From a bacterium (GTDB lineage: Bacteria; Zixibacteria; MSB-5A5; WJJR01), in the NCBI GenBank assembly GCA_021813505.1, contig JAKAKI010000004.1, positions 1 through 39,082 on the forward strand: a stretch of 39,082 bases of DNA, given 5' to 3'. The position numbers and the translations under genes are program-made. Below the pieces are notes generated by a model. The model saw nothing but the letters and a program-made list of their open reading frames with translations. It was not told the origin of the DNA and did no database searches. Shown here piece by piece: positions 1 through 39,082 of the stretch (position 1 is the stretch's first letter; the number at the start of each line of letters is the position of its first letter).

Positions 1-254
1 AAGCCGGTGGCGGATTCGACCGCAATCTCACAGACTGGGACCGCATTGCGAAGGCGATTGTCTATGTTGAATGGAACCCAGTGCGGCGTGGCTTTGTGGG
101 TGAACCGACCGAATGGGAATGGTCGAGCTCACGCTCGCGAGCAGGGTTGACGGATGTCCCGTTACGGGTCGACCCGCTGGAGACAACTTGTGCCCTGCCG
201 GGAGCCCGCGAAGATAGGACTCGTGGCCCTGACCCCCGGTCAGGGCTCGCATGA
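1..254 (+). CDS. REP-associated tyrosine transposase (RAYT, Y1_Tnp), 3' part only
   Basis: The reading frame is open from the window edge to a TGA at 252-254, so only the C-terminal 83 residues are present. The segment YVEWNPVRRGFV followed by EWEWSS matches the end of the Y1_Tnp/RAYT family, where this Tyr is the nucleophile of HUH single-strand DNA transposases. RAYTs act on short palindromic REP sequences and are normally single-copy chromosomal genes. The last dozen or so codons (tail TRGPDPRSGLA) lie inside a palindromic repeat arm at 218-247, and an inverted copy of that arm follows at 309-338. The natural C-terminus therefore appears to be repeat-derived. The HUH motif would lie upstream of the window, so activity cannot be judged. 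Confidence 0.8.
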   Translation, partial: AGGGFDRNLTDWDRIAKAIVYVEWNPVRRGFVGEPTEWEWSSSRSRAGLTDVPLRVDPLETTCALPGAREDRTRGPDPRSGLA

Positions 255-338
255 TTCACCTCACCTAAGCTGAGAAGATGCAATGCCACAACCAACGTGA
301 GTTACGCAAGCCCTGACCGGGGGGCAGGGCCACGAGTC
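218..338. repeat. Inverted pair of REP-like palindromes next to a RAYT gene (family V)
   Basis: The 30-base arm at 218-247 and the arm at 309-338 are reverse complements except for one base, at 324. Each arm is itself a small hairpin, CCCTGACC-CCC-GGTCAGGG at the core of the left arm. Two REP hairpins facing each other across 61 bases is the layout called a BIME. The left arm overlaps the 3' end of the RAYT gene, as expected for repeats that this transposase family acts on. Confidence 0.8.
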
Positions 339-361
339 ACTTGCCCGAAGGAGAGGCAATC

Positions 362-691
362 ATGCGAATGACCGACATTCCATTTGAAGCGACCGACTGG
401 GGAGCAGTCGAACGAACCGAGCACAAAGGTGAAACCGGAGTCGCTTACTGGCGCACCCGGAACTTCGGCGCCGTCCGTGTCCGCATGGTTGAGTATTCGC
501 CCGGCTACCGGGCCGACCACTGGTGCTCGAAAGGGCATATTCTTCTTTGTCTTGAAGGCGAGTTTCACATTGAGCTTAGGGATGGTCGAATGTCGCATCT
601 CAAAGCCGGCATGAGCTATCAGGTCGCCGACGATGCGGAGCCACATCGCTCCTTCACCGCTGTGGGGGCCAAACTCTTTATTGTGGACTGA
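362..691 (+). CDS. DHCW-motif cupin-fold protein
   Basis: This 109-residue protein carries the signature ADHWCSKGH (residues 47-55), followed by a single cupin barrel with PHRS and the conserved end KLFIVD. The nearly invariant family sequence is a good match along its whole length. The family is a small single-domain cupin, presumed metal-binding through its His/Cys residues; its substrate is not known. The ATG at 362 is preferred over an upstream TTG at 341 because GAAGGAG at 347-353 is at the right distance. It lies between a RAYT-associated repeat pair and the pterin dehydratase gene, about 40 bases upstream of the latter, with no obvious functional link. Confidence 0.85.
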   Translation: MRMTDIPFEATDWGAVERTEHKGETGVAYWRTRNFGAVRVRMVEYSPGYRADHWCSKGHILLCLEGEFHIELRDGRMSHLKAGMSYQVADDAEPHRSFTAVGAKLFIVD

Positions 692-730
692 GAATGCGGA
701 GACGCTCATCCTGACAGGGGAGAGATCGCC

Positions 731-1066
731 ATGGACAACCTATCGCAAAAGAAGTGTATCCCATGCCGTGGGGACGTGCCCCCGCTCAAAGCCGGCGAGA
801 TTGCTCCGCTGTTGGCTCAGCTCGTCGATTGGACCATTGTCGGCGAACATCACCTCGAAAAGCTCTACCGCTTCCCGACTTTTGCCGATGGCCTCGCCTT
901 TGTGAATCGCGTGGGGGCGCTGGCCGAAGCTGAGGGGCACCACCCTGATATCAAACTGTCCTGGGGCAAAGTTGAGATCAGCATCTGGACGCACAAAATC
1001 GACGGCCTGACCGAATCCGACTTCATTCTGGCCGCCAAGATCGACCAGATTCCCCATTACCGATAA
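731..1066 (+). CDS. 4a-hydroxytetrahydrobiopterin dehydratase (pterin-4a-carbinolamine dehydratase)
   Basis: The 111-residue protein belongs to the PCD/DCoH family, which dehydrates 4a-hydroxytetrahydropterin to the quinonoid dihydropterin and so recycles the cofactor of aromatic amino acid hydroxylases. The catalytic signature EGHHPDI is present (about residues 65-71), followed by SIWTHKIDGLTESDF. The length is usual for the family. A GGGGAG ribosome binding site at 717-722 fixes the ATG. No phenylalanine hydroxylase is seen in the window, so the physiological partner is unknown; in many bacteria this protein occurs without one and may support molybdopterin or other pterin metabolism. Confidence 0.9.
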   Translation: MDNLSQKKCIPCRGDVPPLKAGEIAPLLAQLVDWTIVGEHHLEKLYRFPTFADGLAFVNRVGALAEAEGHHPDIKLSWGKVEISIWTHKIDGLTESDFILAAKIDQIPHYR

Positions 1067-1104
1067 TTCCCATCTTCCCGATGCAAACCTGCGTAGGCCA
1101 TTAG

Positions 1105-1650
1105 ATGACACGATTTGTCGCCTTTCTGCGAGCCATCAACGTCGGCGGGCATGTAGTGAAAATGGACGTGCTGCGCCGTGTCTTCTCGGATCACCTCGGG
1201 CTGGCCAATGTCGAGACTTTTATCGCCAGTGGGAATGTACTCTTCGATGCCACCAGCCGGAATGAAGGAGCATTGGAGAAGAAAATCGCGGCCCGGTTGG
1301 AGAAGACGCTTGGGTACGAAGTCGCCACTTTCATCCGTTCGGACGCCGACTTGATCCGAGTTGCCGAATATCAGCCATTCAAACAGAAGGACGTGCAGGC
1401 AGCCGAGGGAATCTATGTCGGCTTCCTGTCCGGCGAGCCTGCCCCCTCCGAGGCGCGTATGGTGAAGTCGTTTCGGAGTGATGTCGACGAGTTCAATGTT
1501 CACGGCCGGGAGATCTACTGGCTGTGCCGGATACGATCCACCGAATCGGAATTCTCACTGGCAAAGCTCGAGAAGGCCCTGCGGATTCAAGCCACCTTTC
1601 GCAATATCACGACTGTTCGAAAGATAGCCGCCTTGCTCTCCGCCGAGTAG
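1105..1650 (+). CDS. DUF1697 family protein
   Basis: The 181-residue protein opens with TRFVAFLRAINVGGH and contains ETFIASGNVLF, the two conserved blocks of the DUF1697 family. It is a cytosolic soluble protein of the usual family length, and no catalytic function has been assigned to the family. The gene starts 38 bases after the pterin dehydratase gene on the same strand and may be cotranscribed with it. A palindromic repeat begins directly after its TAG stop at 1648-1650. Confidence 0.85.
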   Translation: MTRFVAFLRAINVGGHVVKMDVLRRVFSDHLGLANVETFIASGNVLFDATSRNEGALEKKIAARLEKTLGYEVATFIRSDADLIRVAEYQPFKQKDVQAAEGIYVGFLSGEPAPSEARMVKSFRSDVDEFNVHGREIYWLCRIRSTESEFSLAKLEKALRIQATFRNITTVRKIAALLSAE

Positions 1651-1653
1651 GCC

Positions 1654-1724
1654 TGGCGCGGCCCCAGTCGTTCGCGTCAAGGTGCGATGCTTCGCATCGC
1701 ACGCGGCCGAGGGCGGCCGCGCCA
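1654..1724. repeat. REP-like element, family IV (GCGGCCGAG...GCGCCAC)
   Basis: This contains a perfect hairpin at 1683-1701 (8-bp stem, TTC loop), then ACGCGGCCGAGGGCGGCCGC and GCCAC. TGGCGCGGCC at 1654-1663 pairs with GGCCGCGCCA at 1715-1724. The same arrangement recurs at 35840-35883 with a different but still self-complementary hairpin. It starts three bases after the DUF1697 stop codon. Confidence 0.65.
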
Positions 1725-1832
1725 CAGTTCCAGTGTTGCTGCAAGGCCAATCAGGTGGGGTGCAACAAAGTGATTGCCTGCGCGTCCAACAATTGTTGTT
1801 TGCGATCTCGAACCACGACCGTGGAGGAAACG

Positions 1833-2309
1833 ATGGCGGAGCATATCACCAATGAGCAATTCTCACAGACAGTTCGCGCCTTGATCGAAGAAGATTTCGA
1901 AAAGGTGGAGGGTGTGTATCTCGACCGGGGAACCTCGCTGTTCGAGACACTCGACAAAATCACCGCCGAGCAGGCTTCGCGTCCGCTTTTTGATGGTGGC
2001 ACAACCATCGCCGGACATGTGTACCACACCCGGTTCTATCTGCAGGTCACACTCGATTACCTGGAAGGCAGACTGAAGTCGAAGGTTGATTGGCGGGAGA
2101 GCTGGATCATCACCGCGCGAAACCACAGCGAGTGGAACGAATTGCGCGGCCAGCTCAAGGATGAATACAAAACGGTATTGGACTATCTGGCGGGCATCAA
2201 CGACTGGACCCGCGAGCGGATGTTCGGCGCGATGGGAATTATGGCGCACACCGCCTACCATCTCGGTGCGATCCGGCAGATGGCGACTTTGGTGGCAAAG
2301 GAATCGTAG
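1833..2309 (+). CDS. DinB-like (DinB_2 / YfiT-type) protein
   Basis: The 158-residue protein resembles the DinB superfamily of four-helix-bundle, putatively metal-dependent proteins, some of which are bacillithiol or mycothiol S-transferases. Candidate metal-ligand histidines are in AGHVYHTRFYLQ (about residue 58) and AHTAYHLGAIRQ (near residue 144), at the two positions expected for the fold. Substrate is unknown. A much longer open frame begins at 1524, but it overlaps the DUF1697 gene. The ATG at 1833, preceded by GGAGG at 1823-1827, gives a normal family length. The following gene starts two bases after this stop, indicating an operon pair. Confidence 0.75.
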   Translation: MAEHITNEQFSQTVRALIEEDFEKVEGVYLDRGTSLFETLDKITAEQASRPLFDGGTTIAGHVYHTRFYLQVTLDYLEGRLKSKVDWRESWIITARNHSEWNELRGQLKDEYKTVLDYLAGINDWTRERMFGAMGIMAHTAYHLGAIRQMATLVAKES

Positions 2310-2311
2310 CG

Positions 2312-2683
2312 ATGGCATTCGACGAAGGATTGGCCGAACGGATGCGTCGCGCGCTCGCGGGAAAGCGCAAGATCACCGAAAAGCAGATGTTCGGCGGGCT
2401 CGCGTTCCTGTTCGACGGGAGGATGTTTACCGGGATCATCAAGACCGAGTTGATGGCGCGGGTCGGGCCGGAACGATACGACGATGTCCTCAAAGAACCA
2501 CACGTCCGCCCCATGGATTTCACCGGACGGCCAATGGCGGGGTACATTTTTGTTGCCCCGCAGGGATGCCGCACGAGCGCTTCCCTGGAACGCTGGATTG
2601 GGTGGAGCCTGGAGTACGTTTCCTGCCTTCCAGCCAAACCCACCAGGAAACCAAAGGCCGTGGGCAAGCGGGTAGCCAGGTAA
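2312..2683 (+). CDS. TfoX N-terminal domain protein
   Basis: The 123-residue protein is a stand-alone TfoX_N domain, recognised from EKQMFGGLAFLFDGRMFTGI and the later RPMDFTGRPMAGYIFV. TfoX/Sxy proteins regulate competence in Gammaproteobacteria, but stand-alone domains of this kind are widespread and of unknown role, so a competence function should not be assumed. The C-terminal 20 residues are rich in Lys and Arg. The start lies two bases after the DinB-like stop, so the two are almost certainly cotranscribed. Confidence 0.85.
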   Translation: MAFDEGLAERMRRALAGKRKITEKQMFGGLAFLFDGRMFTGIIKTELMARVGPERYDDVLKEPHVRPMDFTGRPMAGYIFVAPQGCRTSASLERWIGWSLEYVSCLPAKPTRKPKAVGKRVAR

Positions 2684-3032
2684 CGGCTAGCGTATCGACA
2701 TGAGGCGGCGGCGGCCCAGTAGCTGGGGTCAGCCCTTCTGAGGCCGAACGTTGGCGCGAGTCTGACGCAGGCTGCGCGGTTTGGACCAGGTTCGTGGCCG
2801 TCTAACCGCTGACACTGTCGTCAGTTGTGCCGAATCAGTCGATTCGCACTTTATGGCCCTGTGATCCACCCCCCAACTAGGGGTTGTCCGACTGGGCTTT
2901 GGAGCGTATCCTGTTGGCGGCGGGGATGATCGCTTGAGTGCTTGGGGTGGCTGCTCTATTCAACTGCCCGGACCCAGGATCAGCAACCGCCGTTTCGACA
3001 GAAACTTGTGGCAGCAGGTAAGGAGACGGCCG
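2684..3032. other. Gene-free interval of about 350 bases
   Basis: No convincing coding sequence, RNA gene or strong palindrome was seen here. A possible promoter lies at 2884-2912. The remainder shows no pattern that I could interpret. Confidence 0.5.
2884..2912 (+). promoter_or_regulatory. Possible sigma-70-like promoter
   Basis: TTGTCC at 2884-2889 and TATCCT at 2907-2912 are separated by 17 bases and each matches four of six consensus positions. It would place the start of transcription about 110 bases upstream of the gene at 3033. This is a weak, pattern-only call. Confidence 0.3.
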
Positions 3033-3821
3033 ATGGCACAAGACGAACTCAAAGAAGCGGTATGGGCGCTCTTGCAAGAATACGCCCGCAAGGATCCCGC
3101 CATGACGATCCACTCAGACCTCGTGATTCGCAAGTTTCCCAAGGTCAATGAGCAGGAACTGATCAACGCCATCGGTGAACTGATTTTGGATGGGCGGATT
3201 ACCGCCAAGGCTACGACGGTGGATGCCTATGGCAACGCCACCGCGTTCCAGATGCGCGTTCGTCCCGAAGGGGAACGTCCGGCGCTGGAATCCAAACCGC
3301 CGCGTTCCGGTATCAGCGATTTCAGCGTCGGATTCGGCGACACCAAAGCCGCCACGTCCCAACGCGAAACCGAGGAACCGAAACCGCCGAAGAAAGTCGG
3401 ACTGAACATCAAGGACGACATGATTGGCGTCGGTTTTGGTGTCGATGAACAGCCTCCGGTCAAGCGGCCGGCACCGCCCGAAGTTCCTCCGGACCGGATC
3501 AAAGTCTCGGTCGCCGGCAAGAGCGAAGCATACAATGCCTGGCAGGAGGAAGCTGAGCAGCATTTTGCTGACGAGGTCGCCTCGTTCTTCGCCGAACTCG
3601 ACATGGCCGAGTCTCCGAATCCCGAAGCCAAGAAGCATCTGACCGACCAGTTGATGGTCCTGATCGCGATGTTCCAATCGACCGAGACAGAAGCGTTCGC
3701 AACGCCGATCGGCAAACTCGCGATGCTGAAGACGCGTGTTGCCCAAGTGGCGCCCGATCTGGTCAACGATTACATTCTGCTCATCCAAACAGCAGTACGG
3801 GCGTGGATGGGGCGGGTGTAG
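3033..3821 (+). CDS. Uncharacterised 262-residue protein with possible winged-helix N-terminus
   Basis: I do not recognise this protein. Residues 1-70 (DELKEAVWALLQEYARKD, then the segment ending ILDGRITAKATTVD) read like a small alpha/beta winged-helix module. Residues 75-165 are rich in Pro, Lys and Glu and likely disordered. Residues 170-262 are predicted helical. There is no signal peptide or membrane segment, so it is probably cytosolic. The ATG at 3033 has AAGGAG at 3020-3025; the open frame extends upstream to 2934 but without a better start. It has base composition like its neighbours and no operon partner on either side. Confidence 0.6.
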   Translation: MAQDELKEAVWALLQEYARKDPAMTIHSDLVIRKFPKVNEQELINAIGELILDGRITAKATTVDAYGNATAFQMRVRPEGERPALESKPPRSGISDFSVGFGDTKAATSQRETEEPKPPKKVGLNIKDDMIGVGFGVDEQPPVKRPAPPEVPPDRIKVSVAGKSEAYNAWQEEAEQHFADEVASFFAELDMAESPNPEAKKHLTDQLMVLIAMFQSTETEAFATPIGKLAMLKTRVAQVAPDLVNDYILLIQTAVRAWMGRV

Positions 3822-3882
3822 AGGGGATCTGGCGTTGATCAAGGCGTCAATTGCGGCGCACCGAGATGATTGAAAGGCCGAA

Positions 3883-3911
3883 GTAGGGTGGGCTCTGCCC
3901 ACCTCTTTGCC
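3883..3911. repeat. REP-like element, family II, left flank of the RAYT gene
   Basis: GTAGGGTGGGC-TCT-GCCCACCTCTTTGCC forms a hairpin around GGTGGGC/GCCCACC. Bases 3883-3908 are the reverse complement of 4518-4543 with one mismatch, so the two copies frame the RAYT gene. Related copies occur at 13471-13490, 13505-13524 and 20310-20338. Confidence 0.75.
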
Positions 3912-3929
3912 CGGTAGGGTAACGACTGA

Positions 3930-4475
3930 ATGTCGAATTATCGAAGAGTACGAATCCCCGGCGCCTCATACTTCTTCACGGTGGTAACCCACCGGCGACA
4001 AGCTATCCTGTGCAATCGAGGTGTGCCGCGCCTGCTACTGGATACAATGAACCAAGTACGTGAGGAACTGCCGTTCAGCTTGGAGGCACTGGTCATCATG
4101 CCGGACCATCTACATTCTCTGTGGTCCTTGCCCGAGACGAGTTCCGACTACTCCAAGCGGTGGGCGCTGATCAAATTGAGATTCACCAAGCTGATGGCTA
4201 CTCGTGTCGATTGTTCCCATGTCACGTCACCCGCGCGAGCCGCCCGGCATGACGGTTCAATCTGGCAGCGAAGGTTCTGGGAGCACATGATTCGCGATCC
4301 GGCTGATTTCAACGTGCACTTTCATTACATTCACTTCAACCCGGTCAAGCATGGATTGGTGACAAGGGTCGCAGATTGGCCTTTTTCGACGTTCCACCGT
4401 TTCTTGAAAACGGGAGTCTACTCGAGAGACTGGGGTGGGCTCGAAGTTTGGCCGGATAACGTGGGGAGTGAATAG
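3930..4475 (+). CDS. Intact REP-associated tyrosine transposase (RAYT, Y1_Tnp, COG1943)
   Basis: The 181-residue protein is a full-length HUH-type Y1 transposase of the RAYT group. The HUH metal-binding motif is MPDHLHSLW (about residues 57-65). The family block WQRRFWEHMIRD follows, and the nucleophilic Tyr lies in FHYIHFNPVKHGLV. All these residues are intact, so the protein could be active. These enzymes nick and rejoin single-stranded palindromic REP sequences. The gene is flanked on both sides by the same 26-base palindromic repeat in inverted orientation (3883-3908 and 4518-4543), the expected cognate substrate. The ATG at 3930 lacks a strong ribosome binding site, which suggests low expression. 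Confidence 0.9.
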   Translation: MSNYRRVRIPGASYFFTVVTHRRQAILCNRGVPRLLLDTMNQVREELPFSLEALVIMPDHLHSLWSLPETSSDYSKRWALIKLRFTKLMATRVDCSHVTSPARAARHDGSIWQRRFWEHMIRDPADFNVHFHYIHFNPVKHGLVTRVADWPFSTFHRFLKTGVYSRDWGGLEVWPDNVGSE

Positions 4476-4517
4476 GGATTGTCCGTGGCGAAACACCGGT
4501 CGCCATCGCAAGGCTCA

Positions 4518-4543
4518 AAAGAGGTGGGCAAAGCCCACCCTAC
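4518..4543. repeat. REP-like element, family II, right flank of the RAYT gene
   Basis: This is the reverse complement of 3883-3908 with one mismatch in 26 bases. It lies 42 bases after the RAYT stop and 25 bases before lpxC-fabZ. Confidence 0.75.
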
Positions 4544-4568
4544 TGCTTTCCATCACAATTGAGACCAC

Positions 4569-5966
4569 ATGAACAAACACCAGCGCACAATTCAAAAGCC
4601 TGCTGAACTGACCGGCATCGGACTGCATACCGGGGTGCCCTCGATCATCCGCTTCCTCCCCGCCCCCGTCGGCACCGGCGTCGTTTTCCGCGTGCCGGGC
4701 GCCAATGGCCTTGTTGACCTGAAGGCAGACATCGGACACGTGATCGACGTCAACCGCGGTACCACGATCGCGTTGGGCGAGGCCAAGGTCCATACGGTCG
4801 AGCATGTGCTCTCGGCACTGGCCGGGCTTGAAATCGACAATTGTCTCTGCGAATTGAACAACATCGAGCCGCCTGTCGGCGATGGTTCCAGCAAACCATT
4901 TGTTGATGTGCTCTTGAGTGCCGGGATCGAGACGCAGGATGCCCCCAAGACCTATTTCGAGCCGGACGGACCGATCAACTACTCGGAGCCGGCGCGCGGC
5001 GTCGACCTGATTGTCCTGCCCTCGGATGATTTTCGCGTCACGTTCATGGTCGATTACCGCAATCCCGCGCTGGGCACGCAATACACGACGCTCGGGTCGC
5101 TCGAAGACGAATACATCAAAGACTACGCTCCGGCGCGCACGTTCTGTTTCATGTCCGAGGTGGAGTTTCTGCACAAGCAGGGGCTGATCAAAGGCGGCAA
5201 TCTCGAGAACGCGGTCGTCATCTGCGACAATGGCTACACCCAGGAAGACGCCGACCGGCTGCAGGAGATTTTCCATTACCCGAACGAGGTTCACATCGGC
5301 AAGACCGGAATTCTGGGCGATGTCGCACTTCGATTCCCCAATGAGCCGGTGCGCCACAAGGTCGTCGATCTGATCGGCGACCTGTCGTTGATCGGAATGC
5401 CGATCAAAGCGCACATCCTCGCGGCGCGTTCGGGCCATGCAGCGAATGTTGCGCTGGCCCGAAAACTGCGCGCCGAAATCGACAAGAAACGTCTCGCCGA
5501 CAATTACAAGGCGCCGCCGACCGAGCAGGGAATCCAACTGGACGCCCAGGCGATTGCCAATATCATGCCGCACCGCTACCCGATGCTTCTGATCGACAAG
5601 ATTACCAATCTCGAGGCAGGCAAACATGTCACGGCGATCAAGAATGTCACCTTCAACGAGCCGTATTTCATGGGGCATTTCCCGCATCACCCGGTGATGC
5701 CGGGTGTGCTGATTATCGAGGCGATGGCACAGGCGGGCGGATTGATGCTGCTTCACATGATCGACAATCCGCAGGAAATGGTTGTGTACTTCCTGGGGAT
5801 CGACAGTGCGCGTTTCCGCCGTCCGGTTCGCCCTGGTGACCAATTACGATTCGAAGTGGATATGCTCTCTTTCCGGCGCGGCATGTGCAAAATCGCGGGC
5901 CGTGCGTTTGTCGATGACAATCTCGTCACCGAGGCGACGATGATGGCGATGCTGATGGAGAGATGA
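4569..5966 (+). CDS. lpxC-fabZ: Bifunctional UDP-3-O-acyl-N-acetylglucosamine deacetylase / (3R)-hydroxyacyl-ACP dehydratase
   Basis: The 465-residue protein fuses LpxC (about 1-310) to FabZ (about 325-465). LpxC is the zinc-dependent committed step of lipid A synthesis; its zinc ligands are visible as His79 in HTVEH, His263 and Asp267 in RHKVVDLIGD, with the catalytic His290 in SGHAAN. FabZ removes water from 3-hydroxyacyl-ACP in fatty acid synthesis; its catalytic pair is His370 in GHFPHHPVMPG and Glu384 in EAMAQ, at the usual spacing of 14. This fusion is characteristic of Bacteroidota and related FCB phyla. It is the first gene of the lipid A block, and lpxA follows after 223 bases holding a REP-like pair. 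Its ribosome binding site is weak. Confidence 0.97.
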   Translation: MNKHQRTIQKPAELTGIGLHTGVPSIIRFLPAPVGTGVVFRVPGANGLVDLKADIGHVIDVNRGTTIALGEAKVHTVEHVLSALAGLEIDNCLCELNNIEPPVGDGSSKPFVDVLLSAGIETQDAPKTYFEPDGPINYSEPARGVDLIVLPSDDFRVTFMVDYRNPALGTQYTTLGSLEDEYIKDYAPARTFCFMSEVEFLHKQGLIKGGNLENAVVICDNGYTQEDADRLQEIFHYPNEVHIGKTGILGDVALRFPNEPVRHKVVDLIGDLSLIGMPIKAHILAARSGHAANVALARKLRAEIDKKRLADNYKAPPTEQGIQLDAQAIANIMPHRYPMLLIDKITNLEAGKHVTAIKNVTFNEPYFMGHFPHHPVMPGVLIIEAMAQAGGLMLLHMIDNPQEMVVYFLGIDSARFRRPVRPGDQLRFEVDMLSFRRGMCKIAGRAFVDDNLVTEATMMAMLMER

Positions 5967-6066
5967 TTGCTTCTCTGGAATGAGAACATAGGCGTCATTT
6001 GATGCCATAAATGTGCTGATGCAATGAAGACGATTGGAACAATTGAGTGGCTGCGCAATAGGGTTG

Positions 6067-6136
6067 GGGAGACCGAGGCTCCTGCCGAGCCTTGTTTCCG
6101 CGCGGAAAAATGGCTCGGCGGGAGCCTCGCCCTCCC
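6067..6136. repeat. Inverted REP-like pair, family I (GGCGAGGCTCCTGCCGAGCC)
   Basis: The arms 6067-6091 and 6112-6136 are reverse complements at 22 of 25 positions with a 20-base spacer. Each arm also has internal symmetry (GAGGCT...AGCC). The pair fills most of the gap between lpxC-fabZ and lpxA. Other copies are at 13319-13447, 24111-24213, 31722-31750 and 32301-32330. Confidence 0.75.
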
Positions 6137-6189
6137 ATCATCCGAAGTCGCCTGACCCCTAAGTCCCTACTCAGATTCGACACAAAAAT

Positions 6190-6984
6190 ATGACTACAGT
6201 AAACACTCCAACTCAGATACATCCGTCCGCAATCATTGATCCCGCCGCCAAGCTTGACAGCGGCGTTATCGTAGAACCCTTCGCCGTCATTGATGCCGAC
6301 GTCGAAATCGGCGCCGGCTCGGTGATAGGCTCCCACGTCCGCGTGGCCTCCGGAGCCCGGCTGGGGCGCGAAGTCAAAGTACACCACGGCGCAGTTGTCG
6401 GGACTGTCCCGCAGGATTTGAAATTCGGCGGGGAGCGGACCTTGCTTCATGTTGGCGACCGCACCGTGATTCGTGAATGCGCCACGCTCAATCGCGGCAC
6501 GAATGCGCGCGGTGAGACCCGTGTTGGTACCGACTGTCTCCTGATGGCCTATACACATGTGGCGCATGATTGCCTGCTCGGCGACCGGGTCATTCTGGCG
6601 AATGCCGTGCAATTGGGCGGGCATGTGACCATCGGGGAATGGGCGATTCTCGGCGGTGGTGTCGTCGTCCACCAATTCTCACTCGTTGGAGCACACGCCA
6701 TGGTCGGCGGCGGGTTCCGCGTGACCCAGGATGTGCCGCCGTACGCGATTGCCGGCGGGTACCCGTTGCGGGTGGTGTCGGTCAACAAGATCGGTCTTGA
6801 GCGACGGGGCTTCTCCGAAGAGCAGGTTACGAAGCTCACCCGCGCTTTCCGGATTCTGTTTCGGGCGAAGCTTAACCATACGCAGGCGCTGGAGAAGCTC
6901 AAGAACGAAGGATTGGATTCTGCCGAAATCCGTCACCTGCTTGATTTTATCTCCTCATCCGAGCGGGGAGTCATGCGCGGATGA
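6190..6984 (+). CDS. lpxA: Acyl-ACP--UDP-N-acetylglucosamine O-acyltransferase
   Basis: The 264-residue protein starts with a left-handed beta-helix of hexapeptide repeats (about 10-190, for example HPSAIIDPAAKL) and ends with the helical LpxA C-terminal domain. The catalytic His is His126 in THVAHDC, with His123 as partner. The PQDLKF and HQFSLVGAHAMVGG blocks are typical of LpxA rather than LpxD. It attaches 3-hydroxyacyl to UDP-GlcNAc at the start of lipid A synthesis. The stop codon overlaps the start of the oxidoreductase gene by four bases, which suggests that the two act in sequence. If that enzyme makes the 3-amino sugar, this LpxA would form an amide rather than an ester bond. Confidence 0.96.
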   Translation: MTTVNTPTQIHPSAIIDPAAKLDSGVIVEPFAVIDADVEIGAGSVIGSHVRVASGARLGREVKVHHGAVVGTVPQDLKFGGERTLLHVGDRTVIRECATLNRGTNARGETRVGTDCLLMAYTHVAHDCLLGDRVILANAVQLGGHVTIGEWAILGGGVVVHQFSLVGAHAMVGGGFRVTQDVPPYAIAGGYPLRVVSVNKIGLERRGFSEEQVTKLTRAFRILFRAKLNHTQALEKLKNEGLDSAEIRHLLDFISSSERGVMRG

Positions 6985-7988
6985 GCGATGATCTGCCCGG
7001 CGAGCGGCCTGCGATTGGTGTAGTGGGTGTCGGACATCTCGGCGTCCATCACGCGCGTATCCTCCATGGTGCGGCAGGATGGCGGCTGGCCGGCATTTAC
7101 GACACTGATCCGCATCGCAATCTCGACACCGCCAATCAGTTCGGCATTCCGGTGTGCCGCGATCTTGAGGATCTGCTGAGCCGGGTTGATGCCGTCACGA
7201 TCTGCACGCCCACCGAATCGCATTTCGCGATTGCACGCCGCGCGATCGAGCTGGGCCGCCATGTGTTCGTGGAGAAACCGGTCTGCAGTTCCAATGCCGA
7301 GGCAGAGTCACTCGTGGACATGGCTGCGCAGTCCGGAGTGATGGGCGCGGTCGGGCAGATCGAGAGGTTCAATCCCGCCGTCAATGCCGTGCGGGACCGT
7401 ATCGGTTCGCCCCGTTTCATCGAGGCGCATCGGCTCAACCAGTTCTCGATGCGCGGATTGGGCACGGATGTTGTGCTCGAGTTGATGATTCACGATATCG
7501 ATCTGGCGCGCTGGCTTATTGGCGAAGAGCCGGTCGAAATCCGTGCCTCCGGGGTGGCCGTACTGGCGGCCACGGATGATATCGCCAATTGCCGGCTTCA
7601 GTTTCCCGGTGGCTGCGTGGCGAATCTGACCGCCTCACGCATATCGAGCAACCCGATGCGCAAGATTCGGATCTTCTCCCAGGATTATTACACTTCGATT
7701 GATCTATCCCAGAAGTCAGTCGACTCGTACCGGCTGTTCCGCACGGGTGAGGAGCCATCGGCAAAAGAGTACATGACGCTTGCCCAGAGCCAGGGACGGC
7801 GATTGGCGCGCTGGACGACACCGGTTCCCATTTCCGATGCCCTTGAGTCAGAACTGGCGGATTTCCACGACGCAATTGTCGGCAAACGCAAACCCCGCGT
7901 CGGACTCGATGAGGGCGCCAAGTCCCTGCGTGTGGCGCTCGACGTCGTGAAAGCCTGCCGAACCGCGGCGAAGTCGCCCCAGGTCTAG
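6981..7988 (+). CDS. Gfo/Idh/MocA family oxidoreductase (possible UDP-GlcNAc 3-dehydrogenase, GnnA-like)
   Basis: The 335-residue protein has an N-terminal Rossmann fold with GVVGVGHLG (about 13-21) and the family signature VEKPV (Lys99). The C-terminal domain contains HDIDLARWL (His171, Asp174), positioned like the catalytic His/Asp of this family. Such enzymes oxidise or reduce sugar hydroxyls with NAD(P). Its place between lpxA and lpxB, with a four-base overlap with lpxA, mirrors GnnA. GnnA oxidises the 3-hydroxyl of UDP-GlcNAc before the aminotransferase GnnB makes the 2,3-diamino sugar. No gnnB-like aminotransferase is in the window, so GnnA function is an inference. Confidence 0.75.
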   Translation: MSDDLPGERPAIGVVGVGHLGVHHARILHGAAGWRLAGIYDTDPHRNLDTANQFGIPVCRDLEDLLSRVDAVTICTPTESHFAIARRAIELGRHVFVEKPVCSSNAEAESLVDMAAQSGVMGAVGQIERFNPAVNAVRDRIGSPRFIEAHRLNQFSMRGLGTDVVLELMIHDIDLARWLIGEEPVEIRASGVAVLAATDDIANCRLQFPGGCVANLTASRISSNPMRKIRIFSQDYYTSIDLSQKSVDSYRLFRTGEEPSAKEYMTLAQSQGRRLARWTTPVPISDALESELADFHDAIVGKRKPRVGLDEGAKSLRVALDVVKACRTAAKSPQV

Positions 7989-8001
7989 GCGTGTCGCCGG
8001 C

Positions 8002-8033
8002 GGCAGGAGGGCGTATTGCATACGCCCCCTGCC
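8002..8033. repeat. REP-like hairpin, family III (GGGCGTATTGCATACGCCC)
   Basis: GGCAGG-A-GGGCGTA pairs with TACGCCCCCTGCC across a 5-base loop. It begins 13 bases after the oxidoreductase stop and separates it from lpxB inside the lipid A block. Family III also occurs at 34472-34504, 38062-38086 and 38154-38194. Confidence 0.65.
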
Positions 8034-8071
8034 TCGCGGGAGATCATCCGCACGAGCGTTGCGCAAGATCG

Positions 8072-9211
8072 ATGAAACGTCCCCAATCCATATGCCTTGT
8101 CGCCGGCGAACCGTCGGGAGATCTCCATGGGTCACTGCTGGTGGCGGAGCTCAAGCGCCGCCATCCGGAGTGGTCGATCTGGGGGGTGGGATCGGATCGG
8201 ATGGCTGCGGCGGGATGCGAACTCTGGCAGGATGCACGCGGCTGGGCGGTGATGGGTTTCGCCGAAGTGTTCCGCTCGCTTCTGAAATTCCGGAAACGGC
8301 TTCATGATCTCCGCCGGGAGATTCGCAAACGCCGTCCCGATTGCGTTATTCTGATCGACTTCCCCGGTTTCAATCTCAAGCTCGCGCAGGCGGCGAACAA
8401 AGATCAGATTCCGGTCGTCTATTACATCGTCCCGCAACTGTGGGCATGGGGGCAGGGACGGATCAAGATATTCCAACGGTGCATAGACCGTACGATCGTT
8501 GTGTTCCCCTTCGAGCAGGAATTCTTCAAGCACTACGGTGTCGACGCCGATTGGATCGGCCATCCGTTTATCGATCTGGTCCACCCGAGCGCCGGCCGCG
8601 ACGTGCTGCGGCAGAAGTTCGGTATCGGTTCGACGCAACGTCTTGTGGCATTGATGCCGGGTGTGCGGGTGCAGGATCTGAACGAACACCTGCCGGTGTT
8701 TACAGAGGCATTGAAATTGGTTGCGGAGTCTGTGCCGGGAGTATGTGGTTCGATTGGCGTCCATCGGTCGTTGAGCAAAACAACCACGCCTCTTTCCGCC
8801 GGTCCGGTCTCGCTCTCGATGACGCCGGATGTGTATGACCTGATGGCCGCGGCCGACGTTGTGCTGACCAAGACCGGTACGACCACGGTTGAGTGCGCCA
8901 TCCTCGGGACGCCCATGGTGACGGCCTATCGGACGGGATCGGTGAACTACAGGATTGCCAAATCGCTCGTCAAAGTGCCCTATGTCGCGATGCCGAACCT
9001 CATTGCCAAACGCCGGGTGGTTCCCGAACTTGTCCAGGCGGCGGCCTCTCCGGAGGCCCTGGCAAGAGAAGTCATCGCGCTGTTGACCGATGACTCTTTG
9101 CGGCAGAAACAGTTGCAGGGATTGGCCGAAGTGAGGGAGAAGCTCGGTCCGCCGGGGGCGGTCCAACGCGGCGCGGACGTGATCGAGCAGTGGCTGTCAG
9201 GTCGCAAATGA
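8072..9211 (+). CDS. lpxB: Lipid-A-disaccharide synthase
   Basis: The 379-residue protein (E. coli enzyme 382) is recognised from AGEPSGDLHG (about 11-20), GVGSDRMAAAG, VLIDFPGFNLKLA, YYIVPQLWAWGQGR and PFEQEFF. It condenses UDP-2,3-diacylglucosamine with lipid X at the inner membrane. Two blocks that are usually well conserved are altered: the LLPGSR..E segment reads LMPGVRVQDL, and the ASGTATLE segment reads TKTGTTTVE. The remainder (NYRIAK, MPNLIAKRRVVPEL) is normal. The ATG at 8072 is chosen because the upstream open frame only covers a REP-like hairpin. The gene overlaps waaA by an ATGA. Confidence 0.93.
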   Translation: MKRPQSICLVAGEPSGDLHGSLLVAELKRRHPEWSIWGVGSDRMAAAGCELWQDARGWAVMGFAEVFRSLLKFRKRLHDLRREIRKRRPDCVILIDFPGFNLKLAQAANKDQIPVVYYIVPQLWAWGQGRIKIFQRCIDRTIVVFPFEQEFFKHYGVDADWIGHPFIDLVHPSAGRDVLRQKFGIGSTQRLVALMPGVRVQDLNEHLPVFTEALKLVAESVPGVCGSIGVHRSLSKTTTPLSAGPVSLSMTPDVYDLMAAADVVLTKTGTTTVECAILGTPMVTAYRTGSVNYRIAKSLVKVPYVAMPNLIAKRRVVPELVQAAASPEALAREVIALLTDDSLRQKQLQGLAEVREKLGPPGAVQRGADVIEQWLSGRK

Positions 9212-10554
9212 GTAAGCTCGGATTTCGCATTCTGACCAAAGGCTACACTCTCGGCATGAGAGCGGCCGCCCACGGCTATTCCTGGTGGGCGCGTCGCGCG
9301 GGGTGGTGGCCGGATGAAAGTGCGCGAGAACGTTGGGGGAGATCATTCCCCGAAAGTCACGCGACCGGACCTGTCTGGATTCACGCGGCATCGGTGGGCG
9401 AAGCGCGCGTGGCGGGTCAATTCGCCAATGAACTCGTCACTCATGGATGCTCGGTTATCGCTTCCTCGATGACCGAAACTGGATATAATCTCAGTAAGGA
9501 CGTCTACCCGCCGGGCACAACCTGTTTTCGAGTGCCGCTCGATCTACCCGGTCCGGTCACCCGTACTCTCAACCATTTTCGCCCTTCGGCGTTGATTCTC
9601 GTGGAGACCGAATGGTGGCCCAATCTGCTACTTGAGAGTTCGCGTGCCGGCCTGCGCATCTTTGTGGTCAATGGCCGCATTTCCGAACGGGCGCTACGTC
9701 GCTACCAGATGGGCAGTTCGTTCTGGCGGCAATTGTTGGCAGCGGTCGAATGCTTCTACATGCGCTCGCAACAGGACGCCGACCGGCTCCGGGCGCTGGG
9801 TGTCGATGACCAGCGAATCAAGGTGGCCGGATCATTGAAGGCAATGACGGCGCTGGATGCACTCCATCCGCCACCGATTCCTGCGGTGCTCCGCCCCCAG
9901 GGGGATTCACCGGTCTGGATTGCCGGATGCACTCGTCCAGGTGAGGAGGAAATCGTTTTGTCCGCGTTCGCCGCGCTCTCAGAACGATTTCCCAACTTGA
10001 GGCTCTGGCTGGCGCCACGGCACCCGGAGCGGTTCGATGCGGTCGCCCGGTTGATCGAACGCCACTGGCTCAGCGCAGTACGCTGGTCTGAATGCGAGAC
10101 GAACCCGTTCCGGGAAGTGCGACCTGGTGCGGTGGTCTTGATTGATCGTATGGGCGGGCTTGCGCCGTTATATTTGTATGCCACTGTCGCGTTCATCGGC
10201 GGGAGTCTCAAGCCCTTCGGCGGGCACAATCCGCTTGAGCCCGCCTTGGCCGGAGCACCCGTTGTCTTTGGTCCGTACATGGAAGATCAACAGGATGCTG
10301 CCGCCGATCTCCTACACCTTGGTCTCGCCAGCCAGGTGACGGATGCCGACGCGCTATCGGCTGCGGTCGCCGAGTCGCTTCGCCATCCCCGGACGGTGTC
10401 CGAACGCGCTGCCATGGTCGAGACAGTCGTGAAGCAGTATTCCCATGTGCGCGCCGAGGTCGCACGCGATTTGTGTGCGCGGCTCGGTGTACAACGATCG
10501 GTTGCCACTCCGTGCCCGGTGTGTGCTGCGGCGCGCCTCGAGTCCACGTGCTGA
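9208..10554 (+). CDS. waaA: 3-deoxy-D-manno-octulosonic acid (Kdo) transferase
   Basis: The 448-residue protein is a GT30 Kdo transferase. The motif WIHAASVGE (catalytic Glu65) is in the N-terminal domain, and ETEWWPNLL and NGRISERA follow. The C-terminal domain contains AGCTRPGEEE, RHPERF, GGSLKPFGGHNPLEPA and FGPYMEDQQD. It transfers Kdo from CMP-Kdo to the lipid A precursor at the cytosolic face of the inner membrane, held by an N-terminal hydrophobic stretch. The ATG at 9208 overlaps the lpxB stop (ATGA); another ATG at 9190 is in frame but lies deeper within lpxB. The last 15 residues, with two cysteines in CPVC, look extra compared with the family. Confidence 0.94.
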   Translation: MSKLGFRILTKGYTLGMRAAAHGYSWWARRAGWWPDESARERWGRSFPESHATGPVWIHAASVGEARVAGQFANELVTHGCSVIASSMTETGYNLSKDVYPPGTTCFRVPLDLPGPVTRTLNHFRPSALILVETEWWPNLLLESSRAGLRIFVVNGRISERALRRYQMGSSFWRQLLAAVECFYMRSQQDADRLRALGVDDQRIKVAGSLKAMTALDALHPPPIPAVLRPQGDSPVWIAGCTRPGEEEIVLSAFAALSERFPNLRLWLAPRHPERFDAVARLIERHWLSAVRWSECETNPFREVRPGAVVLIDRMGGLAPLYLYATVAFIGGSLKPFGGHNPLEPALAGAPVVFGPYMEDQQDAAADLLHLGLASQVTDADALSAAVAESLRHPRTVSERAAMVETVVKQYSHVRAEVARDLCARLGVQRSVATPCPVCAAARLESTC

Positions 10555-10577
10555 CCCGATTTCTCCATACTGCCTTT

Positions 10578-11654
10578 ATGGATTGGACCGAAGGCCGGCG
10601 CTCGCCCGGCCTCCTTTGTTTTGGGGCAATCGCCAAGCCGCTCTCATGGATATATCGAGCCGGCGCGGCGCTCGACGCGCGACTTCGGAAACCGGCCGTC
10701 GGTGAGACTTCGTCCCGAACCCGCATTGTCGTCATTTCGTCTCCGCTCGTGGGTGGAGTGGGAAAGTCTCCGCTCGTAGCCCATTTGGTGTCCGCTCTGC
10801 TCAACTCCCGCCACTCTGTACACATCGTCACCACCGGTTACAAACGGCAGGGCTGTCGCGACGTGTCCGTTGAGCCGGGGAAGGAACCCGTCAATGCTGG
10901 GGCCGCGGGTGATGAAGCTGTCATGCTTGCGCAGATGACCGGCGCGGCCGTCCATGTCGGCGACGATCTGACAGCAACTGTCGCCCGTGTCGCCCGCGAC
11001 GTCGCGCCGGAGTTCATCATTGTCGATGATGGTGTCCGTCGCCGCTGGCAGGGGGAGAGGCGAATTGTCGTCCTCGCCGCGTCCGACTTGGATCGCCCGG
11101 TGCGTTTTCTCCCCGATGGACGCTGGCGGATTGCGCCGAAGCGCGCTTGGCCCGCGGCGGGCGTCGCAATCATTCAGGTCGGGCAAGGTACGTCAACTGC
11201 GATCAGCCCCGAGGTTCAACAGCAGCACGCCAGGACCCTGGAATCCTGGGGGTACGATGGTCCCATCGGGTGGTATACGAGTCTCGTTGAGGGAGTGGTT
11301 CCGTTGAACAAGGGAGCAGCAGAAGCCACGGACACGCCCCCCTCCGGCGCTCCGTATCTGTTTTGCGGGATCGGATCGCCGGCGCGGTTTGAGCGGCAGC
11401 TCGAGTTTCTCGGTGTATCCGCAGCAGGACGGCAACGATTTCCCGACCATCACGCGTATTCCCCCGCCGACATGAGTGATCTTGAACATCAATGTCGGGA
11501 AGCGGGAGCAGACTGGATGCTAACGACTCATAAGGACGCCGTCAAAATCGATCCAGCCTGGAAGCTGACAGTACCTGTTTACTGGCTGCGCATACGGCTT
11601 GAATTGGCGGCCGGAACTGATATGTTGTCGGTCGTTCGGGAGCAAACACCGTGA
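10578..11654 (+). CDS. lpxK: Tetraacyldisaccharide 4'-kinase (diverged)
   Basis: The 358-residue protein phosphorylates the 4' position of the lipid A disaccharide. The P-loop reads GGVGKSP, followed by GYKRQG, AGDEAVMLAQ, VDDGVRRRW, FCGIGSPARF, RFPDHHAY and LTTHKDAVKI, which correspond in order to the LpxK blocks. It differs from typical LpxK in DDGVRRR (usually DDGFQH) and TTHKDAVK (usually TTEKDAVK). The ATG at 10578 gives a normal N-terminus 23 bases after waaA; GTG at 10548 and ATG at 10473 are in-frame alternatives overlapping waaA. The stop overlaps the GTG of nadB. Confidence 0.9.
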   Translation: MDWTEGRRSPGLLCFGAIAKPLSWIYRAGAALDARLRKPAVGETSSRTRIVVISSPLVGGVGKSPLVAHLVSALLNSRHSVHIVTTGYKRQGCRDVSVEPGKEPVNAGAAGDEAVMLAQMTGAAVHVGDDLTATVARVARDVAPEFIIVDDGVRRRWQGERRIVVLAASDLDRPVRFLPDGRWRIAPKRAWPAAGVAIIQVGQGTSTAISPEVQQQHARTLESWGYDGPIGWYTSLVEGVVPLNKGAAEATDTPPSGAPYLFCGIGSPARFERQLEFLGVSAAGRQRFPDHHAYSPADMSDLEHQCREAGADWMLTTHKDAVKIDPAWKLTVPVYWLRIRLELAAGTDMLSVVREQTP

Positions 11655-13282
11655 CCCCTCGCCGGCCTCAGCCATCGGATTCCCTCATGGTCGACGAGCA
11701 CGCCGACTTCCTCATCATTGGCTCCGGCATTGCCGGTCTATGGGCCGCGCTGCGTCTCGCGGACCATGGACGTGTCATTGTCATCACCAAGAAGGATGAA
11801 GCCGAGTCGAACACGAACTACGCGCAAGGTGGTATTGCGGCGGTCGTGTCTCAATTGGATTCGATCGATAGCCACTTGCGCGACACTCTGTCAGTCGGCT
11901 GCGGGCTCTGCAATCGCCGGGTGGTGCGACGCGTGGTCGATGCCGGTCCGCGGCTGGTGCGCGACCTCATTGAAGTCGGAGTTCGATTCACCTATCGCGA
12001 TTCGTCGCGAAAAATCACGAATCTCGATTTGGGTCTTGAAGGCGGGCACAGCGCCCCGCGCGTTGTCCACGCCACCGACCTCACGGGGCAGGAGATCGAA
12101 GCGGCCCTGCTCAAGGGCCTGACGAATCATCCGAATGCCGAGCTCTGGGTTCATCATCTGGCCATTGATCTGATGGTGGCCGGAACGGGTTCCGACCGGC
12201 GTTGCGTCGGCGCATGGGCATTCGACCGGTATCGCCGTTTGATTCGCCAGATTGCTGCGCCGGTCACGGTCTTGGCCACCGGAGGGGCCGGACAGGTCTA
12301 CCGGCATACCACGAACCCGGAAATCGCGACCGGTGATGGCGTCGCAATGGCGTTCCGTGCCGGTGTCCCGGTCGCCAACATGGAGTTTGTCCAGTTTCAC
12401 CCGACCCGGCTCTATCACCCCAAAGCCAAACGGTTCCTGATTTCCGAGGCGGTCCGCGGCGCCGGTGGGATTCTGCGCAACAGCCGCGGCGAAGCGTTCA
12501 TGGCGAAGTATCACCCGTTGCGCGACCTGGCGCCCCGCGATATCGTGGCACGCGCGATTGTGACCGAATGCCGGCGTGGGGGCCGTGCTTGCGCCTGTCT
12601 CGACCTGACCCACCTGCGGCCGTCGTTCATTCGGCGCCGATTTCCCAATATCTACCGCCGCTGCCGGGAACTCGGTATCGACATCACGCGCCAGCCGATT
12701 CCGGTCGTCCCGGCGGCACACTACATGTGCGGCGGCGTCATCACCGATGCCAGCGGCGAGACTGAGCTCGATGGACTTTGGGCATCCGGAGAAGTTGCCT
12801 CGACGGGATTGCATGGAGCAAACCGTCTCGCGTCCAATTCGCTTCTGGAAGCGATGTATTTCGCCGACGTCGCGGCGGCGTCCGCGGGACCGGCGCTTCG
12901 CAGGTTGCGGCAGAATCTCCCGGCAAAGCCGCCGCGCTCAAAGCTGGCAAAGGTCACGCGCATCGCCCGATTGAAGCACGATTGGGATCTGTTGCATGAT
13001 ACGATGTGGGATGAGGTCGGGATTGTTCGCGAACAGCATGGGCTCGCTCATGCGGTCGCGCGCCTGACGGAACTGGCTCGCCGCGGTGACCGGCGGTTGC
13101 GTGACGACGGTATCAACGCCGACACCATCGAATTCCGCAACGCCGCCCTAGTCGGGCTTCTGATTGCGAAAAGCGCCCTGACCCGAACCGAATCGCGCGG
13201 CCTGCAATTCCGCAGCGACTACCCGCGCACCGATGACCGGAATTGGAAGAAGGACACGGTCATCAGAGGTGTGCTACCGTGA
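11651..13282 (+). CDS. nadB: L-aspartate oxidase
   Basis: The 543-residue flavoprotein oxidises L-aspartate to iminoaspartate, the first step of de novo NAD synthesis. The FAD-binding GSGIAGLWAAL is at about 24-34, followed by SNTNYAQGGIAAV, MEFVQFHPT, RGAGGILRN, PAAHYMCGGV and ASTGLHGANRLASNSLLEA. The C-terminal helical domain is present and the length matches E. coli NadB (540). A GTG start at 11651 overlaps the lpxK stop and has GGGAG at 11638-11642; ATG 11687 is an in-frame alternative without a clear ribosome binding site. nadA and nadC are not adjacent. Ending a lipid A operon with nadB is unusual and may only reflect cotranscription. Confidence 0.95.
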   Translation: MTPRRPQPSDSLMVDEHADFLIIGSGIAGLWAALRLADHGRVIVITKKDEAESNTNYAQGGIAAVVSQLDSIDSHLRDTLSVGCGLCNRRVVRRVVDAGPRLVRDLIEVGVRFTYRDSSRKITNLDLGLEGGHSAPRVVHATDLTGQEIEAALLKGLTNHPNAELWVHHLAIDLMVAGTGSDRRCVGAWAFDRYRRLIRQIAAPVTVLATGGAGQVYRHTTNPEIATGDGVAMAFRAGVPVANMEFVQFHPTRLYHPKAKRFLISEAVRGAGGILRNSRGEAFMAKYHPLRDLAPRDIVARAIVTECRRGGRACACLDLTHLRPSFIRRRFPNIYRRCRELGIDITRQPIPVVPAAHYMCGGVITDASGETELDGLWASGEVASTGLHGANRLASNSLLEAMYFADVAAASAGPALRRLRQNLPAKPPRSKLAKVTRIARLKHDWDLLHDTMWDEVGIVREQHGLAHAVARLTELARRGDRRLRDDGINADTIEFRNAALVGLLIAKSALTRTESRGLQFRSDYPRTDDRNWKKDTVIRGVLP

Positions 13283-13318
13283 ATGCCGCAAGTGATTTCA
13301 CGAGCAAGCGGCCGGTGA

Positions 13319-13447
13319 GGGAGGGCGAGGCTCCCGCCGAGCCTCTTCGCGGGGGACTTGGATCAGGGTCACGCCGATTCACAGAGTCACGACAATCAGT
13401 TTTTGCTCGCTACCGTCAAAGAGGCTCGGCAGGAGCCTCGCCCTCCC
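13319..13447. repeat. Inverted REP-like pair, family I
   Basis: The arms 13319-13347 and 13419-13447 are reverse complements at 28 of 29 positions, with a 71-base spacer. The left arm begins 36 bases after the nadB stop. Short open frames across it encode the translated repeat peptide REGEAPAEP and are not genes. Confidence 0.8.
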
Positions 13448-13470
13448 TTGTGGTCCCCATCCCGAGGAGA

Positions 13471-13524
13471 GGTGGGCAGATTCCACCCTTTGAGTTCGGG
13501 AATAGTAGGGTGGGCTCCGCCCAC
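13471..13524. repeat. Inverted REP-like pair, family II
   Basis: GGTGGGCAGATTCCACCCTT at 13471-13490 faces GTAGGGTGGGCTCCGCCCAC, which starts at 13505. They belong to the family that frames the RAYT gene at 3930. Together with the family I pair just upstream, this makes a composite repeat block between nadB and guaA. Confidence 0.65.
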
Positions 13525-13650
13525 CATTCGCGCGGGAGTGACGACATGCTGGCTATGAAGAACGCCCGGGGTATGGAACACCTTGAACGGGTACTTCTCA
13601 TAACCTCAAAAACTCCTTGCAAAACCCTCGTGTAATTGCATTCAATTGCT

Positions 13651-15201
13651 ATGGAACGCAACTCTAAGAAATCGGAATCGATCTGGATTTTGGACTTCGG
13701 GTCGCAGTTTACCCAGCTTATTGCCCGCCGGGTGCGCGAACTTGGGGTTTTCTCCCGTGTCGTGCCGTACTCCGTGAAACCGGAGGACATCGACTGGGAC
13801 ACCGCGCGCGGACTGATCTTCTCCGGCGGACCTGCGTCTGCGGCTGCGCCCGGCGCTCCCGCGTGTGATCCCAGCCTGTTCGAACGCGCGATCCCAAAGC
13901 TGGGCATCTGCTATGGCCTTCAGCTTTACGGCAAGCACCGGGGTGGCCGGCTGGCGCAGTCGCACCAGCGCGAGTATGGACGGGCGCGGTTCTCCCGGGT
14001 GACGGACCATCCGCTGCTCGCCGGGATTCCCGATTCGTTTGATGTCTGGATGAGCCATGGCGACACGCTGGTTGACTTGCCCCCAGGCATGACGATTCTC
14101 GGCAAAACCAACACGGTCGAGGCCGCCGCCGTGGCCGATCCGGATCGGCAGTTTTGGGGCGTGCAGTTTCATCCCGAGGTCAATCACACCGAGCACGGAC
14201 GCGAGATCCTGAAGCACTTTCTGTACGACATCTGCCATTGCCGGGGCGGCTGGAATGCGGGGATGTTCGCCGAGGAGGCGATTGCCGGAGTGCGCGAGCA
14301 GGTGGGGGAGAAGCAGGTCGTGCTGGGCATTTCCGGCGGCGTCGATTCGGCAGTGCTTTCGGTATTGCTCCAACATGCCATCGGCGAGCGATCGCATCCG
14401 GTATTCGTGGACACCGGCCTGCTGCGTAACGATGAAGTGGGCCAGGTGGTCGACGCCCTGCGCGGGGTCGGAGTGCACATTACCGTCGTTGATGCGGCCG
14501 ATCAGTTCCTGTCGGCGCTTGAGGGTGTGGTCGACCCGGAGCAAAAGCGCAAAATCATCGGGCGCGTCTTCATCGATATTTTCGAGGCGGAAGCCAAACG
14601 AATCGGGAAGATCGAGTTTCTGGCGCAGGGGACGCTCTATCCGGATTGGATCGAGAGTGTGTCGGTCGCCGGGCCATCGTCGGTGATCAAGTCGCACCAC
14701 AATGTCGGCGGCCTGCCGGAGCGCATGCATCTGAAACTGTTGGAGCCATTGCGCTGGCTCTTCAAGGACGAAGTCCGCGCGGTGGGCAAACATCTCGGAT
14801 TGCCGGAGCACATCCTCGGACGGCACCCATTCCCCGGTCCGGGGCTGGCGGTGCGCATCCTGGGCGCCGTCACCCGACCGGACCTGGATCTGCTGCGCCG
14901 CGCCGATACGATCTATCTCGAAGAACTGCACAAATCAGGCTGGTACGACAAGATCTGGCAGGCATTCTCGGTCCTGCTGCCGATTCAGTCGGTCGGCGTC
15001 ATGGGGGACGAGCGAACCTACGAACGTGTAGTCGCCCTGCGTGCGGTGACCTCCACCGACGGCATGACCGCCGACTGGGCCGAAATCCCGCACGAGCTTC
15101 TCGGCCGCATCTCAAACCGCATCATCAACGAAGTCCCCGGCATCAACCGGGTCGTCTACGATATAAGTTCGAAGCCACCGGCGACGATTGAGTGGGAGTA
15201 G
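13651..15201 (+). CDS. guaA: GMP synthase (glutamine-hydrolysing)
   Basis: The 516-residue enzyme converts XMP to GMP. The class I glutamine amidotransferase domain (about 10-195) has the catalytic Cys87 in GICYGLQL and His174/Glu176 in FHPEV. The ATP pyrophosphatase domain has the P-loop SGGVDS (228-233). The C-terminal dimerisation domain has GRHPFPGPGLAVR and ends in KPPATIEWE. The length matches the family (E. coli 525). The ATG at 13651 is preferred over the TTG at 13636; neither has a strong ribosome binding site. The stop codon lies in the left arm of a hairpin (15198-15216), and a second copy of the last 45 bases follows at 15272-15316. Confidence 0.97.
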   Translation: MERNSKKSESIWILDFGSQFTQLIARRVRELGVFSRVVPYSVKPEDIDWDTARGLIFSGGPASAAAPGAPACDPSLFERAIPKLGICYGLQLYGKHRGGRLAQSHQREYGRARFSRVTDHPLLAGIPDSFDVWMSHGDTLVDLPPGMTILGKTNTVEAAAVADPDRQFWGVQFHPEVNHTEHGREILKHFLYDICHCRGGWNAGMFAEEAIAGVREQVGEKQVVLGISGGVDSAVLSVLLQHAIGERSHPVFVDTGLLRNDEVGQVVDALRGVGVHITVVDAADQFLSALEGVVDPEQKRKIIGRVFIDIFEAEAKRIGKIEFLAQGTLYPDWIESVSVAGPSSVIKSHHNVGGLPERMHLKLLEPLRWLFKDEVRAVGKHLGLPEHILGRHPFPGPGLAVRILGAVTRPDLDLLRRADTIYLEELHKSGWYDKIWQAFSVLLPIQSVGVMGDERTYERVVALRAVTSTDGMTADWAEIPHELLGRISNRIINEVPGINRVVYDISSKPPATIEWE

Positions 15202-15268
15202 GGCGGGTGATTCACGCTGCGGACTCGTGCAATTGCGGGCGGCTCGCTGCGTGAATCCCCCGCCCTAC
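15198..15268. repeat. Large inverted repeat at the guaA stop codon
   Basis: The arms 15198-15216 and 15250-15268 pair at 18 of 19 positions with a 33-base loop. The left arm contains the last base of the guaA stop codon. It could act in transcript 3'-end formation, but no T-run follows. I regard it as another REP-like insertion, sitting between the two copies of the guaA tail. Confidence 0.65.
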
Positions 15269-15271
15269 ATG

Positions 15272-15316
15272 CTACGATATCAGTTCAAAGCCGCCGGCGA
15301 CGATTGAGTGGGACTA
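15272..15316 (+). pseudogene. Second, diverged copy of the guaA 3' end
   Basis: These 45 bases match guaA 15156-15200 at 41 positions. In the guaA frame they encode YDISSKPPATIEWD and then a TAA stop, against YDISSKPPATIEWE and TAG in the gene. All four differences fall on third codon positions, and three do not change the amino acid. This is a relic of coding sequence, not a gene: nothing upstream continues the frame, because the homology begins abruptly after the hairpin. Confidence 0.75.
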
Positions 15317-15329
15317 ACGAGCGTTGGTA

Positions 15330-15376
15330 GCACGGGCTTCCAGCCCGTGCGGTACGGGCAAGATGCCCATGCCACC
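15330..15376. repeat. REP-like element, family VI (GCACGGGCT-TCC-AGCCCGTGC)
   Basis: A perfect 9-bp stem with a TCC loop occupies 15330-15350. A second, looser half, GTACGGGCAAGATGCCCATG, then GCCACC, follows. It lies just downstream of the minus-strand gene ending at 15394. A degenerate copy is at 16196-16216 on the other side of that gene. Confidence 0.6.
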
Positions 15377-15393
15377 ATCTTCAGTGGTCAAGA

Positions 15394-16080
15394 TCACCTT
15401 TTGATGTCCCACACAAGTCGGAGAAGCGCACCGACGGTCGGCAGCATCTTCCTGTTCGGCAGCCCGAGAAGCTCCGGCGCACGAGTGTACCGCTCTGTAA
15501 TCGAGATCTCTGAGGCGAGTGACACCCGGTTAATGATCTCCGGTGTCAACAGCCCGACAGATGCACTGGCCGACACAAGGGCGTGCGTTTTGAAATCGTA
15601 CTCGAGCGGATAATTGTCGGAGAAGCCATCGACATGAATGTATCGATTTTCGCCCAGGCCGCCGACCCCGGCACCAACTGCAAATCTGGGACGCCAGCAT
15701 TCGGCGCACGATGAACTTGACGTCCATTCCACTCCGAGCTGGAGTGCTACAAACACTCGTTGAATCTCCAATTCGCCAAAGATCGTCGTTTCTGAAGTTC
15801 TAAGGCTAATGCGCTTTCGGTCGTTAGTGAATCCAGCCACGTGTAAATCGCACGAATACCCGATCGAACGCGTGGCGGAGGGGAAATAGCTGAGCCGATA
15901 CGAGTACGAGAAGACGGGTCGAATCCCATCTGCGCTGCTAAACATTGGGACGTCAGCACCACTCCCGAATGTTACTCTCCACAAGCTGCGCGTTGCGCGG
16001 GGAACCTCATTCGCCTGAGCATACATTGCCACAGTTGGCACCAAGGCCAATACAACAACAAGCCACCATCTCCGATTCAA
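15394..16080 (-). CDS. Exported protein, probably an outer-membrane beta-barrel, unknown function
   Basis: The 228-residue protein has a signal peptide (NRRWWLVVVLALVPTVAMYAQA, about 23 residues, with a likely cut after AQA). The mature part has alternating strand-like segments with Ser/Thr/Gly/aromatic residues (FSYSYRLSYFP, FAVGAGVGG, LVSASASVGLL) and ends in LLRLVWDIKR, so an OmpW/porin-like small barrel is plausible. Two Cys lie in SSCAECWRP. I do not recognise a named family. The start is TTG, supported by AGGAGG five bases upstream (16086-16091 on the plus strand). It lies downstream of two other minus-strand genes and is flanked by family VI repeats. Confidence 0.6.
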   Translation of the reverse strand: MNRRWWLVVVLALVPTVAMYAQANEVPRATRSLWRVTFGSGADVPMFSSADGIRPVFSYSYRLSYFPSATRSIGYSCDLHVAGFTNDRKRISLRTSETTIFGELEIQRVFVALQLGVEWTSSSSCAECWRPRFAVGAGVGGLGENRYIHVDGFSDNYPLEYDFKTHALVSASASVGLLTPEIINRVSLASEISITERYTRAPELLGLPNRKMLPTVGALLRLVWDIKR

Positions 16081-16195
16081 TTCCGCCTCCTGCGCTGAGT
16101 GCCCGGAATGGATGGAATAATGAACGCTACGATTCTAGGAGTCAACTATCGAGTTATGATATCTGGAGACAGAATAGGACGGATTCCTGATGGTG

Positions 16196-16216
16196 GCACG
16201 GGATCCCAGCCTGTGC
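16196..16216. repeat. Degenerate REP-like element, family VI
   Basis: GCACGGGATCCCAGCCTGTGC is a weaker version of the hairpin at 15330-15350, in the same orientation. It lies beside the terminator at 16229-16260. Confidence 0.4.
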
Positions 16217-16228
16217 CCCCCCACAAAG

Positions 16229-16260
16229 CAGAAACCCCGCCTTGGCCGACGGGGTTTCTG
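16229..16260 (-). terminator. Rho-independent terminator for the sorting-domain gene
   Basis: CAGAAACCCCG at 16229-16239 pairs with CGGGGTTTCTG at 16250-16260 (11-bp stem, 10-base loop). On the minus strand it is followed by a short T-rich run, CTTTGTG. It lies 25 bases after the stop of the gene ending at 16286. Confidence 0.75.
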
Positions 16261-16285
16261 TTAGACGTAGCTGTGATGATCTGGA

Positions 16286-17146
16286 CTACTTGAGCAGCGT
16301 CATCTTCTTGGTCGCCACGAAATTGTCCGCCTGGATCCGGTAGAAATAGATACCAGACGCAGTGACGGAACCATGGCTGTCCGTGCCATCCCACGTCACC
16401 TGATGGGTGCCCGCTTCGAGGGTACCATCGATCAGGGTCTTCACCGACTGGCCGAGCACGTTGTACACGGTCAGGGACACATGTCCCGACTGCGGCAGCG
16501 CGAAGGCGATCTCGGTGGACGGGTTGAATGGATTCGGATAGTTCTGATTCAGCGAGTACGAGCTCGGTACCGAGCCCTTGGCCGCACTCACCTGGACGAC
16601 GACCGGTTCGAATTCCGGTGTGGCCGAGGTGATCTGCGGATGTGGCTGCGACCAGTCATTGAATACCCACACCATACGATGGCGCGGGCGGTCCATGGTG
16701 GTCGCCTGGATCGTGAACGACTCAAGGTTGGGATCGGTCACTTCGAATACCAAATCGGCAATCGCGCCCTTGCCGGGCTGCATTTCGCGCTTCGACGGGT
16801 CGAAGGCCATCGGAATTAATCCGATGACGACCGTCTTGGCCGCGTTGTCGATGTTGGCGATCTTCACGTCGAAGTTGTCGATCCGTGCGTTGAACTTGAC
16901 TTCCCGCAATTCCACGCCGGCACCGGGATCGGCAAACCGCAGCGGAATATCCGCGGCAGCCAGACCCTTGGTATTCGACAGGTAGAGCGGAACGGTAATG
17001 AGCTGCGAGCCCGGATTTCCCGCGCTGGCCGCCAATGACGGCGTACCAACATTCAGAGCATCCATACTCACCGGACCCGATGCCGCCAGAGCCATCGAAG
17101 GCACTAACAGCACGATTACAGCTAGGCATTTGCCCAAACGCATCAT
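16286..17146 (-). CDS. Secreted protein with cohesin-like domain and C-terminal sorting (FlgD-like) domain
   Basis: The protein is about 286 residues. The signal peptide is MMRLGKCLAVIVLLVPSMALA. Residues about 25-165 form a beta-rich domain (PLYLSNTKGLAAADIPLRF, GAIADLVFEV) that resembles cohesin-type surface domains. The C-terminal 85 residues contain QNYPNPFNPSTEI, VYNVLGQ, TWDG and SGIYFYRI, then the KKMTLLK end. This is the type A sorting/FlgD-like Ig domain of FCB phyla, which directs export and surface anchoring in type IX secretors. The ATG at 17146 follows GGGGGTGG; ATG at 17185 is an alternative with a longer N-terminus. A consensus promoter lies upstream at 17334-17364 and a terminator follows, so it is likely monocistronic. 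Confidence 0.85.
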   Translation of the reverse strand: MMRLGKCLAVIVLLVPSMALAASGPVSMDALNVGTPSLAASAGNPGSQLITVPLYLSNTKGLAAADIPLRFADPGAGVELREVKFNARIDNFDVKIANIDNAAKTVVIGLIPMAFDPSKREMQPGKGAIADLVFEVTDPNLESFTIQATTMDRPRHRMVWVFNDWSQPHPQITSATPEFEPVVVQVSAAKGSVPSSYSLNQNYPNPFNPSTEIAFALPQSGHVSLTVYNVLGQSVKTLIDGTLEAGTHQVTWDGTDSHGSVTASGIYFYRIQADNFVATKKMTLLK

Positions 17147-17333
17147 TCTACCACCCCCGTTCGGGTTGCTGGTTTTGGTTGACATCCTGTTTCCCTGTCC
17201 CTTCCGTAAAAGATTTGCGCCAAACAAATCTCACCACGGTCAAATCCATCGCGGCGAGGGGCACAACAGGTACGGTGTTAACTCTAACCCAAGGTGTCCG
17301 CGGATCGTGAGGGCGATCCTGGTTACTGCAACA

Positions 17334-17364
17334 ATAATAAAGTGGTTGTCGTGCCGCTTGTCAA
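17334..17364 (-). promoter_or_regulatory. Sigma-70-like promoter for the sorting-domain gene
   Basis: On the minus strand TTGACA occupies 17364-17359, a perfect -35 match. The -10 candidate is TATTAT at 17339-17334 with 19-base spacing, or TTTATT with 17. The transcript would have a leader of about 180 bases before the ATG at 17146. Confidence 0.5.
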
Positions 17365-17480
17365 GTGCCAATACGGCCGAAACCTACTGCAAATCGATGC
17401 GCGATTGGGTTCGATAGTCCCTCCCATGGATTGAAGTTAAGCGCCGATCATCCATGACCGTACGCCGGTTCCGTCCTCTC

Positions 17481-17789
17481 CTAGGACGTCCATCCCAACT
17501 TGCGCCGGGCCTGAGCCGTCATGCGTTCCGGAGTCCAGGGGGGATCCCATACCACATTGACAGCCACATTCCCCACGCCTTCCAGCTCTTTGAGCTTCGC
17601 CTGCGCGTCGCGTGACATCTGCTGATGCATCGGACACCCTTGGGCGGTCAGCGTCATATCCACCGAAACATTGTTACTGGGGTCGATTCGGACATCATAG
17701 ATCAAGCCCAAATCCACGATCGAGACCATCGGTATCTCAGGATCATAGCAGCTTTGAAGCTTCTGCAGCACGATCTCCTTGGTGATCAT
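17481..17789 (-). CDS. MIP18 family (DUF59) protein, SufT/PaaD-like
   Basis: The 102-residue protein is a stand-alone MIP18/DUF59 domain. It has DPEIPMVSIVDLGLIYDV (about 17-34), the conserved Cys in LTAQGCPMHQQM, and WDPPWTPERMT. The family acts in iron-sulfur cluster assembly or maturation of Fe-S proteins (SufT, and PaaD in phenylacetate degradation). No other suf genes are nearby, so the target is unknown. The ATG at 17789 is chosen because it gives the family N-terminus and has GGGGTGG just upstream; the frame continues to 17855 without homology. It is a soluble cytosolic protein. Confidence 0.85.
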   Translation of the reverse strand: MITKEIVLQKLQSCYDPEIPMVSIVDLGLIYDVRIDPSNNVSVDMTLTAQGCPMHQQMSRDAQAKLKELEGVGNVAVNVVWDPPWTPERMTAQARRKLGWTS

Positions 17790-17948
17790 GTCCACCCCAC
17801 TTCCTGATACATGTAGTACGTTCCAGAGTTCCGGTTTATTCCCGGTTAGTTGCACATGTCAGATATTTTATATCCTGATTGCGCAACTTTCCACAATTCA
17901 TTCTGCCGACCGGCGTCTCGATGGCCCCGATGGGTTTCGTCGTAACTT

Positions 17949-20228
17949 CTACGCGGACTTATTGTTCTGCGGCTTGCCCGCAATGTACAGCAGGACAAGC
18001 GCCAGTGCCGCGAACGGAATCAACGCCCAAAGTTCACTTCCTGCCAGACCGCCCAGCCACGCCGACTTGTCCCACGCCTCATCCCAACTGAATCCCTGGA
18101 TCAACGCCTGTCCCAGTCCCGCAATCGCACCACCGGCGATAAGACCGCTGGAAAGTAGCACCCCGGGCGAGAACTCGGCTTCCTCCGCTTTAGTCTTGTT
18201 CTTCCGGTCGATGTAGTACCGGATGATACCACCGACGAAGATCGGAGTCGAAGTTGAGATCGGAAGGTAGCATCCGACCGCGAACGGCAGCGCCGATACC
18301 CCGACCAACTCCATCATCAACGCCAGGGCGATGCCAACTAATACCAAGGCCCACGGCAACTTACGGGTCAGGATGCCATCGATGATCAGACTAAAGAGGC
18401 GTGCCTTTGGCGCATCGAACTTGGTCACGGGAATCAGGCGATGGGTGATCTGGCCACTGAGGCTGACCACATATCGTCCAGGCTGAATTCCACCCATGGC
18501 GGTTTCCAAAACCAGCACCTTGGCCGGTCCGTCTACAGTCAAATAATCCGGTGCGGTTGCCGGAAGTGGACCGCCCGTGTATGCGGCATACTCGCCCCCG
18601 GACACCGCTTCGGCGCGCTCGACGTCAGTCCCGCAGACGCCAGGATCGATCAGGTAGACGATCTTGCCACTGTTGTCCACCAAGTAGCGCCCGGTGGGAA
18701 CACCGTTGGTCAGCTCCGGCACCGAGATCTTGTGGTACGACTTGCCAGCATGGTCGACGACGGGTGCATCAGGTGCCAAGGTTGCCGTGAACTGGGGATA
18801 CTGTCGTGGCGAGAAGGTCGTCTTCGACTCGTTAAGGAACAGCAGTGTCCACCCAATCACCACCGCGCTGGTGAGGACGCCAACCAGGATACCCCACTGC
18901 TGCCGGCTTGGTGTTGCCCCGACCAGGAATCCGGTCTTCAAGTCTTGCGAGATCGTCCCGCCATTCGAGGCCGCGACACAGACAATTGCAGCGGTGGTCA
19001 GCGCCATCGCCCGGAAGGAAATCCCTGTCCAGCCCACTGCCAAAAAGAGCAGGCAGGTGATCAAGAGGGTCGCCACGGTCATTCCCGAGATCGGGTTCGA
19101 TGACGATCCGATCTCGCCGGTGATCCGGCTTGAGACAGTGACAAAGAAGAATCCGAAAAGGACGATCAGAACCGCCGAGAGAAGATTGATGTTTAGAATC
19201 GGCGCCGCCCAAATCCCGAGAATCAGGGCGCCGATCCCGCCGAGCACCCACGTGATGCGGATGTCCCGCTCGGTGCGCGGAATATCCTGAACAGCGGCGC
19301 CCGAACGCGAGGCTTTGAGGGACTTCATCCCGCGTTTGAACGCGCCGACGATCGAGGGAATCGAGCGGACCAGGCTGATGATACCGCCGGTGGCGACTGC
19401 ACCGGCACCAATATAGAGAATGTACGCGTTCCGGATTTCTCCGGGGCTCATATCGCGGATCAGCTTCGACGCCGGGAAAATGATGGTCGTTGCGACGTCA
19501 CCGAACGCCTTGATGACCGGAATCAGGACGATGAACGCCAGCGCGCCCCCGGCCATCATGTTGGCGGCGGTCTTGGGGCCGATAATGTATCCCACGCCCA
19601 AAAGCGGGGGAGAGACCTCGGCCGAAATCGATGCCCCCTTGAAGAAGCTCATTGTCCAGTCGGAGGTGTCCTTCCAAAAACGGGTCACCAGATTCAGGAA
19701 AGCGTAGATGAATCCGACCCCCGCGCCGAGGAATACGGTCTTGGCGGTGGTGCCGCCCTTCTCGCCGACAATGAGCACGTCGGCACAAGCGGTCCCCTCT
19801 GGGTAGGTGAGTTTCCCATGCTCCTGCACGATCAATCCCTGGCGCAGCGGGATCATCATCAGTACGCCCAGGACGCCGCCCAGAAGCCCGACGAGCAGGA
19901 TGCGGGTAAACTCGAGATCCTGGCCCATCAGGAGCAGGGACGGCAGCGTGAACGCGATGCCCGCGGCAATCGACTCACCCGCGGACCCCACCGTTTGCAC
20001 CATGTTATTCTCAAGAATGGTGGCGCGCCCGAGTGCCCGGAAAATCGTAATACTGAGTACCGCGATGGGGATACTCGCGGAGACCGTCAGTCCCACCTTC
20101 AACGCCAGGTAGACCGATGATGCCGCAAAGCCGATCCCCAATAGGCTGCCCAGCACCAGACCCTTCAACGTGAGTTCTTTGATGGACTGTTCTGGGGCTA
20201 TGTAGGGCTTAAAATGGGTTTGACTCAT
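17949..20228 (-). CDS. OPT family oligopeptide transporter
   Basis: The 759-residue polytopic membrane protein belongs to the OPT family, proton-coupled importers of oligopeptides or metal chelates. Signature blocks are GLVLGSLLGIGFAASSVYLALKVGLTVSASIP near the N-terminus (cited in part), YPEGTACADVL, NPISGMTVATLL and NGGTISQDLKTGFLVGATP. About 14-16 hydrophobic segments are visible. Between residues about 500 and 625 there is a soluble insert with two similar stretches (ELTNGVPTGRYLVDNSGKIVYLIDP and AMGGIQPGRYVVSLSGQITHRL), which looks like an internally repeated extracytoplasmic domain. The ATG at 20228 gives the family start. It is upstream of, and in line with, the MIP18 gene 159 bases away. 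Confidence 0.93.
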   Translation of the reverse strand: MSQTHFKPYIAPEQSIKELTLKGLVLGSLLGIGFAASSVYLALKVGLTVSASIPIAVLSITIFRALGRATILENNMVQTVGSAGESIAAGIAFTLPSLLLMGQDLEFTRILLVGLLGGVLGVLMMIPLRQGLIVQEHGKLTYPEGTACADVLIVGEKGGTTAKTVFLGAGVGFIYAFLNLVTRFWKDTSDWTMSFFKGASISAEVSPPLLGVGYIIGPKTAANMMAGGALAFIVLIPVIKAFGDVATTIIFPASKLIRDMSPGEIRNAYILYIGAGAVATGGIISLVRSIPSIVGAFKRGMKSLKASRSGAAVQDIPRTERDIRITWVLGGIGALILGIWAAPILNINLLSAVLIVLFGFFFVTVSSRITGEIGSSSNPISGMTVATLLITCLLFLAVGWTGISFRAMALTTAAIVCVAASNGGTISQDLKTGFLVGATPSRQQWGILVGVLTSAVVIGWTLLFLNESKTTFSPRQYPQFTATLAPDAPVVDHAGKSYHKISVPELTNGVPTGRYLVDNSGKIVYLIDPGVCGTDVERAEAVSGGEYAAYTGGPLPATAPDYLTVDGPAKVLVLETAMGGIQPGRYVVSLSGQITHRLIPVTKFDAPKARLFSLIIDGILTRKLPWALVLVGIALALMMELVGVSALPFAVGCYLPISTSTPIFVGGIIRYYIDRKNKTKAEEAEFSPGVLLSSGLIAGGAIAGLGQALIQGFSWDEAWDKSAWLGGLAGSELWALIPFAALALVLLYIAGKPQNNKSA

Positions 20229-20309
20229 ATGCCGATAGTAAACGGGACACGGAAGTATGGCAAGCAGAAAAGTTGCCAGAGCCGGGCGGGCAAGGCCACC
20301 AGCAAAAAA

Positions 20310-20338
20310 GTAGGGTGAGCTCCGCCCACCTCTCTGCC
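20310..20338. repeat. REP-like element, family II
   Basis: GTAGGGTGAGCTCCGCCCAC followed by CTCTCTGCC is closely similar to the repeat at 3883-3911, in the same orientation. It lies in the divergent interval between the OPT and TPR lipoprotein genes. Confidence 0.6.
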
Positions 20339-20466
20339 TTGCGCCGACCCGTGACCACATCTGGTGTTCTTATTCCGTTGGTATTGGGGCCTGCTGGTGT
20401 GTATAAATGGCGCGGCACCAGTGCTGGGTTGCCGGTACCTGAGGACGAGTTCATGGCGGGGCAATA

Positions 20467-22161
20467 GTGAATACTAAAAGAGTCTGGCATTACCGTTCTA
20501 GAGTACTTCTCGCCGCAATCTTGCTGACAGCCGCCGGGTGTGCGGCCTCGAGGCCGAAAACGCCGGCGGACGGTTCGCCGGAGCAGGCGCGCTCGGGCAT
20601 TGACCCGATGGCCTATCAGTATTTCTCCATCGCCTCGATGGCCTATAGCGAAGGGGATTACCAGTCCGCCATCGCCGGCTTCGAGCGAGCCCTGCGCCTT
20701 GACCCCGATTCCCGCGAGATCCGCTTTGGCCTGGCCCAGAGCTATGCCCGGATGAATCTCCCGGACCGGGCCATTGCCCTGGCCTCAGGCATCCAGCCGC
20801 CGGACATCAAATCGCTGGATTTTCTCGGGGAATGTTACCGGAAGGTGCTGGACTACGACCGGGCACTCGAGACCTATCGCCAGCGCGTCAAACTCGACAC
20901 GACCAGTGCGGAGGCCTACTGGTATCTGTACCGGCTGGCTGCCGGCCAGGGGCACTCTGAGGAGGCGATCACCAGTCTGACTCATGCCGCGCGGCTGCGT
21001 GGCGATCCGCGCCTGTTCGTCGAGCTCGGGGAATTGTGCACCCGGACCGGCAAGCTGAATCTGGCCGCCAGCGCCTTCGAGGAATCGTTGCGGCGGGACA
21101 GCACCGCCTCCAATCGCAGCGCGTATAGCGGACTGGCGCAGACGTTTGAATCTCGCGATCTGAACGACAGCGCCAGGCTGACGTACCGCCGCGCCATCCG
21201 GAATAACCCCGGCGATGTCGTGGCGCACAAACTCCTGGTCAACCACTTCCTGGTTAACGAAATGCTCGACTCGGCCGCCGTCGAAGTCGAGCGCGTGCTG
21301 GATATGACCCCGGAGGACTCGGGGGAGAAGCTGCGCTTGGGGATGTTGTGGTACAACACCAATCGGCAGGAAAAAGCCGAGAGCCTGTTCACGCAGTTGC
21401 AGAATGACTCGGTTCAATACGTCCCCACTCTGTATCTGGGCCGGATCGCCTTCGACCACCGCGAGTACAAGAAGGCCAAGGAGTATTTCCGCAAGGCGAT
21501 CGCCGAATCCGACACGATTCCCGATGCCTGGATGTTTCTGGCCAATACGCTCCTGAACGAGGACTCGCTGGCCGCCGCCGTGGCGACCGGCATTGCGGCG
21601 GGGGAGAAAGTCAAAGACACTCGCCAGGTATGGTACTTCGTGGGGCGCGCATACGCGCGTTATGAGAAATACGACTCGGCAGTCGTCTGGTTTGAGCGAG
21701 CCTACAAACTGGATAGCAATGACACCCGGATCCAGTTTGCCCTCGCGTCCTCACTGGAGCGAAACGGCCATTTCGACCGCTCGGCCGATCTCTTCAACGA
21801 TCTTTTGCGCCATGAGCCGGACAACGCCCCGGCGCTCAATTATCTCGGCTACATGTACGCCGATAGCGGTATCCGTCTCGATGAATCACTGAAACTCATC
21901 GAGCGGGCGCTGAAACAAGAGCCCGAGAACGGAGCGTACCTCGACAGCTTTGGTTGGGCGCTATATCGCCTCGGACGGTATCAAGAAGCCGAGACGCAAC
22001 TCCGCAAGGCCATCGGGTATCTTAAAGCCGATTCCACGCTTTTTGAGCATCTCGGCGATATTCTCAGCGCGCAAGGGCGGCACGACGAAGCCCATGAGCA
22101 ATGGAATGAGGCGTTGAAGCTCAGGCCGGACGATGCCGGGCTGAAATCCAAGTTGAAGTGA
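20467..22161 (+). CDS. Tetratricopeptide-repeat lipoprotein
   Basis: The 564-residue protein starts with a lipoprotein signal peptide (hydrophobic core VLLAAILLTAAG, lipid-modified Cys25). A long array of TPR-type helical hairpins follows, about 14 repeats, with typical segments such as YQSAIAGFERALRLDP, YDRALETYRQRVKLD, YKKAKEYFRKAI and YQEAETQLRKAI. It should be anchored in the envelope and act as a protein-interaction scaffold; the partner is unknown. The start is GTG at 20467 with a G-rich stretch upstream. It is the first plus-strand gene after the minus-strand block and has no overlapping partner. Confidence 0.85.
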   Translation: MNTKRVWHYRSRVLLAAILLTAAGCAASRPKTPADGSPEQARSGIDPMAYQYFSIASMAYSEGDYQSAIAGFERALRLDPDSREIRFGLAQSYARMNLPDRAIALASGIQPPDIKSLDFLGECYRKVLDYDRALETYRQRVKLDTTSAEAYWYLYRLAAGQGHSEEAITSLTHAARLRGDPRLFVELGELCTRTGKLNLAASAFEESLRRDSTASNRSAYSGLAQTFESRDLNDSARLTYRRAIRNNPGDVVAHKLLVNHFLVNEMLDSAAVEVERVLDMTPEDSGEKLRLGMLWYNTNRQEKAESLFTQLQNDSVQYVPTLYLGRIAFDHREYKKAKEYFRKAIAESDTIPDAWMFLANTLLNEDSLAAAVATGIAAGEKVKDTRQVWYFVGRAYARYEKYDSAVVWFERAYKLDSNDTRIQFALASSLERNGHFDRSADLFNDLLRHEPDNAPALNYLGYMYADSGIRLDESLKLIERALKQEPENGAYLDSFGWALYRLGRYQEAETQLRKAIGYLKADSTLFEHLGDILSAQGRHDEAHEQWNEALKLRPDDAGLKSKLK

Positions 22162-22266
22162 CTCGAAGTCATCCGGACTCCCTAAGCCGATCCTGTGGCA
22201 CACGCCTGTGCAGCCTGCCGTGATGTACGGTCTGGCAATCGAGGCGATATTCCCCGCTCGCCGATC

Positions 22267-22294
22267 TTGACAAATTGCGGATTTCCTGTATTCT
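22267..22294 (+). promoter_or_regulatory. Sigma-70-like promoter for the dockerin/HYR gene
   Basis: TTGACA at 22267-22272 is a perfect -35 hexamer, and TATTCT at 22289-22294 follows after 16 bases. It lies about 110 bases upstream of the ATG at 22402. The leader contains a small hairpin (CCTCC...GGAGG) near 22350-22372 that could pair with ribosome-binding-type sequence. Confidence 0.5.
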
Positions 22295-22401
22295 TCAGTC
22301 AATCGGCCGGGGTGAGGGTCGAAACACATCAGAAATACAGGTCCGGGGTCTGACCTCCTGAGCAGCGGGAGGAACGAAGTTCCACAAGGAGGAGGTGGCT
22401 G

Positions 22402-23934
22402 ATGCGCGCAGGGCGACAGGTGCGACAGAGCATTATCGTGGCGGCCATGGTGGCGATAATTGCAGGTGCCGGAAGCGTGTCGGCAGTCTGGGCGGGTCAG
22501 GACGCGTGTGATTGTCCTTATGTCGGCGACGTGAATGGCGATGGCGCCAGCGATATCTTTGAGGTCGTCCTAATTCTGGGCAGTGTTTTCGACGGCGGGC
22601 CGGTATACTCGGACCCGACCTGTCCCAAGTCACGCAACGATTGGAATGCTGACGGGGTTCTCGATGTGATGGATGTCGTCGACGCCTCGGAATATATCTT
22701 TTTGGGAGGTCCGCCGGCAATCAACCCGTGCGATTGCCTCCTCAATCCTCCGCTCTGCGTGCCCGTTGTAGATCCCAATCCAGGAATGTCGGGAAACACC
22801 GTGGTTGTAGAATCCAAGACCGTGTTTGCGGGTCAGATGGGCGTGTCTGTTGGGATCAAACTGACCAATCTGGTTTCGTTGCGGCATCTCGTTGTTCCTC
22901 TGTCGGCGCGGTCTGTCTCGGCGGGCTCATTCATGAGTTCTGTCCAAATGGGATTCGGTGACCGGCTGACAGCCAGTGTGCTAACCGATGCCCGATCGCG
23001 CAATCTGTACGCCGATCCGGACGGCACCTGCAACCCAGGTGGGTTCAAAACCCCCACTTTCAACCTCCACGATGATGTGGCGTTCCCTCCGCAGGCTGTT
23101 GGGGCGTCTCCCGAGGGACTGCTGTTCGCGGTGGGGACGATTGTCGGCAACATGCACACATTGCCTCCCGGAGCGGATGCCACCGGCTCCCTCAATCTGA
23201 CGATGAGTGTCACGAGTGTGCCCGGTTCATTCGAAATCGACACAACATGCATCGATCCTGCAAATCATCTGGTATTCATCCAAAGCGGATCGTCAACGCC
23301 GCCGATCGTACCGGCCTTCACCAAAGGCGTGATCACGATCGTGACGAATCAGAGTCCTGTCGCTCAATGCCATGATGTTGTTGTGCCCGCGGGTCCCAGT
23401 TGCACAGCGGATGCCTCCGTGGACAATGGCTCGTATGATCCCGATGGCGGCAGCGTCACGCTGACTCAAACACCTCCGGGACCGTATGCGAAGGGAACCA
23501 CGCTGGTCAGTCTGATTGTCACCGATATCGTTGGAACCAGCGACACGTGCCAGGCTAACGTGACCGTCCAGGATCTTGTGCCTCCCGTGCTCTCCTGCCC
23601 CGATTCGATGCGTGTTCTCATTGGAGGTTCGGATAGCGGGGCGGTGATTACTTACTCAACAACCGCAACCGACAATTGCCCCGGTGTAACGATCACGGGC
23701 ACGCCGGTATCCGGCTCATTCTTCAGGCGCGGTCTCACTCCGGTCACTTGTATTGCCACCGACGCCGCCGGACTTGCCGATACCTGCCAATTCGTTGTTG
23801 AACTGTACACCGACTGCTTCGACCGGATGTCGGATGTCAATTGCGACGGAGTCGTTGATGTCTTCGACGTCTTACATCTGATTGACGTGGCGTTCTATCA
23901 CGCCCCCGAGGTTCCCTGTCCGGGCCCGAAGTAG
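22402..23934 (+). CDS. Secreted protein with dockerin-type repeats at both ends and HYR domains
   Basis: The 510-residue protein has a signal peptide (core IIVAAMVAIIAGAGSVSAVWA). Calcium-binding dockerin-like loops come next: DVNGDGASDIFEVV (about 48-61) and DWNADGVLDVMDVV (about 80-93). A central beta domain follows (about 125-310), then one or two HYR/Ig-like domains (QSPVAQCHDVVV to FVVELYTDC). The final dockerin-like loop is DVNCDGVVDVFDVL. Many Cys suggest disulfides and an extracytoplasmic location. A strong AGGAGG precedes the ATG. Dockerins bind cohesins, and a cohesin-like domain is present in the sorting-domain protein at 16286, but pairing is untested. A terminator follows at 23957. 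Confidence 0.8.
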   Translation: MRAGRQVRQSIIVAAMVAIIAGAGSVSAVWAGQDACDCPYVGDVNGDGASDIFEVVLILGSVFDGGPVYSDPTCPKSRNDWNADGVLDVMDVVDASEYIFLGGPPAINPCDCLLNPPLCVPVVDPNPGMSGNTVVVESKTVFAGQMGVSVGIKLTNLVSLRHLVVPLSARSVSAGSFMSSVQMGFGDRLTASVLTDARSRNLYADPDGTCNPGGFKTPTFNLHDDVAFPPQAVGASPEGLLFAVGTIVGNMHTLPPGADATGSLNLTMSVTSVPGSFEIDTTCIDPANHLVFIQSGSSTPPIVPAFTKGVITIVTNQSPVAQCHDVVVPAGPSCTADASVDNGSYDPDGGSVTLTQTPPGPYAKGTTLVSLIVTDIVGTSDTCQANVTVQDLVPPVLSCPDSMRVLIGGSDSGAVITYSTTATDNCPGVTITGTPVSGSFFRRGLTPVTCIATDAAGLADTCQFVVELYTDCFDRMSDVNCDGVVDVFDVLHLIDVAFYHAPEVPCPGPK

Positions 23935-23956
23935 AGGCTCACAGGAAGTGACTCTA

Positions 23957-23990
23957 AGCCCGCGTGGCGAGAACAGCCGCGCGGGCTTTT
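23957..23990 (+). terminator. Rho-independent terminator
   Basis: AGCCCGCG at 23957-23964 pairs with CGCGGGCT at 23980-23987, followed by TTTT. It lies 22 bases after the stop of the dockerin/HYR gene. Confidence 0.8.
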
Positions 23991-24110
23991 CATTGCCCTA
24001 AGCGCTTGCGGTCGGTAGAATGGGCAGGTGGATGGCCCGAAGCATTACGAGCAAGCCATGACTGGCTGTCGCCTGTCGCCCAGCCCGATTGCCATGGACT
24101 CAGGCTATCG

Positions 24111-24213
24111 CGGGAGGGCGAGGCTCCTGCCGAGCCTCTTTTTCGCAGTGCCCTCTTTCGAAGGATGGCTCCTCGTCAAGTTAAAGAGGCTCGGCAGGAG
24201 CCTCGCCCTCCCG
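24111..24213. repeat. Perfect inverted REP-like pair, family I
   Basis: The 31-base arms at 24111-24141 and 24183-24213 are exact reverse complements, separated by 41 bases. This is the best-preserved pair in the window, suggesting recent insertion. It sits directly upstream of the lipoprotein signal peptide and is within the open frame of that gene. Confidence 0.9.
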
Positions 24214-24222
24214 CGCAGAGAC

Positions 24223-25935
24223 TTGGCAAGCACCGAGAAGATATTGCCTCTGAGTGGATCGCTCGTTGTAGCAGCGATTCTTCTCCTCGCCGGTTGCGCC
24301 AAGATCGGCACGCCCGAGGGCGGTCCGCCGGACACGGTTCCCCCGGAGATCATCCGATCTGAGCCGGCTTCTGGGGCTGTAAAGGCACCCCGCGCCGCAT
24401 TGTTGACGCTCGAATTCTCCGAGCCAATTGATCAAAACACACTCACATCGGATATGACGGTCTCCCCGCCCCTGGCTGGAAAACCCGAGGTGAAGTGGTC
24501 GGGACGGAAGGCCACTATGTGTTGGGCCGACTCGTTGCGCGCCGATGTCACGTACCGGTTTTCATTTGGCAGCAAGCTTTCGGATTTGCACTCCAATCGC
24601 CTGAAAGAACCGATCACGATTGCCTTTTCGACCGGGGATAAGATCGATTCGTGCCGGATTAAGGGCGAGGCATGGACACCGGAGGCGGTTGCCTCGGGGG
24701 TCAGTATCCTTGTCTACCAGCTCGACTCAGCGCGGACCTGGCCGCGCGACGAGCCCGACTTTGTGTCGCAGTCGGGGACGACCGGACAGTTCGATGTGCC
24801 CTACCTGCCACCCGGCGATTATCGCCTGGCCGCAGTGGGGGATAAGAATCGCAACGGCCGTCCTGACCAGACCGAGTTGTTCGGGATGGCCATTGCCGAA
24901 GTCGATCTGCGTACTCGTACGGCGGCGGAAGGAATCCACCTTTTTGTGCGCCCGTTTGACACAACGGCCTTCAAGCTCGATGGGTGCAGCCAGACCGCGG
25001 ATGGCTCATTACTCGTAGGGCTGACGCATGCGGCCGACACCTCGGTGTGGTCGAAATCGGCATTCGTCGTCATCGATTCCGCCAGCCGTGAGACGCTGAG
25101 TGTCACGGCGTTGCGGCCAGTGCCGCCGAAATTCACTACGGTTCCCATCTTGTCCGATCAATTCGTCACCGGGCGGACGTACGAAGTATTCTCGGGAATC
25201 GAAGCTGCCGACAGTGGATCCGCGCTTCACGACGATGCAGGTCATGTGTTGAGCGTGGACAGTTGCCGCGTGACCTGGGGGCCAGTGGTCGACACGGTCG
25301 GTCCGAAAGTGAACTGGACTGTCTTGCCGATTGTCGCAATCGCGACCAGCGCAGCCTCGCCGTTTCAAATCGGTTTCAATGAGCCGGTGGATACGGTCGC
25401 CTCGCACGACGTGCTCGTCGTCCGCGATTCACTCGGCCACGATATCCCCGGTAAGCGCCAATGGCTCGATTCCCGGCACCTCACGTTTACTCCGGCGCCG
25501 ACGTGGCCCGATTCGGTTATCGTGGTCGTCGCCTCTCTGGATTCGACCAGTCTATTCGACCGCCGGCACAATCTCGCCCCGCAACAGCCGCAATCCTGGA
25601 AGTTCCGTCCAGTCTTGCGCTCTCAGATCGGGACTTTGTCCGGGAAGATCGACTTGACCGACCCAGCGTGGGCCGCTGTGCCCTGTTATCTGGAGGCCAG
25701 GCCCACGACCAAGGGAACAAGTGTCATCCAGTACTTCGACAAGCCCGGCCCATTCGAGATGAATTTGCCGGCGGGCCGCTGGATTCTCGGCGGATATCTC
25801 GATAGGGATCGTGATGGTCACTGGTCTGGTGGCAGTATCGAGCCCTACACTCCGGCCGAGCCACGCGCTATTCCCCGCGATACGATTACCGTCCGGGCAC
25901 GTTTCACTCTCGAAGGCATCGTCATCAAGTTCTGA
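24223..25935 (+). CDS. Ig-like domain lipoprotein (Bacteroidota-type)
   Basis: The open frame runs from 24028, but everything before about 24220 is translated REP-like repeat. Starting at TTG 24223 gives a 570-residue protein with a lipoprotein signal peptide and lipobox LLAGC (Cys25), then AKIGTPEGGPPDTVPPEI, the usual mature start of Ig-like lipoproteins in Bacteroidota. An SbsA-type Ig-like domain follows (about 40-135, with LTLEFSEPIDQNTL and ADVTYRFSF). A prealbumin-like segment comes next (FDVPYLPPGDYRLAAVGDKNRNG), and a second Ig-like region is near 370-470. TTG 24244 is another possible start. Neither has a good ribosome binding site, so the repeat may have displaced the original start. 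Function is unknown; location is the envelope. Confidence 0.75.
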   Translation: MASTEKILPLSGSLVVAAILLLAGCAKIGTPEGGPPDTVPPEIIRSEPASGAVKAPRAALLTLEFSEPIDQNTLTSDMTVSPPLAGKPEVKWSGRKATMCWADSLRADVTYRFSFGSKLSDLHSNRLKEPITIAFSTGDKIDSCRIKGEAWTPEAVASGVSILVYQLDSARTWPRDEPDFVSQSGTTGQFDVPYLPPGDYRLAAVGDKNRNGRPDQTELFGMAIAEVDLRTRTAAEGIHLFVRPFDTTAFKLDGCSQTADGSLLVGLTHAADTSVWSKSAFVVIDSASRETLSVTALRPVPPKFTTVPILSDQFVTGRTYEVFSGIEAADSGSALHDDAGHVLSVDSCRVTWGPVVDTVGPKVNWTVLPIVAIATSAASPFQIGFNEPVDTVASHDVLVVRDSLGHDIPGKRQWLDSRHLTFTPAPTWPDSVIVVVASLDSTSLFDRRHNLAPQQPQSWKFRPVLRSQIGTLSGKIDLTDPAWAAVPCYLEARPTTKGTSVIQYFDKPGPFEMNLPAGRWILGGYLDRDRDGHWSGGSIEPYTPAEPRAIPRDTITVRARFTLEGIVIKF

Positions 25936-26036
25936 TGTAGAGTGCCGTCGCTACCAAGCTCAGTGTGTCGCCCCGACGTTCTATGATTGGGAGACGGACA
26001 ATTGGCATGAAGTAGGAACCATCAGGAGGAACCGCT

Positions 26037-26930
26037 ATGTCGCATTTCACATGGGATCAACTCGAACCATTTCTCGTCAATTGGAGCACGCGAGCCGGTG
26101 TCGCTTTTATGCGCATCATTCTGCTTTTGATCGTCGGCTGGCTGGCTTGGCGGACGCTCCGCCGGGCGTTGCAGAAATTGGAATTGATCCTGGCGCATAC
26201 AGACGACCGGAGCATCAATGCGCAGGCGTCGGCTGAGCAACGGGCGAAAACACTTACCGGACTGTTGCGTACGATCACCTCTGTCGGACTCTGGATGCTG
26301 ATCGCGGTGATCGGTCTCGATCAACTCGGCCTGCAGATCGGTCCGATCCTCGCCGGCGCGGGGATCGCCGGGCTGGCGATCGGGTTTGGCGCCCAGTACA
26401 TCGTGCGCGATGTGATCACCGGATTCTTCATCGTGCTGGAGAACCAGCTTCGACTCGGCGACGTGGCGATCATTAATGGCACGACGGGCAAGGTTGAATC
26501 GATCACGTTTCGGGCAATTGTTCTCCGCGATGCCTCCGGCGTTGTGCATGTCTTTCCCAACGGGTCGATCAACACCCTCGCCAATATGACCATGGACTGG
26601 TCGGCCACGATGATCTCCGTCGGGATCGGCTACAATGAAAACATCGATGAAGTCATGAAAGTGATGAGGCAGACCCACGAGGAGATGATGGAGGATCCCC
26701 GGTTCGATGCTAGCTTGATCGAGCCGATCGAGGTTTTTGGCGCGGACGAGTTCGGAGATTCGGCGATCATCATGAAAGCCCGCATCAAGACCCGGCCGGG
26801 AGATCAGTGGGAGGTTGGACGCGAGTACCGGCGGCGGCTCAAACTGGAGTTCGACCGGTTGGGAATCGAGATACCGTACCCGCAACGCACAATCCACATC
26901 AAGAATGAGGGTGTAGCCCGTGCGGCCTGA
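26037..26930 (+). CDS. MscS-family mechanosensitive channel
   Basis: The 297-residue inner-membrane protein has three transmembrane segments (about 22-40, 78-97 and 104-125). The pore-lining helix and beta domain carry the family signature AGAGIAGLAIGFGAQYIVRD, then LENQLRLGD. The cytosolic vestibule domain follows (VFPNGSINTLANMT, YNENIDEVMKVM). It is a small-conductance-type channel that releases solutes on hypo-osmotic stress, closest in length and layout to the YkuT/YnaI-like subgroup. AGGAGG just upstream supports the ATG at 26037. The next gene follows in the same direction. Confidence 0.93.
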   Translation: MSHFTWDQLEPFLVNWSTRAGVAFMRIILLLIVGWLAWRTLRRALQKLELILAHTDDRSINAQASAEQRAKTLTGLLRTITSVGLWMLIAVIGLDQLGLQIGPILAGAGIAGLAIGFGAQYIVRDVITGFFIVLENQLRLGDVAIINGTTGKVESITFRAIVLRDASGVVHVFPNGSINTLANMTMDWSATMISVGIGYNENIDEVMKVMRQTHEEMMEDPRFDASLIEPIEVFGADEFGDSAIIMKARIKTRPGDQWEVGREYRRRLKLEFDRLGIEIPYPQRTIHIKNEGVARAA

Positions 26931-27016
26931 CGGCAATGAAAGCGGCTTCCGGGATCACTTTTCTATTGCGCACCGCTGAGTATTTCGCATTCTGGCTACG
27001 GGGGAGGCAACGAAAG

Positions 27017-27859
27017 ATGCCGCGCAGGGATATTGGTAAACACAAGGGAATCGCCAGGCGCATCCGGCTCCGCATGTCGGGCTCGGTACCCTTGATCTTC
27101 TCCATACTTCCCATTCTTCCCATCATTCCCATTCTCGCGTCGGCCGGCACTCCGCCTGCGCCCAGCGCCGACGCCCTCCGCTCCCAGGAGCATATCGCCC
27201 AAGTCATGCAGTGGGGCGAGTTCGCACTGTCCCACGAACGGTTCTCAGAAGCGGAAGCGCGGTTCAATGATGTTCTCCAGTTGGACTGGAACCATCCGCG
27301 TGCGTTCAGTCTTCTGCAGGAAACCCGTCAGCGGCGGACCAGGGCGCTGGTGGAATGGGAGCGTGCCGGACAGGAATCCGAATCCCGCGGCGACGTGCGG
27401 CGGGCCATGGAATACTTCGGGAAGATCGTGGCCGAGGATTCGACGCAGACCAACGCGCGTACGCGGCTGGCCAGGCTCCAGAAGCGGGACCAGGCCAACC
27501 GGTTGATTCAGTCCGGATTGTCCAAGTTTATCCTCGACGATTACTCAGCAGCGCTGCTCGATTTCGAACAGGCATTGACCATTGTGCCCACCGATACGTT
27601 GGCATCGCTGTACCGCGACCGGGCCGAGCAGAAAATGGCCGGCGGATCGAGCATGGCCGATCTGCGCGCCGACTCGGTGATGTGGGCCAAGTATTCCGAT
27701 GCGCTGAAAAAACTGCGCACCGGGGACCTGGCCGGCGCCGAGCAATTGTGGCAGGCCGTCTTGGTCAGGTATCCCGGCAACGAAGCGGTTCGGTCGAATC
27801 TCGAGCAGATCGCCCGGCGCCGGAAACAGGAACTGACGAGCGAAGATCAAACACCGTAG
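27017..27859 (+). CDS. TPR-containing exported or membrane-anchored protein
   Basis: The 280-residue protein has a basic N-terminus and a hydrophobic segment (VPLIFSILPILPIIPILASA, about 24-43) that is a signal peptide or anchor. Two blocks of TPR-like helices follow (FSEAEARFNDVLQLDWNHPRA, cited in part; RAMEYFGKIVAEDSTQ; YSAALLDFEQALTIVP; LAGAEQLWQAVL). It resembles the FCB family of tetratricopeptide proteins that bind periplasmic partners; the role is unknown. ATG 27017 is favoured because GGGGGAGG stands nine bases upstream; ATG 26936 and 27074 are alternatives. It lies between mscS and the fused kinase/phosphatase and ends 25 bases before the latter, suggesting cotranscription. Confidence 0.7.
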   Translation: MPRRDIGKHKGIARRIRLRMSGSVPLIFSILPILPIIPILASAGTPPAPSADALRSQEHIAQVMQWGEFALSHERFSEAEARFNDVLQLDWNHPRAFSLLQETRQRRTRALVEWERAGQESESRGDVRRAMEYFGKIVAEDSTQTNARTRLARLQKRDQANRLIQSGLSKFILDDYSAALLDFEQALTIVPTDTLASLYRDRAEQKMAGGSSMADLRADSVMWAKYSDALKKLRTGDLAGAEQLWQAVLVRYPGNEAVRSNLEQIARRRKQELTSEDQTP

Positions 27860-27884
27860 GCCGACCGCTTCAACTGCTCCCGCA

Positions 27885-29927
27885 ATGGCATTCTCCCGAC
27901 CGCTCATCGAACACTTCGCCGCCTTCGAGGCCCAGCAAAACCCGCTGGAGGATGTGCGCGCGTTTGTCCAGGCGGCATTGCTCGAAACCGCCCTGGAGAA
28001 GAAGGCGATTGCCGGTCTGATGCTTGCAGTCGAAGAGGCGGTGACGAACACAATCCGCCATGGGTACATGTATGGCCCCGGACGGTTACATGTGCGTATA
28101 CGGAGCACCCGCCAATGGGTGAGCCTGACCATCAGCGACAAGGGGCGTGCTTACGCGTTCGACACTGACGCCGCGCCCGACGCCCGGCAACTGGCCGAGA
28201 CCGGCCGAAAGGGCGGGTTGGGCCAGTACCTCATGCAAAAGGTGTCCGACCATGTCGAGTACCGGCGTATTGGCGATGAGAACATCCTGACGATGATCAA
28301 ACGGTTCCGGCCGTCGGCGCAATACCAGCCCCGTTCGGGGCTCCGGCGCCGGGTGATCTGGACCGGGTCACTCGCGTTAGCGATTGCGGTGCTGGCGGGC
28401 GCGATCGTCATCGAACGACAGACGACCACGAGTATTCGGAGCGAGTTTTTCGGCCAGTGGTCGCAATTCGGACGCTCCGCCGCCGCGGCCACCGGCCAGC
28501 ATTTTCTCAATGACCGTTCAGATGCCGAATTCGACCAATTGGTCGTGGGCCTGAAGTCCGCCAATCCGGGACTCGCCTACCTGATAATTCTCTCCGCCCC
28601 GCAGGCGGCACGTTCGGGCGGAGGGTTGCGGATCCGCGCGCACTCGGAGTCGCCCGAATCGGTGCATGAACTGTACACACCGCCCGACGGTGTGCCTCCC
28701 GATGAAGACGGGCGCTGGCTCGTGACGGTCAGCGGCCAGCCCGACTATCACTTCAGCCAATCCATCTCGCTCGATGGGCGGCGCGTGGGGGTTGTCGCAT
28801 GGGGAGTGCCGGAGTCACGGCTCTCCGGAATGATCCACGGCGAGCGAGTGCGTATTGCCCGCTGGTCTACGGCCATCTTCCTGGCCGGTGTGCTGTTGAT
28901 TCTCGTCGGGTCGAATTGGATAACCCGACCGATTCAGAAATTGTTAGCCTCGCTCCGCACCGCCGGAACACGCGGCATGGAAGTCGCAACGCCGACTGCG
29001 GGACCGAATGAAATTCGTGAGGTCGTGGCGGCATTCAACGATGCGACCGAGTCCGTGGCACAAAGCCATCGGCAGATGGCGGAGCGCGATGTCGCCCGGC
29101 GTGAGATGGAAGCCTCGCAACAGTTGCAGCGTGCGTTGTTGCCGAGCGAGCTTCCGCGATTGGACCAATACGAGTTCGGGGCAACCTGCCGAATGGCGCG
29201 CCAGGTCGGCGGCGACTATTACGACATCTTCGCGGTGGCTCCCGGGCAGTGGCTCGTGGTCGTGGCCGATGTCGCCGGCAAGGGATTTCCGGCAGCGCTG
29301 CTCATGACGTCGTTTCGGACTGCGACTCGGCTTCTGGCAACCACGCACACCTCACCCGCCGACTTGCTCAATGCGCTCCATCAGTTCCTCGTCATGCATC
29401 ATCCCATGGGACCCTTCGTGACCGCATGTTGCGTGCTGCTCGATACCGCAAATCATCAGATCGAGATCGCCTCGGCCGGCCACACCCCATTTTTGTATCT
29501 GAAAGCCGGAGATGGCAAGGTCACGCGACTCAATCCCAAGGGCCGCCCCATCGGAGTGTTCACCGAAAGCGAGCCGGAGGCCGGAGCGCGGCCGGAGTCG
29601 CAGCTCCTGCCTCTGGAGCCTGGCGACAGCCTCCTGTTATTCACTGATGGTGCTTCTGAGGCCCGATCTGGAGTGGGGGAGAACTACGGCTTGGGTCGGC
29701 TGGAGTCCTCGATGCTTCGCAACACCACCGCCACGGCTTCGGCGTTGGTAGACTTGGTTATCGCCGACATTGACCGCTTTACAGCAGGTTCATCGACCGG
29801 CGACGATCTAACCGTTCTTGCTCTGCGTCGGACTAAACAATCCGAGGCCAGCCGGTCCGATAGCGTCGAGCATGCGGCAGAACCGACCGAGCGGCACCTA
29901 AAGTCCCACATCGCAGCGGCTTTGTAA
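27885..29927 (+). CDS. Fused anti-sigma-type kinase and PP2C phosphatase (RsbW-like + sensor + HAMP + SpoIIE/RsbU-like)
   Basis: This 680-residue protein joins two opposing activities of partner-switch signalling. Residues about 5-142 form an HATPase_c_2 domain with N-box EEAVTNTIRHGY (Asn55), G1 box SDKGRAYAF and G2 box GGLGQYLMQKV. A transmembrane helix (157-176), an extracytoplasmic sensor domain (about 177-325), a second helix (327-345) and a HAMP-like linker (about 346-400) follow. The PP2C/SpoIIE domain (about 425-650) keeps its metal-binding acids: Asp444/Asp447 in GGDYYD, Asp462 in ADVAGKG, Asp588 in TDGASEA and Asp640/641 in GDDL. RsbW-type kinases phosphorylate STAS anti-anti-sigma factors and RsbU-type phosphatases reverse this. 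No STAS protein or sigma factor is in the window. Confidence 0.88.
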   Translation: MAFSRPLIEHFAAFEAQQNPLEDVRAFVQAALLETALEKKAIAGLMLAVEEAVTNTIRHGYMYGPGRLHVRIRSTRQWVSLTISDKGRAYAFDTDAAPDARQLAETGRKGGLGQYLMQKVSDHVEYRRIGDENILTMIKRFRPSAQYQPRSGLRRRVIWTGSLALAIAVLAGAIVIERQTTTSIRSEFFGQWSQFGRSAAAATGQHFLNDRSDAEFDQLVVGLKSANPGLAYLIILSAPQAARSGGGLRIRAHSESPESVHELYTPPDGVPPDEDGRWLVTVSGQPDYHFSQSISLDGRRVGVVAWGVPESRLSGMIHGERVRIARWSTAIFLAGVLLILVGSNWITRPIQKLLASLRTAGTRGMEVATPTAGPNEIREVVAAFNDATESVAQSHRQMAERDVARREMEASQQLQRALLPSELPRLDQYEFGATCRMARQVGGDYYDIFAVAPGQWLVVVADVAGKGFPAALLMTSFRTATRLLATTHTSPADLLNALHQFLVMHHPMGPFVTACCVLLDTANHQIEIASAGHTPFLYLKAGDGKVTRLNPKGRPIGVFTESEPEAGARPESQLLPLEPGDSLLLFTDGASEARSGVGENYGLGRLESSMLRNTTATASALVDLVIADIDRFTAGSSTGDDLTVLALRRTKQSEASRSDSVEHAAEPTERHLKSHIAAAL

Positions 29928-30023
29928 CCTATTGAGTAATAATTGAGTACCCGGTACTGACGAGCCTCTTGTTGAAAATATGGAGCGCTTAGCAAACCGA
30001 AATGTTACATTGTCGTACAACAC

Positions 30024-30050
30024 TTAGCACTCTCATGGCGAGAGTGCTAA
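30024..30050. promoter_or_regulatory. CIRCE operator (HrcA binding site)
   Basis: TTAGCACTC at 30024-30032 and GAGTGCTAA at 30042-30050 are separated by nine bases, an exact match to the CIRCE consensus. It lies 49 bases upstream of hrcA and should make the chaperone operon heat-inducible by relief of HrcA repression. No clear -35/-10 pair was seen next to it. Confidence 0.97.
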
Positions 30051-30098
30051 CAGGCGACCGAAGTGCCTGATTGGTATTGAGCTTGCGGCGGTGTAGTG

Positions 30099-31133
30099 AT
30101 GGGATTCGATCAATTAAACGACCGTGAACGGCAGATTCTCAAGGTTCTGATCGACCACTATGTCTCGACCGCGGAACCAGTCGGATCGCGCGTTCTGGCC
30201 AATAAGTTCAGCATCGGACTCTCGCCGGCCACGATTCGCAACACGATGCAGGATCTCGAGGAGATGGGTTTGATCCGTCAGCCGCATACCTCGGCCGGAC
30301 GAGTCCCGACCGACGACGGCTATCGGACGTACGTCGACAATCTGATCGAGCCGCAGACAATTCCCAATGATCTGGCTAAGCGGCTGCGCGAAGAACTCGC
30401 TTTGGAACACAAGCGGGCCGTCGAAGACATCATGGCGCAGACCGCGCATATTCTCGCGTCGGTGACATCGCAGATTGGCGTCACCCTGGCTCCGCGCTTC
30501 GACAAGGGGATCATCTCCCGGATCGAGCTTGTGCCGGTGGCGGAGCGACGGCTGTTGGTTGTGGTGGGAATTCAGACCGGACTCGCACGAACAGTGTTGC
30601 TCGAGGTCGCGGCCGATGCTGACGAACGGTCGATTGAGGTAACTCAGCGGACTTTGAACGAACGTTTGGCGGGGCAGAGTGTCGGAAATTTGCGTACGAC
30701 CGCGCCGCAGATGTTGAAGGACGACAACCGCGCCGATCCACGGCTCGTCAAGGTCTTCATCGAAGCGGCGGAGGATCTGATCGAGAGCGGTCCCGGTGAA
30801 TCGCTTCATGTCGACGGGACATCCAATCTCTTCTCCCAGCCGGAGTTCGCCGATCACCAGGCACTCGGTGGTGTCTTGCGTGTGATTGAAAAACGCACGC
30901 CGATCGTCAACCTTCTGCGCAACCGTGGCGCGGGGGAGGGGATCGTCGTGACGATTGGCCGTGAGGTCAAACTGGAAGGCGCCGAAGGATGCTCGTTGGT
31001 GTCCTCGGCGTACAAAATCGGGCAGGTCGAAGGGACAATCGGTATTCTCGGTCCGACGCGGATGGAATACGCCAAGCTGTTGGCGATTATCGATTACACG
31101 GCCAGATTGCTGGCAGAGCAGATGGAAAAGTGA
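30099..31133 (+). CDS. hrcA: Heat-inducible transcription repressor HrcA
   Basis: The 344-residue protein has an N-terminal winged helix (NDRERQILKVLIDHYV, EPVGSRVLA, SPATIRNTMQDLEEMGLI) followed by the conserved HTSAGRVPTDDGYRTYVD (about 67-84) and the GAF-like ligand domain. It binds CIRCE and represses chaperone genes, and GroE keeps it active. The CIRCE copy at 30024 is just upstream, so the gene is autoregulated. ATG 30099 is used; GTG 30096 is adjacent and in frame. The stop overlaps the GTG of grpE. Confidence 0.97.
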   Translation: MGFDQLNDRERQILKVLIDHYVSTAEPVGSRVLANKFSIGLSPATIRNTMQDLEEMGLIRQPHTSAGRVPTDDGYRTYVDNLIEPQTIPNDLAKRLREELALEHKRAVEDIMAQTAHILASVTSQIGVTLAPRFDKGIISRIELVPVAERRLLVVVGIQTGLARTVLLEVAADADERSIEVTQRTLNERLAGQSVGNLRTTAPQMLKDDNRADPRLVKVFIEAAEDLIESGPGESLHVDGTSNLFSQPEFADHQALGGVLRVIEKRTPIVNLLRNRGAGEGIVVTIGREVKLEGAEGCSLVSSAYKIGQVEGTIGILGPTRMEYAKLLAIIDYTARLLAEQMEK

Positions 31134-31762
31134 GCGACGAGGATAACAAAGTTCCGATGGATACGACGAACGTGTCACCGGCAGAGGCTGAGGATCTGGT
31201 CGGCGCCGAGCAAGCCAACCCGCAAGTGGAGTCCGCACCTGCGGCGGAAGCAGCTCCATCGGCCGACGATTGGCATGATAAATACCTGCGCCTGTTCGCC
31301 GAGTTCGACAATTACCGCAAACGGTCGGCACGCGATTTCGGTGAGCTGGTACGCAACGCTGAACGTGACTTGATCGCCGATCTGACCGAGGTGCTGGACA
31401 ATTTTGGACGGGCGCTCGACACGGATCACAAGGGTGAATCGGTCGCGGAGTTTGCCAAGGGGATGTCGCTGATTCGCGACCAGTTCTGGACCGCGCTCAG
31501 CAAGCGAGGCCTCGAACGCATGGAAACAGTCGGAAATCCTTTCGATCCCGGCCAGCATGACGCGATGGTACGGATGCCCTCCAATGAGTACGATGAAGGA
31601 GTCGTGATGCAGGAAGTCTCGCCGGGGTATCGGCTGGGAAACAAAGTGCTGAAGTATGCGCGGGTCGTGGTGTCGCAGGGGAAAGGTGAGACAGGTAGCG
31701 AAAACGGTCGAACTACTGCCAGGGAGGGCGAGGCTCCTGCCGAGCCTTTTGACGGGAAGTAA
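31130..31762 (+). CDS. grpE: Nucleotide exchange factor GrpE with a repeat-derived C-terminal tail
   Basis: The 210-residue protein releases ADP from DnaK. An acidic, disordered N-terminus (about 1-48) precedes the long helix (WHDKYLRLFAEFDNYRKR), and the beta domain is recognised from NPFDPGQHDAM and GYRLGNKVLKYARVVVS. The GTG start at 31130 overlaps the hrcA stop (GTGA); ATG 31157 is an alternative. After the family end at VVVSQ, about 20 further residues follow. The last of them (REGEAPAEPF) are the translation of a family I repeat at 31722-31750, so the natural stop codon has been lost or overrun. The next gene in the operon is foreign to it. Confidence 0.95.
   Translation: MSDEDNKVPMDTTNVSPAEAEDLVGAEQANPQVESAPAAEAAPSADDWHDKYLRLFAEFDNYRKRSARDFGELVRNAERDLIADLTEVLDNFGRALDTDHKGESVAEFAKGMSLIRDQFWTALSKRGLERMETVGNPFDPGQHDAMVRMPSNEYDEGVVMQEVSPGYRLGNKVLKYARVVVSQGKGETGSENGRTTAREGEAPAEPFDGK
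31722..31750. repeat. REP-like element, family I, inside the 3' end of grpE
   Basis: GGGAGGGCGAGGCTCCTGCC then GAGCCTTTT is the left-arm form of family I. No inverted partner lies nearby; the next copy, at 32301, is in the same orientation. It supplies the last codons of grpE before the TAA. Confidence 0.85.
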
Positions 31763-31797
31763 GAGCGGTCAGATGAAGATTGTGTCAAGGAGAGTAT

Positions 31798-32298
31798 ATG
31801 AGCGTAGGTGACGTGTTGATGGGGCGGGTGCTTGATCGAATCTTGCCGTTACCATTTCGGTATTCCCTCTTGCCCCGCGGGGTAATGACCGGCATACCGT
31901 TCTGGAAGTTCACATTCGACTATGCCAACAACATGCCCCGATCTATCATATTGGTGGAAGCCATTATCAAGTTTACATTTCGGGAATCTGACGGGTGGGA
32001 GCCGATCGCGCACACGAAGCACTTCATTGATCATCCTCATTACGGTCCCAATGAGAAGCGGGATGTACGTGAGCGTTCAATGGGTGTCAAAGTCCAATCA
32101 GGAGATATTGGATTCCCCTCAGATATATCTGATCTCGCGAGTCGACCCGAGGCAGTTCACGAAGTGCTCTCTATGACCAATCGGGCGGAGATTAGCTTGC
32201 GAGTCCGAGTGGGAGAGCAGATACATCAGACTTCTTGGTATGCGTACGAGGGATACAATCGCCAAGAATTCCTGGAGAGAATGAAGCAGTCGCGGTAA
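31798..32298 (+). CDS. Unknown protein inserted between grpE and dnaK
   Basis: I do not recognise this 166-residue protein. It is predicted soluble, without signal peptide or membrane segment, and is mixed alpha/beta (PRSIILVEAIIKFTFRE, AEISLRVRVGEQIHQTSWYAY). AAGGAG at 31788-31793 supports the ATG. The gene interrupts the normal grpE-dnaK order. By eye its G+C content is lower than that of the genes on either side, and it is bracketed by two family I repeats in the same orientation (31722-31750 and 32301-32330), which suggests acquisition. It would still be cotranscribed with the heat-shock operon. Confidence 0.65.
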   Translation: MSVGDVLMGRVLDRILPLPFRYSLLPRGVMTGIPFWKFTFDYANNMPRSIILVEAIIKFTFRESDGWEPIAHTKHFIDHPHYGPNEKRDVRERSMGVKVQSGDIGFPSDISDLASRPEAVHEVLSMTNRAEISLRVRVGEQIHQTSWYAYEGYNRQEFLERMKQSR

Positions 32299-32300
32299 GC

Positions 32301-32436
32301 GGGAGGGAAAGGCTCCTGCCGAGCCTCTTTCGAACCAGGTAGAGCTCGGTTACAGGTGGGGACGGTGTATCATAGAGTATTCGGTGTTCTCCCGTAAGGG
32401 TGGCTCGGCGGTCCGCCGCGGCGGATCGCCCTCCCA
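32301..32436. repeat. REP-like pair, family I (degenerate)
   Basis: GGGAGGGAAAGGCTCCTGCC and then GAGCCTCTTT at 32301-32330 faces a diverged inverse arm at 32402-32436 (GGCTCGGCGG ... CGCCCTCCCA) that carries an inner palindrome, TCCGCCGCGGCGGA. It begins two bases after the stop of the unknown gene and fills most of the gap before dnaK. Confidence 0.6.
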
Positions 32437-32505
32437 GTACCGGGAGACAAGTTTGAGCAGATGATCGTAGATTTCGATTCTTAGGAGCAGGGAGGATTCA
32501 TAACA

Positions 32506-34440
32506 ATGGGTAAAGTCATTGGCATCGATCTGGGAACGACCAACTCGTGTGTGGCGGTCATGGAAGGCGGGACCCCTACAGTGATCCCCAATGCCGAGGG
32601 GGGACGCACCACGCCATCGGTCGTAGCCTTCACGAAAGACGGGGAGAGGCTTGTCGGCCAAATCGCCAAACGCCAGGCGATCACCAATCCCGAGAACACA
32701 GTCTATTCGATCAAGCGCTTCATGGGCCGCCGCCATTCGGAAGTCACCTCCGAGGAGAAGCTGGTTCCGTACAAGGTGACCGAGAACAGCGCGGGCGAAG
32801 TGCGCGTGATCGCGGGAGGCAAAGAGTCATCGCCACCGGAAATCTCCGCGATGATCCTGCAGGCGATGAAGAAGACTGCGGAGGATTATCTCGGCCAAAC
32901 CGTCACGCAGGCGGTGATCACGGTTCCCGCGTATTTCAATGACGCCCAGCGTCAGGCCACCAAGGACGCCGGCCGGATTGCGGGTCTGGAAGTTCTGCGC
33001 ATTATCAACGAGCCCACGGCGGCATCGCTCGCCTATGGTCTCGACAAGAAGAAAGACGAGAAGATCGCCGTCTATGATTTGGGCGGCGGCACATTTGATA
33101 TCTCGATTCTGGAATTGGGCGAGGGCGTGTTTGAGGTCCGTTCAACCAACGGGGATACGCATCTTGGCGGCGACGATTTCGATCAGCGTATCATCGACTG
33201 GATGGCCGATGAATTCAAACGGTCCAACGGTATCGACCTGCGCCAGGATCGTATGGCACTGCAGCGCTTGAAGGAAGCTGCGGAGAAAGCCAAGTGCGAG
33301 CTCTCGACAACCATGCAGGCGTCGCTGAATTTGCCGTTTATCACCGCCGACCAGAATGGTCCCAAGCATCTCGACTTGACCCTCTCGCGCGCCAAGTTCG
33401 AATCGCTGGTTGAAGATCTATTCCAGCGTACGATGGGCCCGTGCCGTCAGGCGCTCAAGGACGCCAATCTGTCGGCGTCGGAGATCGATGAAGTCGTGTT
33501 GGTCGGTGGCATGACGCGGATGCCCAAAGTTCAGGAGATCGCCAAGGAGATCTTCGGCAAGGAACCACATCGCGGAGTCAACCCCGACGAAGTCGTGGCC
33601 ATCGGAGCGGCGATTCAAGGCGGGGTGCTGGTCGGTGATGTGAAAGATGTGCTGCTTCTGGACGTCACGCCGTTGTCGCTGGGTATCGAAACCCTTGGCG
33701 GGGTCATGACACGCCTGATTGAGCGTAACACCACGATTCCCACTCGGAAGTCGCAGGTATTCTCGACGGCGTCGGACAACCAGCCGGCAGTGTCGATCCA
33801 TGTCCTTCAAGGCGAACGTGAGATGTCGATCGACAATCGCACTCTCGGACGCTTTGATCTGGTTGGGATTCCTGCGGCGCCGCGCGGCATGCCGCAAATT
33901 GAAGTCACCTTCGACATCGATGCCAATGGCATCGTCAATGTCTCCGCCAAGGACCTCGGCACCGGCAAGGAACAGAAGATAAAGATCGAATCCTCGAGTG
34001 GGCTTTCGAAAGAGGAAGTCTCCCGCATGATGAAAGATGCCGAGGCGCACGCCGAGGAGGACAAGAAGAAAAAAGAGCTGATCGAAGTGCGCAACAAGGC
34101 CGACCAGGTTGTTTACAGCACTGAGAAAACTCTGAAAGACCATGGCGACAAGGTCTCGGCCGACGAGCGCAAGAAGATCGAAGCCGCGGTCGAAAAGCTC
34201 AAATCGCTCCAGACCGGCACCGATAAGGATGCGATTGATAAGGCGATTGAAGAAGTCATGAGTGCCTCCCACAAGCTGGCGGAAGAACTCTATAAACAGA
34301 AAGCATCCGATGCCGCCGGTCCGGGTGCGGGTCCGCAACCCGGAGCCCAGCCCCAGCAACCATCGGAATCGAAGACCGCCGGCGATGGCCAGGCCGTGGA
34401 TGCCGAATTCGAGGTCGTGGACGACGGCGATAAGAAGTGA
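32506..34440 (+). CDS. dnaK: Chaperone DnaK (Hsp70)
   Basis: The 644-residue protein has the ATPase signatures [56 protein letters not shown] and [11 protein letters not shown]. The substrate-binding domain follows ([17 protein letters not shown]), with a helical lid and a flexible Pro/Gln/Gly-rich tail ending [14 protein letters not shown]. It folds and protects proteins with DnaJ and GrpE. GGGAGG lies upstream of the ATG at 32506. There is no second CIRCE before the gene, so control must come from the operator at 30024 or from an unseen promoter in the repeat-filled gap. Confidence 0.98.
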
Positions 34441-34471
34441 TTGAGCCGCGAACCTCTTGCATATTACCACC

Positions 34472-34504
34472 GCGCGTAGGGGCGTATTGAATACGCCCCC
34501 GCGC
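34472..34504. repeat. REP-like hairpin, family III
   Basis: GGGGCGTAT-TGA-ATACGCCCC (34479-34499) forms a perfect 9-bp stem, extended by GCGCG/CGCGC at the edges. It lies between dnaK and dnaJ. Confidence 0.7.
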
Positions 34505-34524
34505 TGTTTGGAGCGAATCGTAAG

Positions 34525-35697
34525 GTGAGTCGATTGGACAAACGCGACTACTATGAAATCCTCGGCGTCGAAAAGGACGCCGACGCTGACCAGATCAAGA
34601 AGGCTTACCGCCGTCTTGCGGTTCAGTTCCATCCCGACAAGAATCCCGGCGACAAGTCGGCCGAGGAGAAATTCAAGGAAGCCACCGAGGCGTACGAGGT
34701 CCTGAAGGACGACGACAAGCGGCGCACGTACGACCAGTTCGGCCACGCAGGATTGAGTGGAGCGGGCGCGGGCGGCGGCGCGTACGGAGGATTCGACGGC
34801 TTTGATCTCTCGGATGCGTTGCGCGCCTTCATGCGCGATTTCGGCGGTGGCGGTGGCGGCGTTTTCGATGAACTCTTCGGCGGACGAGGCCGCGGACGCG
34901 GCGGCCCGATGGGCGGCTCCGATCTGAAGGTGCGTCTCAAGCTGACGCTTGAGGAGATCACGTCGGGAGTCGAAAAGAAACTGCGCATCAAACATCTGAT
35001 CCAATGCACAGAGTGTCACGGCAGCGGCCAGGCCAAGGGTTCGAAGAAAACCCCCTGTCTCCAGTGCGGCGGTGCCGGTGAAGTTCGGCAGGTCACGCGC
35101 TCGATCTTCGGGCAATTCGTGAATATCGCGACCTGCCCGCGCTGTCACGGTGCTGGTGAGATCGTGGAGAAACCCTGCCCGGGATGCAGGGGAGAGGGTC
35201 GTATTGAGGGAACCTCGACCATCAGCGTTAAGATCCCCGCAGGTGTCTCAGCCGGGAACTACATTACAGTTGCCGGTGCCGGCCATGCGGGACCGCGCGG
35301 CGGACCGGCCGGCGACGCGATCGTGATTATCGAAGAGGCGCCCCACGAGATGTTCGAGCGTCACGGCGACGACATCTTGTACGCTTTGCCGATCAGCTTT
35401 GCGCAAGCGGCGCTGGGCGATAGTGTGATCGTTCCCACACTCAACGGCTCAGTGAAGCTCACGATTCCTGCCGGAACTCAATCAGGAAAACTCCTGCGGC
35501 TTCGCGGCAAAGGCATCACCCATCTGCGCGGTTTCGGTTCCGGCGACCAGCTCGTCCAGATCATCGTCTGGACCCCGACCGAGCTTTCCAGCGACGAAAA
35601 GGCGCTGCTGAAGAAGCTCTCCGAATCGCGCGGTGGCCAACCGCCCAAAGCCGATCGCTCGTTCTTCGAAAAACTCCGCGCAACGTTTAAGAACTAG
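34525..35697 (+). CDS. dnaJ: Chaperone DnaJ (Hsp40)
   Basis: The 390-residue protein has a J domain ([20 protein letters not shown], with the HPD triad), a Gly/Phe-rich linker (about 72-125), four zinc-binding CxxCxGxG repeats ([32 protein letters not shown]), and two C-terminal beta domains. It delivers substrates to DnaK and stimulates its ATPase. The GTG at 34525 is the outermost start, but TTG at 34534 has AAGGTGA at the right distance and gives the family-like N-terminus MDKRDYYE, so it may be the true start. It is the last gene of the heat-shock operon. Confidence 0.97.
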
Positions 35698-35721
35698 TTC
35701 AGACCACCTTCGAGTGAAAGT

Positions 35722-35883
35722 GTGGCGCGGGCGCCCTCGCCCGCGTTTTCGCGGGAGACTTGCCCATCGTCATCCGCGCCAACCCGGGTGGGACCCAGTC
35801 GACGGTGTCTGGTTCTTCCGGTCATGCACCGTGAGAGGATGCGCAGGCTTCGCCTGCGCACGCGGCCGAGGCGGCCGCGCCAC
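35722..35883. repeat. REP-like pair, family IV, with covarying hairpin
   Basis: GTGGCGCGGGCGCCCTCGCC and then CGCG, from 35722, pairs imperfectly with the arm CGCGGCCGAGGCGGCCGCGC starting at 35861. Just before the right arm, TGCGCAGGC-TTC-GCCTGCGCA (35840-35860) forms a 9-bp stem. It corresponds to the hairpin at 1683-1701, with different bases but the same loop. It fills the gap between dnaJ and rsmE. Confidence 0.65.
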
Positions 35884-35974
35884 ATTCCTTCGTGGCTTCG
35901 CGTCCCAAATTGGGAGAGCTTCCTCCTTCAGAAATCCAATTGCCCTCCTCGCCGGATCACTGCTCCTTGCCGAC

Positions 35975-36745
35975 ATGGACTACCGCTCGCTGCAACGCAT
36001 CACCCGTGCGCCCGGGTTTTTCTGGGTGCCGCCGGAACAGGTTCAGGGCGACCGGCTTACGCTAACCGGGGATGAGGCGCATCACGCGTCGGCCGTGTGC
36101 CGGCTGGCGGCGGGGGAGATGATCACCGTTTGCGATGGCGCGGGGAACGCGTACGACTGCGAGATTGTCAGCTCCACGTCGCACGAAGTCTCCGCGCGAA
36201 TCGTCCGCAGCCACCGCCGTCTGGGGGAACCGGCGACGCAAATCACGCTGGCGGTGGGAATCGGCAAGCCTTCCAGTTTAGATTGGATTGTCGAGAAAGC
36301 GGTCGAGCTCGGTGCCGCGCGCATCATCCCAATGCAGGTCGACGAATCGCCGGAGGCAATGGGAGCGCCGGAATCATCGCGTCGGCGCGTCGAACGCTGG
36401 CGCCGCCTGGCTCTGGGGGCGATGAAACAATCGCTGCGTTCTGTTTGGCCGGCAATCGACGATGTCCAGTCACTCCCAACTGTTATCGCAACCTTCAGCG
36501 AGTATCAATCGCGCTGGCTGATTGACCCAGAAGGCGTAGCCATTCCACCAGGGCAGGCAAAGACCGACCACGGTTTGCATGTTCTGGTACTCGTGGGACC
36601 TGAGGCGGGATTCACCCCCGCCGAACGAATGGCGATGACTGCCGCGGGAGCATCGCCGTACAGCCTCGGTGACCGCCGGCTGCGTGCCGAAACCGCGGCC
36701 ATCACGGCACTGACGTTGATCATGCATCATCTGGGGGAGATATGA
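35975..36745 (+). CDS. rsmE: 16S rRNA (uracil(1498)-N(3))-methyltransferase
   Basis: The 256-residue protein has an N-terminal PUA-like domain (LTLTGDEAHHASAVCRLAAGE, cited in part) and a C-terminal SPOUT knot domain. The SAM-binding blocks are VGPEAGFTPAERMAM (usual VGPEGGF, here with Ala) and LGDRRLRAETAAITAL. It methylates U1498 of 16S rRNA in the assembled 30S subunit. The ATG at 35975 is chosen because the open frame upstream covers only repeat sequence. The stop overlaps the HIT gene ATG (ATGA), so the two are cotranslated. The DnaJ-RsmE order is common in bacteria. Confidence 0.95.
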   Translation: MDYRSLQRITRAPGFFWVPPEQVQGDRLTLTGDEAHHASAVCRLAAGEMITVCDGAGNAYDCEIVSSTSHEVSARIVRSHRRLGEPATQITLAVGIGKPSSLDWIVEKAVELGAARIIPMQVDESPEAMGAPESSRRRVERWRRLALGAMKQSLRSVWPAIDDVQSLPTVIATFSEYQSRWLIDPEGVAIPPGQAKTDHGLHVLVLVGPEAGFTPAERMAMTAAGASPYSLGDRRLRAETAAITALTLIMHHLGEI

Positions 36746-37089
36746 CCGGCACGTATCCAACCGACGAGCATTGCATCTTTTGCCGGATCATAGCGCGCCA
36801 GGCGCCTGCCAAACTTCGTTATGAGTCGGAGCACGTGATGGCCTTCGACGATCATCGTCCCAAGGCACCGACGCATGTGCTGATCTGCCCCAGGGGACAT
36901 TACCCAACATTCATGGACACGCCCAACGAGGTTCTCACTCAGCTCGAGGCAGAGATCAAAATCGTGGCGGAGCAACTCGGTGTCGGGGAGCGGGGATTCC
37001 GTCTGGTCGTCAACAATGGCCGCGAGTCGGGGCAATTGGTCTTCCACCTGCATTACCATCTCCTTGCCGGAACCGTGATGGGCTTCTGA
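36742..37089 (+). CDS. HIT family (HinT-like) nucleotide hydrolase
   Basis: The 115-residue protein has CIFCRIIARQAPAKL at the N-terminus (with the zinc-type CxxC), AFDDHRPKAPTHVLICP in the middle and the catalytic histidine triad QLVFHLHYHLLAG near the C-terminus. HinT-like enzymes hydrolyse adenosine phosphoramidates and acyl- or aminoacyl-adenylates. Length is normal for the family. The start overlaps the rsmE stop by an ATGA. Confidence 0.95.
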   Translation: MTGTYPTDEHCIFCRIIARQAPAKLRYESEHVMAFDDHRPKAPTHVLICPRGHYPTFMDTPNEVLTQLEAEIKIVAEQLGVGERGFRLVVNNGRESGQLVFHLHYHLLAGTVMGF

Positions 37090-37152
37090 GCCCGCGCCCA
37101 TGGGCTTGATGAACGACCCCGCAAACGAAGGGGTCAGGTAGAACGGAACGAG

Positions 37153-37268
37153 GAGATTGCTTCGCTTCGCTCGCAATGACTGCCCCTGAGATCCCTCGGA
37201 ACAAATGTTACAGCAGTCGTTGCGAGGAACGTCCCCGCCGAAGGCGGGGGGAGTGACGAAGCAATCTC
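37153..37268. repeat. Inverted repeat pair around GAGATTGCTTCG
   Basis: GAGATTGCTTCG...CGCAATGACTG at 37153-37182 faces CAGTCGTTGCGAG...CGAAGCAATCTC at 37214-37268. The right arm carries an extra hairpin, CCCCGCCGAAGGCGGGG. It lies 63 bases after the HIT gene in a 450-base gap that holds no gene. Between 37269 and 37541 I saw nothing else apart from the prepilin ribosome binding site. Confidence 0.65.
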
Positions 37269-37541
37269 ACGCTCTCCAGCACACGGGATTCGTTCACGAG
37301 GCATTTCGACACGTCCCCATCACAGGGTATAGGACTCGCCCCATACTTTATCTCGCCAATGGACTAGTTGTCCGACGGCCGGTGCATGTCAGGTCTGTCG
37401 CGCCAATCTTCGCATCGTGGATGCCCCCGAGTCACAAGGAGTTACCGATTGTGCGCTTAGGATTCGCTTGAGGTGTCTTCCGGCAGGCAGATTGCTTCTA
37501 TCCGGTGTGTTGGAAGTCCAATCACTGAGGAGCGGGACGCG

Positions 37542-38027
37542 ATGCGATTGAACAGGGATAATCGGGGAACGACGTTAATGGAATTGATGATCATTTGCGT
37601 GATCATCTCGGTGCTTTCGGCGATGGCCGTGCCGACATGGCTGGATTACATGCCGAAGCTTCGCACCAAAACGGCCGTGAGATCGGCTGTCTCCACATTG
37701 CGCGAAGCGCGGTCGCAGTCGATCAGCGAAAAACGGCGTTTCGGTGTGTACTTCGATGCAAACGGCAAGAATTTCGTCCTCTTCGTCGACAAGGTCAATC
37801 CCGGCAATGGCACCTATGACACGGGCGACTCGCTGGTCACCCGAACCGAATTCGGTTCAAACGCCGTTATGGAAAGCACCACGCTGACCGGGTCAACCGT
37901 CGTCTTCGATATGGGCGGCTCGGCCTCACAGTCAGGCACGGTGACGTTCACCACTTCAGACGCGGCGATCAGGTATGTCGTCGATGTCTTGGCCGCCACC
38001 GGACGGATCAAGATGACCGCCGGTTGA
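37542..38027 (+). CDS. GspH/FimT-type prepilin (pseudopilin)
   Basis: The 161-residue protein starts with a short basic leader ending in Gly, then TTLMELMIICVIISVLSAMAVP, a class III prepilin signal with Glu at +5. Prepilin peptidase would cut after this Gly and methylate the new N-terminus. The rest (STLREARSQSISEKRRFGVYFD, cited in part) is typical of GspH/FimT minor pilins of type II secretion or type IV pili. GAGGAG at 37527-37532 supports the ATG at 37542. No other pilus genes are nearby in the window. Confidence 0.9.
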   Translation: MRLNRDNRGTTLMELMIICVIISVLSAMAVPTWLDYMPKLRTKTAVRSAVSTLREARSQSISEKRRFGVYFDANGKNFVLFVDKVNPGNGTYDTGDSLVTRTEFGSNAVMESTTLTGSTVVFDMGGSASQSGTVTFTTSDAAIRYVVDVLAATGRIKMTAG

Positions 38028-38061
38028 GCCTGATTGCGGCTCTAATCAGGATGATAGCTGG

Positions 38062-38086
38062 AAGGGCGTACTGCATACGCCCCTTT
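38062..38086 (+). terminator. Family III hairpin, possible terminator of the prepilin gene
   Basis: AAGGGCGTA-CTGCA-TACGCCCCTT followed by TT lies 34 bases after the prepilin stop. It is a family III repeat by sequence, and the stem with a following TTTT run could end transcription. Confidence 0.5.
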
Positions 38087-38153
38087 TGCTACCCGGGAGA
38101 CCTCCGCATTTAGAAGAACGTTGGTGTGGGACATCCCCAAGAATGAAGGTCAT

Positions 38154-38194
38154 GCCGTAGCGGCAGGCCGTATGCAATACGCCTACGGGCGGCA
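38154..38194. repeat. REP-like hairpin, family III variant
   Basis: TGCCG...GGCCGTATGCAATACGCC...CGGCA is a degenerate palindrome around GTATGCAATAC, related to the hairpin at 38062. Confidence 0.5.
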
Positions 38195-38215
38195 TTGAGG
38201 CACCCTCGGACAAAA

Positions 38216-38246
38216 AGATCGCGGGGGCGACTTCCGTCGCCCCCGC
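38216..38246 (-). terminator. Strong hairpin, terminator-like on the minus strand
   Basis: GCGGGGGCGAC-TTCC-GTCGCCCCCGC (38221-38246) is a perfect 11-bp stem with a 4-base loop. On the minus strand it is followed by ATCTTTTTG. No minus-strand gene is recognised upstream (to the right). Confidence 0.55.
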
Positions 38247-38696
38247 GTCCGTCCGGTGTGTCAACCATGCCTCGGAGAGGGAGGATGCTCTGATTGCTTT
38301 CCAGTCACCATGGCCGTAACGCGGCCACTCGACTCCACCTCTGCAAAAGCGCAACCAATCATCAAAGATTCCAGTCACTCGCGTGGCGCGATTCGTATGT
38401 TCCGTTACACGCGTGGCTTACGCCGGTTTAGATGAAGCGTTACACGAAGGTCGCGAGGGCGTCCTGCTGTGAGACAGAGATTCCTGTGGCATTGATCCCA
38501 CACAGTGATTGATTCGGGCAATGGTTTGGCGAAGTCATAGAGACCTTTGGTGCCTCCGTTACGCGTGGAAAAGCGTGAGCGGTGGGGTAGGCGCTTTCTG
38601 TTCACTGCTCAGGCTGGGGGACGTTTGTTCTGCTCGGTCGATAACGTCCGATAATACATATTATGTAAAGTACGCATGTTGGAGTGACGGGGATTG
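38247..38696. other. Gene-free interval of 450 bases
   Basis: No convincing coding sequence was seen. Related fragments CCGTTACACGCGTGGC (near 38401), GCGTTACACGA (near 38437) and CCGTTACGCGTGG (near 38557) recur, so it may contain degenerate repeat material. An AT-rich palindrome ATAATA-CA-TATTAT at 38651-38664 is 30-45 bases before the last gene and could be part of its promoter. Confidence 0.4.
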
Positions 38697-39082
38697 ATGA
38701 CAGTGCCAAACCCTGACGAGTCAGTTCACCTTCCTTCGGCGGTCCCTGACGCTAATCCGAACCGGCGGCTTCGCCTCCTGACCTCACTTGGTGTTCTCAT
38801 CCTGACTTGCATTCTGTATGCGCCCCGGCTCAAAGACTTCTTTCTTTCTGATGACTTCTCACTCCTTTGGACCTGCATTCGGCCCGATGGCTTCTTTGCG
38901 AACAATGGCTGGCTGACCGGCAGCGCCGAGTCCTGGACATCCGCCTTTCGGTTTATGCCGGCATCGTCGCTGTCCGGTTTGCTGATCTATCAGTTCACCG
39001 GAACTGATCCATTGGGCTGGCATTTGACCAATCTGTTGTTGCATTTGATCAATGCCGTTTTGGTCGGCGTGCTGCTCCGACG
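38697..39082 (+). CDS. Polytopic membrane protein, GT39/PMT-like glycosyltransferase, 5' part
   Basis: The frame opens with ATG at 38697 and runs off the window, giving 128 residues. After a Pro-rich cytosolic start there is a transmembrane helix (about 29-44, LTSLGVLILTCILYAP). The loop DFFLSDDFSLLW carries the acidic pair found in the first loop of GT-C enzymes. The segment RFMPASSLSGLLIYQFTGTDPLGWHLTNLLLHLINAVLVGVLLR (cited in part) is typical of the PMT/GT39-like and TMTC-like proteins. Such enzymes transfer sugars from polyprenyl phosphate donors. Truncation prevents a finer call. GGAG at 38681-38684 is rather far upstream. Confidence 0.6.
   Translation, partial: MTVPNPDESVHLPSAVPDANPNRRLRLLTSLGVLILTCILYAPRLKDFFLSDDFSLLWTCIRPDGFFANNGWLTGSAESWTSAFRFMPASSLSGLLIYQFTGTDPLGWHLTNLLLHLINAVLVGVLLR

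Follow-up and report, generated by a model that had tools for sequence, protein, structure and literature searches.

The window analysed here is a stretch of bacterial DNA of 39,082 nucleotides, in which an open reading frame of 680 amino acids was confirmed on the forward strand at 27885-29927. The encoded protein, named KP (kinase-phosphatase), is laid out as a HATPase_c_2 domain, a transmembrane (TM) helix, a Cache-like domain, a second TM helix, a HAMP-like linker and a PP2C domain. The gene, its parts and the gene directly upstream are as follows.

26936-27859, forward strand: TPR protein gene, 25 nt upstream of KP
27885-29927, forward strand: whole KP gene, 680 aa; about 80 of the 98 relatives have an orthologue of full length
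27924-28301, forward strand: RsbW/SpoIIAB-type serine-kinase domain, aa 14-139 (Pfam PF13581)
28353-28412, forward strand: TM helix 1, aa 157-176 (hydrophobic stretch, helix in the model; two TM helices in orthologues)
28416-28859, forward strand: extracytoplasmic Cache-like sensor, aa 178-325 (weak sCache_3_2 matches in orthologues, alpha/beta fold in the model)
28866-28922, forward strand: TM helix 2, aa 328-346 (hydrophobic stretch, helix in the model)
28911-29054, forward strand: HAMP-like linker, aa 343-390 (PF00672 at 20.8 bits, below the cut-off of 25)
29055-29180, forward strand: helical linker into the phosphatase with a conserved QxxLLP motif (model helix 375-418)
29181-29831, forward strand: SpoIIE/RsbU-type PP2C phosphatase domain, aa 433-649 (PF07228; metal-site D444, D462, D588 and D641)
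29832-29924, forward strand: short low-confidence tail (pLDDT below 50) without an HTH extension

The order of HATPase, TM sensor, HAMP-like linker and SpoIIE domain, proposed in a sequence-only reading of this DNA, is borne out by Pfam, hydrophobicity and structure modelling. The kinase domain matches HATPase_c_2 (PF13581, aa 14-139) with an E value of 6.7e-23 and 81.5 bits against a cut-off of 27.4, and the phosphatase matches SpoIIE (PF07228, aa 453-649) with an E value of 1.5e-45 and 155.9 bits. The HAMP match, which falls short of the cut-off in the window protein, lies well above it in most orthologues tested, and residues E407, Q415 and L418 of the helical linker are invariant. The AlphaFold2 model of KP (mean pLDDT 76) contains a kinase-like domain and a PP2C fold, with long helices passing through the membrane around a mixed alpha/beta sensor, and Foldseek matches its PP2C part to the phosphatase structures of SpoIIE, Rv1364c, RssB and SiaA. 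Many orthologues carry a C-terminal extension of 280-430 residues with HTH domains, which is missing from the window protein.

KP has the ATP-binding N, G1 and G2 boxes, with the catalytic Glu and Asn, of an RsbW/SpoIIAB-type kinase (E51 to N55 in the N-box, D85xG87 in G1 and G110-G111-L-G113 in G2), as well as the metal-coordinating Asp set and the SpoIIE fold of a SpoIIE/RsbU-type PP2C. The kinase residues E51, N55, H59, D85, G87, G110, G111 and G113 are invariant in all 57 proteins with an N-terminal kinase and a C-terminal PP2C domain, as are G443, D444, D462, G465 and G467 of the phosphatase; D447 is kept in 56 of the 57, and all 56 relatives long enough to include them share D588, G589, D640 and D641. 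The motifs are therefore as intact as first read, and decay of the kinase domain was rejected on the invariance of its catalytic residues. In SypE of Vibrio fischeri, the kinase requires N52 (PMC3610818), to which N55 of KP appears to correspond, judging by its position in the N-box rather than by an alignment with SypE. The domains also support the proposed opposition of kinase and phosphatase around an extracytoplasmic sensor, both activities being predictions from sequence.

Full-length orthologues of KP, one copy each, are present in about 80 of the 98 genomes of the class searched, mostly draft metagenome assemblies in which orthology thresholds were set by score; the matches cover most or all of the length, and identity is 30-95% where they are full-length. 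The class was assigned to Candidatus Zixibacteria from named records. The same domain order occurs outside the class in Calditrichia, KSB1, Latescibacterota and Krumholzibacteriota, and a tblastn search of plasmids returned phosphatase-level matches and no full-length relative. The sequence-only reading regarded a HATPase C-terminal to SpoIIE as the more familiar arrangement, which agrees with the PP2C-then-kinase proteins found in clostridia, spirochaetes and others, in a scan biased towards the KP query. A finding that this exact architecture is common and already characterised had been named as what would refute that reading; the architecture is indeed common in the class, and the order of N-terminal kinase and C-terminal PP2C is known from SypE (PMC3610818), but the papers searched gave no description of the membrane version.

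The TPR gene adjoins KP in families f1 (that of the window) and f2 and in one f8 genome, and the two genes are probably co-transcribed. An MscS-like channel gene, the TPR gene and KP lie tightly spaced on one strand at 26037-29927 of the window, an order kept in most f1 genomes checked, the TPR-KP pair being kept also in f2. Within f1, KP follows the MscS-like and TPR genes and precedes hrcA-grpE-dnaK-dnaJ; a heat-shock role for KP was not adopted, because conservation of this linkage does not extend beyond f1 and f2.

That no STAS or sigma-factor gene lies nearby holds for this window, but not for most relatives, in which a STAS gene is next door. The window genome contains four STAS genes, one of which, on another contig (G000:C51:9390-10070), encodes a 227-residue protein, STAS-HTH, made up of a PF01740 STAS domain and an HTH-like C-terminal tail. 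Its structure model is closest, in the STAS domain, to the SpoIIAA-SpoIIAB complex structures (Foldseek), the matches listed covering this domain and not the tail; the tail has four confidently modelled helices and matches Pfam HTH models weakly (HTH_Tnp_Tc3_2, E 0.0013). The motif around the phosphorylatable serine, YISSAGWG or YVSSAGWG, occurs in 60 of 60 STAS proteins.

STAS-HTH orthologues, at the score-set level, occur in 81 of the 98 genomes. The sequence-only reading had suggested looking for a co-occurring STAS protein, and STAS-HTH is found together with KP in 78 genomes, with two and three genomes containing only KP or only STAS-HTH and 15 containing neither (Fisher p = 6e-13, a value that ignores shared ancestry); the 15 include every sampled member of families f3, f9, f14 and f16. 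The two genes are linked in 60 of the 78 genomes with both, STAS-HTH lying downstream of KP on the same strand every time at a distance of 78-2044 nt, and the 18 unlinked cases comprise f1, f2, f19 and scattered others on separate contigs. In three loci from Latescibacterota and Krumholzibacteriota, KP is fused to three STAS domains (three Pfam stretches, 2.3e-44), and for all nine of these cis-fused domains the STAS-HTH of the window genome is a better match than the three other STAS proteins of that genome. Orthology and linkage thus indicate STAS-HTH as the putative target of KP, which supports the earlier expectation of a target elsewhere in the genome and narrows it to one named protein. 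In each of the fused loci (L053:5941-10344, L062:5965-10101 and L068), the kinase-sensor-phosphatase-HTH protein with its three STAS domains is followed by a ParA gene, and TPR and further STAS genes come after ParA where the locus extends. Two conserved genes are present upstream of the kinase-phosphatase at about 1-5960 of L054, L055, L058 and L062, encoding a protein of ~1300 residues and, by eye, a PorV-like outer-membrane protein of ~630 residues.

The separation of the KP and STAS-HTH genes in f1, together with an orphan STAS gene at C51:33847 of the window genome, would also fit loss of the dedicated partner of KP and a shift to another STAS protein (C77, C37 or C51:33847). We consider this quite improbable: the STAS genes of C77 and C37 each lie beside kinase and phosphatase genes of their own, STAS-HTH is present in every f1 genome, with the cyclase described below wherever the contig continues, and the cis-fused STAS domains best match STAS-HTH.

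Gene order in 60 re-annotated loci is usually KP, which may carry a C-terminal HTH, then in some loci a ParA-type ATPase, then STAS-HTH and a GGDEF diguanylate cyclase, with STAS and HTH encoded as two separate ORFs in many f8 genomes. The switch-protein gene is linked to a cyclase gene in 53 of the 58 loci uncut by a contig end, the window genome included. The set is split in f1, in which STAS-HTH and the cyclase lie together on the other contig (G000:C51:9390-11668). Most other cyclases of these loci have GGDEF or GGEEF, and that of the window's genus (L178, G000:C51:10070-11668) has SGDEF in place of GGDEF and keeps the RxxD site, so its predicted activity is uncertain. No cyclase gene is adjacent in families f10 and f19 or in the Calditrichia and KSB1 loci, and the cyclase is therefore not a universal output. 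A ParA/AAA_31-type ATPase gene is located between phosphatase-HTH and STAS-HTH at L143:12395-13135 and in other f5, f6, f11, f12 and f15 loci; the ATPase could position the complex.

These neighbours bear on the anti-sigma function that the sequence-only reading implied for the kinase domain. In a classical anti-sigma circuit, the N-terminal domain would hold a sigma factor that the STAS protein frees, and this would be in keeping with the resemblance of the KP kinase domain to RsbW/SpoIIAB, with the sigma-70 family proteins of the window genome and with the ability of the fused kinase domain of HsbR to bind a sigma factor as well (PMC6482189). A search of the genome for SigB/F/G-type sigma factors found none over the cut-off, other sigma types being possible targets, and no sigma gene was recognised in the analysed operons, whose conserved neighbours are instead an HTH domain, a ParA-type ATPase and a GGDEF protein. 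The anti-sigma reading is thus not upheld, and we regard such a circuit as unlikely.

The HTH-like domains are carried on the STAS protein in f1 and on both the STAS protein and the phosphatase in f4-f6, f11, f12 and f15. The main output could be transcription, with the cyclase merely a co-transcribed neighbour. HTH domains persist from family to family, whether as fusions or on an ORF of their own, the phosphatase extensions match HTH_28/23/32 over the cut-off in Pfam, and STAS-HTH is retained without a cyclase in the loci of Calditrichia and KSB1. Against this stand the weak HTH match of the STAS tail and the weak relation between the phosphatase HTH and the STAS tail in profile comparison (36% probability over 28 columns), and DNA binding as the main output is possible but, on balance, doubtful. 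Given that weak relation, we make no claim that a single HTH domain moved between the phosphatase and the STAS protein.

The reading that we favour, and consider likely, is that KP controls how far a single, dedicated STAS protein is phosphorylated, with the cyclase as the most likely output and a possible action on DNA. The N-terminal RsbW-type domain would phosphorylate the conserved serine of YISSAGWG in STAS-HTH (G000:C51:9390-10070) and the C-terminal PP2C domain would take the phosphate off, the balance between the two shifting when an outside signal is read by the Cache-like domain and relayed by HAMP. Within Zixibacteria, the STAS protein would most likely regulate the cyclase encoded directly after it, an output suggested by gene order and by the precedents of HsbA-HsbD, SiaC-SiaD and BgrV-BgrR. 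Its HTH-like tail may, in addition, let it act on DNA, which would fit the retention of HTH domains even in the cyclase-less Calditrichia and KSB1 loci. All assignments rest on sequence and gene order: domains, motifs, co-occurrence, linkage and fusions were observed by computation, whereas the enzyme activities, the way the switch turns, its signal and any effect on cyclase or DNA are inferred.

Known systems share parts of this arrangement. SypE of V. fischeri, as described in the available text of two reports (PMC3610818, PMC8256260), resembles KP in having an N-terminal RsbW-like serine kinase, a C-terminal PP2C domain and a regulatory module in between, and its target is a STAS protein, SypA, as proposed for KP. 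The module in SypE is a central receiver domain under two-component phosphorylation control, and the same text does not describe the protein as membrane-bound, whereas KP has TM-Cache-TM-HAMP and no Pfam match to a receiver (REC) domain; that text mentions neither an HTH nor an adjacent cyclase, both of which are found in KP loci. HsbR-HsbA-HsbD of Pseudomonas aeruginosa (PMC6482189, PMC5085249) has a fused kinase and phosphatase, as in KP, and a STAS substrate and a diguanylate cyclase as an output, as proposed for the KP set. HsbR differs in its links to the sigma factors FliA and RpoS and in having a receiver instead of a membrane sensor, and KP (kinase-TM-sensor-PP2C) does not follow the receiver-PP2C-kinase order of HsbR/CrsR.

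The available text on SiaABCD of P. aeruginosa (PMC8457831, PMC7647112) describes a SiaA-type PP2C, as in KP, and control of a cyclase by a phospho-switch protein, as proposed for the KP set, all encoded in one operon; in contrast to the fused kinase and PF01740 STAS protein of the KP set, the kinase SiaB is separate and SiaC is a DUF1987 protein structurally related to STAS, and no HTH or ParA is described there. A STAS protein also controls a diguanylate cyclase in BgrSTUWV-BgrR of Sinorhizobium meliloti, as cited in PMC8457831, although there, unlike in KP, the proteins are separate. Rv1364c of Mycobacterium tuberculosis (PDB 3ke6) has an RsbU and an RsbW domain on a single chain, as KP does, but in the reverse order, phosphatase before kinase, and without the membrane Cache/HAMP arrangement. 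None of SypE, HsbR and SiaABCD combines STAS-HTH with a membrane sensor that separates kinase from phosphatase.

In the open-licence literature we found no account of the membrane version of KP, of its operon or of its combination with STAS-HTH and a cyclase, and none of partner switching in candidate phylum Zixibacteria. The loci may tentatively be seen as an undescribed class-wide switch, in which an outside signal would set cyclic-di-GMP and transcription through STAS-HTH with no sigma factor, the phosphatase itself binding DNA in many families, although we hold this broader picture to be less probable than not. For this candidate phylum, the signalling module is both defined and conserved, and names can be given to its kinase, its phosphatase, its substrate and its probable output; the natural KP-STAS, STAS-HTH and phosphatase-HTH fusions make it a good case of partner-switch rewiring from sigma factors to second messengers.

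Cross-talk is possible, because three other STAS proteins and several further RsbW-type kinases are encoded in the window genome. At G000:C37:723-2935 (L131:723-2935), a GAF-SpoIIE-type phosphatase gene is directly followed by a gene for a 288-aa RsbW-type kinase-STAS fusion, which contains a kinase and its likely substrate in one chain.
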